This document shows, in pieces, positions 1-64,000 of a stretch of DNA of 64,000 bases (its first letter is position 1; every line of letters begins with the position of its first letter). The notes under the pieces are model-generated. The model was not told the DNA's origin and made no database searches. It saw only the letters and a list, made by a program, of their open reading frames with translations. The DNA comes from Agarivorans sp. Alg241-V36 (lineage in GTDB: Bacteria; Pseudomonadota; Gammaproteobacteria; Enterobacterales; Celerinatantimonadaceae): positions 811,163 to 875,162 of the forward strand of contig NZ_UNRE01000001.1 of the NCBI RefSeq assembly GCF_900537085.1. Reading direction: 5' to 3'. A program made the translations under genes and the position numbers.

Positions 1-1
1 A

Positions 2-2272
2 ATGACTCAACAGATTAAAGAAAAGAAAATTGGCGTGCGCAGTAACATAACTATGGGAGAGTTGCGCACTGTAGAGGTTTTTGTGCTGGGTGATGCCTAC
101 CAGCCTGGTAAGTATTTAGTGAGTTCGTTGTCTACAATAACTCACGCTCTTTACGCCAGCGGCGGTATTAATCAACAAGGTAGTCTACGAGATATTAGGT
201 TATTACGTGACGGTCAATTGGTTAGTCGATTCGACTTATATGACCTATTGATAAGTGGTGATACCAGTAATGACCTACAATTGCGTAGTGGCGATGTGAT
301 TTTTGTAGGGCCGCTAGGTGACACGGTAAGTGTAGAAGGCGAAGTTGTTCGCCCAGCCATTTACGAAATCATTGGTAATGAAACTGTAAAAGGCCTAATT
401 GCATTAGCCGGTGGATACACAACGAGAGCATTCAAAAAATCTGCTAGGTTTGAACGAATTACTAATGAAGGCCTAATCGACCTATTAACACTTGACTTAA
501 ATAACAAAGTTGATCTTAAAAGAAACCTGCAAAATGGCGACTTTTTAACTATCGAGCAGGTCGATAAGAGAACACCAAACTATGTATCTCTAAAAGGTAA
601 TGTAGCGCGAGATGGCCGTTACCAATGGCGCAAAGGCTTGCGCATCTCAGATTTACTTCCTAGCGTTCAACGTAGCTTAAATACAAGCAGTGATCTCAAT
701 TACAGCTTAGTTGTGCGCAAAGAAAAAGATCGCTCAATAACGATCTTACAAGTTGATTTAGAGAAAGCCATTAATGAGAAGCACTCGGCTGACAATATTC
801 TTTTAAAGCCAGAAGATGAAATTCTAGTTTTTACTAAATATGACCTAGAGCTGTTTAGTGAAGCTTTTCAAATTGGTGCTAAAGAGAAAGACTTGTTAAG
901 TGCTGACGCAGCAAGCCTAAATGCGAAGATGGAAACCGCCGAACAGTTGGCCAATCAAACAGTTGGCGAACAAGCTCAGCATAGTAGTCAATTTGGTCAG
1001 TATTCGCAAAATGCGGCTTTACCAAATAGTCAGCCTAACGCTTCTAAGCCTCAAGCATCATCAAACCAAACAGTTAATCAAGGTGATTCTTCAGGGCGAG
1101 TTGAATCAACTAAAGCTGAAACCGAAATAGAAAGAATTGCACGCATTACCGATATGTCGGTTAATGAGGTCGAAAAGGTTCTCAAGTCTACCCGTGAAAA
1201 GTTACTAGCCCCGATATTGATTATGCTGCAAGAGCAGTCGAGCCTGAGTCGTGAGCTAAATGTGGTGGAAGTTTTTGGCGAGGTTAAGTTTCCCGGTATT
1301 TACCCAATAACTAACAAAAACACGGTAAAGGACTTAATAGACGCTGCCGGGGGATTAAAAAATGGTGCTTATGCACTTCATAGCGAATTAACAAGAACCA
1401 TCGTTCAAGATGCTAATGCAGATGTTACCTTGCTACGCCTTGATCTAAATGATGTTCTTGATGGCAACCCAGATCAAAACTTAGCGCTGCAAGCTCGAGA
1501 TAGATTAAACGTATTAGCAGTGCCAAACTTACGTAAGCAGCGAACTGTTAGTTTACAGGGTGAAGTACGCTTCCCTGGCACATACGTGATTAAACGTGGT
1601 GAAACACTGGGCGATGTGATTACTCGAGCCGGAGGGCTAACTGAGTATGCCCACCAAGATGGCGCGGTATTCACCCGAGAAGCTTTACGAGTACGTGAAC
1701 AGAGTCAAATAGACGCGTACGCGGAAAGTATTCGTCAAGAAGTTGCTAAAAAGAGCCTTCGACAAACCGGACCAGGGAGCTTCACCTCATCTTCGAGCCC
1801 AACAGAGCAGCTAGAGCTGATTCAAGAAATGAGTGGTACCCAAGCGCTCGGTAGGATGGTGGTTGATTTACCTGCTATTCTTCTTGACGAGAGCGCTAAA
1901 GATTTCATGTTAGAAGATGAAGATATGCTTTATGTACCACAGTACAGAAACACCGTAACCATTATGGGTGAAGTTCAAATATCAACATCTTATCTATTAG
2001 ATGAAGCATATAGTTTTCAAGACTACATAAACTTTGCCGGTGGTGCTAAAAAGCAAGCTGATGAAGATAGGGTGTTTGTAGTAAGAGCTAATGGCTCTGT
2101 TTACAAGCCTGAATCTGGTTTCTGGTTTAAGAACAATAAGCAGCCCTTGCAGCCGGGGGATACTATTGTAGTACCTATTGATACCGATTACCGAGATGCT
2201 TTGAGTACATGGACAGCCGCTACCCAAATCTTGTATCAAATTGGTGTGGCGTATAACGCGATCCAAAAATAG
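2..2272 (+). CDS. SLBB-domain polysaccharide export protein, 5' partial
   Basis: Outer-membrane/periplasmic export protein of the Wza type. The visible 756 residues hold about six SLBB-like units, each with a hydrophobic strand, a 'GEV..PG.Y' core and a '..AGG' end: near residues 24-56, 108-139, 192-220, 420-452, 517-550 and 652-686. A polar Gln/Ser-rich linker lies near 300-380. No signal peptide or Poly_export domain is visible at the front, and the frame is open to the window edge, so the true start lies upstream and the Met at base 2 is probably internal. It is followed by a hairpin and then a Wzz-like gene, as expected in a polysaccharide export operon. Canonical Wza has far fewer SLBB units, so this belongs to the longer multi-SLBB class. 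The exact exported polymer is inferred from the neighbours. Confidence 0.85.
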   Translation: MTQQIKEKKIGVRSNITMGELRTVEVFVLGDAYQPGKYLVSSLSTITHALYASGGINQQGSLRDIRLLRDGQLVSRFDLYDLLISGDTSNDLQLRSGDVIFVGPLGDTVSVEGEVVRPAIYEIIGNETVKGLIALAGGYTTRAFKKSARFERITNEGLIDLLTLDLNNKVDLKRNLQNGDFLTIEQVDKRTPNYVSLKGNVARDGRYQWRKGLRISDLLPSVQRSLNTSSDLNYSLVVRKEKDRSITILQVDLEKAINEKHSADNILLKPEDEILVFTKYDLELFSEAFQIGAKEKDLLSADAASLNAKMETAEQLANQTVGEQAQHSSQFGQYSQNAALPNSQPNASKPQASSNQTVNQGDSSGRVESTKAETEIERIARITDMSVNEVEKVLKSTREKLLAPILIMLQEQSSLSRELNVVEVFGEVKFPGIYPITNKNTVKDLIDAAGGLKNGAYALHSELTRTIVQDANADVTLLRLDLNDVLDGNPDQNLALQARDRLNVLAVPNLRKQRTVSLQGEVRFPGTYVIKRGETLGDVITRAGGLTEYAHQDGAVFTREALRVREQSQIDAYAESIRQEVAKKSLRQTGPGSFTSSSSPTEQLELIQEMSGTQALGRMVVDLPAILLDESAKDFMLEDEDMLYVPQYRNTVTIMGEVQISTSYLLDEAYSFQDYINFAGGAKKQADEDRVFVVRANGSVYKPESGFWFKNNKQPLQPGDTIVVPIDTDYRDALSTWTAATQILYQIGVAYNAIQK

Positions 2273-2280
2273 CGTTTAAT

Positions 2281-2302
2281 GCACCCTTGTATTCTAGGGT
2301 GC
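2281..2302 (+). terminator. Hairpin after the SLBB gene
   Basis: GCACCCT and AGGGTGC form a perfect 7-bp stem around an 8-base loop, starting 8 bases after the SLBB stop. The following bases are T/A-rich but not a clean T run, so it may be a weak terminator or an mRNA-stabilising hairpin in the operon. Confidence 0.45.
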
Positions 2303-2332
2303 TTATTAATTTAATAAGTAGACCAGTAAACT

Positions 2333-3307
2333 ATGACTCAACCAATACAACAGCACGCATCGACTTATCCGCCAGCCTATTTTGAATCTGTTGCTGAAGA
2401 CGAGATAGATCTTAGAGAGTTGTTCTCAGTTATTTGGCGCGGCAAATGGCTAATTATTGCTTGCACTGTTGTGTTTGCTACAGCTGCTGTGGTATTTGCC
2501 ATAAATCAACCAAATATTTATCGAGCGAATGCCCTATTGGCAGCATCTAACCAAGAAAGCAATAAGCTGAGTGGCATGGCTTCTCAGTTTGGTGGGCTAG
2601 CCTCTCTAGCAGGAATCAACTTAAATGCGGGTGGTGGTACCGATCAAACTACTTTAGCGATTGAAGTATTAAAGTCTCGGCAGTTTTTTAAAGAGTTTTT
2701 AGTTAAGTATCAAATAAAAGCAGATTTAATGGCTGCAAAAGAGTGGAACCCAGTAAGTGGCGAATTGAGTTATGACCCCGAAGTTTATGATGCTCAAGCA
2801 AACAAATGGACGCGTGAAGTTAAGGCTCCCAAACAGGCTGAACCCTCAATGCAAGAAAGCCATGAAGTGTTTTCTAAAGAAGTGTTGAGTGTTGCTACTG
2901 ATAAAGAAACTGGTTTAATCACTGTAGCTGCAGAACACATCTCGCCTATTGTGGCACAGCAGTGGGTAAATTGGTTAGTTAAAGACATCAACCAAGTGAT
3001 GCGCGAACGTTCTCAGCAAGAAACTTTAGCCAATATTAACTACTTAAAAGAGCAGTTAGAAAATACCTCTGTTGCACAAATGCAAACGGTGTTTTACCAG
3101 CTCATTGAAGAGCAAACTAAAACTTTAATGCTGGCAGAAGCCAATGGTGATTTTGTGTTTAAGGTTGTCGATCCAGCGGTTGTTGCAGAGCAAAAAGTAA
3201 AACCTAAACGAGCGCTTATATGTGTATTGGGTACTTTGCTTGGCGGAATGCTAGGAGTAATGGTGGTTTTGGTTCGACACTTTGCTAAGGGAAGCGCTGA
3301 TGCTTAG
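2333..3307 (+). CDS. Wzz-type chain-length determinant protein
   Basis: Inner-membrane polysaccharide co-polymerase that sets polymer length in Wzx/Wzy systems. Of 324 residues, the N-terminal cytoplasmic part (about 1-38, with 'EIDLRELFSVIWRGKW') leads into a first membrane segment near 39-58. A long periplasmic helical region follows, and a second membrane segment lies near 292-313 after the Pro-containing motif 'VKPKRA'. This is the standard Wzz topology. No kinase domain is attached, so it is not a Wzc-type tyrosine kinase, and no wzc is visible beside it. It lies between the SLBB export gene and wecA and is probably co-transcribed. The family call is firm; the polymer it controls is inferred from the locus. 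Confidence 0.87.
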   Translation: MTQPIQQHASTYPPAYFESVAEDEIDLRELFSVIWRGKWLIIACTVVFATAAVVFAINQPNIYRANALLAASNQESNKLSGMASQFGGLASLAGINLNAGGGTDQTTLAIEVLKSRQFFKEFLVKYQIKADLMAAKEWNPVSGELSYDPEVYDAQANKWTREVKAPKQAEPSMQESHEVFSKEVLSVATDKETGLITVAAEHISPIVAQQWVNWLVKDINQVMRERSQQETLANINYLKEQLENTSVAQMQTVFYQLIEEQTKTLMLAEANGDFVFKVVDPAVVAEQKVKPKRALICVLGTLLGGMLGVMVVLVRHFAKGSADA

Positions 3308-3346
3308 TTGTTGCCTTATTCGCTTAACGAGTATTGGTGAGAGTTT

Positions 3347-4468
3347 ATGAGCACCTTTATATTGTCCTTATTGGTTGCGTTTTTAGGCACTTACAGCGCG
3401 ATTAAAGTACTAAAGCCGATTGCGATTAAGCATGAGTTAGTGGATAAACCTAATGAGCGTAAGCTTCATGTAGGCTCTATTCCTCTTATTGGAGGAATTG
3501 CTGTTTATGTAGGCTTTGTGTTATCTCTGCTGGTAATTGCTCAAGGCTATGACATTTCATTTAAGTACTTTTTGTTAGCTTCTGGCGGCATTTTGTTAGT
3601 AGGAATGTTAGATGATAAATATGACCTAAGTGTTCGCTTAAGGATGTTCTGCCAGATCGTAGCCGCTAGTGTAATGATGTTTGCAAGTGGCGACCGTATA
3701 GAAAACTTAGGCAATCTATTGGTAATGGGCGACATCCACCTTGGTTGGGCTGCTGTACCTTTTACGTACTTGGCCATAATGGGCGCTATTAACGCCTACA
3801 ACATGGTAGACGGTATAGATGGCTTAGTAGGTGGTGTAACCTTTACTAGCATGCTTTCTCTATCACTGCTTTTCATACTAGAAGGCTTTGTGCTGGAATC
3901 CTGGATAGCACTTTGCCTAGTAGTAGCTCTAATTCCCTATCTTATATTTAACCTTACTAGAGCAGATAACCCCAAACGCAGCAAAATTTTCATGGGAGAT
4001 GCTGGCTCTATGTTTGTTGGCTTAAGTGTAGTGTGGTTACTGGCGATAGGCTCACAAGGCGAAGCCCCGGCCTTTAAACCTGTAACCGCGTTGTGGGTTA
4101 TCGCAATCCCGCTTATGGATATGGCAGGGGTTATGATCCGCCGTAAGCGTAAAGGTCAATCACCCTTTAAGCCGGATCGCGATCATTTGCACCACATATT
4201 TATGCGCGCTGGTTTCACCTCTAGGCAGACTCTTATATGTATTACCTTATTAAGTTTTAGCATATCTATGGTAGGGGTATTGTTAAACTGCCTAAGTGCA
4301 CCTGATTGGTTGTCTTTTGGTTTATTTTTGGTGGTGTTTGCAGGTTATTTAATGGCGTTAAAGCATGTATGGCGTTTGCTAATAGCATTCCGAAGAGTAA
4401 AAGCATTTAGACGCATGCGACGGGTTAACCAAGTTAAACTGTCTAGAACTAAGCAAAAAAATGCCTAG
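3347..4468 (+). CDS. wecA: WecA-like undecaprenyl-phosphate sugar-phosphate transferase
   Basis: Polytopic inner-membrane enzyme that transfers a HexNAc-1-phosphate (GlcNAc-1-P in WecA) from UDP-sugar to undecaprenyl phosphate, starting glycan assembly. The 373 residues contain about ten or eleven hydrophobic segments. Family motifs are visible: 'DKPNERKLH' (33-41), the Asp-Asp pair in 'GMLDDKYD' (86-93), 'NAYNMVDGIDGL' (149-160), 'FMGDAGSMFVG' and a late His-rich 'DRDHLHHIFMRAG'. The C-terminus is Arg/Lys-rich and cytoplasmic. It follows the Wzz gene by about 40 bases, so it is likely the initiating transferase of locus A. A second initiating enzyme of the PglC type sits at 38885. Sugar specificity cannot be read from the sequence. 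Confidence 0.88.
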   Translation: MSTFILSLLVAFLGTYSAIKVLKPIAIKHELVDKPNERKLHVGSIPLIGGIAVYVGFVLSLLVIAQGYDISFKYFLLASGGILLVGMLDDKYDLSVRLRMFCQIVAASVMMFASGDRIENLGNLLVMGDIHLGWAAVPFTYLAIMGAINAYNMVDGIDGLVGGVTFTSMLSLSLLFILEGFVLESWIALCLVVALIPYLIFNLTRADNPKRSKIFMGDAGSMFVGLSVVWLLAIGSQGEAPAFKPVTALWVIAIPLMDMAGVMIRRKRKGQSPFKPDRDHLHHIFMRAGFTSRQTLICITLLSFSISMVGVLLNCLSAPDWLSFGLFLVVFAGYLMALKHVWRLLIAFRRVKAFRRMRRVNQVKLSRTKQKNA

Positions 4469-4511
4469 CAAGAGCCTACTGAGTAAAACAGTGTAAGAAA
4501 ATATTGCAGTG

Positions 4512-4982
4512 ATGCTTGAATTAGAGACATTTAAAACCGTTATACAATCGACACCTTTGGTGTCGATTGATTTTATTGTGCGCAACACAAGCGGGCAAAT
4601 ATTGTTAGGCAAACGCAACAATCGTCCCGCGAAGGGCTACTGGTTTGTACCTGGTGGGCGTGTGTTGAAAGATGAGCCCTTGGACCTAGCGTTCTCCCGT
4701 TTATTGAAGCAAGAACTTGGCATAGACAATGCTTCTTCAAGTTTTAAGGGCGTTTACCAGCATTTTTATGAAGATAACGTTTCATCAAATGATTTTTCTA
4801 CCCATTACGTAGTTCTTGCCTACGACATTGTAGAGGATGGAGGCTTAACTGAGTTACCTGACGAACAGCATTGCGATTATTATTGGTTCGATGAAGCGGA
4901 CTTATTGAGAAATAAAAGGGTGCACCGTCATACTCAGTGGTATTTTCAAGCGAATAAACGCGCTGACAACAGTTTTATGTAA
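4512..4982 (+). CDS. gmm: GDP-mannose mannosyl hydrolase (Nudix)
   Basis: Hydrolyses GDP-mannose (or GDP-glucose) to GDP and free sugar and is common in GDP-fucose/colanic-type clusters. About 156 residues. The Nudix box is the altered form seen in this subfamily: 'PGGRVLKDEPLDLAFSRL' followed by 'QELG', without the usual REUXEE glutamates. The N-terminal 'VSIDFIVRNTSGQILLGKR' strand-loop is typical. A GTG at 4509 and an ATG at 4512 are both possible; the ATG is preferred, though no strong ribosome site is visible for either. It is directly upstream of manC, manB, gmd and fcl, which supports a role in tuning the GDP-mannose pool. Confidence 0.85.
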   Translation: MLELETFKTVIQSTPLVSIDFIVRNTSGQILLGKRNNRPAKGYWFVPGGRVLKDEPLDLAFSRLLKQELGIDNASSSFKGVYQHFYEDNVSSNDFSTHYVVLAYDIVEDGGLTELPDEQHCDYYWFDEADLLRNKRVHRHTQWYFQANKRADNSFM

Positions 4983-5052
4983 CGAATTTAGTGTAAAGAT
5001 AGTTGTTAGCCTTTAACGTAAACGAATTAATTTAGTAGAGAATGAACATCTT

Positions 5053-6456
5053 ATGATTACTCCTGTGATTATGGCTGGCGGCTCTGGGTCGCGCTTGTGG
5101 CCGCTAAGTCGCTCTTTGTACCCCAAGCAGTTTCTTGCATTAACATCGCAAAATACCATGTTACAAGAAACCATTAGTCGTTTAGAGGGCGTTGCGACTA
5201 ACGCACCAATGGTTATCTGTAATGAAGAGCACCGTTTTGTAGTGGCTGAGCAATTGCGCGCCATTGACAAATCAGCATCAATTATTCTTGAGCCAGTTGG
5301 TCGCAATACTGCTCCTGCAGTAGCTATTGCTGCAGAAGCAGCGAAGGGCGACGACGACCCATTGCTATTTGTTTTGGCAGCCGATCATGTAATTCAAGAC
5401 GCCAGTGTTTTCCGCGAAGCACTAAACAACGCTATCCCCTTAGCTCAAGAGGGTAAGTTAGTGACTTTTGGCATCGTGCCAGATAAAGCTCACACCGGTT
5501 ATGGCTATATTCAGCGTGGCGATTCCATGGCTGACGGTAATGGCTACGTAGTAGAGCAGTTTGTTGAAAAGCCTGATGCAAGCACAGCCGCTGGATATGT
5601 AAATAGTGGAGAGTTCTACTGGAACAGTGGCATGTTTTTATTCAAGGCCAGTCGCTACCTAGAAGAGTTGACTCGGTGTAGGAGTGACATCGCACAAGTT
5701 TGCAGGCAAGCTATGGCCAACACCACCAAGGATCAAGATTTTATTCGTCTGGATGCAGAGGTTTTTGCGCAGTGTCCCGATGAGTCCATTGATTATGCGG
5801 TAATGGAACACACTAAAGACGCCGTGGTGGTACCACTTGATGCAGGTTGGAACGATATTGGTTCATGGTCGTCTTTATGGGAAGTGAACGCCAAAGACGA
5901 AGATGGCAATGTCATTTTAGGTGACACAATGCTCCACGATACAAGTAATTGCCTGGTGCATGGCGGAGAGCGCCTTATCGCGACGGTTGGCCTCAATGAC
6001 GTAGTGGTAATCGATACCAAGGATGCCTTGCTTGTTGCTGATAAGGCTCGAGTGCAAGACGTGAAAAAAATCGTTGAACAACTTAAAGCGGATAAACGAG
6101 GTGAGTATGAAAATCACCGCGAAGTGTATCGTCCTTGGGGTAAGTATGACTCCATAGGCACAGGTGCTCGAGATCAGGTTAAACGGATCACAGTGAAGCC
6201 CGGTGGCAAGTTGTCGATTCAAAAGCATTATCATCGTGCTGAACATTGGATTGTTGTATCTGGTACAGCCAGTGTGTTGCGAGGTGAAGAAACACAATTG
6301 GTGACTGAAAATCAATCTATTTATATTCCGCTAGGTACAGTACACGCCCTAGAAAACCCCGGAAAAATCCCACTAGAAATGATTGAAGTGCAAACCGGTA
6401 GTTACCTTGGCGAAGACGATATTGTTCGCTTTGAAGATAAATACGGCCGAGTATAA
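5053..6456 (+). CDS. manC: Mannose-1-phosphate guanylyltransferase / mannose-6-phosphate isomerase
   Basis: Bifunctional cytoplasmic enzyme: it makes GDP-mannose from GTP and mannose-1-phosphate and interconverts fructose-6-P and mannose-6-P. The 467 residues match the usual ManC/CpsB length. The N-terminal nucleotidyltransferase domain has '[11 protein letters not shown]' (7-17), a sugar-site 'VEKPD', and 'NSGMFLF'. The C-terminal cupin isomerase domain (about 350-467) has 'YRPWGKY' and the metal-site stretch '[17 protein letters not shown]'. It is followed by manB after a three-base gap, so the two are translationally close. Together they supply GDP-mannose to gmd and fcl. Confidence is high. 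Confidence 0.95.
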
Positions 6457-6471
6457 GGAGTGAACACGCCA

Positions 6472-7899
6472 ATGGTAGTTAATCTAACCACGAGTAAAGT
6501 CATTAAAGACAGCGGCGTCGCGTTTGGTACCAGTGGCGCAAGAGGTTTGGTGACCCAGTTTACGCCGGATGTATGTGCGGCTTTCAGTCATGCCTTCATT
6601 GAAAGTATGCGCGTCAATTTTACTTTCGATACCGTTGCAATAGCGATTGATAATCGTCCTAGTAGTTATGCAATGGCGCAAGCCTGCGTTGCAGCACTTC
6701 AACAGCAAGGTTTACAGGTTGTTTACTATGGGGTGGTGCCTACGCCTGCCTTGGCTTATGTAGCTCAAGAAGACCAGATGCCGGCAATTATGGTTACCGG
6801 CAGCCATATTCCTTTTGATAGAAATGGCCTTAAGTTTTATCGCCCCGACGGTGAAATCTCCAAAAACGATGAACAGGCCATTATTAACGCAAGCGTTGGG
6901 TTTAAAGCGCTTGAAAGTCTACCTGAGCTTGAAATAAATAACCGCGCTGCAGAAGAATACATCTACCGTTATACCTCACTGTTCGAACACCCTTTTTTAA
7001 GCGGTAAGCGTATTGGCATTTATGAGCATTCCAGTGCGGGTAGAGACTTGTATTACCGTATTTTTGAAGCCTTGGGTGCTGAAGTCGTGGCAATCGAGCG
7101 CAGTGATAGCTTTGTGCCTATTGATACCGAAGCAGTATCACAAGAGGATAAGCGTAAAGCAAGGGCCTGGGCTAAACAGTATAATCTTGACGTGGTGTTC
7201 TCAACCGATGGTGATGGTGATAGGCCTCTTGTATCAGATGAAAACGGCGAGTGGCTACGCGGTGATCTCTTAGGCCTTCTGTGTGCTGATGAGCTCAATA
7301 TTGGTGCATTGGCTATACCAGTGAGTTGTAATACCGCCATTGAGCTAAGTAACAAGTTTGAATGGGTAAAGCGCACAAAAATTGGCTCCCCTTATGTGAT
7401 TGCAGAGTTCGTGGCGTTGAATAATGAATACACATCAGTAGCTGGCTTTGAAGCCAATGGTGGTTTTTTGCTTGGCAGTGATATCCAGATTAACGGTAAG
7501 GTGTTAAAAGCCTTGCCCACCAGAGATGCGGTGTTACCGGCAATTATGTTGTTAGTGGCTGCACAGCGCGCAAACATTAGTAAGCTAGTTGAAGAGTTAC
7601 CACAGCGCTTTACTGATAGCGATCGGATCCAAAATTTTGCCACAGCAAAAAGCCAACAAATCGTCGCTGATGGTACTAAAGATCCACAATGGTTAATGCA
7701 AAGTTTAGGTTTTGGAGATTTGGCTATTGTATCTGTGGATACCACTGATGGCTTAAGAATTGGGCTGGATAATCAACAGTTTGTGCACTTAAGACCATCT
7801 GGCAATGCCCCAGAGTTACGCTGCTATGCAGAGGCGGCGACAGTTGAACAGGCAATAGCAAGCGTTGAAAAAAGCTTAACGAATATTAGGTCACTTTAA
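6472..7899 (+). CDS. manB: Phosphomannomutase
   Basis: Converts mannose-6-phosphate to mannose-1-phosphate for ManC. The four hallmarks of the alpha-D-phosphohexomutase family are present: the active-serine loop '[12 protein letters not shown]' (Ser at about residue 111), the metal loop 'STDGDGDRP', the sugar loop 'GFEANGG', and the phosphate loop '[10 protein letters not shown]'. The serine loop reads GSHIP rather than the common ASHNP, a known variant. An upstream GTG (6460) would extend the protein by four residues, but it overlaps the AAGGAG ribosome site at 6455-6460, which is spaced 11 bases from ATG 6472; the ATG is therefore preferred. About 475 residues. Confidence 0.93.
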
Positions 7900-7950
7900 A
7901 CCTAGCATTTGAACGTTTAAGAAATTGAAATAACGAATTGGAATACAGTG

Positions 7951-9084
7951 ATGTCTAAAAATAAAGTGGCTTTAATTACCGGCGTGACGGGCCAAGATGG
8001 CTCTTACCTTGCTGAGTTACTATTAGAAAAAGGGTATGAAGTACATGGTATTAAACGCCGAGCTTCATCATTAAATACTGACCGAGTGGATCACATTTAC
8101 CAAGATGTGCATGAATCTAACCCTAAGTTCTTTTTGCACTACGGTGATTTAACCGATTCGTCTAACTTAACCCGTATCATTAAAGACATACAGCCAGACG
8201 AAGTCTATAACCTTGCAGCTCAATCTCATGTTGCGGTCTCTTTTGAATGTCCTGAATATACTGCCGACGTAGATGCCATGGGCACTTTACGCTTGTTAGA
8301 AGCAATCCGCTTTTTAGGCTTAGAAAAGAAAACCAAGTTTTATCAAGCATCTACCTCAGAGCTTTACGGTGAAGTGCAAGAGATCCCTCAAAAAGAGACT
8401 ACGCCATTTCACCCGCGCTCGCCTTACGCGGTAGCCAAAATGTACGCTTACTGGATCGTAGTGAACTACCGAGAGTCATACGGAATGTATGCCTGTAACG
8501 GTATTCTATTTAACCATGAATCACCACGTCGTGGTGAAACCTTTGTTACGCGTAAAATTACTCGTGCTATCGCAAATATTTCGCAAGGTTTAGAGCCGTG
8601 CTTATACCTCGGTAATATGGATGCACTGCGCGACTGGGGGCACGCTAAAGACTACGTGCGTATGCAATGGATGATGTTACAACAAGATCAAGCTGATGAC
8701 TTTGTTATTGCTACTGGCAAGCAAATAAGCGTGCGTGAATTTGTGAAACTGTCAGCCAAAGAAGCAGGTATAGAGCTTGAGTTTACAGGTGAAGGACTAG
8801 ATGAGATCGGCACCGTTAAATCAGTGACAGGCGACAACGCTCCTGCACTAAACGTAGGGGATGTAATTGTGAAGGTTGATCCACGTTACTTCCGCCCTGC
8901 AGAAGTTGAAACCTTACTGGGAGACCCAAGCAAAGCAAAAGCTAAGTTGGGCTGGGTGCCTCAAATTACAGTAGAAGAAATGTGTGCAGAAATGGTGCAG
9001 CACGACTTGAGCAAAGCTAAACAACACGCTTTGTTAAAAGCTCATGGCCATAAAGTAGCCATTGCCGTAGAAAACCAAGGGTAG
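7951..9084 (+). CDS. gmd: GDP-mannose 4,6-dehydratase
   Basis: First committed step to GDP-L-fucose: GDP-D-mannose to GDP-4-keto-6-deoxy-mannose with NADP. Extended short-chain dehydrogenase fold with the cofactor loop '[15 protein letters not shown]' at the N-terminus, the '[10 protein letters not shown]' segment and the catalytic 'YAVAK' Tyr/Lys pair, then '[15 protein letters not shown]', a Gmd signature. About 377 residues, as expected. GTG 7948 is directly followed by ATG 7951 in frame; the ATG is chosen. It is followed by fcl with a 5-base gap. The pair should deliver GDP-L-fucose to glycosyltransferases in locus A. Confidence 0.96.
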
Positions 9085-9089
9085 CTGCC

Positions 9090-10058
9090 ATGGACCAGAA
9101 TAGTAGGATTTATGTTGCCGGGCACCGAGGCATGGTGGGCTCGGCCATAGTGCGCCAGTTAGAAGCAAGTGGTTATAGTAATATAGTTACCAGGACTCGT
9201 GATGAGCTCGACTTAACGAACCAGCAAGCAGTGTTCGATTTTTTCAAAGCTGAGAACATTGATCAAGTTTACTTAGCTGCAGCTAGGGTAGGGGGTATTG
9301 TGGCAAACAATACCTACCCTGCTGATTTCATTTATGAAAACTTAATGATTCAGTGCAATATTATTCATGCTGCGCATTTAGCTAATATACAGAAACTACT
9401 ATTTTTAGGATCATCGTGTATTTATCCTAAGTTAGCTCCACAGCCAATGACCGAAGCTGCTTTGTTAACGGGTGAGTTAGAGCCAACTAACGAGCCTTAC
9501 GCAGTAGCAAAAATTGCTGGTATTAAGTTATGTGAAAGCTACAATCGGCAGTTTGGACGAGATTATCGCAGTGTAATGCCCACGAATTTATATGGGCCCA
9601 ATGATAACTTTCATCCAGAAAATAGCCACGTTATTCCTGCTTTAATTAGACGCTTCCATGAAGCTAAGTTGAACGGAGATAAAGAAGTAGTAGCTTGGGG
9701 AAGCGGCAAGCCAATGCGCGAGTTTTTATACGTAGATGATATGGCGAATGCTTCCATTCATGTTATGAACTTAGCTAAAGATAATTATGAAGCCCATACC
9801 CAACCTATGTTAAGCCATATTAACGTGGGAACTGGAACTGATTGTACTATTCGCGAGTTAGTTGAGACGGTTGCTAAGGTTGTAGGATTTAAAGGCTCCA
9901 TTAAGTTTGATGTGACTAAACCAGATGGAGCACCTAGGAAGTTGATGAATGTTGATCGGCTACAATCTCTAAACTGGGTATATTCGATAGAGTTATATGA
10001 TGGATTAGAGGCGACTTATCAGTGGTTTAACGAAAATATAGATATGTTTAGAGGTTAA
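9090..10058 (+). CDS. fcl: GDP-L-fucose synthase (3,5-epimerase/4-reductase)
   Basis: Converts the Gmd product to GDP-L-fucose with NADPH. SDR fold with 'GHRGMVGSA' (11-19), 'AARVGGI' and the catalytic Ser-Tyr-Lys set in '[10 protein letters not shown]' and 'PYAVAKIAG'. 322 residues, the usual length. It completes the GDP-mannose to GDP-fucose block that begins at 4512 with uniform spacing and orientation, so one transcript is likely. A 260-base gap with an inverted repeat follows, after which base composition drops and the less familiar cassette begins. Confidence 0.95.
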
Positions 10059-10133
10059 TAGAACCTGTTATTAAGAAAGATTAGTTGATTAATGCTTAAT
10101 GTTGGGATTCTGAAAACTACACCCCTTCTGTCG

Positions 10134-10186
10134 CTGATAGCCCGATATATTAGTTTACTGGGAGATATACACAACTTGGCTATCAG
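10134..10186. repeat. 9-bp inverted repeat in the 10059-10320 gap
   Basis: CTGATAGCC (10134-10142) and GGCTATCAG (10178-10186) are perfect inverted copies 35 bases apart in the non-coding gap after fcl. No T run follows. It could be a weak hairpin, an operator, or the trace of a lost small insertion; nothing else is recognisable in the gap. Confidence 0.4.
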
Positions 10187-10320
10187 ATGGCTGGATAACT
10201 AGTTATTAGTCTAGGCATTAAAGTATGTTTAAATACAATTCGTTGGTTGTTTTATAAATTATGGGTTTTCTGTTTAAATTGGAAAATGTTAAACAGGATT
10301 GAATTAAGGTTGGTATCAGA

Positions 10321-10953
10321 ATGAAAAATATTATTGCTCATCGAGGATTTTGGTTTGATATTGCAGAACAAAATACACAAGTGGCCTTTGAACGAGCTCT
10401 TTCTAATAAGTTTGGTATTGAAACTGATTTAAGGGATCATGATGGTTTCGTTGTTATCAGTCATGATATGCCTGATTCGCAATCTATGAGTTATAATGAG
10501 TTTCTAACGACATGTAGCAGATATGACAGGCAATTAGTATTAGCACTAAATATAAAATCTGATGGTTTACAAGCCTTATTAAAGCAATCTGAAATTAGAA
10601 ATTCACACTTTTACTTTGATATGTCTGTGCCGGATATGTTGGGTTTTCACAAACAGCAATTACCTACATACAGCCGCTACTCAGATATTGAAACGGTACC
10701 ATCTCTATATAAAGAGAGTCCTGGGATTTGGCTAGATAATTTCAGAGACGAAACCTTAGATCTAGATGCTCTAAAACGGTTTCTTATTGACAAAAAGTCA
10801 GTCGTGTTAGTTTCTCCAGAGTTACATAATAGGGATAAAACTGGCTATTGGGAATCCTTGAAAAAATTTATAAATAGAAACCAGCAGTGGAGTGAATTAA
10901 TAGGATTATGTACAGATTATCCTTCGAAAGCAAGAGAGTATTTTTATGACTAA
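10321..10953 (+). CDS. Glycerophosphodiester phosphodiesterase-like (GDPD/PI-PLC fold) protein
   Basis: A 210-residue cytoplasmic-type protein with no signal peptide. Catalytic features of the GDPD family are visible: 'IAHRG' (His7, Arg8), 'GIETDLRDH' (Glu34 and Asp36 as metal ligands) and 'VISHDM' (His48). It is shorter than classical GlpQ, and the C-terminal half diverges. It overlaps the next gene (HAD phosphatase) by 8 bases and leads a cassette of HAD, two nucleotidyltransferases and a cupin. It may therefore act on a phosphodiester intermediate or a sugar-linked glycerol phosphate rather than in lipid turnover. That substrate idea is inference from context; the fold call rests on the motifs. 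Confidence 0.7.
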   Translation: MKNIIAHRGFWFDIAEQNTQVAFERALSNKFGIETDLRDHDGFVVISHDMPDSQSMSYNEFLTTCSRYDRQLVLALNIKSDGLQALLKQSEIRNSHFYFDMSVPDMLGFHKQQLPTYSRYSDIETVPSLYKESPGIWLDNFRDETLDLDALKRFLIDKKSVVLVSPELHNRDKTGYWESLKKFINRNQQWSELIGLCTDYPSKAREYFYD

Positions 10954-11581
10954 GAACATTAAAGCGGTCATCTTTGATATGGACGGCGTTCTAATTGACG
11001 CTAAAGATTGGCATTATGATGCTTTAAATAAAGCTCTAGAAATCTTTGGCCTAACAATCAGTAGGCATGATCACCTAACGACTTTTGATGGTTTATCTAC
11101 AGGGCAGAAACTGAAGATGTTGTCTAAGGTTCATGTTCTCCCTGAATCGTTACATGACTTTATAAACGAAATGAAGCAACAATATACGATGGATATCACT
11201 CATCAGTTATGCAAGCCTATATTTCATCATCAGTTTGCGTTGTCTAAGTTGAAAGAGAATGGTTACCAGCTAGCTGTCGCTTCTAACTCTATTCGGAATA
11301 CCGTTAAAGTTATGATGGAAAAGTCTGCATTGATGGAGTATCTCGATTTTTATTTATCAAACCAAGACGTATTGAAAAGCAAGCCTGACCCTGAAATTTA
11401 TGACTTGGCAATTTCAAGATTGGGACTCAAACCGGAAGAGTGTTTGATTGTTGAAGATAATGAAAATGGTTTAAAAGCTGCTTATGCATCAGGGGCTCAT
11501 GTATTGAAAGTCGATACTATTCATGATGTTAATTTTGACAATATTACTCGCTTTATTAATGAGGTTGAATCATATGCTTAA
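10946..11581 (+). CDS. HAD-family phosphatase / beta-phosphoglucomutase-like
   Basis: A 211-residue HAD hydrolase with all four motifs: I 'FDMDGVLID' (nucleophile Asp11, Asp13), II 'VASNS', III Lys in 'SKPDPEIYD', and IV 'IVEDNENGLKAA'. The helical cap after motif I is of the beta-phosphoglucomutase/phosphatase class. It overlaps the GDPD-like gene upstream by 8 bases and the nucleotidyltransferase gene downstream (ATG 11574), so the three are translationally coupled. In a nucleotide-sugar pathway such an enzyme would remove a phosphate from, or isomerise, a sugar or polyol phosphate. The actual substrate is unknown. Confidence 0.8.
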   Translation: MTKNIKAVIFDMDGVLIDAKDWHYDALNKALEIFGLTISRHDHLTTFDGLSTGQKLKMLSKVHVLPESLHDFINEMKQQYTMDITHQLCKPIFHHQFALSKLKENGYQLAVASNSIRNTVKVMMEKSALMEYLDFYLSNQDVLKSKPDPEIYDLAISRLGLKPEECLIVEDNENGLKAAYASGAHVLKVDTIHDVNFDNITRFINEVESYA

Positions 11582-12665
11582 TATTCTAGTTCCTCTTTCC
11601 GGGGCGAGTACGTTTAAAGTGTCTAAGGAAAACAAGTTTCCGAGGATATTAAATGATGTAAATGGGAAACTTTTAATAGAACGAGCTGCAAAGCCGTTTC
11701 TAGACTTAAAGTTAGCCAATCAAATAACTGTTGCTCTCCCTCAGCCGGCAGCAAGTAAATACCAATTAAATAACGTACTAAAATTGTTGGGCAGCCATAT
11801 TAAGAGTTGTGCAATTAATGGTAATACACAAGGGTCCGCTTGTTCAGCGTTACTCGCAATTGAGGAGCTTCAGCTTGACGCTCCGTTGGTTATTGCAAGT
11901 TTTGAACAAGTGCTTGATTTTGATATCAATGAACATATACAAGGCTTTATTGATGATGGGGTTGATGCAGGAGTGTTTACCTTCGAGGCAATGCACCCTA
12001 AGTGGTCTTTTGTTAAGGTCGATGAGCATAACTTTGTAACACAAGCCGCAGAAAAAATGCCAATAAGTAACAAAGCAATTGCTGGCCTATATTATTTTAG
12101 GTCAGCAAGAATCTTTGTAGAGTCCGCCAAAGCTATGATTCGTAAAGATGTAAAAACTAACGGAAGTTTTTTCATTGCTCCTACATTGAACGAGATTATA
12201 TTGAATGAAGGAAAGGTTAAAGCAGTTGATATTGACAAATCGCGCTACTTTCATGTTACGGATGAGCACGAGCTCAGCAGCTATGAACAAAAATTAATAG
12301 AAAACAATGATAAACTAAAGTCACGAATTTACCATAAAACCAAAGAATATGTCGCAGCTTTTAATAGCAAATCGATTGAGTTAATCCTGCCTTTTTTATC
12401 CAATGACTTCGTATTAGTTGACCCTTCAGGTGAATTCAAAGGGAAGTCTGTAGCTAAAGAATATATTGAAGGTATTTTTAATGTTACTCAGAGACTAAAC
12501 TTTAATGCTATAAATATACACCAAACTACCAGTATGTATTCAGTAATAGAATTCGAATTAGTTCTTGATGGAAAAAAACTCGTGGGTACAGATATAATAA
12601 AATGGAATAACGAATTAAAAATGGAAGAAATGAAAGCTTATCTTTATGAGAATGCCGATGAATAA
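11574..12665 (+). CDS. Nucleotidyltransferase-like protein fused to an NTF2/SnoaL-like domain
   Basis: About 363 residues from the ATG at 11574, which overlaps the HAD stop by 8 bases; the longer frame from 11523 would add 17 residues inside the HAD gene and is unlikely. The N-terminal 230 residues resemble sugar nucleotidyltransferases ('MLNILVPLSG', 'VNGKLLIERA', 'PLVIASFEQVLDFDI', 'APTLNEII'). However, the glycine-rich NTP loop (G-x-G-x-R) is replaced by 'LSGASTFK', and the usual Asp of the metal site reads 'SFEQ'. The last 110 residues look like an NTF2/SnoaL-type fold ('YVAAFNSKSIELILPFLS', 'VLVDPSGEFKG'). Catalysis as a classical nucleotidyltransferase is doubtful; a regulatory or altered function is possible. 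Compare the canonical copy at 12982. Confidence 0.65.
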   Translation: MLNILVPLSGASTFKVSKENKFPRILNDVNGKLLIERAAKPFLDLKLANQITVALPQPAASKYQLNNVLKLLGSHIKSCAINGNTQGSACSALLAIEELQLDAPLVIASFEQVLDFDINEHIQGFIDDGVDAGVFTFEAMHPKWSFVKVDEHNFVTQAAEKMPISNKAIAGLYYFRSARIFVESAKAMIRKDVKTNGSFFIAPTLNEIILNEGKVKAVDIDKSRYFHVTDEHELSSYEQKLIENNDKLKSRIYHKTKEYVAAFNSKSIELILPFLSNDFVLVDPSGEFKGKSVAKEYIEGIFNVTQRLNFNAINIHQTTSMYSVIEFELVLDGKKLVGTDIIKWNNELKMEEMKAYLYENADE

Positions 12666-12981
12666 ATATAATATTAGTGATTTTGTTCGTGGGTGGATCG
12701 TTGGTGGCTTCGAGCCAACATTATTCAACACTACTGACGTCGAGTTTGCCATTCAAGAGTTTAAGAAGGGCGATAAGGAAGCTAACCATTGCCACAAAAT
12801 TGCCACAGAAATTACTGTAATTGTACAAGGTAAGGCTTTAATGAAAGATATGATATTGAATAAAGGTGATATTGTTAAGATCTCCCCTGGCGAATATACA
12901 AATTTTGAAGCATTAGAAGATACAACAACCGCAGTAATAAAATTACCAGGTGCGCTTAATGATAAATATCTGGAGGAGTAA
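12658..12981 (+). CDS. Small cupin-domain protein
   Basis: About 107 residues forming one cupin barrel. Motif 1 is visible as 'KKGDKEANHCHKIATEITVIVQG', cut here to its key residues His, His and Glu, and motif 2 as 'LNKGDIVKISPGEYTNFEA'. Three in-frame ATGs (12646, 12652, 12658) lie over the end of the upstream gene; 12658 is chosen because it gives the natural 'MNKYNISDF' start. The stop abuts the next ATG. Cupins here could be epimerases, metal-binding sensors or sugar-binding proteins; nothing in the sequence decides between them. It is coupled to the nucleotidyltransferases on both sides, so a role in making the same activated compound is inferred. Confidence 0.7.
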   Translation: MNKYNISDFVRGWIVGGFEPTLFNTTDVEFAIQEFKKGDKEANHCHKIATEITVIVQGKALMKDMILNKGDIVKISPGEYTNFEALEDTTTAVIKLPGALNDKYLEE

Positions 12982-13734
12982 ATGTTAAATATTGTAGTTC
13001 CAATGGCTGGTCGTGGCAGCAGGTTTGCTGATGCAGGGTATACAGACCCTAAGCCACTGATTGATGTACATGGTAAGCACATGATAGAAGTAGTTATTAA
13101 CAACTTAACTCCAAGTTGTAAACACCGATTTATTTTTGTCTGCCAGGAAGAGCATGTAAAAGCTTACAAATTGGAAGCTATATTTGCTAGAGCATGTGAA
13201 AATTTTGAAATAGTTTCAATTAATGGTGTTACCGAAGGTGCAGCTATTACGGTACTAAAGGCTCGCGACTATTTTGATAATGACCATCCATTAATGATTG
13301 CGAATTCAGACCAATGGGTTGATCTTAATATTAATGATTATTTACAAGATATGGAACAACGTAACCTCGATGGTAGTATGTTAACAATGAAAGCTGACGA
13401 TCCAAAATGGTCTTATGCAAAAGTTGATAGCCGAGGTGCTGTTTCTGAAGTGGTTGAAAAAGTTGTGATATCAGATGAAGCAACTGTAGGTATTTATAAC
13501 TTCGCTAAAGGAAGTGATTTTTGTCACTTTGCTGACTCTATGATCGAGCAAGACATTAGAAGCAATGGTGAATTCTACGTAGCGCCTGTTTACAGCTTCA
13601 TGGCCGATAAAGATCAAGATATAGGTATATATAATATTGGTGAAGAAGCTAAAGGTATGTATGGCTTAGGAATACCTAGTGACTTAACTTTATTTTTGTC
13701 TTTAAAAATATCCACTAAAGCGACTGATTTCTAG
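12982..13734 (+). CDS. Sugar-phosphate nucleotidyltransferase
   Basis: A 250-residue enzyme expected to activate a sugar or polyol phosphate with an NTP. Unlike its neighbour at 11574 it keeps the NTP-binding loop 'MAGRGSRFADAGY' (8-20), followed by 'DPKPLIDVHGK', the metal-site 'IANSDQWVD', a 'SYAKVD' strand and 'EVVEKV'. A ribosome site GGAGGA precedes the ATG, which directly follows the cupin stop. It shares general plan and some phrases with the 11574 protein, so one may have arisen from the other by duplication. Which nucleotide and sugar it uses cannot be told; cytidylyl- and guanylyltransferases of capsule loci look similar. Confidence 0.8.
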   Translation: MLNIVVPMAGRGSRFADAGYTDPKPLIDVHGKHMIEVVINNLTPSCKHRFIFVCQEEHVKAYKLEAIFARACENFEIVSINGVTEGAAITVLKARDYFDNDHPLMIANSDQWVDLNINDYLQDMEQRNLDGSMLTMKADDPKWSYAKVDSRGAVSEVVEKVVISDEATVGIYNFAKGSDFCHFADSMIEQDIRSNGEFYVAPVYSFMADKDQDIGIYNIGEEAKGMYGLGIPSDLTLFLSLKISTKATDF

Positions 13735-13735
13735 A

Positions 13736-14698
13736 ATGTTACGATATATACTAAAAAATAACTTTAGATCACTTAAGTCTTTCCTCGCGCTACAGAAACA
13801 AAAGAAAGAACAGGTATTCGAATTAACTTTGAACGGTGGTTTTGGGGATATTATTCTAGACAGCCAGTTTTTATTAACATTAAGAGAGCAATACCCGAAA
13901 GCCACAATAAATGTTTATTATAGGGATGATGAGGCGGTAGCCGAACCTTCAAGCTTTAGTTGGGGAAAAACAAGGCATTACACTTCAAAGGATGGCGTAA
14001 GCTGCAATCCGATCACAGAGTGGTTAGAAGCTTTAAATTGTGTTGATACGTATACGGGCTGTAATATCGATAAGCTGGAACGAGGGATTCGAGTCTTCCC
14101 TGAGTCATTCCACAAATTTTTTGGCGGATATTGGACTCCCAATGAATTTAATAACAAAGTAAATACTATTATATTTAAGAATAGTAAATCTACTAATACA
14201 CTAGAGCATTTTAATGAATTGTTGTTTAATAAATGTGTGCCTATTGTAGCGTTACATTTAAGAAGAAATGCACAAAAAATAGTAGAAATGGCTTGTGTTA
14301 TACAAGATGAATTCCCGGATGTTCATTTCGTTTTACTGGGTTCTTCAGAACATCAAACTGTGCCAGACACAAATATGTTAAAAAATAAGACCTCATTGAT
14401 TGATAGTTATTCTAAAGGGCTTAGCACTCTAGAGCTATTGTCTATTACACAACGGTTCGATTTATTTATCGGAGGGCGAGGAGGCTTTGAACTATTTCAC
14501 TGGTTATCAGAAACTCCCTCAGTCTGTTTTTTCGATGATATGGGAAAAAGGGAGATAGAACAATTATGGTGGCATCCATCGCTCTGGATAAATAATAAAA
14601 TTAATAAGCTTTACTTCTCAGATTCAAAGCTCCTTGATGTGCTTGACCATATAAATAGATCTAAGGTATTAGAATGTTCCAAAGACTATTACCATTAA
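13736..14698 (+). CDS. Putative glycosyltransferase, GT9/heptosyltransferase-like
   Basis: A 320-residue soluble protein. 'ELTLNGGFGDIILDSQFLLT' near residues 28-47 matches the N-terminal glycine-rich GD.. loop of the ADP-heptose transferase (GT9) class. The C-terminal 'FVLLGSSEH' and 'FIGGRGGFELFHWLSE' resemble its nucleotide-sugar site. No signal peptide or membrane segment is present. It lies between the nucleotidyltransferase and the flippase and overlaps the latter by 25 bases. A glycosyltransferase role in the repeat unit is the most likely reading, but the match is partial and the donor is unknown. Confidence 0.55.
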   Translation: MLRYILKNNFRSLKSFLALQKQKKEQVFELTLNGGFGDIILDSQFLLTLREQYPKATINVYYRDDEAVAEPSSFSWGKTRHYTSKDGVSCNPITEWLEALNCVDTYTGCNIDKLERGIRVFPESFHKFFGGYWTPNEFNNKVNTIIFKNSKSTNTLEHFNELLFNKCVPIVALHLRRNAQKIVEMACVIQDEFPDVHFVLLGSSEHQTVPDTNMLKNKTSLIDSYSKGLSTLELLSITQRFDLFIGGRGGFELFHWLSETPSVCFFDDMGKREIEQLWWHPSLWINNKINKLYFSDSKLLDVLDHINRSKVLECSKDYYH

Positions 14699-15858
14699 TA
14701 TCAATTTCTTCTATAATTATTGCTCAGTTAGCCACATTTATACTATTTTATTTTTTTGATAAAGGGATCGCAGGTAAGATTGGAATTGCCTATTTGTGGG
14801 CTAACTTTTCCGCACGAATAGTCTTTTTGGGAGGAGAGCAATCATTAGTCAAACGGCTGCTGGCGTCAGAGCTATCCGAGTATACTACTGGCTTTTCACT
14901 TTACGCGACTATCACTTCTATCTTATTTTTAAGTTCAATTCCGTTAGTGTTTTTGTTTGGAGATTTAGTAAATTTAGATAAGGTCGAGTACTTATTTATA
15001 ATGACATTTCTCATGCTTTTGGCTTTACAATGGCTCGAGATTTTTTCTAAGGTAGAGGGGCTTTATCACTTATACCAAATAGTACTTCTTGTCACTGCAA
15101 TATTATTGGTGGCTAGCTATCTTATGGCTTATTTCTTTGATGAGAATAGTTTGTTTATTCTTATTTTAGGGCAGCGCATAGTTGGATTGATTATCACCCT
15201 TACTATATTGTTTTGGCTGTTTAAATCCTTTGTTAATAAATTTTCTCTACAAGGTTGGAGGCAGATACTTAAAAGTGATTATGGATTTATTTTATTATTA
15301 ACAATTTCTCTCATTAATGTTTTTGTTGATAGGATGTTTATATCAGCTAAAGTCGAACCAGATACTTACGCTGATTACATGATTATTGTAGCTATATACT
15401 CACTGGCTATTATGCCTAAGTCGTTATTAGCTAATCAGTATTTGGTGTTACTGAAAACTGATATGGAAGGATACTTTAATACGGTTAGAAAAATATCTGC
15501 CATCTACGTACCCATACTCCTACTTCTGGGGTTCATGGCTTACTGGGTCGTCACAGTTTACCTTCTTGTTAACTACGAGTTTATGCCTGGCATCTATGGT
15601 GTGTTGGCTATTTCTGCAGTGGTTGAGGTTTTACTGGGGCCTGCTGGCATGGTAAATTCTTTTAAATATCATCCTAAATATAATTTGATTCCCGAAATTA
15701 CAGGTATTGTTACATTCTTGCTTATTCTTTTATTGAATAACATATTTGGTTCACCTTCTGCAGAAGGTTTTTTATCTGTAGTAATCGCCATGGCTATTTC
15801 CAAGGTCGTTATTGCATATACAAAGTTAGTTACATTAAAAAGGTTACAGATTCACTAA
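14674..15858 (+). CDS. Polysaccharide flippase-like membrane protein (Wzx candidate)
   Basis: A 394-residue integral membrane protein with about ten to twelve hydrophobic segments and few charged residues between them. 'GIAYLWANFSARIVFLGGEQ' near the N-terminus and 'DRMFISAKVEPDTYADYMI' in the middle resemble Wzx/MOP-family exporters. It would move undecaprenyl-linked repeat units across the inner membrane. It is short for a Wzx and distant in sequence, so the call rests on topology and on its position among glycosyltransferases. A separate flippase at 33192 serves the second locus. The start overlaps the previous gene; its stop abuts the next ATG. Confidence 0.65.
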   Translation: MFQRLLPLISISSIIIAQLATFILFYFFDKGIAGKIGIAYLWANFSARIVFLGGEQSLVKRLLASELSEYTTGFSLYATITSILFLSSIPLVFLFGDLVNLDKVEYLFIMTFLMLLALQWLEIFSKVEGLYHLYQIVLLVTAILLVASYLMAYFFDENSLFILILGQRIVGLIITLTILFWLFKSFVNKFSLQGWRQILKSDYGFILLLTISLINVFVDRMFISAKVEPDTYADYMIIVAIYSLAIMPKSLLANQYLVLLKTDMEGYFNTVRKISAIYVPILLLLGFMAYWVVTVYLLVNYEFMPGIYGVLAISAVVEVLLGPAGMVNSFKYHPKYNLIPEITGIVTFLLILLLNNIFGSPSAEGFLSVVIAMAISKVVIAYTKLVTLKRLQIH

Positions 15859-16806
15859 ATGATTACATTATTCGATACAAGTATAGCGTCAAAAAATGTA
15901 GGCGACTTTATTATTATGGACGCTGTGAACGAGCAGCTGGCAAATATTATTCCTTTTGAGCAGATAGTTACTCTGCCTACCCATGATACTTTTGGGCGAG
16001 AAGGGCGACGGGTACTAAATTTATCTGAGTACTCAATCGTAGGGGGGACAAATTTATTATCATCTCATTTGCTTAGATATCAGCAATGGAAGTTCGGGGC
16101 TAAGGACCTGTTGACTCTAAATCATGCGGTTCTAATGGGTGTCGGTTGGTGGCAGTACCAAAACTCTCCCGACTTATATTCTAGAACAGTCTGGAATCGT
16201 GTGCTTAATAAAAAAATGCTGCACTCCGTTCGTGATTCATTCACTGAAAAGCAACTTTCTAAAATGGGCATTAAGAATGTTATTAATACTAGCTGTTCTA
16301 CTATGTGGGGGCTAACACCTGAGCATTGCAAAAAAATCAACCAATCTAAAAGCAACAATGTTGTTGTGACCTTAACCGACTACAACCGTGATCCTAATGC
16401 AGATCTTAAATTGATTAATTGTCTATTAGATAACTATTCTGAAGTAAGCTTCTGGCCACAAGGTAGTGGTGATGTAAGTTATTTCGAATCTCTGCACTCA
16501 TTATTTAAGCGTAATGTGACATTGCTAAATCCTAGTCTCACATGCTTAAATAACGCATTATCTAATGCCGATGTAGATTACGTAGGTACGCGACTGCATG
16601 CTGGCATTAGAGCTTTGCAATACAAAAAACGTACTATTATCATCGGGATCGATAATAGGGCAATTGAAAAATCTATTGACTTCAATCTCACAGTTTTAAA
16701 AAGAACGGACATTGAGAAGTTGAACGCTTTAATTAATAAAGAAATCGAAACTAAAATTAGAATTCCGTTTGAAAATATTCAAACTTGGAAATCTCAGTTT
16801 GTTTAG
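15859..16806 (+). CDS. Polysaccharide pyruvyl transferase family protein
   Basis: A 315-residue protein of the PS_pyruv_trans family (CsaB/WcaK/EpsI type). Such enzymes move pyruvate from phosphoenolpyruvate onto a sugar as a ketal. Visible family features are the N-terminal 'NVGDFIIMDAVNEQL', 'GGTNLLSSH' and 'HAVLMGVGWW', and the C-terminal 'YVGTRLHAGIRALQYKKRTIIIG' region, in which the R-LHA..AL core is characteristic. The ATG directly follows the flippase stop. If active it would give the polymer an acidic ketal group. It is followed by a 650-base gap without a gene. Confidence 0.75.
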   Translation: MITLFDTSIASKNVGDFIIMDAVNEQLANIIPFEQIVTLPTHDTFGREGRRVLNLSEYSIVGGTNLLSSHLLRYQQWKFGAKDLLTLNHAVLMGVGWWQYQNSPDLYSRTVWNRVLNKKMLHSVRDSFTEKQLSKMGIKNVINTSCSTMWGLTPEHCKKINQSKSNNVVVTLTDYNRDPNADLKLINCLLDNYSEVSFWPQGSGDVSYFESLHSLFKRNVTLLNPSLTCLNNALSNADVDYVGTRLHAGIRALQYKKRTIIIGIDNRAIEKSIDFNLTVLKRTDIEKLNALINKEIETKIRIPFENIQTWKSQFV

Positions 16807-17455
16807 TTATAAAATTGATGTTAATGCAAATTAACTTTAATCAACTAAGTTTACTCGCAGAAGTAAGTGTGCAAATTCCAGATTATTGTGCTTTACCAGA
16901 GGATAAGCAATAGTCATAGATTTTCGAGGGGAAAGTGCGTTGTATACTGAAATTAGTGAATTATATATAATCACAGTAGCGTTCAATAAAACTCTGAGAA
17001 AAAGTGGTCTGAAGCTAAAATAGTTGTTGCTGTGGATATATAGAAGTTTAAAAGGAAAAGGAAGTTATGAATCTTTGTACCATATTCCCAGACTATCCGT
17101 CTTTAGGGTTGACCTCAAAAATGATAAGAAGTCAATAGCGCATTGAGAACCTGCGGCACTGAATATAGTTCGTTATTTTCAAATAAGATCAGCAACGTAT
17201 TTATGAATTTGATTAAGCGTTGAACATAGCTTGTAGTAAACACATTAAGCAGAACTTTTTCCAAGAATCCGACGAGTATTAGTCAGTACTTAAGAAGATG
17301 AAAAAGCTACGTGGGATAATGATTAAAGAGCTTTCGTTCTCTTTCACTAGCTTAACAAAGCATATACATGCCCATGGTAATCTAATGAATAGTAACCTAC
17401 GCTATTTTGTTTAAATAAATACACTTAACGTTAGTTAAGTGAGATTGAGAATAAA
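16807..17455. other. Decayed intergenic stretch
   Basis: About 650 bases with no intact gene in any frame. Several short runs of plausible coding sequence are broken by stops, for example a 23-codon frame from an ATG near 17067 and one near 17299. This suggests a decayed gene or genes, but none is recognisable by eye. The last 35 bases hold a perfect hairpin just before the next gene. Base composition is AT-rich like its neighbours. Confidence 0.5.
17422..17441. promoter_or_regulatory. Perfect 8-bp hairpin before a glycosyltransferase
   Basis: CACTTAAC (17422-17429) and GTTAAGTG (17434-17441) pair perfectly around GTTA, ending 14 bases before the ATG at 17456. No T run follows. It could be an operator palindrome or an mRNA hairpin that affects translation of the next gene. 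Confidence 0.45.
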
Positions 17456-18658
17456 ATGAAAGTTTTAATAGTAAATACATCTGATATAAATGGAGGTGCC
17501 GCTCGTGCAGCGTATCGTCTTCATCAAGCATTGTTAGCGCAAGAAATTGATTGCAAAATGTTAGTTCAAAACAAAAAGAGTGATGATTATACTGTTGTCG
17601 GTCCAGTATCACTATATGAAAAAGTGCTTAGCAAGCTGAGGCCGTTCTTTGATGCTTTACCGTGTCTATTTATCGAAAATAAGGCATCGACCTTATTCAG
17701 TAACTCCTGGTTACCATCTGGTAAAATCATACAAAAGATAAATTCGATGAAGCCCGATATTGTGCATCTTCATTGGGTCAATGACGGTATGATTCGAGTT
17801 GAGGACTTAAAAAAAATCAATGCTCCCATTGTTTGGAGTTTACATGATGCTTGGCCCTTAAGTGGAGGCTGGCATTATGAGGAGACTCAAGTTAGTAACG
17901 CCCAAAGAAAATTAGATATTAAGATTTTTAATAGAAAGAAAAAAACATACTCTAAAATTGAAAATATGTCTATTGTCGGATTAAGTCGCTGGATCCAAGA
18001 TTGCGCTAATAATAGCCCCGCCTTTAATGGGAAAAAAATTATTAATTTACCTAACCCCATTAATACAGAAATATATAAACCGATTGATAAAAAAGTATCT
18101 CGTCAATTGTGGGGACTGCCCGAAGATAAAAAACTAGTTCTTTTTGGAGCTATAGCAGCTACTAGTGATCCGCGAAAAGGATTTAAAGAACTATCAGATG
18201 CATTATCAAAACTAAATAGGTCTGATATTGAATTTGTTGTCTTTGGTTCAAGTAAACCTTTAACTCCTCCTGACTTAGGGTGTAAGGTACATTATGTAGG
18301 TATGTTGTCTGATGATGTTAGTTTAGTTAGTTTGTACAGTGCTGTAGATGTGATGGTAGTACCTAGCCTACAAGAAAACTTATCGAATGCAATAATGGAA
18401 AGTCTATCTTGCGCAACACCAGTTGTTGGTTTTGATATAGGAGGAAATAGTGATCTGATTGAGCATAAGGTTAATGGTTATTTAGCTCAAGAGTTAAATA
18501 CTAAAGACCTAGCATTTGGTATTGAGTGGTGTCTTGATAATTCAAATTATGAAATGCTTTCTAGTAGAGGCAGAGAAAAAGTTTTAAAATATTTCGATAG
18601 TAAAGTTGTAGCTAAAAAGTACGTTGAAGTATATAAAAGTAAGTTGTGTAAGGGGTAA
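17456..18658 (+). CDS. Glycosyltransferase family 4 (WcaC-like)
   Basis: A 400-residue retaining glycosyltransferase of GT-B fold. The N-terminus 'NTSDINGGAARAAYRLHQAL' is typical of the WcaC-like group in colanic-type clusters. The donor-site EX7E motif is visible in 'QENLSNAIMESLSCATPVVGF', with 'GGNSDLI' following. The middle holds 'IVHLHWVNDG' and 'WSLHDAWPLSGG', which also recur in that group. Its stop overlaps the next ATG by one base, so the two glycosyltransferases are translationally coupled. With GDP-fucose and GDP-mannose made upstream, those are candidate donors, but this is inference. Confidence 0.85.
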   Translation: MKVLIVNTSDINGGAARAAYRLHQALLAQEIDCKMLVQNKKSDDYTVVGPVSLYEKVLSKLRPFFDALPCLFIENKASTLFSNSWLPSGKIIQKINSMKPDIVHLHWVNDGMIRVEDLKKINAPIVWSLHDAWPLSGGWHYEETQVSNAQRKLDIKIFNRKKKTYSKIENMSIVGLSRWIQDCANNSPAFNGKKIINLPNPINTEIYKPIDKKVSRQLWGLPEDKKLVLFGAIAATSDPRKGFKELSDALSKLNRSDIEFVVFGSSKPLTPPDLGCKVHYVGMLSDDVSLVSLYSAVDVMVVPSLQENLSNAIMESLSCATPVVGFDIGGNSDLIEHKVNGYLAQELNTKDLAFGIEWCLDNSNYEMLSSRGREKVLKYFDSKVVAKKYVEVYKSKLCKG

Positions 18659-19836
18659 TGATGAAAAAAATATTAGTCATAACACCTCGTTTCCCTTTCC
18701 CTGTTGTTGGCGGGGATAAGTTGAGAATCTATCAAATTTGCAAAGAGCTATCTAAATATTACTCTATAACACTGGTTACCTTATGTGAGAGCAAGAGCGA
18801 GATGAGCATGGTCATTTCAGACACTGTTTTCGATTCTATACATCGTTGTTTTCTTCCTAAATGGAAGTCGTATCTAAGTGTCGTTTCACGTTTTATACTG
18901 AACGAACCTATGCAAGTTTCATATTATAAATCACGAAGATTTCAAAGAATGGTTAAAGGTTTAGCAATAGATCATGATGTTGTCGTTCCTCATCTCATAA
19001 GAGTATCTGATTATGTAAAAGATTTAGATATGCCCAAAATACTAGAAATGACCGATGCATTATCTTTGAATTACAAAAGGGTCTCGGAAACTGAAAGCTA
19101 CGCAGGTTTAAAGGGACTTATTTATAGGTTGGAGAGGAAAAGAGTTGAACGGTACGAAAAAGATATCCCTAAATACTTTAATTATGTTAGCTTTATTTCA
19201 GAATATGATAAAAGCTTTTTGTATAGTAATGATAGTGAAGTTTGCCAAAAAGTGGTGGTAAGCTCTAATGGTGTTGATATAACCGCACTTCCTTACAATT
19301 TTGTTACTGGTAGCAATAAACTGATTTTTATTGGAAATATGCATTCGGCACAGAACTTTGATGCTGCATATTTTTTTGCAGAAAAAGTTATGCCCGAATT
19401 ATCTAAAATATGTAAGTTCGAATTTCATGTCATTGGAAAAATCCCTGAAAGATACGAAGCTCAATTGAAATCTTTAAATAACGTGATAGTAACTGGATCC
19501 GTAGACAACGTCTGCGAATACGCCCATGGAGCTTTAGCTGCTATCTGTTCAGTGAGGCTTGGTGCTGGTGTTCAAAATAAAATACTGGAATACATGGCGC
19601 TAGGAGTTCCAACAATCTCAACATCTATTGGTCTTGAAGGATTGGAAGCTCAGGTAGGACAAGATATTTTGATCGCGGATACTGTTGAAGATTTTATAAA
19701 GCATATCCTTCTATTAAAAAACGACTGCTCCTATTCTGAAAATATTGCAATATGTGCGCATAACTATGTCTCGAACAATCATTCTTGGAGTAGTAAACTA
19801 CAACCTATAGTGAAAGCAGTTGGTTCGATAGGTTGA
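18658..19836 (+). CDS. Glycosyltransferase family 4
   Basis: A 392-residue GT-B glycosyltransferase. The N-terminus reads 'ITPRFPFPVVGGDKLRIYQI', a phrase typical of the TIGR03087/Stp1-like group. The second domain has 'KLIFIGNMHSAQNFDAAYFF' and the donor region 'RLGAGVQNKILEYMALGVP', with 'STSIGLEGL' after it. ATGs at 18658 and 18661 are both usable; the first overlaps the upstream stop. It is followed by the remnant of an insertion sequence, which ends this transcription block. Donor and acceptor sugars are unknown. Confidence 0.82.
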   Translation: MMKKILVITPRFPFPVVGGDKLRIYQICKELSKYYSITLVTLCESKSEMSMVISDTVFDSIHRCFLPKWKSYLSVVSRFILNEPMQVSYYKSRRFQRMVKGLAIDHDVVVPHLIRVSDYVKDLDMPKILEMTDALSLNYKRVSETESYAGLKGLIYRLERKRVERYEKDIPKYFNYVSFISEYDKSFLYSNDSEVCQKVVVSSNGVDITALPYNFVTGSNKLIFIGNMHSAQNFDAAYFFAEKVMPELSKICKFEFHVIGKIPERYEAQLKSLNNVIVTGSVDNVCEYAHGALAAICSVRLGAGVQNKILEYMALGVPTISTSIGLEGLEAQVGQDILIADTVEDFIKHILLLKNDCSYSENIAICAHNYVSNNHSWSSKLQPIVKAVGSIG

Positions 19837-19928
19837 GTTATATAGTCGGTTGTTGCTTAAATCAATTTGACCTTTTTCACCATATAGCGATCGGCGAGTT
19901 AAACCACTATAGTCAGTGACATCGTATC

Positions 19929-20542
19929 ATGGGCAAAGCAAAAATTTACATAGTTTACTGGAAGCAATACAAGAAGGCTTTAACTCTGCGAAGCTCAATA
20001 GCTTTTAGTTGGAGGATGCTGCTATAACATCGTGGTGCAAGCGCAAGCTTACAAGGCGTCGAGTACGGCGTAAATTTCACGCTGTTGTTGATGCTGATAC
20101 GCATGTAGTAGTGAGCACAGCGGCATCCCTCGATTCAGTGCTTGATCGTGAAGTTTTACCCAAACGGTTAAATCCACCTCGCCGCAAAATAGGCAAGGTC
20201 TCTGCATACGGCGCCTATGACGCTAATAGCTGCTACACGGCACTAAAAGGTAAAGGAGTGATTCCTGTCAGTTCTCCAAGGAAGAACGCTGTATACTGGG
20301 AGATAGGGCCTAAACACAATCAAGCAGTTAAAGCGCTGAAGAATGAACAGCTAGAAGAATGAAAATACAACCAAGCTATGATGCACGTATACTATCATGG
20401 GCTGCCGAAAGCCTATACAAGCAACCGCCAAGTGACAAGCTGAGTTTGCGTAATTACAACGCCCAAGTGGGAGAAGTGATGGTAATTGTATGTTTTTCTG
20501 GAAATATACACTCAGTGATTTTTTTTGTGGGTAATTAATACA
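19929..20542 (+). pseudogene. IS5-family transposase remnant
   Basis: The ruin of a DDE transposase. An ATG at 19929 opens an N-terminal piece ('MGKAKIYIVYWKQYKKALTL'), which goes out of frame near 20003. The frame from 20009 continues 'EDAAITSW' and then jumps straight to the catalytic core 'RRKFHAVVDADTHVVV', 'RRKIGKVSAYGAYD', where IS5 transposases normally have about 60-100 further residues between. It stops at 20362. A C-terminal piece follows in another frame ('YKQPPSDKLSLRNYNAQVGE', near 20417-20480). So there is an internal deletion and at least two frame breaks. No clear terminal inverted repeats were found in 19837-20630. The element cannot move by itself. Confidence 0.8.
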
Positions 20543-20630
20543 AAGGTTTTTATATAGTTTAAATTTTATGCCTTTTAATTTCCAATTCCAACTTAATTTT
20601 CATTGAATAACTAATAGATTAATAAATAGA

Positions 20631-21419
20631 ATGATGGATAAGATTTCAGTAGTAACAATCTGTTTTAATATTGCTCAAGAGTTGGCTGATACATTAGATT
20701 CAGTTTTAGAACAAGACTATTCGAATATCGAGATTATAGTTATCGATGGTGGCTCTGCAGATAATACTCAAGAAGTACTCACAGCATATAAAGTAAAAGC
20801 TGAAGAACTAAATATCCCCTTCCTCTGGATTAGTGAAAGGGATGAAGGGATTTTTGACGCGATGAATAAGGGTTTAGAGCGTTCTTCTGGTGAATGGATC
20901 GCTTTTATGAATGGTGGAGATAGCTTTTACACAAATTCAGCTTTATCAAAATTGATCTATAACTCAAATGGTTATGATGTTGTTTACGGTAGTCGCTGCA
21001 ATGCTTATGAGGCTTACACTATGAGTGTTTCATCTAAGTCGTTTGATGAAGTTCGTTTTCATCTCCCCTTCTGCCATCAATCTTGTATAGTACGAAGTAA
21101 AGTACATAAGAAATACCCATTTGACACTTCTTTTAAGCTTCATTCAGAAATTGATTTTTTTTATAAGATAAAGTCTCTAGGCTATCAGTTTAAAAGGATA
21201 GGGGACATTATTTCAATATATGATACTCACGGTGTTTCATCAGTTATTGACCGGGTATCTCGGTGCGAAAGAAGGCGCATCGTATTATCATATTCTTTGT
21301 CTCGGTTCTATCTAATTGATTATTATCTTTGGGAGTTTAAAAGAGCTGTTGTTTTTAACTTGAAGGGGACAAGTCTTGGTCTTTTACTACTCAAGTTAAA
21401 ACATAAGATTGAAGCTTAA
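20631..21419 (+). CDS. Glycosyltransferase family 2
   Basis: A 262-residue inverting glycosyltransferase of GT-A fold. The N-terminus 'ISVVTICFNIAQELADTLDS' with 'DYSNIEIIVIDGGSADNT', then 'SERDEGIFDAMNKGLERSSG' and 'FMNGGDSFY', gives the WcaA/WcaE-like pattern in which the DxD is replaced by a G-G-D type metal site. A C-terminal 'HQSCIVRSKVHKKYPFD' holds the catalytic-base region. Two ATGs (20631, 20634) precede the sequence. It begins a new set of genes after the IS remnant and is followed by the KpsS-like gene after 15 bases. Confidence 0.88.
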   Translation: MMDKISVVTICFNIAQELADTLDSVLEQDYSNIEIIVIDGGSADNTQEVLTAYKVKAEELNIPFLWISERDEGIFDAMNKGLERSSGEWIAFMNGGDSFYTNSALSKLIYNSNGYDVVYGSRCNAYEAYTMSVSSKSFDEVRFHLPFCHQSCIVRSKVHKKYPFDTSFKLHSEIDFFYKIKSLGYQFKRIGDIISIYDTHGVSSVIDRVSRCERRRIVLSYSLSRFYLIDYYLWEFKRAVVFNLKGTSLGLLLLKLKHKIEA

Positions 21420-21434
21420 GAGGAAGTTAGCATT

Positions 21435-22673
21435 ATGGTTTTAATATTTATTGATAACATTGACAGGCTAAATTTTTTTGAGAGGTATGCGCAAGCTACA
21501 CTCGAAAAATGTCTTTTTGTAACTACAAAACATTATATTTCAGTAAAGCTCTCACGTAAATACAAGGTGTTCTTGCTTGGGCCATTACAAGACTGTATAA
21601 CTCACCTACCTAGCGATGAGCAAGTCATACGGTCTTGTACTCATGTTTATAGAGGTAGCCAATCTGTTGAAAAAGCTCAGCTAGTATACTCTACGGTTTT
21701 TGAACTATTAAATAAAATTGACTTGAATATTCATGAAGTAAGTTATGGAATGATATTTAATGGGAATGCTGCATCTCAAAAAGCTTTCGCTGAGTACATG
21801 AAAATTAATCTTAAGGCTTGCATTTACTGCGAGATTGGTAACTTCCCTCGTAAAATGTTTTTTGATATTAAGGGGGTCAATGCTCAATCTTCTTTGTATA
21901 GTGAACCTGGATTATTAGATGAAATCCCACCCGTATCGGATAACGAGCATAATGCTTGGATCGATGGCTATGAAGAATATAAATCCAAACCATTGCCGCA
22001 AAGTAAAATTAGGATAGAACATTTTATTTCGTATATAAGCGATAGTATCTTTAGTTACCTAGGTTACGGGATTAGGGAAGAGAGTGTCTCTCTTTTAAAA
22101 AGGGGGGGCGATTTTTTAAAGCTTCTTTATAAGAAACGCTTTTCTCTAGGCGTAGGGCGTAAGAAAATAAGTAGTTTAGTAGGTGAACAGTATGAAAGTA
22201 GTGTAGGTTATGTTTTCTTTCCGACACAAGTTCGATTCGATTCACAGTTAATTCTTAATAGTGACGTAGATAATATTTTAGGTTTGAAGAAAGCTAAAGT
22301 ATACGCTAACTCTAAAGGCTTAGATTTATATGTTAAAGTCCACCCAGCAGAGACAAGCCATGAAATACTTTCAACTTACAATAAGCTTAAGGATGAGATA
22401 GGGTTTAAGCTTGTGTCTGGTAATACAAATGAACTTATCAAATGTGCTAATGCTGTGGTAACGATTAATTCTACAGTCGGTCTTGAGTCATTAATATATA
22501 GAAAAGAAACTTTGGTTCTTGGTCGGGCCCTTTATAGTGGTTTTGACTTTGAGAGAACTAAGAAGTACATCCATCATTACCTTATTGATGTTGATTATTT
22601 TTCTTCAGAACCTATTGATACTTCCATACTTCAGGAAATAGAAAGAAAACTGAAAGTTAGCTGTAATTTTTGA
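21435..22673 (+). CDS. Capsule-synthesis (KpsS/KpsC-like) glycosyltransferase candidate
   Basis: A 412-residue protein without membrane segments. Its C-terminal half carries 'GYVFFPTQVRFDSQLI', 'LDLYVKVHPAE', 'AVVTINSTVGLESLIYRKE' and 'LVLGRALYS'. The HPxE and STxGxE-type motifs are the hallmark of capsule-synthesis proteins such as KpsS/KpsC (Kdo transferases) and of related sialyl-/Kdo-transferring enzymes. The N-terminal half is unfamiliar. Kdo biosynthesis genes lie about 1.3 kb downstream (kdsA to kdsD), so CMP-Kdo as donor is a reasonable inference. No KpsM/KpsT exporter is visible in the window, so it is unlikely to serve a classical ABC-type capsule here. Confidence 0.6.
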   Translation: MVLIFIDNIDRLNFFERYAQATLEKCLFVTTKHYISVKLSRKYKVFLLGPLQDCITHLPSDEQVIRSCTHVYRGSQSVEKAQLVYSTVFELLNKIDLNIHEVSYGMIFNGNAASQKAFAEYMKINLKACIYCEIGNFPRKMFFDIKGVNAQSSLYSEPGLLDEIPPVSDNEHNAWIDGYEEYKSKPLPQSKIRIEHFISYISDSIFSYLGYGIREESVSLLKRGGDFLKLLYKKRFSLGVGRKKISSLVGEQYESSVGYVFFPTQVRFDSQLILNSDVDNILGLKKAKVYANSKGLDLYVKVHPAETSHEILSTYNKLKDEIGFKLVSGNTNELIKCANAVVTINSTVGLESLIYRKETLVLGRALYSGFDFERTKKYIHHYLIDVDYFSSEPIDTSILQEIERKLKVSCNF

Positions 22674-22721
22674 TAAACTTCACGCGGTAATTTAATGATT
22701 TCATAACATGTAGGATGTTTT

Positions 22722-23894
22722 TTGTCGGTTACGTATTTGATAAGCAAAAGAAAGTTAGTGTCAGCTTCCTGTCTTTGGTTGATGTGTATTGCATACTCAC
22801 CTCTCCTGTCAGGTTTAATTGGTGTGCCAACTATAGTAATTTATTATCCAGTGTTGTTAGGGTTGTTTTTCTACTATCTTTCCGAAGACGGTATAAGTTT
22901 TTCATCATTATCTTTACTAATTGTGTTCATCTGTATAGTTTTGATAAATACAATGGTCATTGAAAATGCTATCTATTTTAATAGGTTTATATTCTTTCCA
23001 TTTGTTATATTTTGCTCCTATCGAATAGCCCACGACAAAATCTTGGTTAATATTCTTTGTGATATTTTAACTAAATTTGCCTATGTTGCGATTTTTCTGG
23101 CTTTTTTATCTTTCCTTTATAGGTTCTTCGGTGGTGACGCGCTAGTTGATATTAAGAATCCTGATGGGAGGGTTGCCTCTTTATATTTGTTTTCTTTAAG
23201 TCATAGCACCTTTGGGAACATAATTCGAGGAGGATTTATATATGATGAGCCAGGAATGTTTTCTTTTGTCTTGACTGTAATCGTTGTTCTTAGAGAAGTT
23301 ACTAAAAAAAGTAAGAAAGGGTCTTTAGCTATTCTTTTAGGGGGGGTATTTACCTTCAGTTTAGCTCATATATTCATTTTGCTATTGTATGTTATCGTTT
23401 CGATACGATTAAAATATTCTATATTCCTAGCTGCTTCACTTATGTTCTTGGTTTTTCTACTCTATGATCATATGAGCTTTCTTACAAATAGGTTAACGAT
23501 TGAGGCGCTTTTGGATAGCAATCGCTTACAGCAGTTGGAGAATTTTAATAGAATTGCTAGTGAAAATATTATCAAATTTGGTAATTATGAGTGTTCAGAA
23601 CGTCCGGGAAGTATTTGTAAAGAACATGGTGATATTAGTTCATCTCCGGTAACTCCTCTTTATATTGGAGGCTTGCTTTACTTATTTATCCAGGTGGTGA
23701 CATCCTTTCTTTTTTTGTGCTTTGTCTTACTAAGAAAACAGTTTGTGTTTCCTGCGTTAGCGATGTTTTTAATTTTGTTGCAGCGGCCATTTTTTATAGG
23801 GTTTGGGTATGGCTTGATGATTTATATCCCATTTTTTACAATGTTGATACCTATGGTTAGAAAGGGAAAGTTAATAATAAGTAACAAACCATAG
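22722..23894 (+). CDS. Membrane protein, Wzy-type polymerase candidate
   Basis: A 390-residue protein with about ten to twelve hydrophobic segments and a larger polar loop near residues 260-310 ('RLQQLENFNRIASENIIKFG', with Cys residues), the layout of O-antigen polymerases. 'GGFIYDEPGMFSF' near residue 167-179 resembles a conserved polymerase patch. Start: TTG at 22722, preceded by TAGGA at 22711-22715; later options are GTG 22758 and ATG 22782. An overlapping 82-codon frame from ATG 22715 is the shadow. It lies between the KpsS-like gene and the Kdo genes. Assignment is by topology and position only. Confidence 0.6.
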   Translation: MSVTYLISKRKLVSASCLWLMCIAYSPLLSGLIGVPTIVIYYPVLLGLFFYYLSEDGISFSSLSLLIVFICIVLINTMVIENAIYFNRFIFFPFVIFCSYRIAHDKILVNILCDILTKFAYVAIFLAFLSFLYRFFGGDALVDIKNPDGRVASLYLFSLSHSTFGNIIRGGFIYDEPGMFSFVLTVIVVLREVTKKSKKGSLAILLGGVFTFSLAHIFILLLYVIVSIRLKYSIFLAASLMFLVFLLYDHMSFLTNRLTIEALLDSNRLQQLENFNRIASENIIKFGNYECSERPGSICKEHGDISSSPVTPLYIGGLLYLFIQVVTSFLFLCFVLLRKQFVFPALAMFLILLQRPFFIGFGYGLMIYIPFFTMLIPMVRKGKLIISNKP

Positions 23895-23995
23895 TATTCT
23901 GAAATTATATTTTAATTAGTTTGCAGTTAATAATGAACTATAGGCTAAGCATTTTTAAATTTAACCATTTAGTGACTTTATCTTAAGGGGGATTT

Positions 23996-24793
23996 ATGTT
24001 TTTGATTGCGGGTCCATGTGTCATCGAATCTGAAAGTTTAGTTCTAGATACTTTTGCACAGTTACAAGAGATTACAAGTAATCTTGGTATTGAATATATT
24101 GCAAAGTCGTCTTTCACGAAAGCTAATCGATCTTCAGTAAATGCTTTCACAGGTCCCGGTATTGATGAAGGATTGAAGATTTTGCAAAAAGCTAAGGATA
24201 AATTAGGTCTAAAGGTGTTAACTGACGTTCACGAAGACACTCCTCTGGAAGAGGTTGCTTCAGTAGTTGATGTCCTACAAACCCCTGCTTTTTTGTCACG
24301 TCAAACAGGTTTTATCCAACGCGTCGCATCTATAGGCAAACCGGTAAATATCAAAAAAGGACAGTGGATGCACCCAGCAGATATGGCGCCTGTAGTAGAA
24401 AAGTGTCGAACTGTTGGAAATGAAGATATTTGGCTTTGTGATAGAGGAACAAGTTTCGGCTTTGGTCAACTAGTTAACTACATGCCCGGTTTAAACATTA
24501 TGAAGGAGACTGGTTGTAAAGTGGTGATGGATGCAACCCACAGTGTTCAAATGCCTGGTACCTTGGGCGGTTCAACTGGTGGCAATAGGTATCATGTGCC
24601 AGCTATTGCGCGTGCGGCTGTTGCAGTTGGAATAGATGGACTATTTATGGAAACCCATCCAGATCCCGATAACGCACTGTGTGATGGGCCTAATATGTTG
24701 CCTCTCAAACATATGGAAGAGCTTCTTGAAACTCTTTTAGAGATTGATGAGGTTGTTCACCGCCGTTCCTTTATAGAGTCTAAATTGATTTAG
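23996..24793 (+). CDS. kdsA: 3-deoxy-8-phosphooctulonate (Kdo-8-P) synthase
   Basis: Condenses phosphoenolpyruvate with arabinose-5-phosphate to Kdo-8-phosphate. The (beta/alpha)8 barrel motifs are intact: 'IAGPCVIES' at the very start, 'KSSFTKANRSS', 'GLKVLTDVHE', 'KKGQWMHP', 'RGTSFGFGQLV', 'MDATHSVQ' and 'METHPDPDNALCDGPNM'. At 265 residues it lacks the short N-terminal extension seen in E. coli KdsA (284). A strong AAGGGGGA ribosome site precedes the ATG. It is the first of four adjacent Kdo genes, in the order kdsA-kdsC-kdsB-kdsD. Since Kdo is also needed for lipid A core, this set is probably a second, polysaccharide-dedicated copy. Confidence 0.95.
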   Translation: MFLIAGPCVIESESLVLDTFAQLQEITSNLGIEYIAKSSFTKANRSSVNAFTGPGIDEGLKILQKAKDKLGLKVLTDVHEDTPLEEVASVVDVLQTPAFLSRQTGFIQRVASIGKPVNIKKGQWMHPADMAPVVEKCRTVGNEDIWLCDRGTSFGFGQLVNYMPGLNIMKETGCKVVMDATHSVQMPGTLGGSTGGNRYHVPAIARAAVAVGIDGLFMETHPDPDNALCDGPNMLPLKHMEELLETLLEIDEVVHRRSFIESKLI

Positions 24794-24797
24794 TATT

Positions 24798-25358
24798 ATG
24801 GCTGTTAAATTAAATACCCCCATTAAGTTGGTTTTGTTTGATGTCGACGGCGTCATGACTGATGGAACCATTTATATGGCTGAGTCTGGCGAATTTTGTA
24901 AAGCATTCAATGTAAAAGATGGACTCGCTATTGAGTTGTTGCGTGCGCATGAGATTAAGTCTGGTGTTATATCTGGTAAAGCAAGTCCTGCGTTAACAAA
25001 TCGCTGCCAGAAACTAGGCTTTGATATCATCGAAACGGGTTGTAAGCACAAGCTTCCTAAGCTGGAACAAATCTGCACTAATTTTAATGTTACTGCTGAT
25101 GCTATAGCCTTTTGTGGTGATGATGTTCTCGATTTACCCATAATGGAGCGATGTGGTTTATCCGTAGCACCTGCAGATGCTCATCAGTTAGTTCTAGAAC
25201 AAGCTGATTGGGTATCTGCATATAAAGGTGGTTCTGGAATGGTTAGAGATTTTGTAGATACCTTATTACTGAGCCAAAGCAATATTGGGCTAAAGGAGAT
25301 ATATCAACCATTGCTAAGAAAAATCGCTCTAGATGACCTCACTGGTGTCGAACAATGA
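24798..25358 (+). CDS. kdsC: Kdo-8-phosphate phosphatase
   Basis: Removes the phosphate from Kdo-8-P to give free Kdo. A 186-residue cap-less (C0) HAD enzyme that acts as a tetramer in known relatives. Motifs: 'LFDVDGVMTDGTI' (nucleophile Asp near residue 14), 'GVISGK', then 'CKHKLPKLEQI' and 'AFCGDDVLDLPIM'. It follows kdsA by four bases and overlaps kdsB by four bases, so the three are coupled. No unusual features. Confidence 0.93.
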   Translation: MAVKLNTPIKLVLFDVDGVMTDGTIYMAESGEFCKAFNVKDGLAIELLRAHEIKSGVISGKASPALTNRCQKLGFDIIETGCKHKLPKLEQICTNFNVTADAIAFCGDDVLDLPIMERCGLSVAPADAHQLVLEQADWVSAYKGGSGMVRDFVDTLLLSQSNIGLKEIYQPLLRKIALDDLTGVEQ

Positions 25359-26104
25359 GTCCTCCCATAAAAGTAGTGATACCCGCTAGGTTTGGCTCTT
25401 CCCGTCTCGCAGGAAAACCCTTGCTTCAATTATGCGGAAAACCAATGTTTTGGCACGTGTTTCAAAGAACAGTTGAAGCAGGAGTTGCACCAGAAGATAT
25501 TGTGTTAGCGACAGATGACCAGCGCATATACTCAGAAGCGACTCGCTTGGAGATAACTTGCTTGATGACTGCCGTGGATCATGCCAGCGGTACGGACCGG
25601 TTAAATGAGGTTGCGAATAAACTTAATTGGATTAATGATACGCTGGTCATCAATGTTCAAGGAGATGAGCCGTTAATTCCTAGCCAATTAATTCAACAAC
25701 TCATTAATTTTACTAATGAAAGACCACATTTTGATATCACAACTGCAGTATCACCGATTCAAACTACTGAAGATGTAACTAATCCCAACATAGTGAAGGT
25801 GGCTATGGGAGAGCACAATCGAGCTGTTTACTTCTCTCGCTCAGCTATCCCCTTTAACCGTGATGAGCCTAACTGTGTAGATATGATATATCGTCATATT
25901 GGAATATATGCGTATTCAGTAAAAAGTCTTCAGCAATTTTGCCAATACCCAGAATCGGCTATAGAAAGGATGGAAAAGCTTGAGCAATTGCGAGCGTTGA
26001 GTAATGGTTTGAGCATTGGTGCAACGATTGTTGAAGAGGCACCGCCCCATGGTATTGATACCAAGCAAGATTATGTCAACATTAAATATTTGATGGAAAG
26101 CTAA
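25355..26104 (+). CDS. kdsB: 3-deoxy-manno-octulosonate (CMP-Kdo) cytidylyltransferase
   Basis: Activates Kdo with CTP to CMP-Kdo, the donor for Kdo transferases. 249 residues with 'VVIPARFGSSRLAGKPL' at the N-terminus, 'GKPMFWHVFQR', 'VLATDD', 'GTDRLNE' and 'INVQGDEPLI', all standard KdsB/KpsU motifs. The ATG overlaps the kdsC stop (ATGA type). It is followed by kdsD after one base. In this locus the product would be used by the KpsS-like protein at 21435 or another transferase. Confidence 0.95.
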   Translation: MSPPIKVVIPARFGSSRLAGKPLLQLCGKPMFWHVFQRTVEAGVAPEDIVLATDDQRIYSEATRLEITCLMTAVDHASGTDRLNEVANKLNWINDTLVINVQGDEPLIPSQLIQQLINFTNERPHFDITTAVSPIQTTEDVTNPNIVKVAMGEHNRAVYFSRSAIPFNRDEPNCVDMIYRHIGIYAYSVKSLQQFCQYPESAIERMEKLEQLRALSNGLSIGATIVEEAPPHGIDTKQDYVNIKYLMES

Positions 26105-26105
26105 T

Positions 26106-27032
26106 ATGTCAGTTATTGAACGCGCTAAAGAAGTTATCCGCACAGAAATTAGCGGTTTAGAATTTATGGCTACACAGTTGGGCCAGTCTTTTGAAGATGC
26201 TGTAGATGCAATTCTAAATACGAAAGGGCGGACTATTATTTGTGGTATGGGTAAATCTGGCATTATTGGTAAAAAAATTGCTGCCTCGTTTGCAAGCACA
26301 GGAACAGCTGGTTTTTTTATGCACCCAGGAGAAGCATTCCACGGTGATTTGGGTATGGTTAAGCCAGAAGATGTGTTTATTGCTATATCCAACTCCGGTG
26401 AAACAGACGAAGTGCTTAAATTGCTGCCTTTCTTGCGTGATAATGGCAATTTTATTATCGCAATCACTGGTCGACCAGCCTCTTCATTAGCAAAATCTGC
26501 GCAGTGTCACTTGGATATTTCTGTCCCTCAGGAAGCATGTCCATTGCAACTTGCTCCAACGGCCTCGACCACTGCAACGCTGGCTATGGGGGATGCTTTG
26601 ACGATTTGTTTAATGGAAGAGCGTAATTTCAAACCAGAAAATTTTGCTCGCTTTCATCCTGGCGGAAGCCTTGGTCGCCGCTTACTTGGAAAAGTAAGAG
26701 ATGAGATGATTTCCGATTATTTACCACTAGTAAAGCCAGATACTCCTTTTAAAGATGTTATTAATATTATTTCAAGTGGACAGTTGGGACTTGCGGTAAT
26801 TCTAGAGTCTTCTAAAACGGGAATTATTACGGATGGAGATTTGCGGCGTGCTATGGAAAGTAGAGGGAAAGATGTATTCGATCTAACCGCAATAGATATT
26901 GCAACTTTTGACCCCGTTTCCACCTCACCTGAAGTTAGCATTCAGACTGCATTTAAAGTTATGGATGAAAACAAGATTAACGCATTGTTAGTTTTTGAGG
27001 CGGATAGTGTCGTGGGTTTATTAAGGAAATAG
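26106..27032 (+). CDS. kdsD: Arabinose-5-phosphate isomerase (KdsD/KpsF family), short C-terminus
   Basis: Makes arabinose-5-phosphate from ribulose-5-phosphate for KdsA. The SIS domain (about 30-165) has 'GMGKSGIIGKKIAASFASTG', 'HPGEAFHGDLGM' and 'SNSGETDE'; two CBS domains follow (about 200-308). At 308 residues it is shorter than KdsD/KpsF (about 325). Most of the difference lies at the C-terminus, where the second CBS domain ends at 'VVGLLRK' without the expected final helix ('..HDLLRA..'). The stop is directly followed by the folded repeat element at 27046, so the gene end may have been cut or rewritten by that insertion. The SIS active site is intact, so activity is still plausible. Confidence 0.9.
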   Translation: MSVIERAKEVIRTEISGLEFMATQLGQSFEDAVDAILNTKGRTIICGMGKSGIIGKKIAASFASTGTAGFFMHPGEAFHGDLGMVKPEDVFIAISNSGETDEVLKLLPFLRDNGNFIIAITGRPASSLAKSAQCHLDISVPQEACPLQLAPTASTTATLAMGDALTICLMEERNFKPENFARFHPGGSLGRRLLGKVRDEMISDYLPLVKPDTPFKDVINIISSGQLGLAVILESSKTGIITDGDLRRAMESRGKDVFDLTAIDIATFDPVSTSPEVSIQTAFKVMDENKINALLVFEADSVVGLLRK

Positions 27033-27045
27033 ATTGTTAGGGTCT

Positions 27046-27166
27046 GTTGCTCCTTCGCAGTTAAATTTTGTTCGAGAAAAATCGTTTTAGGCGCGGCAAG
27101 GGGTATGTAGCCTAGCTTTTAAAATAAATACTCCTTAACAATGCATACAAACGATTATAGAGCAAC
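27046..27166. repeat. Nested inverted-repeat element (MITE-like or structured RNA)
   Basis: Three nested perfect inverted repeats share one centre: GTTGCTC (27046-27052) with GAGCAAC (27160-27166), AATCGTTT (27080-27087) with AAACGATT (27149-27156), and TAGGC (27088-27092) with GCCTA (27110-27114). It has no coding frame and starts 14 bases after the kdsD stop. The layout fits a small non-autonomous mobile element or a structured transcript; it separates the Kdo genes from rmlB. The rest of the gap to 27301 shows nothing else clear. Confidence 0.6.
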
Positions 27167-27301
27167 GATTGGTGGTCTTATGCAAATTTTGTGGGAACGA
27201 ATAGACATCGCTTAACAAAGAGGGGTTCAAAATGCCTATGATTTGTTATTATGTGGTAGTTTCCAAATACTCCTTTATTTTCAATGTTAAGTGACCTTTA
27301 A

Positions 27302-28378
27302 ATGAATAAGATACTCGTCACTGGCGGCGCTGGTTTTATAGGCAGCGCCGTTGTGCGCCATATCATCGATAATACCAACGATGGCGTATTAAACGTTGAT
27401 GCGCTGACCTATGCGGGTAATGTGGCCTCGTTAGATGCGGTGGCATCCAATCCGCGTTATCAGTTTTTGCAGGCCAATATTTGTGACAAAGCGGCGATGG
27501 TCAAAGCCTTTGCTGAGTTTAAGCCAACGGCGGTGATGCACCTAGCGGCAGAGAGCCATGTAGACCGCTCTATTGATGGCCCGGGTGAGTTTATTCAAAC
27601 TAATATCGTTGGCACGTATACTTTATTAGAAGCGGCGCGCGAGTATTGGGCTGGCTTAGCGGGTAAGGCCAAGGATGACTTCCGTTTCCACCATATCTCC
27701 ACCGATGAGGTGTATGGTGACTTAGAAGGCACAGAGGACTTATTCTTAGAAACCACCCCTTATGCGCCTAGCTCGCCGTATTCGGCCTCTAAAGCGTGCA
27801 GTGACCATTTAGTTCGCGCATGGCATAGAACCTACGGTTTGCCAGTGGTGGTGACTAACTGCTCAAACAATTATGGGCCTTATCATTTTCCTGAAAAGCT
27901 TATTCCGCATGTGATTTTAAACGCCCTAGAAGCCAAAGCCTTGCCGGTATACGGCGATGGTTTGCAAATTCGAGATTGGCTATTTGTAGAAGACCACGCA
28001 AGGGCGCTGTACAAAGTAGTGACTACGGGTGAAGTAGGGGAGACCTACAACATTGGTGGCCACAATGAAAAAACCAATATTGAGGTAGTGCGCACCATAT
28101 GTAGTTTGTTAGAAGAGCTCGCCCCTAGTGAGGCTAAGGCCAAGCTCGCGGTGGCAGGGCACAGTCACTTTGAAGATTTGATTACCTTTGTTAAAGATCG
28201 CCCCGGGCATGACGCGCGCTACGCGATAGATGCCTCGAAAATAGCCAATGAATTGGGTTGGACACCAGACGAGAGTTTTGAGACGGGCATTCGCAAAACC
28301 GTACTATGGTATTTGTCTAATCAGCCATGGTGGCAAGCGGTGCTTAATGGTGATTACCAATTAGAGCGCTTAGGCTAG
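27302..28378 (+). CDS. rmlB: dTDP-glucose 4,6-dehydratase
   Basis: Second step of dTDP-L-rhamnose synthesis: dTDP-glucose to dTDP-4-keto-6-deoxyglucose. 358 residues with the NAD loop '[14 protein letters not shown]', '[12 protein letters not shown]', '[11 protein letters not shown]' and the catalytic '[11 protein letters not shown]' Tyr/Lys. The C-terminus '[16 protein letters not shown]' is also standard. Its base composition is richer in G+C than the genes before it, so it belongs to a different block. It is followed by rmlA after 8 bases, then by broken rmlC and rmlD. Confidence 0.96.
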
Positions 28379-28386
28379 GAGTTGAC

Positions 28387-29304
28387 ATGAAAGCATCAAA
28401 TAGTGCTAAACCTTTTAAAGGAATTGTATTGGCGGGTGGTAGCGGTACCCGTTTACACCCTATCACCATTGGCATTTCTAAACATTTATTACCTATCTAC
28501 GACAAGCCGATGATTTTTTATCCGTTGTCGGTACTGATGCTCTCAGGAATAAAAGAGATATTAATCATCTCAACTCCAGAAGACTTGCCCAATTACCAAA
28601 AGTTGCTCGGTGACGGCAGCAGGTTTGGTATTACGTTAACCTATGCTGAGCAGCCCAGCCCTGATGGCTTAGCACAAGCGTTTATTATTGGTGAGAAATT
28701 TATTGGTGATGATAATGTCGCGCTGATTTTAGGCGACAATATTTTTTATGGTCAGCGCTTTACTGACAAGTTGCTACATGCAACAAGTAAGTCCTCTGGC
28801 GCTACAGTATTTGGGTATCATGTCAACGATCCCGAGCGTTTTGGTGTGGTGGAGTTTGATAGACAAGGTAAGGCATTAAGTATTGAAGAAAAACCAAAAC
28901 TTCCTAAGTCTAATTATGCCGTTACTGGCTTATATTTTTATGACAATCAGGTGGTCGAGATAGCTAAATCCATCATACCCTCTGCGCGTGGCGAGCTAGA
29001 AATTACCGATGTGAACATGGCGTATCTTAAGAGCGACGTTCTCAGCGTTGAGCTCCTCGGGCGCGGCTTTGCTTGGTTGGATACGGGCACTCATAGCTCA
29101 CTTTTAGAGGCGGGGCAATATGTTCAAACTATTGAGCATCGCCAAGGCTTAAAAGTCGCCTGTATAGAAGAAATTGCTTTTAACCAAGGTTGGCTGAGTC
29201 AGGAGGGGCTGCAAGCTCAGGCTGACGCCCTGAAAAAGACAGGTTACGGACAATACTTACAATGCTTGTTAGATGAGCAGCGCGCTCAAACGCTAAGTCA
29301 ATAA
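28387..29304 (+). CDS. rmlA: Glucose-1-phosphate thymidylyltransferase
   Basis: First step of the dTDP-sugar pathway: dTTP plus glucose-1-P to dTDP-glucose. 305 residues with '[20 protein letters not shown]' at 15-34, '[14 protein letters not shown]', 'LGDNIFYG', '[20 protein letters not shown]' and '[13 protein letters not shown]'. The length and C-terminal part match RmlA. An N-terminal stretch of about 11 residues precedes the core. It is intact, like rmlB, so dTDP-4-keto-6-deoxyglucose can still be made although the downstream rhamnose steps are broken. Confidence 0.96.
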
Positions 29305-29324
29305 TTGGATTAAAGAACGCAAGA

Positions 29325-29835
29325 GTGAATGTAATAGACACTCGTATTAGTGATGTAATAATTGTCGAGCCTAAAGCGCTTGGCGATGAGCGCGGTTTAT
29401 TATCGGCCTTTCAATCAGAGCTCTATAAGACTTTGTCGATTGTTGACTAAGATTTTGTGCAAAATAACTACTCTCTCTTTGGGCTGGGCGCGCGGCTTAC
29501 ATTTTCAAAAAACAAAGCCACAAGTCAAGTTAGTGCGGGGCGGCGTATTTGATTCTGTTGTCGGTAACTCTCTCACCCTTGCCCATTGGGCTGGAGTCGC
29601 CCTGTTCGAAGGCAGCAAACGCTAGTTTTAGGTGTCGTTAAGCTTAGTCCATGGTTTGTGGTGACTAGAGGTGTGGCGGATTTTGAAAGCTATTGCACCG
29701 ATTATTACGACTTGAGTGATGAGCGCAACTTAGCCTGAGGTGACAGCGAGGTAGGCATTGAATGGCCACTGAAAGGCGTTCAGATCTTCAACAAAAAAAA
29801 GCATAGGACTATGTGCAGAGCTATTCGCCCAATGA
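29325..29835 (+). pseudogene. rmlC: rmlC remnant (dTDP-4-dehydrorhamnose 3,5-epimerase)
   Basis: A GTG at 29325 opens a good RmlC N-terminus ('VIDTRISDVIIVEPKALGDE'), stopped by TAA at 29448. Reading on, 'FVQNNYSL', then in another frame 'RGLHFQKTKPQVKLVRGGVF', then 'HWAGVALFEGSKR' and finally 'VADFESYCTDYYDLSDERNL' and 'GDSEVGIEWPL' follow RmlC order. A TGA stands where a Trp is expected in 'LAWDDSEVG'. The far end 'AELFAQ' stops at 29833-29835. So at least one premature stop, one Trp-to-stop change and several frameshifts are present. The gene cannot make a full epimerase. Confidence 0.88.
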
Positions 29836-30358
29836 ATGTGTTGCTAACCGGTACAAACAGTCGGTTAAGCACACGCTTACAAGGTTTAGCCAAACAGCAG
29901 ATCTTTTATTGTGAATGCCGCAGAACATACATCAGTCGATAAAGCACGAACTGAGCTGGAACTAGCCGCCCACGATTAACGCAAAGGGACCTGAATATTT
30001 AGCAATAACGGCGAGTGATAAGAGCCAGATGTGATCGCTGAACAGTGCGGCTGCCGCCCTTATTTTAGCGTGTTGTGAGTAAATTAAGGGCGGTAAAACT
30101 GCTTGGAGCAGTTACCGCGATAGTGGGGACATACTCACTAGTTGGCATGAATTTACCCGAGCGATTTTGACCGAAGGCTTAGTCCAAGGCAAGTTGACCA
30201 ACGCGGTGAAGCTAAATGTGATTAAAACCGAAGATAATCCACTACCTGTGCCGTTCGCCGCTTACTCGGTGATGGATTGTGCCAGTATGTTTGATGCTTG
30301 GGGAGTGGGGGCTAGTGACTGACGTAGCGCATTATCTCGTGTTTTTATCAGGTTTTAA
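29832..30358 (+). pseudogene. rmlD: rmlD remnant (dTDP-4-dehydrorhamnose reductase)
   Basis: The ATG at 29832 overlaps the rmlC stop and begins 'MNVLLTGTNSRL', the RmlD cofactor loop with changes. Later pieces in shifting frames match RmlD order: 'VNAAEHTSVDKARTELEL', a 'KGPEYLAITASD'-like stretch, 'IKTEDNPLPVPFAAYSVMD', and 'GVGASD-stop-RSALSRVF', where the stop replaces the Trp of the usual 'DWR'. The remnant spans about 527 bases against about 870 for an intact gene, so it has internal deletions as well as stops. No function is expected. Confidence 0.82.
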
Positions 30359-30439
30359 TGGGGTGGCAAATGTTTTAAGCTGTAAAGTGTCACATTAGTT
30401 AATTAGCATTATTATGCCCAGCCATATAGAGAAGAGTTA

Positions 30440-31606
30440 ATGAAAATAGCAGTAGCTGGTACAGGTTATGTAGGTCTGTCCAACTCTATGTTGATCGCAC
30501 AGCACCACGAAGTGGTGGCTGTAGATATTGTTCCTGAAAAAATCGCTTTGCTGAACAACAAACAATCGCCGATTGTCGATAAAGAGATTGAAGACTTTTT
30601 AGCCAATAAACCCCTCAATTTCATAGCCACCTTAGATAAGCAGCAGGCTTATGCAGGCGCTGATTATGTGATTATCTCCACGCCTACCGACTATGACCCA
30701 GAAACCAACTATTTCAATACTAAGTCGGTTGAAGCGGTGATTGCCGATGTATTAGCGATTAATCCCGAAGCGGTGATGGTGATTAAGTCGACTGTGCCGG
30801 TGGGTTACACTAAATCAGTACGAGATAAATTTAGTGTAGATAACATTATTTTTTCACCTGAGTTTTTGCGAGAGGGCAGGGCACTGCATGATAACTTACA
30901 CCCGTCACGTATTGTGGTGGGTGAGGAATCGGAACGCGCGCAAGTGTTTGCCGATTTGTTGGTTGAAGGCGCAATAAAAGAAAACATTGATGTATTGCTT
31001 ACTGATTCAACCGAAGCAGAAGCGATTAAGTTGTTTGCTAACACCTATCTTGCGCTGCGGGTGGCTTACTTTAATGAGTTAGATACTTACGCAGAAACAC
31101 ATGGCTTAGATAGCCGGCATATAATCGAAGGGGTGGGTCTGGACCCGCGCATTGGTAATCATTACAACAACCCTTCATTTGGCTACGGTGGTTACTGTTT
31201 ACCTAAAGATACCAAGCAATTGTTAGCTAACTACAAAGATGTACCGAATAATATTATTGGTGCGATTGTTGATGCCAATACTACCCGTAAAGACTTTATT
31301 GCTGAATCAATCGTAAAGCGTAACCCAACGCGTGTAGGCGTATATCGCTTAATTATGAAATCGGGCTCTGATAATTTCAGGGCCTCGAGTATTCAAGGCA
31401 TTATGAAGCGCATCAAAGCCAAGGGTATTGAAGTAGTGATTTATGAACCGGTGATGGAAGAAGACGAGTTTTTCCACTCTAAGGTTTATCGAGACTTAGA
31501 TGCATTTAAACAAGACTGTGATGTGATAATTGCTAATCGCATGGTGGATGATATTAAAGACGTTGCAGATAAAGTGTATACCCGCGACCTGTTTGGTAGT
31601 GACTAA
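30440..31606 (+). CDS. ugd: UDP-glucose 6-dehydrogenase
   Basis: Oxidises UDP-glucose to UDP-glucuronate with two NAD. 388 residues, the short E. coli Ugd type. Motifs: '[15 protein letters not shown]' NAD loop at 7-21, 'IISTPTDYD', 'KSTVPVGYT', 'FSPEFLREG', '[17 protein letters not shown]' and the catalytic-Cys stretch '[16 protein letters not shown]'. It stands after the rml ruins and ends at a strong terminator. UDP-GlcA may feed either glycan locus; no epimerase or decarboxylase that uses it is visible nearby. Confidence 0.95.
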
Positions 31607-31630
31607 GTCTAAAGATTTACACTGAAGCCA

Positions 31631-31664
31631 GAGTCAAGGCATTAGCCTTGGCTCTTTTATTTTA
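31631..31664 (+). terminator. Intrinsic terminator after ugd
   Basis: GAGTCAAGGC (31631-31640) pairs with GCCTTGGCTC (31645-31654) around ATTA, a 10-bp stem with one G-T pair, followed by TTTTATTTTA. It ends the rml/ugd transcript. Confidence 0.85.
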
Positions 31665-31720
31665 GTTATCTTAAGAATGCGTGTTCTAGGGTATAATCTT
31701 TCTTTTTTTTTGGATTCATC

Positions 31721-31999
31721 ATGGCTAGAACTGCAGCTGCATTACACATTTTGGTTAAACACAAAGAACAAGCTGAGGAGATTATGGCCCAGCTTAAAAA
31801 AGGCGCGAAATTCCAAACCTTAGCAAAAAAGCACTCGACTTGCCCTTCAGGAAAAAAGGGCGGTGATTTAGGCGAGTTTCGACGCGGGCAAATGGTGCCG
31901 CAGTTCGACAAAGTATGCTTTAGTGGTGAGATTCTTGTGCCGCACTTAGTTAAAACTAAGCACGGTTGGCATGTAGTTAAAGTGCTTTATAGGACTTAA
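31721..31999 (+). CDS. ppiC: Parvulin-type peptidyl-prolyl isomerase
   Basis: A 92-residue single-domain rotamase of the PpiC (Par10) type: cytoplasmic, no signal peptide. The whole protein is one parvulin domain with '[20 protein letters not shown]', '[20 protein letters not shown]', '[13 protein letters not shown]' and the closing '[13 protein letters not shown]'. Its length matches E. coli PpiC (93). It is a housekeeping gene with its own transcription unit, marking an edge between the accessory blocks. Confidence 0.95.
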
Positions 32000-32108
32000 C
32001 TTTCGGATCCCACTATTATTTGTTGCTGACAGTTGCCTCGAGGTCTGAGGTGGTGGATTTATCATCGATAACTCCACCTTCATTAAGCACCTAGTATAGC
32101 AATCTGAA

Positions 32109-32768
32109 TTAAGAGCAGCTTTCTGGCAGGTCGTGCTCAAGTCTAATCTGTTTTAATTTACTTAAGCTTTCTGATAATTCAGTTTGTGCTTCTAGCACAT
32201 TGCTCACTTGTTTATCGAGCTTGATAATTTCTGTGTAGCTAGCATTTAGCTTATCAACATCCCCTGTTTCAGCGTAACTTAGGGCTTCTAGCCACACACC
32301 AGCCTCTTGGTAATGAGGCTCGCTGGCGGCTTTTGATAACTGAGCATTACTTAAAGCGCTTGAGTAATCGCATTTTGCTAATGCCACTATGCCATCAACA
32401 GCGGGCTCGCCAATGGCTGCAATAAGTTGTTCTTTGCTTGGAAGTTGATTAGAGCTAGTCTCAGCAGTCTCTTGCGGGGCTTGCTCTGCAGAACTTTGCT
32501 TAGCATCTTGCACGGCTCCTACCGCTGCGCCTGATGCAGCCCCAACGGCTGCTCCTCTTGCTGCTGACTCTAAAGGGTCGCCCCCCCAAATAAGACCAGA
32601 AACTAGGCCGCCAGCCGCACCGGCTAGTGCGCCGGTACCTGCTCCTTCTGCGGTGTTGGCGCAACCAGATACGTGTAAAATAACTATCAAAGATATTATG
32701 GCTAAAGTCGATCTGATGTTAATGATAGAGCTGTTGGTTATTTGTTGAAAACGAGTGCTTATTCGCAT
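32109..32768 (-). CDS. Glycine-zipper lipoprotein of unknown function
   Basis: A 219-residue predicted lipoprotein. An N-terminal hydrophobic stretch (about 20-33) ends in the lipobox 'HVSGC' with Cys at about residue 36. A glycine-zipper region follows, 'GAGTGALAGAAGGLVSGLIW' and 'ARGAAVGAASGAAVGAV', with small residues every four positions, as in SlyB/Rcc01698-like outer-membrane proteins. The C-terminal 120 residues are polar and helical. No function can be assigned. It is on the opposite strand to its neighbours. Confidence 0.75.
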   Translation of the reverse strand: MRISTRFQQITNSSIINIRSTLAIISLIVILHVSGCANTAEGAGTGALAGAAGGLVSGLIWGGDPLESAARGAAVGAASGAAVGAVQDAKQSSAEQAPQETAETSSNQLPSKEQLIAAIGEPAVDGIVALAKCDYSSALSNAQLSKAASEPHYQEAGVWLEALSYAETGDVDKLNASYTEIIKLDKQVSNVLEAQTELSESLSKLKQIRLEHDLPESCS

Positions 32769-33191
32769 TTTACTTCCATTGTAGTTGTCGATTATCTAGT
32801 TTAGTTATACAACATACTGGCTTGAATTATTGAGTTTTTGTTAAAGATAACTGAGTAATTTTTTTTAGTTGATTAGTATAACAGTTGTCGTGACTTTCCT
32901 CTGGTTTCCTCATACCTTAGTCACAGCACTGAAAGGGATACAGTGCGGAGCTTGCAGTTGCTTGGCGAGAGGCGTAAACGCAGTGTTAACTAATAGCTAA
33001 CAATATAGTTGTTGAAAAGTTCAGGTTCTTTATATTAACTTTGACAAAAGTGACTGGTAACTTTGTTAAAGGTTACACCTCTATTGTTAAAAGAAGAGGG
33101 CATTAATTAGGTTTTTGATAGGGTATAAAGCAAGGTTTGGTAGCTAAAACCCCTTGTTTAATCATATTTCTTCTAATGGATTAGTTTACGA
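32769..33191. other. Leader region of the second glycan locus
   Basis: About 420 bases without a gene, upstream of the flippase at 33192. It holds a JUMPstart-like element at 32941-32983 and otherwise AT-rich sequence, so it probably carries the divergent promoters for the lipoprotein gene and for the glycan operon. No promoter could be placed with confidence. Confidence 0.5.
32941..32983 (+). promoter_or_regulatory. JUMPstart/ops-like element
   Basis: The stretch starts with CAGTGC and continues through GAGCTTGCAG to GGCGAGAGGCGTAAACGC, which lines up with the JUMPstart layout (CAGTGC..GTAGCTG..GCCAGGGGCGGTAGCG). The ops core GGCGGTAGCG is only approximate here (GAGGCGTAAACG). Such elements recruit RfaH/NusG-type factors to long polysaccharide operons. 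Its position 200 bases before the flippase supports the call. Confidence 0.45.
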
Positions 33192-34406
33192 GTGTCATTA
33201 TTCAAAGATAGTTTAAAAGGAGGCGCTACTCGATATATCGCCCTAGCTATAAATTTCTCTCTATTGGTTTTGGTAGTTCGTTCTTTAGGAGCAGAGCTTC
33301 GCGGTGAGTACGTTTATCTATTGGGCTTAAGCGCTGTGATTGCAAAGTTCATAAGCTTTAGTGTCCAGTCATCTATCCATAATCGCCGGTTGAGCGGTGA
33401 CCCCTTGTCTTCACTGTTGGGTTTTTTCGTACTTCTTTGTTTAATTTGTGCTGTAGTTTTTGCCATAGCAATGTTGGTAAATACTTACACCCACTTTGCA
33501 AGCATTAGCTTTTTAGTTTTGTTATTGTTGGTTACTGTTATCACTATCGCAGATGCATTCACAGTACAGCTTTACGTTTATAACGGCTTAATCAACGCCT
33601 ACAACCGTTCACTCGTGATTACCGCAATAGTTACATTTATAACTACGTTATTGCTTTTGTGGTGGGGGATGGGCTTAACCGGTGTTTTTGCCGGTTTCAT
33701 CATTGGTAAGTTGTATTTTTGTTGCTCGTTTTTGTATGCACTATCGTCGGAAAATATCGATTTATCAAAACCAGATTGCCGACCGTCAACAATCATTGAG
33801 CTATTGCGAAACAGCTTGAGTTTACATGTTGGCATGGCTGGTCAGGTGGTGATCGCTCAAACTAGTGTCATCATGTTAGGGGCTTCGCTTAATATGGCGG
33901 GTGCAAGTTACTACCAGTTATCTTTGCAGCTCATATCACTAGTTTATATTTTCTCTCAATCTGTCTCATTTGTGTTTCTGTCCAAAAACTCCTCTGGGAA
34001 ACTAGCCGAAAACTGGAGAGAGCAAAAAGGTGTTATCGGTTTATTATTGCCGCTTTGTATCTTGATATGTACTGTATTGTTTTTCGCAGCAAAGCTTATT
34101 CCTTATGTTTTTGGTGAAGAGTTTGAAGAAGCAGTGGCCATTTTTAGGGTTATGCTGCTAGTTGTGCCTATCGTTGTCTTTAAGAACTTGATTCAAAATC
34201 AAATCCTCTCTAGAGGGTACTTCAAGGTGTTTTCTTTTTTTACTCTTTTGGTGGCGGCTATTAGCGTGCTGGCAAATTATCTATTGATTCCCTCGCTTGG
34301 CGTGGCGGGGGCTTCTTATGCTTATGTTATTGCAAATAGCTTTTACGTGGTAATGCTTGTTTATTTGGTTCTTCGCTTAAATCGTGAGGTAGTTGATGAG
34401 GTATAG
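33192..34406 (+). CDS. Flippase (Wzx/MOP family) of the second glycan locus
   Basis: A 404-residue membrane protein with about twelve hydrophobic segments. The start 'FKDSLKGGATRYIALAINFS' and 'RSLGAELRGEYVYLLGLSAV' are typical of polysaccharide exporters, and 'PSLGVAGASYAYVIANSFYV' near the end is the common C-terminal phrase of the family. It should flip the undecaprenyl-linked unit made by the downstream transferases. It starts with GTG at 33192; no strong ribosome site is visible. First gene of the operon behind the JUMPstart-like element and about 12 bases before the polymerase candidate. Confidence 0.85.
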   Translation: MSLFKDSLKGGATRYIALAINFSLLVLVVRSLGAELRGEYVYLLGLSAVIAKFISFSVQSSIHNRRLSGDPLSSLLGFFVLLCLICAVVFAIAMLVNTYTHFASISFLVLLLLVTVITIADAFTVQLYVYNGLINAYNRSLVITAIVTFITTLLLLWWGMGLTGVFAGFIIGKLYFCCSFLYALSSENIDLSKPDCRPSTIIELLRNSLSLHVGMAGQVVIAQTSVIMLGASLNMAGASYYQLSLQLISLVYIFSQSVSFVFLSKNSSGKLAENWREQKGVIGLLLPLCILICTVLFFAAKLIPYVFGEEFEEAVAIFRVMLLVVPIVVFKNLIQNQILSRGYFKVFSFFTLLVAAISVLANYLLIPSLGVAGASYAYVIANSFYVVMLVYLVLRLNREVVDEV

Positions 34407-34430
34407 CATGCTTGGTCATTGCAGGTTCAG

Positions 34431-35387
34431 ATGCTGTTAAGCCAAGAACAAAAAGATCTATCCCTCGCGTTTCTATTTACGGTTCTTGTATTCCTTGTGC
34501 CTTGGGTGGAGTTACGAGGCGCAGGCTTAGCCGATTTGGCAAATTATATCTATCGCTTTAACGAGTTAAAGGTATATGGTTCAGAATTTATTAACCCAGA
34601 TAATTCACTGATTGGTTACTTCACTTCTGAAGCTGCTTGGGCATATTTGCTACTGCTTCTATCTAAAACGGGTATTGAAGCCAAGACTGCAATGTTCGCT
34701 ATTTCTTTCTTTTGCTTTCTTTGTATTAGTTCATTCGTTTTTGTAAGAGTGAATAAGCTATATGCTGCTTTGTTGCTGGTAAACCCTTTGCTTATAGATT
34801 TAGTTATGGCCCAGCAAAGAAGCGCTCTCGCTTTAAGCTTGTTCCTATTAGCAATACCTAGAGCAAACCAACACCTTAAAGCCATGTTGTTTGTTATGGG
34901 AGTGTTTACCCATGCTGTATTTTTGTTTATGAGTGCCCTTTATTACTTATCGAAGTTACTTTCACAAAGAGAGAGAGAGGAATCAAGCAATCAATTCTAC
35001 ACACTTGCTGTAATTGTGGTGGTTGCTGCTGTGTTTATATTTGGTAAAGATGTGTTGCTTGCTTTGTTGGGGGATCGCAGAGCAGGTGTCTCAGGTAAGT
35101 CAGTTTCCTTTCTGTATGCTGCCTTCTGGATTGTAGCGTTGTTCTATGTAGCGGCTTTTCACAAAGAAGTCCCTTATTATCATACTTATATGTGTTTGTT
35201 TTTTTTGACTCTATTTTTGTTTGCTACCTTGTCAGGTCAGTATAGCTCCCGTTATATAGCACTTGGATATCCTTTTTTTATCGTCACGATGGGGAGCTTC
35301 GAAAGAAATAAATCTTTGGTGCTATTTCTTGGGTTATTAATGTATCAATATTTGCAGTGGATTTATTGGTGGGGATTTTTGAATTGA
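34431..35387 (+). CDS. Membrane protein, EpsG/Wzy-type polymerase candidate
   Basis: About 318 residues with nine or ten hydrophobic segments. 'YRFNELKVYGSEFINPDNSL' near the start and 'NPLLIDLVMAQQRSALALSL' in the middle resemble the EpsG/Wzy group, where an Arg-rich patch after a membrane segment is common. Start choice: a TTG at 34419 is possible, but ATG 34431 ('MLLSQEQKDL') is preferred. It sits between the flippase and glycosyltransferases and is the only polymerase candidate in this locus. The assignment is by topology and context. Confidence 0.65.
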   Translation: MLLSQEQKDLSLAFLFTVLVFLVPWVELRGAGLADLANYIYRFNELKVYGSEFINPDNSLIGYFTSEAAWAYLLLLLSKTGIEAKTAMFAISFFCFLCISSFVFVRVNKLYAALLLVNPLLIDLVMAQQRSALALSLFLLAIPRANQHLKAMLFVMGVFTHAVFLFMSALYYLSKLLSQREREESSNQFYTLAVIVVVAAVFIFGKDVLLALLGDRRAGVSGKSVSFLYAAFWIVALFYVAAFHKEVPYYHTYMCLFFLTLFLFATLSGQYSSRYIALGYPFFIVTMGSFERNKSLVLFLGLLMYQYLQWIYWWGFLN

Positions 35388-36541
35388 GCTTAAGAGCGAG
35401 TGAGACAACTAAACACGGCCTAATTATTGTTCCTACTGATGCTTTAGGAGGAGCCGAATCAAACCTAATGAAGGTGGCAACAGAGCTGAAAAGACGCCGT
35501 TGGAATCTCTGTATAATTTTTTTGTCTAGAGGTGATAACGGGAAGTGGGATCAGTTTGATGTTAGTGAAAAACACTATGTAGCTTCAAATCGGGAGTTAT
35601 ATGGATTTATCAAATCGGTATTATGGTTGGCTAAAAAGCGGCTAAGCGGACAACGGTTTGATTTGTCTTTCACTTCTCATGTGCATACCAATGCATTTGT
35701 TGGGCTGTGCACTCTACTTGGTTGTTTGGCTGTTAAGCGTAGGGTTTATCGCGAATCTAGCAAACCGTTTGACCGCTACACGGGTCTTAGGATATTTGCT
35801 TTCAAATTAATGTACCGATTATATCGAGCGCCCGACTTACTTGTGTTGCAAACCCAAGACATGAAAGAACAGCTAATGAAAAGGGTGCCTTTTACCAGAG
35901 CTCGTCGATTAAAGGTAATACCTAATCCGGTTGAGTATGAGAGCTTGTTAAAGCGTTCAAAGCAGTCTGCGGACGTTAAATATCCTCTACACGAAAATCA
36001 AAACACGGTTGAATTAGTAAGTGTCGGCAGGTTAGTTGATGCCAAAGCCTTTGATGTACTGTTGTATGCCTTTAAACAGCTATTGGACTCTTCTACTCAT
36101 CAACGTTATCGGTTAAACATTGTGGGTAAGGGGCCTAACTACGACAGCTTGGTTTGTATTGCAGAAGAGTTGGGTATTAGTAACAAGGTCTGTTTTCATG
36201 GGCATATAGCTAACCCTTTACCTTTAATGCGAGAAGCTGACCTTTGCGTAGTTTCTTCTAGGGTTGAAGGATTTCCTAATGCTCTTCTAGAAATGATGAC
36301 TGTATCAAAAGCAGTAGTTTCAACTACATGTGCTGACGGCGTATCTTCTCTACCCGGTATAAGCGTTTGTGATACTGAAAGTGCTAAACAACTTTCCAAC
36401 GCTATGGTTCAAGAGTTGTCTGTCTGCTCAAGTGAGCGAAGGAAAAAAATCATCCTGATGCGAAAGCATGTTAAAACACGAACAGTGGAAGGTTTTGTAA
36501 ACAGTTTGCTAGAAACCACAGACGAAGCAATTAATTACTAA
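35384..36541 (+). CDS. Glycosyltransferase family 4
   Basis: About 385 residues of GT-B fold. 'GLIIVPTDALGGAESNLMKV' holds the N-terminal GG.E loop, and the donor site reads 'SSRVEGFPNALLEMMTVSKA' with the EX7E spacing. Start: a GTG at 35357 is possible, but TTG at 35384 overlaps the upstream stop (TTGA) and is preceded by GGTGGGGA at 35368-35375 at proper spacing, so it is preferred. It is the first of three glycosyltransferases in the bacillosamine locus. Donor unknown. Confidence 0.82.
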   Translation: MSLRASETTKHGLIIVPTDALGGAESNLMKVATELKRRRWNLCIIFLSRGDNGKWDQFDVSEKHYVASNRELYGFIKSVLWLAKKRLSGQRFDLSFTSHVHTNAFVGLCTLLGCLAVKRRVYRESSKPFDRYTGLRIFAFKLMYRLYRAPDLLVLQTQDMKEQLMKRVPFTRARRLKVIPNPVEYESLLKRSKQSADVKYPLHENQNTVELVSVGRLVDAKAFDVLLYAFKQLLDSSTHQRYRLNIVGKGPNYDSLVCIAEELGISNKVCFHGHIANPLPLMREADLCVVSSRVEGFPNALLEMMTVSKAVVSTTCADGVSSLPGISVCDTESAKQLSNAMVQELSVCSSERRKKIILMRKHVKTRTVEGFVNSLLETTDEAINY

Positions 36542-36563
36542 TAGATTTTAAGCGATGAATTGA

Positions 36564-37658
36564 ATGGCCAAGCGTAAAGTATTACATGTTATTACTAATT
36601 TTGGTGGGATTGGCGGTGCAGAAACCATGCTAATTCGAGTTATAAACCAAAGTGATCAAGAGTTTGAACATGTAATCGTTTCTCTAATGGATGTATCAGA
36701 AGTATTAACAAGCAGGCTTAATACCAATATAAAGCATTATGCTTTGGGGGCTTCATCTATTGTAGGCTTGCTCAAGGCAACTTTTCAGCTAAGAAAAATC
36801 AGCAAAGTCGAAAAGCCTGAACGAGTATACGCTTGGATGTATCATGCCAATTTTGTTACTGCCTTGGCTAAATGCTTTGGTTTTATTAAGGTTGATCTAG
36901 TTTGGGGAGTCAGGCATTCGTTAGATTGTTGGGAATCGGAAAAAACAAGCACTAAGTTGGCCATACTGTTTGGTAAAGCCTTACGTTGGGCTCCTGCTAA
37001 AGTGGTTCATTGTTCTGAAAGGGCTCTGAAGCAGCATGTTGAGTTTGGATACCATAGCGATGAAAAATCACTTTGGATACCCAATGGATATACGTTCCCT
37101 GAACATCAGCTTCGTTCATTTTCACACAATAATTTTGTTATTGGCGCAGCTGGGCGTTTTCATGATGCTAAGGATTATCAAACTTTACTTTCTGCATTCT
37201 CCATGTTGTTAAATGCAAATAGTGCTTTTACCCTAGTAATTGCTGGACGGGATATCGACAGTGACAATCAGGTACTTGCTGAAATGATTGAACAGAGCAA
37301 TATACCCAGTAAAAAGATACGCTTGTTGGGCCAGCAATTGGATATGAATAGTTTCTATCAGTCAGTGGATTTTTTTGTTTTAAGTTCGAAAACTGAAGGT
37401 TTTCCAAATGTGCTGGCAGAAGCGATTGGTGCAGGGTGCATTGCATTCTCAACCGACGTCGGAGACGCAAATAAAATCTTGAATGATACTCAACGTATAG
37501 TGCCTATTGGCGATAGTAAGGCTCTTGCTAACTCGATAGAGTTTTTCTCATATAAAACAAAAGACGAACTGCTGAATATATCAAATGAAGATGCTAATCG
37601 AGTTCGCAAGCAGTTTTCTATTCAAGCTGCAGCAGACAAATTGCTTCAGCTATCTTAG
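36564..37658 (+). CDS. Glycosyltransferase family 4
   Basis: A 364-residue GT-B enzyme with 'HVITNFGGIGGAETMLIRVI' (the GG.E nucleotide loop) near residues 7-26, 'GAAGRFHDAKDYQTLLSAFS' at the start of the second domain, and 'SSKTEGFPNVLAEAIGAGCI' as the EX7E donor site. It is similar in plan to its upstream neighbour but not a close copy. It lies 22 bases after that gene and about 85 bases before the PglA-like one. Likely adds one sugar of the repeat unit; donor and linkage unknown. Confidence 0.85.
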   Translation: MAKRKVLHVITNFGGIGGAETMLIRVINQSDQEFEHVIVSLMDVSEVLTSRLNTNIKHYALGASSIVGLLKATFQLRKISKVEKPERVYAWMYHANFVTALAKCFGFIKVDLVWGVRHSLDCWESEKTSTKLAILFGKALRWAPAKVVHCSERALKQHVEFGYHSDEKSLWIPNGYTFPEHQLRSFSHNNFVIGAAGRFHDAKDYQTLLSAFSMLLNANSAFTLVIAGRDIDSDNQVLAEMIEQSNIPSKKIRLLGQQLDMNSFYQSVDFFVLSSKTEGFPNVLAEAIGAGCIAFSTDVGDANKILNDTQRIVPIGDSKALANSIEFFSYKTKDELLNISNEDANRVRKQFSIQAAADKLLQLS

Positions 37659-37744
37659 CCATTATAGCTGTAACCGGAGCATTTAAGTTGTTTCAAAATA
37701 GCATTGTAAGTTCAGCTCAAGGTTCTTATTTATATGGAGTGTAA

Positions 37745-38884
37745 ATGACTATAAAAGTATTGGTGATCGCCAGCTTCGCCGATTCCATTTTAAGTTTTCG
37801 TGGCGATTTGCTTAAAGCCATGCAACAGCAAGGCAAAGAGGTGCATATTGCCGCGCCAGACTTTTCTCCTGAGCAGAAGAAGGCCTTGATTGAATTAGGT
37901 ATTACACCGCATGTTTATGCTTTGCAACGTACAGGCTTAAATCCAATTAAAGATGCTGCCAGCGTTTGGTCGCTGTTTCGTTTGATTCGAAATCTACAAC
38001 CTCAGCAAACCCTTGCTTACACCATTAAGCCGGTTATTTATGGCGCGCTAGCTGCGAGATTAGCTGGCGTAAAAAACGTTTACTCAATGATTACCGGCTT
38101 GGGTTACGTGTTTACTCAGCAAAATACAGCCAAACAAAAAGTGCTGCATTACTTGGTTAGCTTACTTTATAAATCAGGCTTGGCTTGTTCACAGGGCGTG
38201 TTTTTTCAGAACCCAGATGATCGTAAGTTGTTTGTTGAACAGGGTTTAGTTCCAGAGCATAAAACAAAGCTAATTAACGGTTCAGGGATTAACTTAGCTC
38301 GCTTTCCTCAGTTAAATTTGCCAGCTGTCGATGACCAGCATCCCGAAATACATTTTTTGCTAATCGCTCGCTTATTAAAAGATAAAGGCGTTGAAGAATA
38401 CGCTGCTGCCGCTGCTTTGCTCAAAAAGCAAGGGCACTGCGCTGTGTTTCATTTAGCCGGCTGGATTGATGATAACCCCAGCGCCATTGCCCAAGCTGAT
38501 TTAGATACTTGGATTGCTAATGATCTGGTTAAGTTTCATGGGCGAGTAGAGGATGTAGCTGGCTTAATTGCGCAATGTCATGTTTACGTATTACCTTCTT
38601 ATCGAGAGGGTACACCGCGTACTGTGCTTGAGGCGATGAGCTGCGGCAGAGCGATAGTGACTACCGATGCGCCAGGTTGCAGAGAAACGGTGAATGATGG
38701 GAACAATGGCTTTTTAGTGCAACCTCAAAGTGCTGAGTCATTAAGCAAGGCTTTAATGCGTTATTTTGAGCAGCCTGAGTTAATTGCGCAACAGGCCGCA
38801 ATAAGTCGGCAATATGCAGAGCAGCGTTACGATGTTAACTTGGTTAATCAGCAAATATTACAGTTTATGAATGGAGAGAGTTAG
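37745..38884 (+). CDS. Glycosyltransferase family 4, PglA-like
   Basis: A 379-residue GT-B enzyme. 'SFRGDLLKAMQQQGKEVHIA' and 'YTIKPVIYGALAARLAGVKN' followed by 'MITGLGYVFT' are the pattern of PglA/WbpT/CapM-type transferases that add HexNAc to a lipid-linked sugar. The donor site is 'PSYREGTPRTVLEAMSCGRA'. It immediately precedes the PglC-type gene (start one base after its stop), so by analogy with Campylobacter pgl it may add the second sugar, often GalNAc, to undecaprenyl-PP-diacetylbacillosamine. That role is inferred. Confidence 0.85.
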   Translation: MTIKVLVIASFADSILSFRGDLLKAMQQQGKEVHIAAPDFSPEQKKALIELGITPHVYALQRTGLNPIKDAASVWSLFRLIRNLQPQQTLAYTIKPVIYGALAARLAGVKNVYSMITGLGYVFTQQNTAKQKVLHYLVSLLYKSGLACSQGVFFQNPDDRKLFVEQGLVPEHKTKLINGSGINLARFPQLNLPAVDDQHPEIHFLLIARLLKDKGVEEYAAAAALLKKQGHCAVFHLAGWIDDNPSAIAQADLDTWIANDLVKFHGRVEDVAGLIAQCHVYVLPSYREGTPRTVLEAMSCGRAIVTTDAPGCRETVNDGNNGFLVQPQSAESLSKALMRYFEQPELIAQQAAISRQYAEQRYDVNLVNQQILQFMNGES

Positions 38885-39496
38885 TTGCTTAAGGATAAGG
38901 TGTTTTATTTTTTTGAGCGAATTGCCGCGGCAGTTTTGCTTGTAGTGTTGTCGCCACTGTTATTGGTGCTTTGTTGGCTGGTGGCCAGCAAACTAGGCAA
39001 GCCCATCTTCTTTAGCCAGCAACGTCCGGGCTTGAAAGGAAAAGCCTTTAACATGATTAAGTTTCGCAGTATGCGTGATGATAAAGACGCGCAAGGTAAC
39101 TTATTGTCAGACGCCGAAAGACTAGGTGCCTTTGGTCGAGCGTTACGTGCTAGCAGTGCTGATGAACTGCCTGAGTTGTGGAACATCGTAAAAGGTGAAA
39201 TGAGTTTTGTGGGGCCACGCCCGCTACTCATGGAGTATCTACCGCTTTATTCTTCTGAGCAGGCAAAACGGCATAACGTGAAACCCGGTATAACTGGCTG
39301 GGCACAAATAAATGGTCGCAATGCTTTAAGTTGGCAGCAAAAATTTGAGCTAGACGTTTGGTATGTCGAGAATCGCTCATTGTTACTCGATATCAAAATT
39401 CTGTTTCTAACCGTGAAGAAAGTCTTTGTGAAAGATGGGGTTAGCGCCGAAGGTGAAGCCACAATGGCTAAATTTACCGGGAATGGCGAATCATGA
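38885..39496 (+). CDS. PglC-type phosphosugar transferase (initiating)
   Basis: A 203-residue monotopic phosphoglycosyl transferase that loads a HexNAc- or diNAcBac-1-phosphate on undecaprenyl phosphate. It has a re-entrant N-terminal hydrophobic helix (about 10-32), 'MIKFRSMRDDKDAQG', the catalytic 'ADELPELWNIVKGEMSF' (Asp-Glu) and 'GPRPLLMEYLPLY', then 'KPGITGWAQINGRN'. Start is TTG 38885 directly after the upstream stop, with GGAGAG at 38873-38878 as ribosome site. It lies beside the diNAcBac biosynthesis genes, so undecaprenyl-PP-diNAcBac is the likely product. It is distinct from the polytopic WecA at 3347. Confidence 0.92.
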   Translation: MLKDKVFYFFERIAAAVLLVVLSPLLLVLCWLVASKLGKPIFFSQQRPGLKGKAFNMIKFRSMRDDKDAQGNLLSDAERLGAFGRALRASSADELPELWNIVKGEMSFVGPRPLLMEYLPLYSSEQAKRHNVKPGITGWAQINGRNALSWQQKFELDVWYVENRSLLLDIKILFLTVKKVFVKDGVSAEGEATMAKFTGNGES

Positions 39497-40113
39497 AGCT
39501 AGCAGTTTATGGGGCTGGAGGCCACGCTAAGGTGGTGGTCGAGATCGCTCGACAGTTGGGTTATCAAGCCATTAGTTTGTTTGATGAGCGTTGGCAGGAG
39601 CTTGGCGAAACCGAAGGCTGCCAAGTGATTGGCGGTTGGCAAGACATGTTGAGTCATCTCGCTAGCAATCCTGATTGTTCAGCCCATGTTGCGATTGGCA
39701 ATAACTCTACTCGGCTAAAGCGTTTGCAAGCGCTCAAAGACCTTGATGTAAAACTCCCAGTATTGATTCACCCTAAGGCTTACGTTTGTTGTTCTGCTCA
39801 TCTAGGTGACGGAAGTGTTGTAATGGCTAATGCCACGGTGAGTGTTGGTTCAAGCATAGGTCTTGGGTGTATCATAAATCATAATAGCTCGGTTGATCAC
39901 GATGTAAAGCTAGGCGATTGCGTGCATATTTGTCCTGGGGTAAACCTTGCGGGTGAAGTCCAGGTTGGGCATGAAACAATGGTAGGGATTGGCAGCTGCG
40001 TTATTCAGGGAATTATCATTAAGGAGCGAGTGTTTATAGGGGCTGGCTCGGTGGTGGTTAAAGATGTGAAGTGTGCTGAAAAAGTGTACGGCAACCCGGC
40101 TAAATCACCTTAA
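39493..40113 (+). CDS. UDP-4-amino-sugar N-acetyltransferase, PglD/NeuD family
   Basis: Acetylates the 4-amino group of UDP-4-amino-4,6-dideoxy-GlcNAc to give UDP-N,N'-diacetylbacillosamine. A 206-residue protein with an N-terminal Rossmann-like part ('LAVYGAGGHAKVVVEIARQL') and a C-terminal left-handed beta-helix of hexapeptide repeats ending in 'GAGSVVVKDVKCAEKVYGNP'. The catalytic His lies in 'NHNSSVDHDVKLGD'. The ATG overlaps the PglC stop (ATGA). It is followed by the aminotransferase gene, matching the order PglC-PglD-PglE-PglF. Confidence 0.9.
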   Translation: MKLAVYGAGGHAKVVVEIARQLGYQAISLFDERWQELGETEGCQVIGGWQDMLSHLASNPDCSAHVAIGNNSTRLKRLQALKDLDVKLPVLIHPKAYVCCSAHLGDGSVVMANATVSVGSSIGLGCIINHNSSVDHDVKLGDCVHICPGVNLAGEVQVGHETMVGIGSCVIQGIIIKERVFIGAGSVVVKDVKCAEKVYGNPAKSP

Positions 40114-40192
40114 TTTACACGACTAAAGTTGTAGATTGAGCAATTTTACCGCACTATAGGGAAGGTGTTTTAAAGGATTAAAAAAAGTAAAA

Positions 40193-41368
40193 ATGCGAGA
40201 TTTACCTTCTTGGCCAAGCTTTACTGAGCAGGAAGCTCAAGCTGTAAGTGATGTACTGCTATCAAATAAAGTTAACTACTGGACTGGTTCTCAAGGTAAA
40301 AGCTTTGAAGAAGAGTTTGCTGCGTGGGCGGAAACTGATTATGCCATCGCAGTAGCAAATGGTACTTTGGCGCTAGAGTTAGCTCTCCGTGCCTTAGGAA
40401 TTAGCACCGGTGATGAAGTGGTGGTTACCTCGCGTACTTTCATTGCCTCTGCAAGTGCAATCGTAAATGTTGGCGCTAAACCTGTTTTTGCCGATGTTGA
40501 TCTCTCTAGCCAAAATATCACCCCAGAAAGCATTCAAGCCGTTCTTAGTAATAAAACCAAAGCGATTATCTGTGTGCATCTTGCAGGTTGGCCTTGTGAT
40601 ATGGATGCGATTAATCAGTTAGCTCAGCAACATAAATTGTTTGTGATTGAAGACTGCGCGCAAGCCCATGGCGCTCTGTATCGTGGTAAGCCAGTGGGTG
40701 GACTAAGTGATGTTGCTGCTTGGTCATTTTGCCAAGACAAAATTATGACCACCGGTGGCGAGGGGGGCATGGTAACCACTAATAACCAGGCCTTGTGGGA
40801 TAAAATGTGGTCTTATAAAGATCATGGCAAGTCTTACGATACGGTGTTTAACAAACAACACCCTCCCGGGTTTCGTTGGTTGCATGAAAGCATTGGCAGC
40901 AATTGGCGGATGACCGAGATGCAAGCGGCTATTGGCCGAATCCAGCTAACTCGAATGACTGAATGGCAGCAACAGCGACAAGCTAATGCTCTGCAATTGG
41001 CTAGTTGTTTAGCGCCTTTCTCTTTTATTAGCGTGCCTCAGGTTCCTGAACATATTCAACATGCTTTCTATAAGTTTTATGCCTTTGTGGACAAGGGTCA
41101 AAACAGCATAAGTCGCGACCAAATTATCGAGAGTCTAAACGCTGCAGGTGTACCTTGTATGCAAGGTAGTTGCGGCGAGGTTTATTTGGAAAAGGCCTTT
41201 GATGGTTTAAATGTTCGACCGGAGCAGCCATTAACTAACGCCAAGCAATTAAGTGACAGTGCCATTATGTTTATGGTGCACCCAACCATTACCACACAAG
41301 ATATGCAGCATGTCTGCAAGCTTGTTCAGGATTGTTTAACCAGCATGTCTGCAGAGATGCTTGTTTGA
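40193..41368 (+). CDS. PLP-dependent UDP-sugar aminotransferase, PglE/DegT family
   Basis: Transfers an amino group to the 4-keto carbon of the PglF product. 391 residues of the DegT/DnrJ/EryC1/StrS fold. 'VANGTLALELALRALGISTG' near residues 55-74 contacts PLP, 'VIEDCAQAHGA' provides the Asp, and the Schiff-base Lys is in 'SFCQDKIMTTGGEGGMV'. 'GSNWRMTEMQAAIGRIQL' is also a family hallmark. An 80-base gap separates it from PglD, with no hairpin. With PglD and PglF it completes UDP-diNAcBac synthesis. Confidence 0.92.
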   Translation: MRDLPSWPSFTEQEAQAVSDVLLSNKVNYWTGSQGKSFEEEFAAWAETDYAIAVANGTLALELALRALGISTGDEVVVTSRTFIASASAIVNVGAKPVFADVDLSSQNITPESIQAVLSNKTKAIICVHLAGWPCDMDAINQLAQQHKLFVIEDCAQAHGALYRGKPVGGLSDVAAWSFCQDKIMTTGGEGGMVTTNNQALWDKMWSYKDHGKSYDTVFNKQHPPGFRWLHESIGSNWRMTEMQAAIGRIQLTRMTEWQQQRQANALQLASCLAPFSFISVPQVPEHIQHAFYKFYAFVDKGQNSISRDQIIESLNAAGVPCMQGSCGEVYLEKAFDGLNVRPEQPLTNAKQLSDSAIMFMVHPTITTQDMQHVCKLVQDCLTSMSAEMLV

Positions 41369-41394
41369 CTATACTTGTCTAAAAAGGAATTTAG

Positions 41395-43293
41395 ATGTTA
41401 CCGCAATTCAATTTGATGAGTTTATTCGAGCGGCCAAGCCGTAGGCAAAAAGTTGCGCTTATCTTTACGCTTGACCTGATTTTCTTAAGCTTAGCCTTCT
41501 GGGGCGCCCTTTGGGTGCGCTTTGAAAGCCACCACTATTTTGCAGATACGCCGACTTGGATTACCTTTGGCTCGGTGATCTTCACAACACTAGCAGGCTT
41601 TTGGTATTTTGGGCTTTACCGGGCGGTACTTCGCTACATTAATGAGAAAAACCTGCAAGCAATCTTGTTTAGTTTTGCCATTGCCACCTTATTGATGATT
41701 GTTACTTCGTTTTACTTTCAAGCGGTTATCCCAAGAACAGCACCATTTATCTACTTGGCCTTTGGCGTAATTATGTGTGGTGGTGTGCGCTTTGCGGTTC
41801 GCTATTTATTTGTTTGGTTAGAGAACAGTACCAAGCAAAATGTAATTATATTTGGCGCTGGCGACAGTGGCCGCCAATTGCTGCAAGCTATTGGTCAGGG
41901 TGATGACTTTCAAGCAGTGGCTTTTATAGATGATAAAAAAGAGCTACGCCATTCGTTGATTCACGGTTTAACGGTTTACCCTCCTCAACAACTTCCTACA
42001 CTTATTCGTCGCTTACATGTGAGCAAGGTATTATTGGCAATTCCGAACGCTGGGAAAAAACGCCGTTCAGAAATTTTGACTTCTCTTGCTGATCTAAATA
42101 CTGAAGTTCTAACAGTACCTCGTTTAAACGACTTAGTGACTGGGGAAGCTAAAGTAGATCAGATTAAAGAAGTAGAGATTGAAGACTTGTTAGGGCGCGA
42201 AGCAGTAAGCCCAGATGCGCACTTAATGGATAGCTCGATTCGTAATAAAATTGTGCTGGTAAGTGGTGCTGGTGGTTCTATTGGTTCAGAGCTTTGCCGG
42301 CAAATTATTCAATTTAAACCTAAGCGTTTGTTGCTGGTTGAGCGCTCTGAAGTTGCCTTATATGAAATTGAACGTGAACTTATTAAACGTTGTGAAGCCT
42401 TAGCGCTTAATGTTGAACTGGTGCCTTTAATGATCTCAGTTCAGCATTTACCCCGCTTGAGTGCGATGATGTTAGCCAACAAGGTGGACACTGTTTACCA
42501 TGCCGCTGCTTATAAACATGTTCCGTTGGTGGAGCAAAACGTAGTAGAAGGCGTATGTAACAATGTGTTTGGCTCATACAATATTGCTCAGGCGGCAATT
42601 GAAGCTAAAGTGACTACCTTTGTATTGGTATCAACTGACAAAGCAGTACGGCCTACCAATGTGATGGGGGCAACTAAGCGCTTGGCCGAGTTGGTGATGC
42701 AAAGCCTAGCCGACCACCAATCAGAAACTACCATCAGCATGGTGCGTTTTGGTAATGTCTTAGGCTCTTCTGGCTCGGTCATCCCGCTATTTAAAGAGCA
42801 AATTCGCAAAGGTGAAGACCTAACCATTACTCACCCCGATATTATTCGCTACTTTATGACTATTCCCGAAGCTGCTCAGCTAGTGATTCAAGCCGGCTCT
42901 ATGGCGAGGGGCGGTGAAGTATTTGTATTAGATATGGGCGAACCGGTCAAAATTGCTGAGCTAGCTAAACGTATGGTTCATCTTTCTGGTTTAGAAGTGA
43001 GAGATGAGCTTAACCCTGATGGCGACATAGAGCTTAAGTACACAGGTTTACGTCCTGGTGAGAAGCTTTACGAAGAGTTGCTGGTAGGTGATGATGAGCG
43101 ACCTACCGATCACCCGCGCATTCTTACTGCCAACGAGAGCTTTATGCCTTGGGCAGAGCTGATGGCCTTGTTTGATGAGCTTAATGAGGCTTGCGAAGCT
43201 ATGGATGAACAGGCAGTGATAGCCTTGCTAAAAGAAGCGCCATTAGCCTATTGCCAAGAGCAAACTAAGCCGAAGCTTAAGGCTGTATCCTAG
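41395..43293 (+). CDS. Membrane UDP-GlcNAc 4,6-dehydratase, PglF/WbpM type
   Basis: First step to bacillosamine: UDP-GlcNAc to the 4-keto-6-deoxy sugar. A 632-residue protein of the long WbpM/PglF/CapD class, with four N-terminal membrane segments (about 20-125). A first Rossmann-like domain follows ('VIIFGAGDSGRQLLQAIGQ'), then the SDR domain with 'VLVSGAGGSIGSELCRQII' near residue 284-302. In place of the classical Tyr-x-x-x-Lys it has the 'STDKAVRPTNVMGATKRLAE' arrangement typical of this class. It follows the aminotransferase by 26 bases. It could alternatively feed QuiNAc or FucNAc pathways, but the adjacent PglD/PglE pair favours bacillosamine. Confidence 0.93.
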   Translation: MLPQFNLMSLFERPSRRQKVALIFTLDLIFLSLAFWGALWVRFESHHYFADTPTWITFGSVIFTTLAGFWYFGLYRAVLRYINEKNLQAILFSFAIATLLMIVTSFYFQAVIPRTAPFIYLAFGVIMCGGVRFAVRYLFVWLENSTKQNVIIFGAGDSGRQLLQAIGQGDDFQAVAFIDDKKELRHSLIHGLTVYPPQQLPTLIRRLHVSKVLLAIPNAGKKRRSEILTSLADLNTEVLTVPRLNDLVTGEAKVDQIKEVEIEDLLGREAVSPDAHLMDSSIRNKIVLVSGAGGSIGSELCRQIIQFKPKRLLLVERSEVALYEIERELIKRCEALALNVELVPLMISVQHLPRLSAMMLANKVDTVYHAAAYKHVPLVEQNVVEGVCNNVFGSYNIAQAAIEAKVTTFVLVSTDKAVRPTNVMGATKRLAELVMQSLADHQSETTISMVRFGNVLGSSGSVIPLFKEQIRKGEDLTITHPDIIRYFMTIPEAAQLVIQAGSMARGGEVFVLDMGEPVKIAELAKRMVHLSGLEVRDELNPDGDIELKYTGLRPGEKLYEELLVGDDERPTDHPRILTANESFMPWAELMALFDELNEACEAMDEQAVIALLKEAPLAYCQEQTKPKLKAVS

Positions 43294-43677
43294 TTGGCAA
43301 ATAAGCCGCTTAAGCTTACGCTTATTCGAGGTTTGCCGGGCAGTGGTAAGTCGACCTTAGCCAGCACTATTGATGCCGTTCATCTAGAGGCTGATATGTA
43401 CTTTGTGGATAAACAAGGTGACTACCATTATAGAGCCGATGAAATTGCTAATGCGCACCGTTGGTGCCAACAGCAAACAGAGTATCACCTAGCTAAAGGC
43501 AGCAATGTGGTGGTAGCCAATACCTTTGTTAAGCAATGGGAAATGCAGGCTTACAAAGAGCTGGCTGACAAGTACCAAGCAGCGCTAGCAGTGCGAGTAT
43601 GTAGCGCAGCTTACCCCAGTATTCATGGAGTAAGCCAAGGCATTATCGAAACTATGCGGGCAAATTGGGAAGATTAG
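43294..43677 (+). CDS. Small P-loop ATP-binding protein
   Basis: A 127-residue protein with a Walker A motif 'RGLPGSGKSTLAS' near the N-terminus and an AAA/zeta-toxin-like kinase plan ('HLEADMYFVDKQGDYHYRAD', 'NVVVANTFVKQWEMQAY'). It resembles the small P-loop domain of N4BP2-like proteins. It begins with TTG directly after the PglF stop, so it is translationally coupled to the glycan operon, and it ends before a strong terminator. Its function is unknown; a kinase or a nucleic-acid-related role are both possible. It may be a passenger and not part of glycan synthesis. Confidence 0.75.
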   Translation: MANKPLKLTLIRGLPGSGKSTLASTIDAVHLEADMYFVDKQGDYHYRADEIANAHRWCQQQTEYHLAKGSNVVVANTFVKQWEMQAYKELADKYQAALAVRVCSAAYPSIHGVSQGIIETMRANWED

Positions 43678-43684
43678 TCAGCAA

Positions 43685-43713
43685 TAAAAAAGGCGCTTTA
43701 AGCGCCTTTTTCG
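43685..43713. terminator. Bidirectional intrinsic terminator
   Basis: AAAAAGGCGCTT and AAGCGCCTTTTT form a near-perfect stem, with A runs on one side and T runs on the other. It lies between the convergent P-loop gene and the acyl-CoA synthetase, so it can end both transcripts. Confidence 0.9.
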
Positions 43714-43721
43714 TTTATTGT

Positions 43722-45503
43722 TTAGGTCGTTTTAGGCTCTGCGTACATCGCGCTAATTTGCTCGGCAAAGCGGCTTTCAATCACCGCTCGTCGTAGCTTT
43801 AACGTTGGCGTAAGCTCACCTTGCTTCATGCAAAACTCGCGTGGTAACAGAGTAAATTGTTTTACCTGCTCAAACCTGGCTAAGTTGGTTTGAACTTGTT
43901 TCAGCCTAGCCTGAATTAGGCTTTTTATTTCGGCATTCTCAAGCAACTCATTGCGATGTTGCCATTTAATGCCCAGCTGTTTTGCATGCATTTCTAAGGC
44001 TTCAAATGCCGGAACAATAAGTGCAGAAACAAAATGGCGCGCATCGGCAATAATTGCCACCTGTTCAAATAAGGGCTCTCGAATTAAGGCTCCTTCGACA
44101 CGTTGCGGCGCTATATACTTGCCGCCAGAGGTTTTCATCAGCTCTTTAATGCGCTCGGTTAATACCAAGTTACCTTCTGTATCTAACTTTCCTGCATCGC
44201 CAGTATGCAGCCAGCCATCAACAATGGTTTCTGCGGTGGCTTCTGGTTTGTTGTAGTAACCACGCATCACCGTGTCGCCTTTAATTAAAATCTCTCCTTG
44301 CTCAGAGATTTTGATTTGTAAGGCTTCTAGAGGTTGTCCAATGCTGCCAATGGTCTTTTGCATCTCACTGTAGCAAGATACGGTCGCTGTGGATTCGGTC
44401 ATGCCGTATCCGTAATTAATCGGAACATCTAAGCTTTGGAAAAAACTGTTGATGTCATCGGCTAATCGAGCGCCAGAGCAGGGTAATAAGCGTGCTGGGC
44501 CAAATATCGCGCGTAGCTTTTTTAGCACCAGTTTGTTGGCGAGGGAAAATCGCAGATTAAACAGGGTATTTGGAGTTTTGTCTGCTTGTTTAAGTAACAA
44601 ACGCTGCTTAGCGATTCTCATTGCCCAGTTAAACAATAATTGCTTGGTTTTTGGTGCTGCAGCTACTTTCTGCAAAATAGCTGCATGGATTTTTTCATAC
44701 AAGCGTGGAACGCTGCACATTAAGGTAGGCTGGCTGCGAGGCAAGGCTTCTTGTATCAGTGCCGGGTCTTCCAAATAGATGTTACTCGCGCCGCGGTACA
44801 AAATGTAATAAGTCCATGCTCGCTCAAATACGTGGCTTAGCGGTAAGAAGCTAAGTGATACATCATCAGAATTTACTTCTAAACGTTGGTCATGCATCTC
44901 GAAGGCCGCTGCAAAGTTTGCATGATCGAGCATTACGCCTTTGGGCTCACCGGTAGTGCCAGAGGTGTATATTAAGGTTGCGAGGTCGTTCATGGTTATG
45001 CGCTCGCTGCGCTGCTCGAGTATTTGCTTATCTTGTTGCTCACCTAACTCAAGCAGTTGTTGCCAACTTAATACGTTTTCAAGCTCTGTGTAGTTGCTGT
45101 CTTCAAAACAAATTAGTGTGTTTATTCGCCCAGCATTTAATAGCTCTAAGCCAATCTGAATTTGCTCTTCTTGCCCTACGAACAAAATTTCGCAGTTAGC
45201 ATCTTCTATAATGTATTGGCTTTGCTCTAAGGTATTAGTGGGGTAGATAGGTACCACACAGCCCCGTGCAGCGAGTATGCCTAAATCAGCAATGCTCCAT
45301 TCAGGCATGTTGGGAGACATTATTGCTGCTGCTTGTTGCTCGGTATGACCAAGACTAATTAAACCTTTTGCAACTAGCGTCCACTGCTGAGAAAAATCCT
45401 TCCATGTAAAACATTGCCATGCTTGATTGCGCCAAATTTTTAGCGCCACCTGATCTAACTGCTGCTGAGCTTGTTGGCTTAGCATGTTAACGATGTGCTG
45501 CAT
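43722..45503 (-). CDS. Long-chain acyl-CoA synthetase (AMP-forming)
   Basis: Activates fatty acids to acyl-CoA via acyl-AMP; peripheral membrane or cytoplasmic. About 593 residues from the ATG at 45501-45503, preceded by AAAGG on this strand; the open frame extends 12 codons upstream to 45539 but lacks a better site. Motifs: the AMP-binding 'LATLIYTSGTTGEPKGVML', 'GYGMTESTATVSCY', 'DGWLHTGDAGKLD' and the C-terminal 'KELMKTSGGKYIAPQRVEGA'. This fits the FadD15/Fcs1-like branch found in many marine gammaproteobacteria. It is a stand-alone gene between the glycan and gal blocks. Confidence 0.9.
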   Translation of the reverse strand: MQHIVNMLSQQAQQQLDQVALKIWRNQAWQCFTWKDFSQQWTLVAKGLISLGHTEQQAAAIMSPNMPEWSIADLGILAARGCVVPIYPTNTLEQSQYIIEDANCEILFVGQEEQIQIGLELLNAGRINTLICFEDSNYTELENVLSWQQLLELGEQQDKQILEQRSERITMNDLATLIYTSGTTGEPKGVMLDHANFAAAFEMHDQRLEVNSDDVSLSFLPLSHVFERAWTYYILYRGASNIYLEDPALIQEALPRSQPTLMCSVPRLYEKIHAAILQKVAAAPKTKQLLFNWAMRIAKQRLLLKQADKTPNTLFNLRFSLANKLVLKKLRAIFGPARLLPCSGARLADDINSFFQSLDVPINYGYGMTESTATVSCYSEMQKTIGSIGQPLEALQIKISEQGEILIKGDTVMRGYYNKPEATAETIVDGWLHTGDAGKLDTEGNLVLTERIKELMKTSGGKYIAPQRVEGALIREPLFEQVAIIADARHFVSALIVPAFEALEMHAKQLGIKWQHRNELLENAEIKSLIQARLKQVQTNLARFEQVKQFTLLPREFCMKQGELTPTLKLRRAVIESRFAEQISAMYAEPKTT

Positions 45504-45757
45504 GTTTTTACCTTTATGAGGATGAGGGCGAATAGCCAAATTAAGGCGGCTATTTTAGGTAGTTTTATTTTAGCGTACAAGTGTAAGCCAAACGGTTTTG
45601 AAATATTCTTTTGTGATTGGTGACGAAATGTTGGTGCTCAGCAAATAAATGCAGGGGTAGGTCTACATATGTCCGAATTATCTACAAAACACCCGCTTAC
45701 TCGAATATTTCAAAGAAACATGACCACCTTGTGACATTTACTACTAATCTTAAGCTT

Positions 45758-45773
45758 GGGTAAACGTTGTCTC
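45758..45773. promoter_or_regulatory. Second GalR/LacI-like operator candidate
   Basis: GGGTAAACGTTGTCTC shares its first 11 bases (GGGTAAACGTT) with the reverse complement of the 46014 operator. It lies about 256 bases upstream of it. One half-site is good and the other is degenerate. Paired operators of this kind allow DNA looping in gal systems. Confidence 0.4.
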
Positions 45774-46013
45774 ATGTGATGCGCGAAAATGCTCTAGGAA
45801 AACCTTTCCCCAAAAACAGCGGGTTTACTTTAGAGATGTAAGTTTCATCCTTTCAATAATAACCCTGAATGGCAGTTATTACATGGCTTGGTGAGTAGTT
45901 TTCTCTAGTTGCCTAAGATCTTGAAAGCTGGAGTTTACTGTAGCGCTAAACAATTTTGAAAATTGAGCAGATCCGCAAAAATAGTTAATAGCTCAATTAC
46001 TTTATATTTAAAA

Positions 46014-46029
46014 GTGGAAACGTTTACCC
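46014..46029. promoter_or_regulatory. GalR/LacI-family operator
   Basis: GTGGAAACGTTTACCC is a near-palindrome around the central CG and fits the GalR-type consensus GTGkAAnCGnTTnCAC except for the final bases. It lies about 90 bases before galE, in the expected promoter zone. The regulator gene itself is not in the window. Confidence 0.65.
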
Positions 46030-46120
46030 TTTCGTGCTTCAATATACTTATTCGAGGCTGTGAAAGCAGTTTGTAAAGGAACTGGATGCATCTAAATTTG
46101 CACAGATTTTGGAGAACGTA

Positions 46121-47140
46121 ATGAATAAGGTCTTGGTTACAGGCGGTATGGGCTACATTGGCAGCCACACTTGTGTACAACTGATTAATGCCGGTTTAAC
46201 TCCCATTATTTTAGACAACCTGTGTAACAGTAAGCGCGAAGTATTATCGCGCATCGAAACCTTAAGTAAGCAACAGCCTGCCTTTTATGAAGGCGATGTT
46301 AGAGACCGAGCGGTGCTAGAAAAGATTTTTAGCGAGCACAAAATTGATTCAGTGATTCACTTCGCGGGATTAAAAGCAGTGGGTGAGTCGGTTGAGAAAC
46401 CTTATGAATACTACGACAACAACGTTAATGGCTCATTAGTACTTATCGATGTTATGCGCAAAGCTGGCGTAAAGAGCATTGTGTTCAGTTCTTCTGCAAC
46501 AGTATATGGCGAGCCGAGTGTTATGCCCATTGATGAAAACACCCCAACCGGTGATGTTACCAATCCTTATGGTCGCAGCAAGTTTATGGTTGAAGAGTGT
46601 TATCGCGATATTCAATTAGCCGCACCAGACTTAAGTGTTACTTTATTACGCTATTTTAATCCAGTAGGCGCTCACCCTAGTGGCTTAATGGGGGAAGATC
46701 CCCAAGGTATTCCGAATAACCTAATGCCATTTATTGCTCAAGTTGCCGTTGGGCGAAGAGATAGCTTGTCGGTATTTGGTGATGACTACCCAACGCCAGA
46801 TGGCACAGGCGTACGTGATTACATTCACGTAATGGATCTCGCCGATGGACACGTTGCTGCCTTAACTAAAATTGGCGAGCAAGCCGGCCTGCATATTTTT
46901 AATTTAGGTACTGGTAAAGGTAGCTCGGTACTGGAAATGGTTAAAGCCTTTAGCCAAGCCAGCGGTAAAGAGATCGCTTACCAAATTTGTCCTCGTCGTA
47001 ATGGTGATATTGCCGAGTGCTGGGCTGCAACCGATAAGGCAGAAAAAGTTTTAGGCTGGAAAGCCACGCGTAGCATTGATGATATGACCGCTGATACCTG
47101 GAACTGGCAGTCAAATAATCCCAAGGGCTACGACCAGTAA
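46121..47140 (+). CDS. galE: UDP-glucose 4-epimerase
   Basis: Interconverts UDP-galactose and UDP-glucose in the Leloir pathway. About 339 residues. 'VLVTGGMGYIGSHTCVQLI' NAD loop at the N-terminus, 'VIHFAGLKAVGESV', 'FSSSATVYG' and the catalytic 'NPYGRSKFMVEE'; also 'HPSGLMGEDPQGIPNNLMPF', a typical GalE stretch. A GGAG ribosome site at 46111-46114 supports the ATG at 46121 over the in-frame TTG at 46109. First gene of galETK. It also provides UDP-galactose for glycan synthesis. Confidence 0.96.
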   Translation: MNKVLVTGGMGYIGSHTCVQLINAGLTPIILDNLCNSKREVLSRIETLSKQQPAFYEGDVRDRAVLEKIFSEHKIDSVIHFAGLKAVGESVEKPYEYYDNNVNGSLVLIDVMRKAGVKSIVFSSSATVYGEPSVMPIDENTPTGDVTNPYGRSKFMVEECYRDIQLAAPDLSVTLLRYFNPVGAHPSGLMGEDPQGIPNNLMPFIAQVAVGRRDSLSVFGDDYPTPDGTGVRDYIHVMDLADGHVAALTKIGEQAGLHIFNLGTGKGSSVLEMVKAFSQASGKEIAYQICPRRNGDIAECWAATDKAEKVLGWKATRSIDDMTADTWNWQSNNPKGYDQ

Positions 47141-47154
47141 TTGTTTAGAAATAA

Positions 47155-47176
47155 GGAGCACCCGAGGGTGCTTTTG
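47155..47176 (+). terminator. Hairpin between galE and galT
   Basis: AGCACC and GGTGCT pair around CGAG, followed by TTTT, 15 bases after the galE stop. It could be a partial terminator that lowers galT/galK relative to galE, or an mRNA-processing hairpin. Confidence 0.55.
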
Positions 47177-47194
47177 ATGGAGTAAGAAAACCTC

Positions 47195-48256
47195 ATGTTA
47201 GACACTAAATTTGACCCTACAGAGCATCCACATCGCCGCTACAACCCGCTAACGGGGCAGTGGATTTTGGTATCTCCGCATCGTGCTAAACGACCTTGGA
47301 GTGGTCAAGACGAAACGCCGTCTACCGCCGAGCTTCCAAGTTACGACGAAGGCTGTTTTTTGTGTGCTGGTAATACCCGAATTTCTGGCGATGTTAATCC
47401 AGATTACAAAGGGACTTATGTATTTGGGAATGATTTTGCGGCACTAATGACCGACTCGCCAGATGTGCCAAAATCTGCCGATCCTTTGTTTACTAGTATG
47501 GAAGCACGCGGGCTTAGCCGAGTAATTTGCTTCTCGCCGGATCACAGTAAAACCCTGCCAGAGCTTTCAGTGCCAGCTATTCGTGGTGTGATTGATACCT
47601 GGAATGAGCAGATAGAAGAGCTAGGTCAAGACTACCTATGGGTTCAGGCTTTTGAGAATAAAGGTGAAACCATGGGCTGCTCTCAGCCTCACCCTCATGG
47701 CCAGATATGGGCGAATAGCTTTTTACCTAATGAGATTGAGCGTAAGGATAAACACTTACGAGATTACTACCAGCAATATGGCAGCAACCTATTGGTTGAC
47801 TATGCGACCAAGGAGCAAGCTGATGGCGTCCGCACGGTGGTGGAAACCGAACATTGGTTAGCAGTGGTTCCCTATTGGGCTGCTTGGCCGTTTGAAACCA
47901 TGTTATTGCCAAAAGCGCATATTCGCCGTATGAGCGAGCTAAGCGATGAGCAGCGCGATGATTTATCATTAGCCATTAAAAAGCTAACTAGCCGTTACGA
48001 CAATTTATTTAAGTGCTCATTCCCGTATTCAATGGGCTGGCACTATGCACCGTTCTTTAAAGAGGGTGATACTTCTACAGAGCATTGGCAGTTGCATGCC
48101 TTGTTTTATCCACCGCTATTACGCAGTGCCAGTGTACGTAAGTTTATGGTGGGCTACGAAATGTTAGCCGAAAGCCAGCGTGATTTAACTGCCGAGCAAG
48201 CAGCCGAAAAGCTACGTAACTTAAGTGACGTACATTACAAAGAACAAGATCAGTAA
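47195..48256 (+). CDS. galT: Galactose-1-phosphate uridylyltransferase
   Basis: Exchanges galactose-1-P and UDP-glucose to UDP-galactose and glucose-1-P. 353 residues with two HIT-like halves. The active-site His triad is in '[13 protein letters not shown]' (HPH), and the N-terminal '[20 protein letters not shown]' and 'CFLCAGNTR' (zinc Cys pair) are family hallmarks. '[15 protein letters not shown]' marks the second half. It starts about 55 bases after galE with a hairpin in between and ends 11 bases before galK. Complete and typical. Confidence 0.97.
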
Positions 48257-48267
48257 AGGAGCCGTTA

Positions 48268-49431
48268 ATGACTAATCGCCAACAACAACTAATTGATAAG
48301 GTTTCGAGTGCCTTTACTGAAATGACCGGTCAGGCACCCGCAAAACTGATTCAAGCACCAGGTCGAGTTAACCTAATTGGTGAACACACCGATTATAACG
48401 ATGGTTTTGTTTTGCCTTGCGCCATCGACTACCAAGCAGTAGTTGCAGCCGCGCCGCGCACCGACAGCATAGTGCGGGTAGTGTCGGTTGACTATGGTAA
48501 TCAAGTAAACGAATTCGATATTAGTAAGCCCTTGCTATTTGATGAAAATCTAATGTGGGTTAACTATATCCGTGGGGTTATTTCAGTATTGCTAAAGCAA
48601 GGTTTTAGCTTTTCTGGCGCTGATATAGCCGTTAGCGGAAACGTGCCCCAAGGGGCGGGTTTAAGCTCTTCAGCAGCCTTAGAAGTTGTGATTGGCCAAA
48701 CCTTTAAAACCTTATACAACTTGGATGTATCACAACAGCAACTGGCGCTGATAGGCCAAGAAGCTGAAAACAACTTTGTAGGGTGTAATTGCGGCATCAT
48801 GGACCAGCTAATATCTGCTGAAGGTGAAGAAAACCATGCCTTGCTTATCGACTGTCGCTCTCTAGACACTAAAGCAGTGGCGATGCCAGAAGAAATGGCT
48901 GTAGTGATCATTAATTCCAACAAGAAGCGTGGTTTGGTTGATAGTGAATACAATACTCGCCGCGAACAGTGTGAAGCGGCGGCCAAAGGTTTAGGCTTTA
49001 AATCTTTACGTGATGTAAGCGAAGTAGTGTTTGCTGATAACTCGAACAAGCTAGACCCTGTTGTAGCGAAACGCGCTCGCCATGTGATAACAGAAAACGC
49101 TCGTACTTTAGCTGCAGCAGATGCACTAAAAGCTAATGACATGGCCAAGCTAAGTGTGCTTATGGAGCAGTCTCATGCCTCTATGCGTGATGATTTTGAA
49201 ATTACCGTTCCAGAAGTTGATGGGCTGGTGGATATTGTAAAACAAGTCATTGGTGCGGAAGGTGGCGTCAGGATGACTGGCGGCGGTTTTGGTGGCTGTA
49301 TCGTAGCGCTTATGCCACCGGCGCTTGTGGATGATGTATGCCAAGCCGTGGAGCAAAAGTATCAAGCGCTTACTGGGTTAAAAGAAAGCATTTACGTTTG
49401 CAAAGCCATGCCAGGTGCAGGCGCTATTTAA
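48268..49431 (+). CDS. galK: Galactokinase
   Basis: Phosphorylates galactose to galactose-1-phosphate with ATP. 387 residues of the GHMP kinase fold: substrate motif '[20 protein letters not shown]' (31-50), ATP motif '[17 protein letters not shown]', '[13 protein letters not shown]' and the C-terminal '[17 protein letters not shown]'. Ribosome site AAAGGAG precedes the ATG. It completes galETK. No galM or galactose transporter lies in the window. A terminator follows. Confidence 0.97.
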
Positions 49432-49448
49432 GGCCAAACTGTTAATGT

Positions 49449-49477
49449 AAAGCCTTGGTGTATTCGAGGCTTTTTGT
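49449..49477 (+). terminator. Intrinsic terminator after galK
   Basis: AAAGCCT and AGGCTTT pair across a loop of about 11 bases that can itself partly pair, followed by TTTTTGTTTT. It lies 17 bases after the galK stop. Confidence 0.7.
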
Positions 49478-49826
49478 TTTCAGGCGGGCTAATCAGAACT
49501 TGAGAACGGCATAAGCGGATGGCTATTTTAAAACTAGGTATTTGATTGTATTGAACTATGCAATTGAACTATGTAATTCATCTAGCGTATAAGAGATATA
49601 CATTTGTGGCCCAGCGGCTAAGTGCTAATATCAAGGTCTAGTTAGAGGGAACTCTGACGTAAACCATAGACAGGAAGTCGCCCGAGGGCGGCTTTTTTTG
49701 TGCCCTAAGTAAAATACTGACTAAAAAGTTAACAGTGTAGGAAAGTAGCAACAGAAATTGCTTCATGTTCTTGGTTAACGAGTTTTGCTTTAAAGGCACC
49801 GGAATATAGAACGAAGAGGTAACAGT
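49478..49826. other. Non-coding accessory stretch
   Basis: About 350 bases with no supported gene. It contains an 11-base near-repeat (TTGAACTATG twice at about 49550-49575) and one hairpin with a T run at 49675-49699. No integrase or phage gene is recognisable. Confidence 0.4.
49675..49700 (+). terminator. Intrinsic-terminator-like hairpin
   Basis: AGTCGCCC and GGGCGGCT pair (one mismatch) around GA, followed by seven T. No gene ends directly upstream, so it may close a small untranslated transcript or be left over from a lost gene. Confidence 0.55.
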
Positions 49827-49982
49827 ATGAAGGGTGTAAGTTTTCACAAACGCGACGCACTATGGATGGCTCATATATTTATCGAAGGAAAGCGCAGGCA
49901 TTTGGGCTGTTTCAAAAAGCAAGATGAAGCAATCGCAGCACGTAAAGCAGCAGAAAACGAATGTACCAAGGAAGCTGCGTAG
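49827..49982 (+). CDS. Stand-alone AP2-domain mini-protein
   Basis: A 51-residue ORF: 'MKGVSFHKRDALWMAHIFIE' then 'GKRRHLGCFKKQDEAIAARK' and a short tail. The G-V-x-x-H-K-R-D..W.A.I...GKR.HLG.F...DEA..AR pattern is the AP2 DNA-binding domain as found in phage and homing-endonuclease proteins, but here without a nuclease. An AGAGGT ribosome-like site precedes the ATG at proper spacing. It lies just past the 3' end of tRNA-Arg(CCU), a classic integration site, so it may be a fragment of a mobile element. Whether it is expressed is unknown. Confidence 0.65.
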   Translation: MKGVSFHKRDALWMAHIFIEGKRRHLGCFKKQDEAIAARKAAENECTKEAA

Positions 49983-50086
49983 CTAATTTGTTAGAAGAAG
50001 CTCTTAGCTTAACGAAAACTGAATCTGTCGCAGATAGACAATTGACAAAAGTTAAGGGGCTGGAGCGCATCTTATGTTGTAGATGC

Positions 50087-50162
50087 TGGCGTCCCCTACA
50101 GGATTCGAACCTGTGTCTAAGACTTAGGAGGTCCTTGTTCTATCCAGCTGAACTAAGGGGAC
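50087..50162 (-). tRNA. tRNA-Arg (anticodon CCU)
   Basis: On the minus strand the acceptor GTCCCCT pairs with AGGGGAC. The D arm follows, then an anticodon stem AGGAC/GTCTT around the loop CTCCTAA (anticodon CCT, reading AGG), a T arm with GGTTCGAATCC, discriminator G and an encoded CCA. 76 bases in all; it has a full cloverleaf and looks functional. Confidence 0.93.
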
Positions 50163-50241
50163 GCAAAGTAAGGTGCGCACACTATTACTGCTAATGTGCG
50201 GTTTCATTATACTCAGCTTTAAGCTTATGAAAAGCCAAGCC

Positions 50242-51384
50242 TTACTGTTTGCTTACTAAGTCACCAAGTTGGATGTTGGCAGTCATGCTTGGGTCCACCG
50301 CAACCACAATTGCGCTCTCTTGATAAACCTGCTCAATTCTTACCATGCTATCAGCGATGATTTGTTCTTGGCGCGGAATATCCCAGTTGCCCCAATGATA
50401 GTTTTGATGGATAAGGCTTAGCAGCATACCTCGGTTAAGCTGGTTTGCTTTACCTAAATTAATTTGCCAGCGATCAGGTCCAAGAACTTTAACAACACTG
50501 CCTTGCAGGGGCTGGCAAGCGAGTAGGGCATCTACTTCTGTCACCACTTGTTGCAAGGTAGAATTTACGGTTTCTCCATAGGACGATAACCAAAACTCAG
50601 CTGAGTGAGGGGATACCACTTCTCTGGCATCAAATTCCCAAGGCGCATTTACCGAAAAGCGCTTGTTGTATATTTCTTCTAGATCTATGGCGTTGTATAC
50701 CCTGGCGTTAACCACAAAGTAACGTTGAGGATAGCTAAGGTTAATAAATTTAGGTTTGTGTACTTGGTCTAGCGAAATGTTTTCGATTTCTAAGCCAAGC
50801 AGGTATTGCGCGCCATACCGATCGGCAACATCTTTAATGCCCTTGTAGTTATGCTCCCCCGGCTTGTAATAGTTTAAGGGTAACTTTGGTGGGGGTTTTA
50901 CGTTGAACTGATTGCTCACCTGACGAGCAATGTCGTAGGTTCGTTGTTCAATAGCCGGTGACAATTCTTGTAGTTGGCCAACACGCGCTTGATGCTGTTG
51001 CTTTAAGAAGGGAGGGAGTAGCAACATGTTTTTACTATAACCACTGGCTTTACATTGGCTGGTGGCCGGAAAAACGTCGGCTTGTAAGATAATATAGTAT
51101 TGCTGGCCGTGATTACCTTCATCTAGCACAGTTAAGTTGTGCAACGAGCCTTTCGATACCACTTCAATTTGATCTAGTGTGAGCTGCCCACCAGAGACTT
51201 TGCTGATACTGGTAACAGACGCTCCCGAATACAACAATAACTGCTTAACCGCATCTTGTGTGGCTAAACTTTTGGCTTGCTCAAAGTCGTTATTTACGAT
51301 GGTGGCTTGGCCTTTAGCCTCGTACCATATTGCCTGTGCTGACATGCTAATTAGCAGCCCAGCTATAAGAATTATCTGTTTCAT
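50242..51384 (-). CDS. flgT: Flagellar H-ring protein FlgT
   Basis: Periplasmic protein of the H-ring around the LP ring in Vibrio-type sodium-driven polar flagella. 380 residues with a cleavable signal peptide (about 1-18, 'LLISMSAQA'), followed by 'WYEAKGQATIVNNDFEQAKS', the conserved FlgT N-terminal phrase. The middle has the typical 'ADVFPATSQCKASGYSKNML', and the C-terminal domain follows. It is read away from flgO, and candidate sigma-54 sites face both ways between them. Its presence implies a sheathed polar flagellum, as in Vibrio and relatives. Confidence 0.93.
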   Translation of the reverse strand: MKQIILIAGLLISMSAQAIWYEAKGQATIVNNDFEQAKSLATQDAVKQLLLYSGASVTSISKVSGGQLTLDQIEVVSKGSLHNLTVLDEGNHGQQYYIILQADVFPATSQCKASGYSKNMLLLPPFLKQQHQARVGQLQELSPAIEQRTYDIARQVSNQFNVKPPPKLPLNYYKPGEHNYKGIKDVADRYGAQYLLGLEIENISLDQVHKPKFINLSYPQRYFVVNARVYNAIDLEEIYNKRFSVNAPWEFDAREVVSPHSAEFWLSSYGETVNSTLQQVVTEVDALLACQPLQGSVVKVLGPDRWQINLGKANQLNRGMLLSLIHQNYHWGNWDIPRQEQIIADSMVRIEQVYQESAIVVAVDPSMTANIQLGDLVSKQ

Positions 51385-51407
51385 AAGGCCCTCCTATCCC
51401 AAGGCAA

Positions 51408-51424
51408 AGCAATAACCGTACCCA
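51408..51424 (-). promoter_or_regulatory. Sigma-54-like promoter candidate for flgT
   Basis: On the minus strand the sequence reads GGGTACGGTTATTGCT, with GG and GC ten bases apart. The -12 half (TTGCT) is good and the -24 half (GGGTAC) weaker. It lies 24 bases before the flgT start, which is close. Confidence 0.4.
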
Positions 51425-51446
51425 AATAAAACGTTATTTTTTTGAC

Positions 51447-51462
51447 TGGAACAGTTATTGCT
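51447..51462 (+). promoter_or_regulatory. Sigma-54-type promoter for flgOP
   Basis: TGGAACAGTTATTGCT has GG and GC ten bases apart; the -12 TTGCT is perfect and -24 differs from TGGCAC by one base. It lies 29 bases before the flgO ATG (51491). Flagellar middle genes in this lineage are driven by sigma-54 with FlrA/FlrC. Confidence 0.7.
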
Positions 51463-51490
51463 AGGAACAGTGGAGTCGGAGGAGATTGAT

Positions 51491-52075
51491 ATGCGATATA
51501 CGACATTACTTATTGTGCTGGTAGCGCTACAAGGATGCAATACCAGTTTACACCATGTTTCAAATTACCCTTATGTAGAGGCGCGCGAGCAGCAAGATGC
51601 CGCGTTGTATGTGCATGTAGATAGCTTGTCCAAGCAACTTACCGATGATGTAGACCTAATTGAAACTGATTCTGTTGCCGTGAGCACGGTAGTGGATTTA
51701 GATAACTTGCAATCGAGTGATGCGTTTGGGCGGCAAGTGGCAGAGGCAATGTTTGCCGCTTTGTCTAAAGAAGGCGTAAACATGGTAGAGCCGCGCTTAA
51801 CCGGTAGGTTGCAAATGGACCCTGGTTTTGGCGAGTTCTCTTTGTCTCGAGATGCTGAATTATTGAGAACTGAAATGGAAATCACCTATGTGGTGGTGGG
51901 TAGTTTTCAGCGAACTACCTCAGGAAGGCATGTAAATCTGCGTTTAGTTGAATTATCTAGTCAAGCGGTGGTGTCGGCGGCGTATCAATTTATCCCCAAT
52001 ATGGCGGGAGCCACCTCTCCGCGTGTGACTAGTGTAAATGGGAGCTTGCAGCGTCATGAACAAACTGTACTTTAG
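51491..52075 (+). CDS. flgO: Flagellar outer-membrane lipoprotein FlgO
   Basis: About 194 residues from ATG 51491, which has GGAGGAGA as ribosome site; the longer frame from 51458 lies inside the promoter and is rejected. A signal peptide ends in the lipobox 'VALQGC' (Cys near 16). The FlgO domain follows, with 'LETDSVAVSTVVDLDNL'-like and 'SDAFGRQVAEAMFAAL', 'YVVVGSFQRTTSGRHVNLRL' and 'QFIPN'. It is needed for stable polar flagella in Vibrio. It overlaps flgP by about 20 bases. Confidence 0.88.
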   Translation: MRYTTLLIVLVALQGCNTSLHHVSNYPYVEAREQQDAALYVHVDSLSKQLTDDVDLIETDSVAVSTVVDLDNLQSSDAFGRQVAEAMFAALSKEGVNMVEPRLTGRLQMDPGFGEFSLSRDAELLRTEMEITYVVVGSFQRTTSGRHVNLRLVELSSQAVVSAAYQFIPNMAGATSPRVTSVNGSLQRHEQTVL

Positions 52076-52532
52076 ATCGTGGTTTATTAGTTTAGCGGTA
52101 TTGCTGTTATTAGCCTGTACGCCAACTACTCAAGTTAAACAAGTTGAATGGACCTATGAACCTCCAGGCGATTTTACCGTGGTTAATGCCGTTGGTTATG
52201 CACCTATTAGCCAACAGCGTGGGGCTGACATGAGCGCCAAGCAATTGCGTGCGATGAAAGCCTCTAAATTGGATGCTTATCGTGAGCTTTCTGAACAAGT
52301 TTACGGTCAACACATTGATAGCTCGGCAACGGTTAGCGATATGGTGCTTGGCAATGAGCGCTTAGCTGCCTCGGTTGCTGGGGTAATTAGAGGCGCTAAA
52401 GTAATTAATGCCTATGCAGTTGACGATGTGTATGTTACTGAGTTGCAACTGGATTTTAGAGAGGTTTATCGTGTTACTATGTCCATGGCGCCAACCCGTC
52501 ACTTAGAGAGTCAAAAAACCGTTCATTTTTAG
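52056..52532 (+). CDS. flgP: Flagellar lipoprotein FlgP
   Basis: Outer-membrane lipoprotein of the H-ring/basal disk in Vibrio and relatives, required for motility. About 158 residues from ATG 52056, inside the end of flgO. A signal peptide ends in the lipobox 'LLLLAC' (Cys near 20). The LPP20-like domain has 'VNAVGYAPISQQRGADMSAK' and 'QLRAMKASKLDAYRELSEQV', both characteristic. It shares the sigma-54-type promoter with flgO. Confidence 0.92.
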   Translation: MNKLYFRSWFISLAVLLLLACTPTTQVKQVEWTYEPPGDFTVVNAVGYAPISQQRGADMSAKQLRAMKASKLDAYRELSEQVYGQHIDSSATVSDMVLGNERLAASVAGVIRGAKVINAYAVDDVYVTELQLDFREVYRVTMSMAPTRHLESQKTVHF

Positions 52533-52559
52533 TAAAGATTTTACCTTTCTGGCCGATAC
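52533..52559 (+). promoter_or_regulatory. Sigma-28 (FliA)-type promoter
   Basis: TAAA (52533-52536), exactly 15 bases, then GCCGATAC (52552-52559), against the consensus TAAA-N15-GCCGATAA. It lies directly after the flgP stop and 32 bases before the second FlgO-like gene. Confidence 0.8.
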
Positions 52560-52590
52560 TTTAAGCGTAATAGACGATTAAGGAAGCGAC

Positions 52591-53337
52591 ATGAAAGGTA
52601 TATCTTTAGTAGCCTTGGCTACTTCAATGCTGGTGGGCTGTTCTAGCTCACCCTCGATGCAGAAGGTCGTGGTGTACGATGGCTCAAAACACCACGCAGC
52701 GCATACTCACAATTCCCACTATATGGAAGGTGTCGTTGACGAGAATGGTCAGCTGTATTTAAGCGGAATGCAAAGCCGTTCGCTTCAGCCAGAGGGGCCT
52801 GACATGAGCGACCCCGACGTGCAACACTCGCTTACCGATTATGTAAATTTAATGTCGCAACGCTTAGTATCTAGTTCACATTATGTGAATGCAGATACGC
52901 CTATTGGCGTGGCGTCTTTTGTCCCTCTAGACAACCTTCGCACTACTGATTTGTTTGGTATGCAACTAGCCGAAAGCTTTGTTTATGAAATGCAGCAAAG
53001 CGGCTTTTCTGTGATTGACTACAAAACAACCGGTTTTATCCGCATTACTCAAGAAGGTGATTTTGTATATAGCCGTAACGTAAAAGAGTTATCAAAGCGC
53101 TTGCCGATTGAATATTTGTTAGTTGGTACCTTTAGCAAATCAAATCAAGGCATATTGGTGAATGCTCGCATTGTTGGCGCGCAGTCAAAAGTTGTGGTTG
53201 CTTCCGCTCAAGAACTTATTCCTAACGAAGTTTACCAAAGCAAAGTGCCTGCTCCGGTTAAGCGAGATGGAGTAATGATTATTGAGTCGCGTAAACAAGC
53301 CAGTAAAACTAAGATGCCGACGGGTGAGCGTGGTTAG
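52591..53337 (+). CDS. Second FlgO-domain lipoprotein
   Basis: A 248-residue predicted lipoprotein: signal peptide with lipobox 'MLVGC' (Cys near 17). The polar N-terminal part is His-rich ('SKHHAAHTHNSHYM', about 33-46), and the FlgO-like domain (about 90-225) has 'IGVASFVPLDNLRTTDLFGM', 'LAESFVYEMQQSGFSVIDYK', 'YLLVGTFSKSNQGILVNARI' and 'ELIPNEVYQ'. It is clearly related to FlgO at 51491 but longer and with its own sigma-28-type promoter. It is therefore likely a late flagellar gene, perhaps acting at the outer membrane with FlgO and FlgP. The His cluster could bind metal. The exact role is unknown. Confidence 0.8.
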   Translation: MKGISLVALATSMLVGCSSSPSMQKVVVYDGSKHHAAHTHNSHYMEGVVDENGQLYLSGMQSRSLQPEGPDMSDPDVQHSLTDYVNLMSQRLVSSSHYVNADTPIGVASFVPLDNLRTTDLFGMQLAESFVYEMQQSGFSVIDYKTTGFIRITQEGDFVYSRNVKELSKRLPIEYLLVGTFSKSNQGILVNARIVGAQSKVVVASAQELIPNEVYQSKVPAPVKRDGVMIIESRKQASKTKMPTGERG

Positions 53338-53362
53338 TTAATTTCGTCTATTACTGTTACAA

Positions 53363-53391
53363 GCAAAACCCTGGCTTTGGCTGGGGTTTTG
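53363..53391 (+). terminator. Intrinsic terminator after the second FlgO-like gene
   Basis: CAAAACCC(T)GG and C(T)GGGGTTTTG pair around CTTTGG, followed by TTGTTTTTG. It ends the flgO-like transcript and faces flgN from the other side. Confidence 0.75.
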
Positions 53392-53458
53392 TTGTTTTTG
53401 AGTTGGTGGTTTATTTAAGCACACTAGCATTGGACCACTAAGCACATGTAGTAGTGTG

Positions 53459-53494
53459 TTTAGGTTTAGGTTTAGGTTTAGGTTTAGGTTTAGG
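53459..53494. repeat. Six tandem TTTAGG repeats
   Basis: Six exact copies of the hexamer TTTAGG (36 bases), followed by TAGGGG, in the gap between the convergent flgO-like gene and flgN. It resembles a telomere-type repeat by chance of motif. It is not in a coding frame, and no promoter lies next to it, so phase variation is not obvious. Confidence 0.9.
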
Positions 53495-53581
53495 TAGGGG
53501 AGATACTTCAGACAAAGCTAATGTGAGAAGGCCTGTTATCTCAAAACGAAGTGATTTTCTTATTGAAGAACGTTCTAAAGC

Positions 53582-54001
53582 TTAAGCTTTAAAGCCTTTG
53601 CCCATTCGTTGTGAACTGTGCTTTTTACCTAGCTTATCGTAGGTAGAGGCATTTTGGTTTTGCAGCTGATCAATGACCGCGCTTAGCTGCCTGACCTTTT
53701 CATTGCTGGCTTTGATTATCTCGCCATTTAACTCATTTCGCTCTTGGCATTGAGCAAGTAAATCTTTGATGGTTTCTACTTGTTGAGCAAACTGGGGATC
53801 AGAGTTTAGTTGTTCCTTCTCCGAAGAGGCTGCGATCTCTTCATCAGCACTGGCTATTAGCACCAGTGCTTGCTCTTTTTGTTCGGCGACGGCATAGAGT
53901 GCAATGGTGTCGTCTTGTTCAAGAGCTACTTTTTCTTGTTCCAAAAGAGAAAGCAGCAAGGTGAGTTGCTGCTCTTGAGTATTCAGTAGTGGGGCGAACA
54001 T
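53582..54001 (-). CDS. flgN: Flagellar export chaperone FlgN
   Basis: Cytoplasmic chaperone for the hook-junction proteins FlgK and FlgL. 139 residues, almost all alpha-helical with heptad patterns: 'LLSLLEQEKVALEQDDTIAL' near the N-terminus and 'LNGEIIKASNEKVRQLSAVI' in the FlgK/L-binding C-terminal half. It lies 7 bases after flgM on the same strand, the usual flgAMN order. Sequence conservation in the family is low, so position counts for much of the call. Confidence 0.88.
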   Translation of the reverse strand: MFAPLLNTQEQQLTLLLSLLEQEKVALEQDDTIALYAVAEQKEQALVLIASADEEIAASSEKEQLNSDPQFAQQVETIKDLLAQCQERNELNGEIIKASNEKVRQLSAVIDQLQNQNASTYDKLGKKHSSQRMGKGFKA

Positions 54002-54008
54002 AGGCTAA

Positions 54009-54332
54009 TTATCCAAGTGCTTTATTAAACTCACTTTCAAAGTCACCCATTTTCTGTGCAACTTTATTGGCATCTACTTGATAAGTACCATCGGCCACCG
54101 CTTGCTTAATTGATTCGAGCTTCGAGCTTCTGCTATCTGAATCACTGAGCAAATTCTGCTGAATACGGTTTAGTTGTTGTGCTTCGTTTGTAAGCATAAC
54201 TGAATCCTGGGCTGCAGCAGAACCAGCGGTTGAACGTTGTTCAGCGCTTTCTTTTGTGCCTTTGTCAGCAACTCGATTTGAGTCTAGTTGACTAGGACGG
54301 TTTCCACCTAAGTTGTTAATATTTAAAGCCAT
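54009..54332 (-). CDS. flgM: Anti-sigma-28 factor FlgM
   Basis: Binds FliA (sigma-28) until the hook is done and is then exported. 107 residues. Disordered N-terminal half ('MALNINNLGGNRPSQLDSNR'), then the C-terminal FliA-binding helices 'RSSKLESIKQAVADGTYQVD' and 'ANKVAQKMGDFESEF'. It has a clear sigma-28-type promoter 43 bases upstream of its start, giving the known negative loop in which FliA drives its own inhibitor. Followed by flgN. Confidence 0.94.
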   Translation of the reverse strand: MALNINNLGGNRPSQLDSNRVADKGTKESAEQRSTAGSAAAQDSVMLTNEAQQLNRIQQNLLSDSDSRSSKLESIKQAVADGTYQVDANKVAQKMGDFESEFNKALG

Positions 54333-54374
54333 AATGGCGCCCCACAGTTAATCAATTTTTCGTATTCAATATAG

Positions 54375-54401
54375 CTATCGGCTTGCTTTGGTAAAACTTT
54401 A
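54375..54401 (-). promoter_or_regulatory. Sigma-28 (FliA)-type promoter for flgM
   Basis: On the minus strand TAAA (54398-54401), exactly 15 bases, then GCCGATAG (54375-54382), against TAAA-N15-GCCGATAA. It lies in the flgA-flgM gap, about 43 bases before the flgM start. Confidence 0.85.
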
Positions 54402-54409
54402 GAAAAAAT

Positions 54410-55090
54410 TTAAAGTTTTACGTCAACTAATCCAACTGCCTTTACTCGGCCGGTGACCAGACGCTGAGACTGATTATTTCTAACCCGAATGTTATCACCG
54501 ATAGTGCCGCTAGATAAAGCGGTTCCTTGGGTTGTTACATTCAGTCCACCTGCGTTTGCAGAGATGGTAACAGCATCACCTTTACAAACTATGCAAATAT
54601 CGCGCCCAGTTATAATTTGGTCTTTACGCATTGCTCGTCTAAGTTTAGCACCAACTAAGGGGCTTAGCTCAGTGAAGTAGCTCCCGCGTAAGCGGTTCTC
54701 TGGCAAAAAGGTCATAGTGAGTTGTGAGTTGGTTAAGGCGGCTCCTTCTTGAATTGGAGAGGCCGCAACCACTACAGCTAGCAAGACTTGTTTACGTACT
54801 GGGATATATATGCGCCAGTTTGCTTGCTCATCACAAGTGACTAATACACTAGTATTTCGGCGTATTTCACCATTGGCTAAGCTATAACGATAAGGTGTTG
54901 AACAATCTGGAATAGCGACCCGATCATCTAACTGATTAGCGGTAAGCTCAATTTTTTGACTCTTGTCGTAAGTTATTTGCGAACGAACAAAATCTACTGC
55001 TGCTTTTTCAAGCTGCGAATGCCGCTCGCTAGTGTGAGCAGTAAGACTAAAACAAAATAATAAGAGTGAAGCAGCAATTTTTATCAACAT
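54410..55090 (-). CDS. flgA: Flagellar P-ring assembly chaperone FlgA
   Basis: Periplasmic chaperone for FlgI (P-ring). 226 residues: signal peptide at about 1-18, an N-terminal domain with paired Cys ('IPDCSTPY', 'LVTCDEQANW'), then the SAF-type domain with 'PIQEGAALTNSQLTMTFLP', 'LVGAKLRRAMRKDQIITGRD' and a C-terminal beta region 'SGTIGDNIRVRNNQSQRLV'. It is divergent from cheV across a 170-base gap that holds a palindrome. Complete and typical. Confidence 0.93.
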   Translation of the reverse strand: MLIKIAASLLLFCFSLTAHTSERHSQLEKAAVDFVRSQITYDKSQKIELTANQLDDRVAIPDCSTPYRYSLANGEIRRNTSVLVTCDEQANWRIYIPVRKQVLLAVVVAASPIQEGAALTNSQLTMTFLPENRLRGSYFTELSPLVGAKLRRAMRKDQIITGRDICIVCKGDAVTISANAGGLNVTTQGTALSSGTIGDNIRVRNNQSQRLVTGRVKAVGLVDVKL

Positions 55091-55140
55091 TTCCTATATG
55101 ATACCGATAAAGCAAAGTAACAATTGGCTTTTTTGTCTAT

Positions 55141-55162
55141 GCTTAACAAGTCGATGTTAAGC
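55141..55162. promoter_or_regulatory. Perfect 8-bp palindrome between flgA and cheV
   Basis: GCTTAACA (55141-55148) and TGTTAAGC (55155-55162) are perfect inverted copies around AGTCGA, in the gap between divergent flgA and cheV. There is no T run, so an operator is more likely than a terminator; the protein that would bind it is unknown. Confidence 0.45.
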
Positions 55163-55258
55163 CTTTAGGTGTCAAAAATACGACAATCAAGCAAGATTAA
55201 GCGATAGTATACAGGGGTTAAGCAAGGTTAATGCCCCTTTCTAAGGAGTGATAATTAT

Positions 55259-56170
55259 ATGGCGGGTATTTTAGATTCGGTAAACCAGCGTACGCAACTA
55301 GTTGGGCAGAATCGCTTAGAGTTGTTGTTGTTTAGGTTAAATGGGTCTCAGCGCTACGGCATCAATGTATTTAAAGTAAAAGAAGTTTTACAATGTCCGC
55401 CTCTTACCGCGTTGCCTAAACTAAATCCTGTTATCCGTGGTGTAGCGCATATTCGCGGTCAAACCATTTCTGTTATCGATTTAAGTTCAGCCACTGGTGG
55501 ACGTCCAATTGAAGACGTAACCAAGTGTTTTATTATCATTTCTGAGTACAACCGTTCGGTGCAGGGATTTTTAGTGGGCTCGGTGGAGCGCATTGTAAAT
55601 ATGAATTGGGAAGATATTTTACCGCCGCCAAAAGGCGCAGGTAAGTTCAACTACTTAACAGCGGTTACAGAAGTTGAAAAAGAGCTGGTTTCTATTTTAG
55701 ATGTGGAAAAAATCCTCGATGAAATTTCTCCAGTAGATACCACCGTAAGTAAAGAGATTGTTGAAGAAGCCGCTGCAAACGTTCAAATAGACAAAAAAGT
55801 TTTAGTGGTTGATGATTCTTCCGTAGCGCGTAATCAGGTTAAGCGCGCGGTAACATCGCTAGGCGTAGAGGCCTTACTTTGCCAAGACGGGCGTGAAGCA
55901 CTAGAGCTGTTAACTACCATGGCCAAAGACGGCCCAATCACCGATCAAATTGCGCTGGTGATTTCCGATATTGAAATGCCAGAAATGGATGGATATACCT
56001 TAACGGCTGAAGTGCGCTCTCATCCAGATCTAAAAGGCCTACACATAATTTTGCACACCTCTCTAAGCGGTGTATTTAACCAAGCTATGGTAAATAAAGT
56101 TGGCGCTAACGCCTTTATTGCTAAATTTAATCCAGATGAATTAGCTGCTGCTGTTCGTCAATCTTTATAG
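55259..56170 (+). CDS. cheV: Chemotaxis coupling protein CheV
   Basis: Hybrid coupling protein: a CheW-like domain (about 20-165) that links receptors to CheA, followed by a response-regulator receiver domain (about 177-300). 'LFRLNGSQRYGINVFKVKEV' and 'RGVAHIRGQTISVIDLSSAT' are CheW features; 'VLVVDDSSVARNQVKRAV' supplies the acid pocket, 'LVISDIEMPEMDGYT' the phospho-Asp, and 'LHTSLSG' and 'KFNPDEL' the Thr/Lys switch residues. 303 residues. It is followed by cheR after three bases. Ribosome site AAGGAGTG precedes the ATG. Confidence 0.96.
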   Translation: MAGILDSVNQRTQLVGQNRLELLLFRLNGSQRYGINVFKVKEVLQCPPLTALPKLNPVIRGVAHIRGQTISVIDLSSATGGRPIEDVTKCFIIISEYNRSVQGFLVGSVERIVNMNWEDILPPPKGAGKFNYLTAVTEVEKELVSILDVEKILDEISPVDTTVSKEIVEEAAANVQIDKKVLVVDDSSVARNQVKRAVTSLGVEALLCQDGREALELLTTMAKDGPITDQIALVISDIEMPEMDGYTLTAEVRSHPDLKGLHIILHTSLSGVFNQAMVNKVGANAFIAKFNPDELAAAVRQSL

Positions 56171-56173
56171 AGT

Positions 56174-57007
56174 GTGGATGCATTGAGAACCATAACAGAT
56201 GATGTGTATAAACAGTTTTGCAGCTTTTTAGAAAAGCAGTGCGGAATTGTTTTAGGTGACAACAAGCAATATTTAGTAAAGAGCCGTTTATCGCCATTAA
56301 TGGCTCAGTACTCTGTTGCAAGTCTTACCGAGTTAGTCCAAAAATCCATGAGCCTGCGTGAACGTGATTTACGTGCTGCGGTGGTTGATGCAATGACCAC
56401 CAACGAAACTTTGTGGTTTAGGGATACTTACCCATTTCAGTTGCTCGGTGACAAGCTATTGCCGGAATTCACTAAGTTATCGCGGCCAGTTAAAATTTGG
56501 TCAGCGGCTAGCTCTTCGGGTCAAGAACCTTATTCCATTATGATGACCTCGCTAGAGTACCAAGCTAAGCGCCCTGGTACCTTACCCATGGGCGTGCAGG
56601 TGGTGGGGACAGATATATCGCCCTCAATGCTGGAGCATTGTAAGCGTGGTGAATATGATACTTTGGCTTTAGCCCGTGGTTTATCGCCAGAACGTAAGCG
56701 TCAGTTTTTTGAAGCGACGACGGACGGAAGGTTTAGAGTTAATGACAAAGTACGGAAAAACGTTAGTTTCAGGCCGCTTAACCTCTTAGATAGTTATGCC
56801 TTAATGGGTAAGTTCGATATCATTTTTTGTCGCAATGTATTGATTTACTTTAATGCCGATGTGAAATCGAAGATCCTTAACCAGTTTGCTCAAGCCTTAA
56901 ACCCCAATGGCTATTTAATGCTAGGCGCATCTGAGTCTATTACTGGCTTAACCGATCGTTTTAATATGCTACGTTGCCACCCCGGTATCGTTTATCAATT
57001 AAAGTAG
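56174..57007 (+). CDS. cheR: Chemotaxis receptor methyltransferase CheR
   Basis: Methylates glutamates of chemoreceptors using S-adenosylmethionine. 277 residues. The N-terminal helical domain is followed by the SAM-binding domain with 'TTNETLWFRDTYPFQLLG', 'IWSAASSSGQEPYSIMMTS', 'VVGTDISPSMLEHCKRGEYD' and 'FDIIFCRNVLIYFN'. GTG 56174 is the natural start ('DALRTITDDVYKQF'), three bases after cheV, so the two are coupled. Typical Vibrio/Shewanella order flgA-cheV-cheR-flgB. Confidence 0.96.
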   Translation: MDALRTITDDVYKQFCSFLEKQCGIVLGDNKQYLVKSRLSPLMAQYSVASLTELVQKSMSLRERDLRAAVVDAMTTNETLWFRDTYPFQLLGDKLLPEFTKLSRPVKIWSAASSSGQEPYSIMMTSLEYQAKRPGTLPMGVQVVGTDISPSMLEHCKRGEYDTLALARGLSPERKRQFFEATTDGRFRVNDKVRKNVSFRPLNLLDSYALMGKFDIIFCRNVLIYFNADVKSKILNQFAQALNPNGYLMLGASESITGLTDRFNMLRCHPGIVYQLK

Positions 57008-57018
57008 GCTTTTTATCA

Positions 57019-57049
57019 GCGGCAGTAAATGGCAATAGTTGCCGCTTTA
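57019..57049 (+). terminator. Weak hairpin after cheR
   Basis: GCGGCA (57019-57024) and TGCCGC (57040-57045) pair across a 15-base loop, followed by TTTAC. Probably a weak terminator before the flgB promoter. Confidence 0.4.
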
Positions 57050-57140
57050 CTTGCCGCTAGCCCCATCTCCCCGCCTAGGTATTTCGTACCAATACAACTA
57101 AGTCCTTTAGTTAGCTGAATAAAAAGCGTCAAAAAAACTC

Positions 57141-57156
57141 TGGCATAGCTTTTGCT
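57141..57156 (+). promoter_or_regulatory. Sigma-54 promoter of the flgBCDE operon
   Basis: TGGCATAGCTTTTGCT matches the sigma-54 consensus TGGCAY-R-N4-TTGCW, with the GG and GC ten bases apart. It is 34 bases before the flgB ATG (57190), a good distance. Confidence 0.88.
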
Positions 57157-57189
57157 AAATATTCTTCGTGGAAGTGTAACGAGGTGTAT

Positions 57190-57588
57190 ATGGCAATAAC
57201 ATTTGATAAAGCATTAGGCGTTCATCAGCATACTGTAGGTGTAAGAGCCCGCCGTTCTGAGGTGATTGCAAGTAATATTGCTAATGCCGATACACCTAAC
57301 TATAAAGCACGAGATATAGATTTTAATAAAGCATTTGCTGCAGCCAAAAGTAAGCAGGGAGGCGGAATGCATATTACTAATGAGCGCCATATAAGCGGCG
57401 GTAACAGCCAGTTTGCCGAGTTAGGCTTTCAAGTACCGGACCAGCCAGATACCGGTGATGGTAATACCGTTGATGTACAGAAAGAGAAAGCCGCATTTAT
57501 GCAAAATGGCTTGGAATACCAAGCAGGCATTGGTTTTCTTTCTAGTAAATTTAGTGGTTTACGTAATGCAATTAAGGGAGGTCAATAA
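57190..57588 (+). CDS. flgB: Flagellar proximal rod protein FlgB
   Basis: One of the proximal rod subunits joined to the MS ring. About 132 residues from ATG 57190; a GTG two codons upstream (57184) lies within the GAGG ribosome site and is rejected. 'VIASNIANADTPNYKARDID' is the flagellar rod signature and the C-terminal 'FMQNGLEYQAGIGFLSSKFS' helix pairs in the D0 domain. The stop overlaps the flgC ATG. First gene after the sigma-54 promoter. Confidence 0.95.
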   Translation: MAITFDKALGVHQHTVGVRARRSEVIASNIANADTPNYKARDIDFNKAFAAAKSKQGGGMHITNERHISGGNSQFAELGFQVPDQPDTGDGNTVDVQKEKAAFMQNGLEYQAGIGFLSSKFSGLRNAIKGGQ

Positions 57589-58007
57589 TGAGCTTTTTTA
57601 ATGTTTTTGATATTTCTGCTTCGGCCATGAAAGCGCAATCAGTGCGCTTAAATACTACGGCTAGTAACCTAGCCAATGCCGACAGTATCAGTTCAAGTAT
57701 TGATCAAACTTATCGAGCCAGAAAACCGGTGTTTGAGGCCGAGTTAAATAGAGCATCTCAAGCACAGGTTGAATCTGCACAAGTTAAAGTAGCAGGCATT
57801 GTTGAGTCGGATGCACCGCTGCGCAAAGAGTATTATCCAGAACACCCAATGGCGAATGAAGAAGGTTATATTTTCAAGCCAAACGTCAACGTTATTGAAG
57901 AAATGGCCGACATGATGAGTGCATCACGTTCTTATCAGGCAAATGTTCAAGTAACTGAAGCCGCTAAGCAAATGCTAAATAGCACGCTTAATCTGGGTAA
58001 AAGTTAA
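57588..58007 (+). CDS. flgC: Flagellar proximal rod protein FlgC
   Basis: Second proximal rod subunit. 139 residues with the N-terminal rod signature 'LNTTASNLANADSISSSIDQ' and the C-terminal 'PNVNVIEEMADMMSASRSYQ' followed by 'NVQVTEAAKQMLNSTLNLGK', the typical FlgC end. The ATG overlaps the flgB stop by one base, so the two are coupled. A GGAG ribosome site lies before it and the next gene follows in 10 bases. Confidence 0.97.
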   Translation: MSFFNVFDISASAMKAQSVRLNTTASNLANADSISSSIDQTYRARKPVFEAELNRASQAQVESAQVKVAGIVESDAPLRKEYYPEHPMANEEGYIFKPNVNVIEEMADMMSASRSYQANVQVTEAAKQMLNSTLNLGKS

Positions 58008-58017
58008 GGAGTAGCCA

Positions 58018-58689
58018 GTGTCTACTATTGATCCGTTACAAAGTAATTATTGGCAGCCTGAGTCGGTTGTTCCAGAGAGCAATAATAATCAGTCCTTGGG
58101 GCAAGAGGACTTTTTCTCATTGCTTACCACTCAGCTGCAGTATCAAGACCCCAGTAAACCGGTTGATAACGCCGAAATGATCGCTCAAATGGCGAGCTTT
58201 CAAACTTCTGAGGGTATTGCTGAGCTTGGTACCAAATTTGACACCATGAACTCGATAATGAATTCATCGGCTGCCTTGCAGGCGTCAACCTTAGTAGGGC
58301 AAAAAGTGCTGGTGCCTTTAGATTATGGTCATAACGGCGGCGCTGGATTTGACGGCGTAGCGGTAACTGGTGCAGCAACTACTAATGTAAAAGTTTCGGT
58401 CGAAAACGCGGCGGGTGAAGTCGTCAAAGTTATCGACTTAGGTGAGGGAAGCGGCAACATGCCATTCTCTTGGGATGGCACCGATTCTAATGGGAATCCG
58501 ATGCCAGAAGGTAAGTACAACATTAAAGTTAATGGTGTTCAGGGCGGTAAAGAGATCAGTTTACCCACCGCAACATATGCAAGCGTAGGTAGCGTGAGCT
58601 TAGCAGGTGGCACATCTGGCGTAGTCGTCAATTTAGAAGGTTTAGGTGGCATTGCAATGAGCGATGTTCTCGAAGTAGCCAAAGCCTAA
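58018..58689 (+). CDS. flgD: Hook-cap protein FlgD
   Basis: Scaffold that caps the growing hook and is lost when it is complete. 223 residues. N-terminal 'LGQEDFFSLLTTQLQYQDPS' and 'PVDNAEMIAQMASFQTSEGI' are the conserved export and cap part; the C-terminal half has the FlgD Ig-like region with 'PFSWDGTDSNGNPMPEGKYN'. GTG at 58018 is the start, with AAGGAG before it. Typical and complete. Confidence 0.95.
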   Translation: MSTIDPLQSNYWQPESVVPESNNNQSLGQEDFFSLLTTQLQYQDPSKPVDNAEMIAQMASFQTSEGIAELGTKFDTMNSIMNSSAALQASTLVGQKVLVPLDYGHNGGAGFDGVAVTGAATTNVKVSVENAAGEVVKVIDLGEGSGNMPFSWDGTDSNGNPMPEGKYNIKVNGVQGGKEISLPTATYASVGSVSLAGGTSGVVVNLEGLGGIAMSDVLEVAKA

Positions 58690-58721
58690 CAAAGAATAGT
58701 AAAACGATAGGAGATTGAGAG

Positions 58722-60059
58722 ATGTCATTTAATATCGCTCTAAGCGGCATCAATGCCTCGCAAAAGGATCTTGACGTAACGGCGAACAATATTGCTAACG
58801 TCAACACCATTGGTTTTAAAGAGTCGCGTGCTGAGTTTGCCGATGTGTATGCAACATCGATTTTCTCAAATGCTCGTACCGCTGTGGGTAATGGCGTAAA
58901 AACTGCCGATGTTGCTCAACAGTTTCACCAAGGTAGTCTTAACTTTACCCAAAATGCCTTAGATATGGCGATAAGTGGCGAAGGCTTTTTTGTTACGGCG
59001 TCAGACCTAACCACCCAAACGCGAGAGTTTACTCGTGCCGGTGCTTTTAAGTTAAACGCTGATAACTTTATTGTTAACTCACAAGGTCAGTACCTGCAAG
59101 GTTATACGGTAAACAGCAGTGGTACACCTTCTGCTGTAAGTATGGCGGCAACCAGTGCTATTCAAATTAGTGCTGAAGTAGGTAACCCTACGATGACTAG
59201 CCAAGTGGATATGAGTTTTAACTTGCCCTCTAGTGGCACCACTCATGATATTGGCGATTTTGATCCAACCGATAGCAATACCTATACTTCTGCCACATCT
59301 GTGACGGTGTATGATTCGCAAGGTGGTTCGCATGTTGCCGAGACCTTCTTTATTAAAGATGACACCACAGCAAATACATGGCACAAGTTGATATACATTG
59401 ACGGACAACCAGTAGATGTTGCAGGCGGTACAGCAAATACCCCTAATCCAGGTAACGCAAACCCTAACATTCCAGCGTCTGCCACACTGACTTTTGATAA
59501 CACTGGTGCATTGGCCTCTACCGCGCCACTAATCATTGAAACAGTGCCATTAGGTACTGCTCCACCAAGTGGCCCAGGTGGTGTTTGGGATCCTGTGACA
59601 GGTTCTGTAGATCCAACACAAACCATTACCTTTAACTTAAATGGCCCAACTCAATACAACTCAGCTTTTGAAGTATCTAGTTTATCGCAGGATGGTTCTA
59701 CCGTTGGTAAGTTGACAGGTATTGATATTGGTCCAGATGGCTTGGTTGTGGCTTCATACAGTAACGGTGAGACCACTAACATTGCCAAAGTATCGGTAGC
59801 AAAATTTGCCAATAACCAAGGTTTGTCGCAAATTGGCGATACCGCATGGCAACAAACCCAGTTAAGTGGTGAGGCCATTGCCGGTGAAGGTAACTCAGGT
59901 ACATTTGGTAAAATTAACTCGGCTTCTTTGGAGCAAGCCAACGTTAACTTAACCGAGCAGTTAGTGAATTTGATTAGCGCCCAGCGTAACTTCCAAGCTA
60001 ACTCTCGAGCTTTAGAAGTTAACTCAACACTACAGCAAACCATTATTCAAATCCGTTAA
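58722..60059 (+). CDS. flgE: Flagellar hook protein FlgE
   Basis: Major subunit of the flagellar hook. 445 residues. N-terminal D0 'MSFNIALSGINASQKDLDVT' then 'ANNIANVNTIGFKESRAEFA', a long variable middle domain with Pro/Gly-rich loops (about 225-300, 'NTPNPGNANPNIPASA'), and the C-terminal 'LEQANVNLTEQLVNLISAQR' and 'NFQANSRALEVNSTLQQTII'. A strong terminator follows, so flgBCDE end here as one transcript. Confidence 0.97.
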   Translation: MSFNIALSGINASQKDLDVTANNIANVNTIGFKESRAEFADVYATSIFSNARTAVGNGVKTADVAQQFHQGSLNFTQNALDMAISGEGFFVTASDLTTQTREFTRAGAFKLNADNFIVNSQGQYLQGYTVNSSGTPSAVSMAATSAIQISAEVGNPTMTSQVDMSFNLPSSGTTHDIGDFDPTDSNTYTSATSVTVYDSQGGSHVAETFFIKDDTTANTWHKLIYIDGQPVDVAGGTANTPNPGNANPNIPASATLTFDNTGALASTAPLIIETVPLGTAPPSGPGGVWDPVTGSVDPTQTITFNLNGPTQYNSAFEVSSLSQDGSTVGKLTGIDIGPDGLVVASYSNGETTNIAKVSVAKFANNQGLSQIGDTAWQQTQLSGEAIAGEGNSGTFGKINSASLEQANVNLTEQLVNLISAQRNFQANSRALEVNSTLQQTIIQIR

Positions 60060-60079
60060 TAGCTGGATATGGTTTAGTC

Positions 60080-60110
60080 AAAAAGGCAGCCTTGGCTGCC
60101 TTTTTATTTC
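60080..60110 (+). terminator. Intrinsic terminator after flgE
   Basis: AAAAAGGCAGCC and GGCTGCCTTTTT form a near-perfect 10-12-bp stem with a TT loop, ending in a T run. It splits flgBCDE from flgFGHIJ. Confidence 0.92.
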
Positions 60111-60157
60111 TTTGATTTAATTGCCTTTTTTCTTCCTGTTTTTCTTTTTCTACCTTC

Positions 60158-60173
60158 TGGCATTCTAATTGCT
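60158..60173 (+). promoter_or_regulatory. Sigma-54 promoter of the flgFGHIJ operon
   Basis: TGGCATTCTAATTGCT matches the sigma-54 pattern: TGGCAT at -24 and TTGCT at -12, with GG and GC ten bases apart. It lies 41 bases before the flgF ATG (60214) and just after the flgE terminator. Confidence 0.85.
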
Positions 60174-60213
60174 TTGTTTCCATTGAGTCAGCTAATTGAC
60201 GTAGGAAATAGAC

Positions 60214-60960
60214 ATGGACCAACTACTTTATATATCGATGACCGGTGCAAAACAAAATATGCACTCGCTCGCGGTACGTGGTAATAACCTTGCAAATGCA
60301 AATACCACAGGCTTTAAAGCCGACCTAGAGAACGCACGCTCAATGCAGGCTTTTGGTCCTGGCATGCCATCCCGGGTATTCGCAATGACCGAGCGCCCAA
60401 CGCAAAACTTTACCGATGGTCTATTAAAAACCACAGGTCGAGATTTAGACGTGGCGATTAAAGGTGAAGGTTGGCTTTCGGTTCAAGATAAAGATGGCAA
60501 TGAAGCACTTTCTCGAAACGGTAACTTTACCATTTCAGCAGCGGGTGTCTTACAAACCATGCAAGGGCAGCCGGTATTGGGCAACCAAGACGCGCCAATT
60601 ATTATTCCCCTACCTGTTGAAAAGCTAGAGATTAACGAAGATGGCACCATTGAAATTCGTCCAGAAGGTGCGCCTGCCGACGCCTTGGAAGAGGTTAACC
60701 GAATTAAGCTAAGTAAACCTTTTGCTGGTGAGTTAACGAAAGGCGATGACGGTTTATTCAGAGCCACCAATGGCCAGCCTTATCAACCCGATGCCACCGT
60801 TGAATTGGTGAAGGGAGCACTAGAGGGGAGCAACGTGAACCCGGTGCAAGAAATGACACATATGATCAGCATGCAGCGTCAATTTGAAATGCAAATCAAA
60901 ATGATGAAAACCGCTGAAGAAAACGAAAAAGCCACTAACAGCTTGTTGCGATTAAGCTAG
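60214..60960 (+). CDS. flgF: Flagellar proximal rod protein FlgF
   Basis: Rod subunit between FlgC and FlgG. 248 residues with N-terminal 'MTGAKQNMHSLAVRGNNLAN' and 'ANTTGFKADLENARSMQAFG', the middle 'LDVAIKGEGWLSVQDKDGNE' and 'ALSRNGNFTISAAGVLQTMQ', and the C-terminal 'VNPVQEMTHMISMQRQFEMQ' D0 helix. First gene behind its own sigma-54 promoter. It is followed by flgG after 16 bases. Confidence 0.97.
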   Translation: MDQLLYISMTGAKQNMHSLAVRGNNLANANTTGFKADLENARSMQAFGPGMPSRVFAMTERPTQNFTDGLLKTTGRDLDVAIKGEGWLSVQDKDGNEALSRNGNFTISAAGVLQTMQGQPVLGNQDAPIIIPLPVEKLEINEDGTIEIRPEGAPADALEEVNRIKLSKPFAGELTKGDDGLFRATNGQPYQPDATVELVKGALEGSNVNPVQEMTHMISMQRQFEMQIKMMKTAEENEKATNSLLRLS

Positions 60961-60976
60961 GTATAAGGAGCGTATT

Positions 60977-61765
60977 ATGCATCCCGCATTATGGATCAGT
61001 AAAACTGGCTTAGATGCCCAACAAACTAACGTATCGGTTATTTCAAATAACTTAGCCAATGCCAGTACCGTTGGTTACAAAAAAAGCCGAGCGGTTTTTG
61101 AAGACTTGCTTTACCAAACCATTAACCAACCGGGTGGTCGTTCTTCACAGAACACCAACATGCCGTCAGGCCTTATGATTGGTGCTGGTGCTAAAGTTGT
61201 CGCCACGCAAAAAAATCATGACCAAGGTAATGTTCAAACCACCGATAATGCCTTTGATTTAATGGTAGATGGCCGCGGTTTCTTCGAAATTTTGATGCCA
61301 GACGGCACGACTGCTTATACCCGTAACGGCCAATTTGGTCTTAATGACGAAGGTACCATTGTAACCCCAGGTGCGGGTTATCCCTTACAGCCAGAAATTC
61401 AAGTACCAGAAGATGCACAGAGCTTTACCGTAGGTGAAGACGGCGAGGTGAGTGTTCGCTTACCCGGGCAAACCGATAACCAAGTTATTGGTCAGATTAC
61501 CATCACCGACTTTGTTAATCCGTCAGGCTTAGAGCCTCGTGGACAAAACTTGTATTTAGAAACCGGTGCCAGTGGTGCTCCGCAAAATGGTATTGCATCA
61601 GAAAATGGTTTAGGCGCAATCCGCCAAGGTTCTTTAGAAACATCAAACGTGAATGTAACTGAAGAGCTAGTTAACTTAATTGAAGCGCAACGTGTTTATG
61701 AGATGAATTCAAAAGTGATTTCAACTGTAGACCAAATGTTGACCTTCGCAACGCAACAATTGTAA
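60977..61765 (+). CDS. flgG: Flagellar distal rod protein FlgG
   Basis: Main distal rod subunit that joins the rod to the hook. 262 residues: N-terminal 'ISKTGLDAQQTNVSVISNNL' and 'ANASTVGYKKSRAVFEDLLY', middle 'FDLMVDGRGFFEILMPDGTT', and C-terminal 'GSLETSNVNVTEELVNLIEA' with 'VISTVDQMLTFATQQL'. The QTINQPGG-like patch near residue 53 is typical of FlgG. Complete, in the usual order F-G-H-I-J. Confidence 0.98.
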   Translation: MHPALWISKTGLDAQQTNVSVISNNLANASTVGYKKSRAVFEDLLYQTINQPGGRSSQNTNMPSGLMIGAGAKVVATQKNHDQGNVQTTDNAFDLMVDGRGFFEILMPDGTTAYTRNGQFGLNDEGTIVTPGAGYPLQPEIQVPEDAQSFTVGEDGEVSVRLPGQTDNQVIGQITITDFVNPSGLEPRGQNLYLETGASGAPQNGIASENGLGAIRQGSLETSNVNVTEELVNLIEAQRVYEMNSKVISTVDQMLTFATQQL

Positions 61766-61791
61766 TCAAAGTTTAGAGAGAGGGATTGCTC

Positions 61792-62466
61792 ATGAATAAA
61801 CTAATGGTAGTAGCAACCTGTATGGCAATGACTGGTTGTGCCAGTGTAAACACGGCAGTCGTGCCAGATGACCCAGAGTTTGCGCCGATATATCCAGAAG
61901 ATGTGGCAGTAGAAGCGAGAATTACCGGTTCTTTATTCACAGAAAATGGCGCCAATAATCTGTATTCAGATAAAAAGGCACATCGAGTGGGTGACATTAT
62001 TGTGGTGAACCTAGCAGAAAGCACTCAAGCCAGTAAATCTGCAAGTAATGAACTTGCTAAAGATAAGAACTTAAATCTAAACCAGATCACGGTACCGGGC
62101 GGTGTAGCTACAATTAACGGTAATCCAATAGAACTTGGTTTAAGCCAAAGCAGTGACTTTACTGGTGAAGCCGACGCGGCTCAAAGCAATAGCTTGAACG
62201 GTAATATTTCGGTGAACGTGGTACAGGTATTAGCCAACGGAAATCTAATTATTAGCGGTGAGAAATGGCTAATGTTAAACAATGGTAATGAATACATTCG
62301 TTTAACTGGGATTATTCGTCCAGAAGATGTTGCACCTGATAACTCAATTACCTCGTTACGTATTGCCAATGCGCGTATTCAATACGGCGGCACCGGTGAT
62401 TTTGCCAATACCACTAATCAGGGGTGGTTATCTAAATTCTTTAATGGCCCAGCTTGGCCATTCTAA
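61792..62466 (+). CDS. flgH: Flagellar L-ring lipoprotein FlgH
   Basis: Outer-membrane L-ring subunit. About 224 residues from ATG 61792; a TTG two codons upstream is rejected because the AGAGAGGGA ribosome site fits the ATG. A signal peptide ends with lipobox 'MAMTGC' (Cys near 13). 'GSLFTENGANNLYSDKKAHR' and 'VGDIIVVNLAESTQASKSAS' then 'NGNLIISGEKWLMLNNGNEY', 'LTGIIRPEDVAPDNSITSLR' and 'ARIQYGGTGDFANTTNQGWL' are all standard FlgH phrases. Confidence 0.97.
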   Translation: MNKLMVVATCMAMTGCASVNTAVVPDDPEFAPIYPEDVAVEARITGSLFTENGANNLYSDKKAHRVGDIIVVNLAESTQASKSASNELAKDKNLNLNQITVPGGVATINGNPIELGLSQSSDFTGEADAAQSNSLNGNISVNVVQVLANGNLIISGEKWLMLNNGNEYIRLTGIIRPEDVAPDNSITSLRIANARIQYGGTGDFANTTNQGWLSKFFNGPAWPF

Positions 62467-62490
62467 GCCCTGAGTTTTAGGAGTAGTCTT

Positions 62491-63591
62491 ATGTTTAAAC
62501 GTGGCGTTGTATTATTTAGCATTGGTTTGTGTCTAGTTGCAAACTCGGTGAATGCTGCACGTGTGAAAGACGTGGCAAATGTTGCTGGTGTGCGGGCTAA
62601 CCAATTAACCGGTTACGGTTTGGTGGTGGGCTTACCGGGTACCGGTGAAAAAAACAGTGATTTTGCAAAGCAGTCTTTTGCCACCATGCTACGTAACTTT
62701 GGCATTACTGTTCCTCCAGGCACTAACTTAAAGATTAAGAACGTAGCTCCTGTTGCTGTGCATGCCGAGTTACCAGCCTTTGTTAAACCCGGTCAAACCA
62801 TTGATATTACGGTGTCTGCCATTGGTGAAGCTAAAAGCTTACGTGGTGGTAGCTTAGTGCAAACCTTCTTAAAAGGTGCTGACGGTGAAGTGTATGCGCT
62901 AGCCCAAGGCAGCTTAATTGTTGGTGGGTTTGGCGCAGAAGGGGCCGATGGCTCTAAAGTTATTTCAAATACCCCAACCGTTGGTCGTATTCCAAACGGT
63001 GCAATTGTAGAGCGCTCGGTACCATCGCCCTTCATGAGTGGTGATACCATCACCTTTAACCTAAAGCGCTCAGATTTCACAACCGCTAAACGTTTAGCCG
63101 ATACCATTAATAGTTTAGTGGGGCCAAACACGGCAACACCGATGGATGCCGCATCTGTTCAAGTATTTGCGCCACGTGATCCTGGCCAGAGAGTCGCTTA
63201 TTTATCAACCTTAGAAAACTTAACCTTTGAACCAGCCTCAGAGTCAGCCAAAATCATCGTTAACTCGCGCACCGGTACCATTGTTATTGGTAAAGACGTT
63301 CGGCTATTACCAGCTGCAATTACCCATGGTGGTTTAACCGTCAAAATCTCTGAAACACCGCTCATTTCTCAGCCTAATCCCTTTTCTGATGGTGAAACAG
63401 TGGAAACCACGGTTAGTACCATTGAAGCGACCGAGGAAGACTCAAGAATGTTTAACTTCGACCCTGGTGCATCGCTTGATGATTTAGTGAGGGCGGTGAA
63501 TAGAGTAGGGGTTGCGCCGGGTGATTTGGTTTCTATTTTAGAAGCTTTAAAGCAAGCCGGTGCGATTCAAGGCGAGTTGTTGGTGATTTAA
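62491..63591 (+). CDS. flgI: Flagellar P-ring protein FlgI
   Basis: Periplasmic P-ring subunit that needs FlgA. 366 residues with a cleavable signal peptide (about 1-22, ending 'NSVNA'), then '[20 protein letters not shown]' and '[20 protein letters not shown]', '[20 protein letters not shown]', and the C-terminal '[20 protein letters not shown]' and '[18 protein letters not shown]'. Complete and typical. The flgJ ATG follows after one base. Confidence 0.98.
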
Positions 63592-63592
63592 C

Positions 63593-64000
63593 ATGGCAAT
63601 GGACGCAGTCAAACAGTCAGCAAACTATCACGATTTAGCCAGTTTAGACGAGCTAAGAAGTGCTGCTCAAAAAGATCCGAACAAGGCGCTCAAACAAGTA
63701 GCCAGCCAGTTTGAATCTCTGTTTATGCAGATGTTGATGAAACAGATGCGTAAGAGTAATGAGTTGTTTGAAAGCGATACGCCATTAAATAACCGCCACA
63801 CCCAAACTTATCGAGACATGCATGATAACCAAATGGCACTGGAATTATCGTCGTCTGGTGCGCTTGGGCTTGCTGATTTAATTGTTGCTCAACTTGATCC
63901 TGCCGCCGCCAATGTTACCCCTGCATCTGTATTGCGTGGTGGTCAAAATATTGATCTTCAACAGCGTTCTTTAAATGCATCTGATACAACTGGCAAGAAT
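63593..64000 (+). CDS. flgJ: Flagellar rod-scaffold protein FlgJ, 3' partial
   Basis: Rod-capping protein; in many gammaproteobacteria it also carries a C-terminal peptidoglycan hydrolase. Only the first 136 codons are in the window. The visible N-terminal rod domain has 'YHDLASLDELRSAAQKDPNK' then 'ALKQVASQFESLFMQMLMKQ', 'MRKSNELFESDTPLNNRHTQ' and 'TYRDMHDNQMALELSSSGAL', a firm match to FlgJ. The frame is open to the last base, so the rest, including any hydrolase domain, lies beyond the window. The ATG begins one base after the flgI stop. Confidence 0.95.
   Translation, partial: MAMDAVKQSANYHDLASLDELRSAAQKDPNKALKQVASQFESLFMQMLMKQMRKSNELFESDTPLNNRHTQTYRDMHDNQMALELSSSGALGLADLIVAQLDPAAANVTPASVLRGGQNIDLQQRSLNASDTTGKN

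Follow-up and report, generated by a model that had tools for sequence, protein, structure and literature searches.

A recurrent five-gene cassette that may make an activated building block for bacterial surface polysaccharides

We identified a cassette of five tightly packed genes in Agarivorans sp. Alg241-V36 that recurs across bacteria and very probably constitutes one functional unit for the formation of a glycan precursor. It lies at positions 10321-13734 of the window, by which we mean the whole 64,000-nucleotide stretch of DNA that was analyzed. The conservation of the gene set in 11 phylum-level groups and the natural fusions between its members argue for a single unit, in agreement with the initial annotation, which held that the genes belong together; our confidence is somewhat lowered by a few carriers, among them L032 and L073, that have the cassette outside an evident polysaccharide cluster. 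According to our overall model, to which we give an even chance, the cassette makes a nucleotide-activated, phosphate-containing building block of surface polysaccharides, termed X. Knowing the set as one pathway unit provides defined enzymes to test. Its recognition could also account for some of the WavE transferases, and would give polysaccharide structure prediction a building block that it now lacks.

The five ORFs are all on the plus strand and each overlaps the next by 8 bp or abuts it, as expected from their earlier description as tightly coupled. The first gene (10321..10953) encodes a GDPD-fold phosphodiesterase of 210 aa (PDE), recognized by its invariant residues and predicted fold. 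It is followed by a HAD hydrolase of the beta-phosphoglucomutase/phosphatase subfamily (10946..11581; 211 aa; PF13419, 123.7 bits), a degenerate nucleotidyltransferase paralogue that ends in a SnoaL-like domain (NTP2, 11574..12665), a small cupin (12658..12981) and a nucleotidyltransferase of 250 aa with an intact signature (NTP1, 12982..13734). The 8-bp overlaps join PDE to HAD, HAD to NTP2 and NTP2 to the cupin; NTP1 abuts the cupin. The starts of NTP2 and the cupin were set from homologues, the longest ORFs beginning at 11523 and 12646, respectively. The cassette had been placed between fcl and a flippase gene. A gene named fcl by eye indeed ends at 10058, 262 bp upstream of PDE, but an extra, tightly packed ORF (13736-14698) intervenes between NTP1 and the presumed flippase ORF at 14674, and the flippase name was not confirmed. 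Neither of these two ORFs had a match in Pfam or NCBIfam at E ≤ 0.1, and the former had no counterpart among the fetched cassette loci. Both gmd- and fcl-like genes are located upstream of the cassette in the window, and their homologues also precede six foreign cassettes (L051, L083, L087, L102, L105 and L111). Sites found in a promoter scan were no commoner than in shuffled sequences.

A search for the same five-gene order in other genomes, which the initial annotation had proposed, was successful. We collected 89 PDE loci, comprising 80 genome contigs (the best of 373), seven plasmid records (of 25), one genome and the window. Of these, 86 contain HAD, 42 have the exact gene order of the window, and 62 hold all five families; this recurrence makes the grouping more than a matter of chance. 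Because the 80 genome loci were taken by score, best first, looser combinations may be under-counted; ORF starts in the relatives were picked mechanically, and contigs of metagenome-assembled genomes may be misbinned. In the PDE tree, 11 phylum-level groups are represented (taken from submitters' titles and lacking for 11 of the 89 rows), with 17 group changes compared with a minimum of 10, which fits a spread across groups without proving it. Overall, the cassette has probably spread horizontally. Divergences of the five proteins are only moderately correlated (rho 0.25-0.51 in the 62 loci, higher than in all 200 permutations), a result that could be explained by shared species history alone. 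The cassettes are often found within surface-polysaccharide clusters, as judged by annotation or by eye. PDE occurs without any partner well inside a contig in L045 and L046, and at contig ends in L067, L086, L107 and L114. NTP2 was not detected in L066, L079, L101, L034 and L110. A single-sequence scan found no relatives in genome contigs, where an alignment-based scan did; a single-sequence scan of viral contigs gave no relatives either, and phages gave no match. E. coli serotypes were considered as a way to connect the cassette with known structures, and rejected when a blastn search of 20,395 E. coli records with the Lelliottia PDE-HAD DNA found nothing.

The description of the first gene product as GDPD-like holds for its predicted fold and for profile searches, in which the alignment runs mainly over the first 50-65 residues, but not for family models, as no Pfam or NCBIfam family, GDPD included, was matched at E ≤ 0.1. 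The predicted PDE model (pLDDT 97.0) has a GDPD TIM-barrel fold and is best matched in the PDB by the GDPDs 2o55 (TMq 0.75), 4oec, 1zcc and 3qvq; other TIM barrels (DHPS) appear only from rank 13, with weaker E-values. The GDPD site consists of two catalytic histidines and a Glu/Asp/Glu metal site. PDE shares the fold and the HR...ExD...HD...K active-site pattern with GDPDs such as UgpQ, 2pz0 and 3qvq, retaining the histidine pair, E34, D36 and K79. The catalytic pattern was found in 85 of the 89 loci, and H7, R8, E34, D36, H48 and K79 are invariant in 50 aligned sequences. PDE differs from GDPDs in its low identity to the fold matches (13-16%), in lacking some 40 residues relative to most of these, and in an invariant asparagine (N77) that apparently replaces the acidic metal ligand before the IK motif (NIEIK in UgpQ), an assignment made by eye as the automatic alignment misplaces the stretch around this motif. 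This apparent replacement makes the activity of PDE uncertain, in particular toward a glycerophosphodiester substrate.

The initial annotation counted two nucleotidyltransferases in the cassette, of which NTP2 has lost the family signature. The strict GxGSR...PK signature is present in 75 of 83 NTP1 rows, which include partial and remote ones such as L033 and L121, versus none of 75 NTP2 sequences, of which only three have a looser G.G.R near the start. This split makes an active enzyme with a non-catalytic paralogue likelier than two parallel activators, and two independent activators were rejected on the same count. NTP1 belongs to PF00483 (48.5 bits, above the cut-off of 21.2), has PDB 4evw as its nearest structure by sequence, and keeps G10, G12, R14, K24 and D110 invariant in 50 aligned sequences. 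NTP2 also matches 4evw by sequence (E 6.1e-7), and its predicted model (pLDDT 94.8) has the same structure as its best fold match. Judging from these sequence features, NTP1 is likely the active enzyme and NTP2 its non-catalytic partner. The two are fused as NTP2-NTP1 in 11 loci, and NTP1 is fused to a methyltransferase in Campylobacter bilis (L106). Among the profile matches of NTP1 is mannose-1-phosphate guanyltransferase beta in 7d72, which we take to be the GMPPA-GMPPB complex. As is likely for the NTP pair, active and inactive nucleotidyltransferase paralogues work together in GMPPA/GMPPB; unlike the pair, the latter is a eukaryotic GDP-mannose enzyme, and it is gene pairing and fusions that suggest an NTP1-NTP2 complex.

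The SnoaL-like domain at the C-terminus of NTP2 (12342..12662; SnoaL_2, 24.6 bits against a cut-off of 27) is a member of the gene set. It is fused to NTP2 in nine loci including the window, and to NTP1 in one; in the survey of gene orders the fused form of NTP2 was called by protein length, and the domain was confirmed for the seven loci of the same order. In 11 other loci it is a separate gene, of which the one checked against Pfam (L058) scores 45.3 bits with SnoaL_2. The window cupin scores below the Cupin_2 cut-off (16.6 versus 27.2 bits). Its HxHx4(E/Q) pattern was found in 68 of 68 loci, and H48, H50 and E55 are invariant in 46 aligned sequences.

A WavE-like transferase gene accompanies the cassette in up to 55 of 86 loci and is absent from 31 by the same broad count. 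The higher figure pools four protein families (0, 38, 32 and 9) and is an upper one, since in profile comparison families 0 and 38 are tied (probability 98%), family 32 is weakly tied to family 0 (43%) and family 9 is not (1.7%). Family 0 alone was found in 39 of 96 loci examined, and a regular-expression search gave 45 of 89. Neither the family count nor the regular expression revealed a WavE-like gene in the window. We also observed a parallel operon that encodes an EcbF/BcbF phosphatase (TIGR01689), a degenerate NTP domain fused to an APH kinase, and an active-looking 4evw-like NTP. The last is located 1.5-1.7 kb from EcbF in all seven window-order carriers checked, the window's own genome included, of 14 EcbF carriers. 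Like the cassette, this operon combines a HAD protein, a degenerate-looking NTP domain and an active-looking NTP within surface-glycan clusters, with a WavE-like gene in three of five contexts picked by the NTP alone, one of them weak (38 bits). It differs in having an APH-type kinase in place of PDE and a phosphatase of the HAD-IIIC type. No PDE or cupin match was found in the eight contexts scanned. The five window proteins do not form an operon of the EcbF/BcbF type, with no APH match at E ≤ 0.1 among them and TIGR01689 absent among the best 25 of the 46 NCBIfam matches of HAD.

The catalytic steps, the nucleotide, X, the NTP1-NTP2 complex and the WavE role that we infer can be outlined as follows. 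PDE would cleave a phosphodiester, supplying a phosphorylated unit or trimming it later; we regard action before activation and action after transfer as evenly balanced. HAD, nearly always encoded beside PDE, would remove or move a phosphate, and the cupin and SnoaL-like domain may bind or isomerize a small molecule. NTP1 would then catalyze the reaction NTP + X-P -> NDP-X + PPi, with NTP2 most likely as its hetero-oligomer partner, by analogy with GMPPA and GMPPB. The product would be attached by the WavE-like transferase where one is present. X could tentatively be a small polyol or amino-alcohol phosphate, a guess made because the APH-type kinase of the parallel operon appears to feed its nucleotidyltransferase. 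It is conceivable, at somewhat below even chance, that the cassette represents an unrecognized route of many phyla, in which a GDPD-fold enzyme replaces a kinase and a two-subunit nucleotidyltransferase, one subunit active and one inactive, yields a new activated glycan unit for attachment by WavE.

The catalytic pattern of HAD was found in all 86 loci. Its best NCBIfam match is TIGR02009 (119.1 bits, below the cut-off of 153.35), and the beta-phosphoglucomutase model TIGR01990 gives 101.6 bits against a cut-off of 189.4. Compared with E. coli beta-phosphoglucomutase YcjU, whose mutase His, Arg and Thr presumably have the roles that we assign to them, HAD keeps the histidine but neither the arginine nor the threonine, and thus could be either a phosphatase or a mutase. 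The family matches and the retained histidine are consistent with an ordinary NDP-sugar route, in which the cupin and SnoaL-like domain isomerize a sugar phosphate, HAD as a mutase forms the 1-phosphate, NTP1 converts it to the NDP-sugar and PDE is accessory. NTP1 agrees with it by its membership in PF00483 and by matches to RmlA/GlmU models, far below their cut-offs. Given the sub-threshold HAD scores and the lost residues, and because PDE stands directly before HAD in 84 of 86 loci, which is odd for an accessory gene, we consider this route unlikely.

Slightly less probable still is that PDE and HAD act after transfer, by trimming an attached phospho-linked unit on the growing glycan for which NTP1 would supply the donor. 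A precedent is Cj1435 in the Campylobacter jejuni HS:2 capsule, which according to the available text of PMC12409886 hydrolyzes a phosphate ester once ethanolamine-phosphate or serinol-phosphate has been coupled. Trimming after transfer would also suit those loci (L034, L064, L071, L072, L098 and L110) in which PDE and HAD are kept together and the cupin and NTP1 genes lie a few genes off in the same stretch. However, Cj1435 is presumably an EcbF family member, and the window HAD falls into a different HAD group, with TIGR02009 as its best match. That the genes are unrelated neighbors in a variable polysaccharide locus would accord with a mosaic cluster in which ORF 13736 is tightly packed yet lacks a counterpart elsewhere, but is very improbable and in practice refuted by the co-occurrence of the five families, the nearly constant PDE-HAD adjacency, the 11-group tree and the multiple fusions.

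The preferred scheme, in which X is activated by NTP1, was also compared with known capsule pathways. The methyl phosphoramidate pathway of C. jejuni likewise uses a nucleotidyltransferase in capsule decoration, and requires genes for a glutamine kinase and an amidotransferase-like hydrolase. The eight window proteins scanned gave no Pfam sign of these two, and an orthologue of that pathway was rejected as its gene set differs. A TagD-like CDP-glycerol route was rejected too, with no TagD-type match among the five proteins; glycerol-3-phosphate cytidylyltransferase (GCT) is, we assume, of TagD type. The C. jejuni HS:1 route resembles our scheme in providing a nucleotide-activated polyol phosphate for the capsule and differs in relying on GCT and the two-domain polymerase HS1.09, with no PDE, HAD, cupin or NTP pair described in the accessible text (PMC11924219).

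The cassette had been regarded as the best candidate for a new system in the window. No publication naming the five-gene set was found in a search that excluded subscription papers and preprints, a silence that is weak evidence of novelty; the set itself is widespread and not special to the window. Annotations in its carriers do not go beyond 'hypothetical protein', 'HAD family phosphatase' and 'glycosyltransferase family 2 protein', and both nucleotidyltransferase-like genes of a Ruegeria plasmid are an example of this.

The five-gene set lies on the forward strand of the window's surface-polysaccharide cluster and encodes a predicted GDPD-fold phosphodiesterase (PDE, 10321-10953), a HAD hydrolase (HAD, 10946-11581), a nucleotidyltransferase-like protein (NTP2, 11574-12665), a cupin (12658-12981) and a paralogue of NTP2 (NTP1, 12982-13734). 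As the initial annotation had stated, the genes all overlap or abut: with starts set by homologues, three junctions overlap by 8 bp and the fourth abuts. Upstream are manC, manB, gmd and fcl (ORFs 5053-10058), named by eye; for the last two the naming is also backed by similarity to genes of other loci. Downstream follow ORFs 13736, 14674 and 15859, the last a polysaccharide pyruvyl transferase (PF04230). The set had been placed between fcl and a flippase. The fcl side stands, by eye, but on the other side ORF 13736-14698 intervenes, and the ORF named flippase, starting at 14674, has no Pfam or NCBIfam family. ORF 13736-14698 likewise has no such family, and none of the ORFs in the retrieved loci is related to it; by eye it has a GT9-type look. 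Elsewhere in the polysaccharide cluster, kdsA-, kdsC-, kdsB- and kdsD-like genes lie at 23996-27032, ahead of rml-like genes (by eye).

Among 197 related genomes (own genome counted), 2 carry the PDE, both with the five-gene set. PDE relatives were also identified in 25 plasmid records and in 373 named-genome stretches; from the latter, the 80 best-scoring were analyzed. HAD accompanies PDE in 86 of 89 loci, immediately downstream of it in 84, and the exact order PDE-HAD-NTP2(-SnoaL)-cupin-NTP1, where SnoaL is a SnoaL-like domain, occurs in 42; the order noted initially is thus found in other genomes. Four more loci (L044, L068, L106 and L112) share it, except that an ORF is split, NTP1 is fused or a further paralogue lies elsewhere. 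This conservation argues strongly that the five genes are one unit. Only PDE or PDE-HAD was found in six loci; four stretches end there (L067, L086, L107, L114), whereas L045 and L046 run on past PDE, so that a partnerless PDE does occur. In these two loci the PDE genes lie well within contigs, with no HAD, NTP or cupin close by. A few carriers, such as L032 and L073, are outside any evident polysaccharide cluster. A gene-set search of the open-access literature, at the level of listings, found no described pathway with the set.

In the PDE tree, 11 phylum-level groups are intermixed, with 17 group changes (minimum 10, shuffled mean 26.4), which is consistent with lateral spread rather than proof of it. 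The window PDE pairs with that of Vibrio splendidus, to which it is 65% identical; the supported group around this pair comprises Vibrionaceae and one alteromonad. The HAD of the same V. splendidus locus is 89% identical to that of the window, indicating unequal divergence inside one cassette.

The GDPD-like label of the 10321 protein is upheld by profile and fold, but not by family databases: PDE has no match in Pfam or NCBIfam, whereas its family profile retrieves GDPDs from the PDB (best E 1.8e-5, covering the N-terminal ~50 residues) and the predicted model (pLDDT 97.0) has GDPDs as top structural matches. The third metal ligand is apparently changed to Asn. The closest group of HAD is TIGR02009, with a score below cut-off, and its residues are a clean fit for neither a mutase nor a phosphatase.

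Remote PDE relatives were found in 5 of 398 genomes (L123-L127), in a more distant arrangement. Their partners, in combinations that vary and were mostly recognised by eye, are an NTP protein of two domains, a DPM-like GT2 glycosyltransferase, a membrane protein bearing a PRK-type kinase domain, a HAD closest to ribulose-bisphosphate 5-phosphatase (below cut-off), a class II aldolase and a GtrA-like protein; domains were checked for L126 and L127, of which L126 lacks several partner genes. The trio of PDE, HAD and nucleotidyltransferase thus recurs jointly, with subfamilies differing between arrangements.

The two nucleotidyltransferases initially proposed do share one fold and are paralogous, but the active signature separates them. 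NTP1 matches PF00483 above cut-off, its closest PDB sequence being 4evw (Vibrio cholerae), also the best fold match of NTP2, which carries a SnoaL-like domain at its C-terminal end. The strict GxGSR...PK pattern is present in 75 of 83 NTP1 rows versus 0 of 75 NTP2 rows, where a looser G.G.R close to the start occurs in 3. NTP2-NTP1 is a single protein in 10 loci, plus one NTP2-NTP2-NTP1 (hosts: Rhizobiales, Azospirillum and one unplaced proteobacterial bin), with the strict signature solely in the NTP1 half and absent altogether from the L078 fusion. NTP2 was undetected in L066, L079, L101, L034 and L110; at its place L034 has a 141-aa ORF, by eye a shrunken copy. A non-catalytic partner subunit would best account for this pattern. 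The SnoaL domain is encoded on its own in 11 loci, NTP2-fused in 9 (window counted, L116 in this list being the window again) and NTP1-fused in 1. In Campylobacter bilis (L106:4201-6048) the set is present with NTP1 joined to a methyltransferase domain.

WavE transferases (PF07507) are rare (4 of 398 genomes sampled from the phylum), and one WavE-like family is present in 39 of 96 loci examined (single member checked, 45.4 bits versus cut-off 27). A broader count, an upper figure pooling four families, gives 55 of 86 loci, and 46 of 63 where all five families occur. The window has no WavE-like gene; therefore a different transferase would have to serve, perhaps the 13736 product.

Eight contexts of 4evw-like NTP or WavE matches were examined, three chosen for WavE and five by NTP alone; 3 of the latter five have a WavE-like gene, one weak. 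The eight contexts revealed a second arrangement, in which the NTP accompanies an EcbF/BcbF phosphatase (TIGR01689, 214 bits in L138, cut-off 162) and a ~480-530 aa protein with an APH-kinase match in its C-terminal half (L138, 25.6 bits, cut-off 23.2) and an N-terminus that by eye resembles a degenerate NTP domain. In all seven EcbF carriers with the window's gene order (own genome counted), this NTP lies 1.5-1.7 kb away. The own-genome operon of EcbF/kinase type, with a 4evw-like NTP, is at G000:C1 about 86.9-89.6 kb (L139:6405-8557), its EcbF match partial (profile positions 27-90 only). Because the kinase stands where the window's set has PDE, we infer by analogy that PDE may feed a phosphorylated small molecule to NTP1 as substrate, the least secure step of the scheme. 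In another genome of the same taxonomic order, a WavE/NTP/EcbF region (L135:7982-9117) has a fragmented look.
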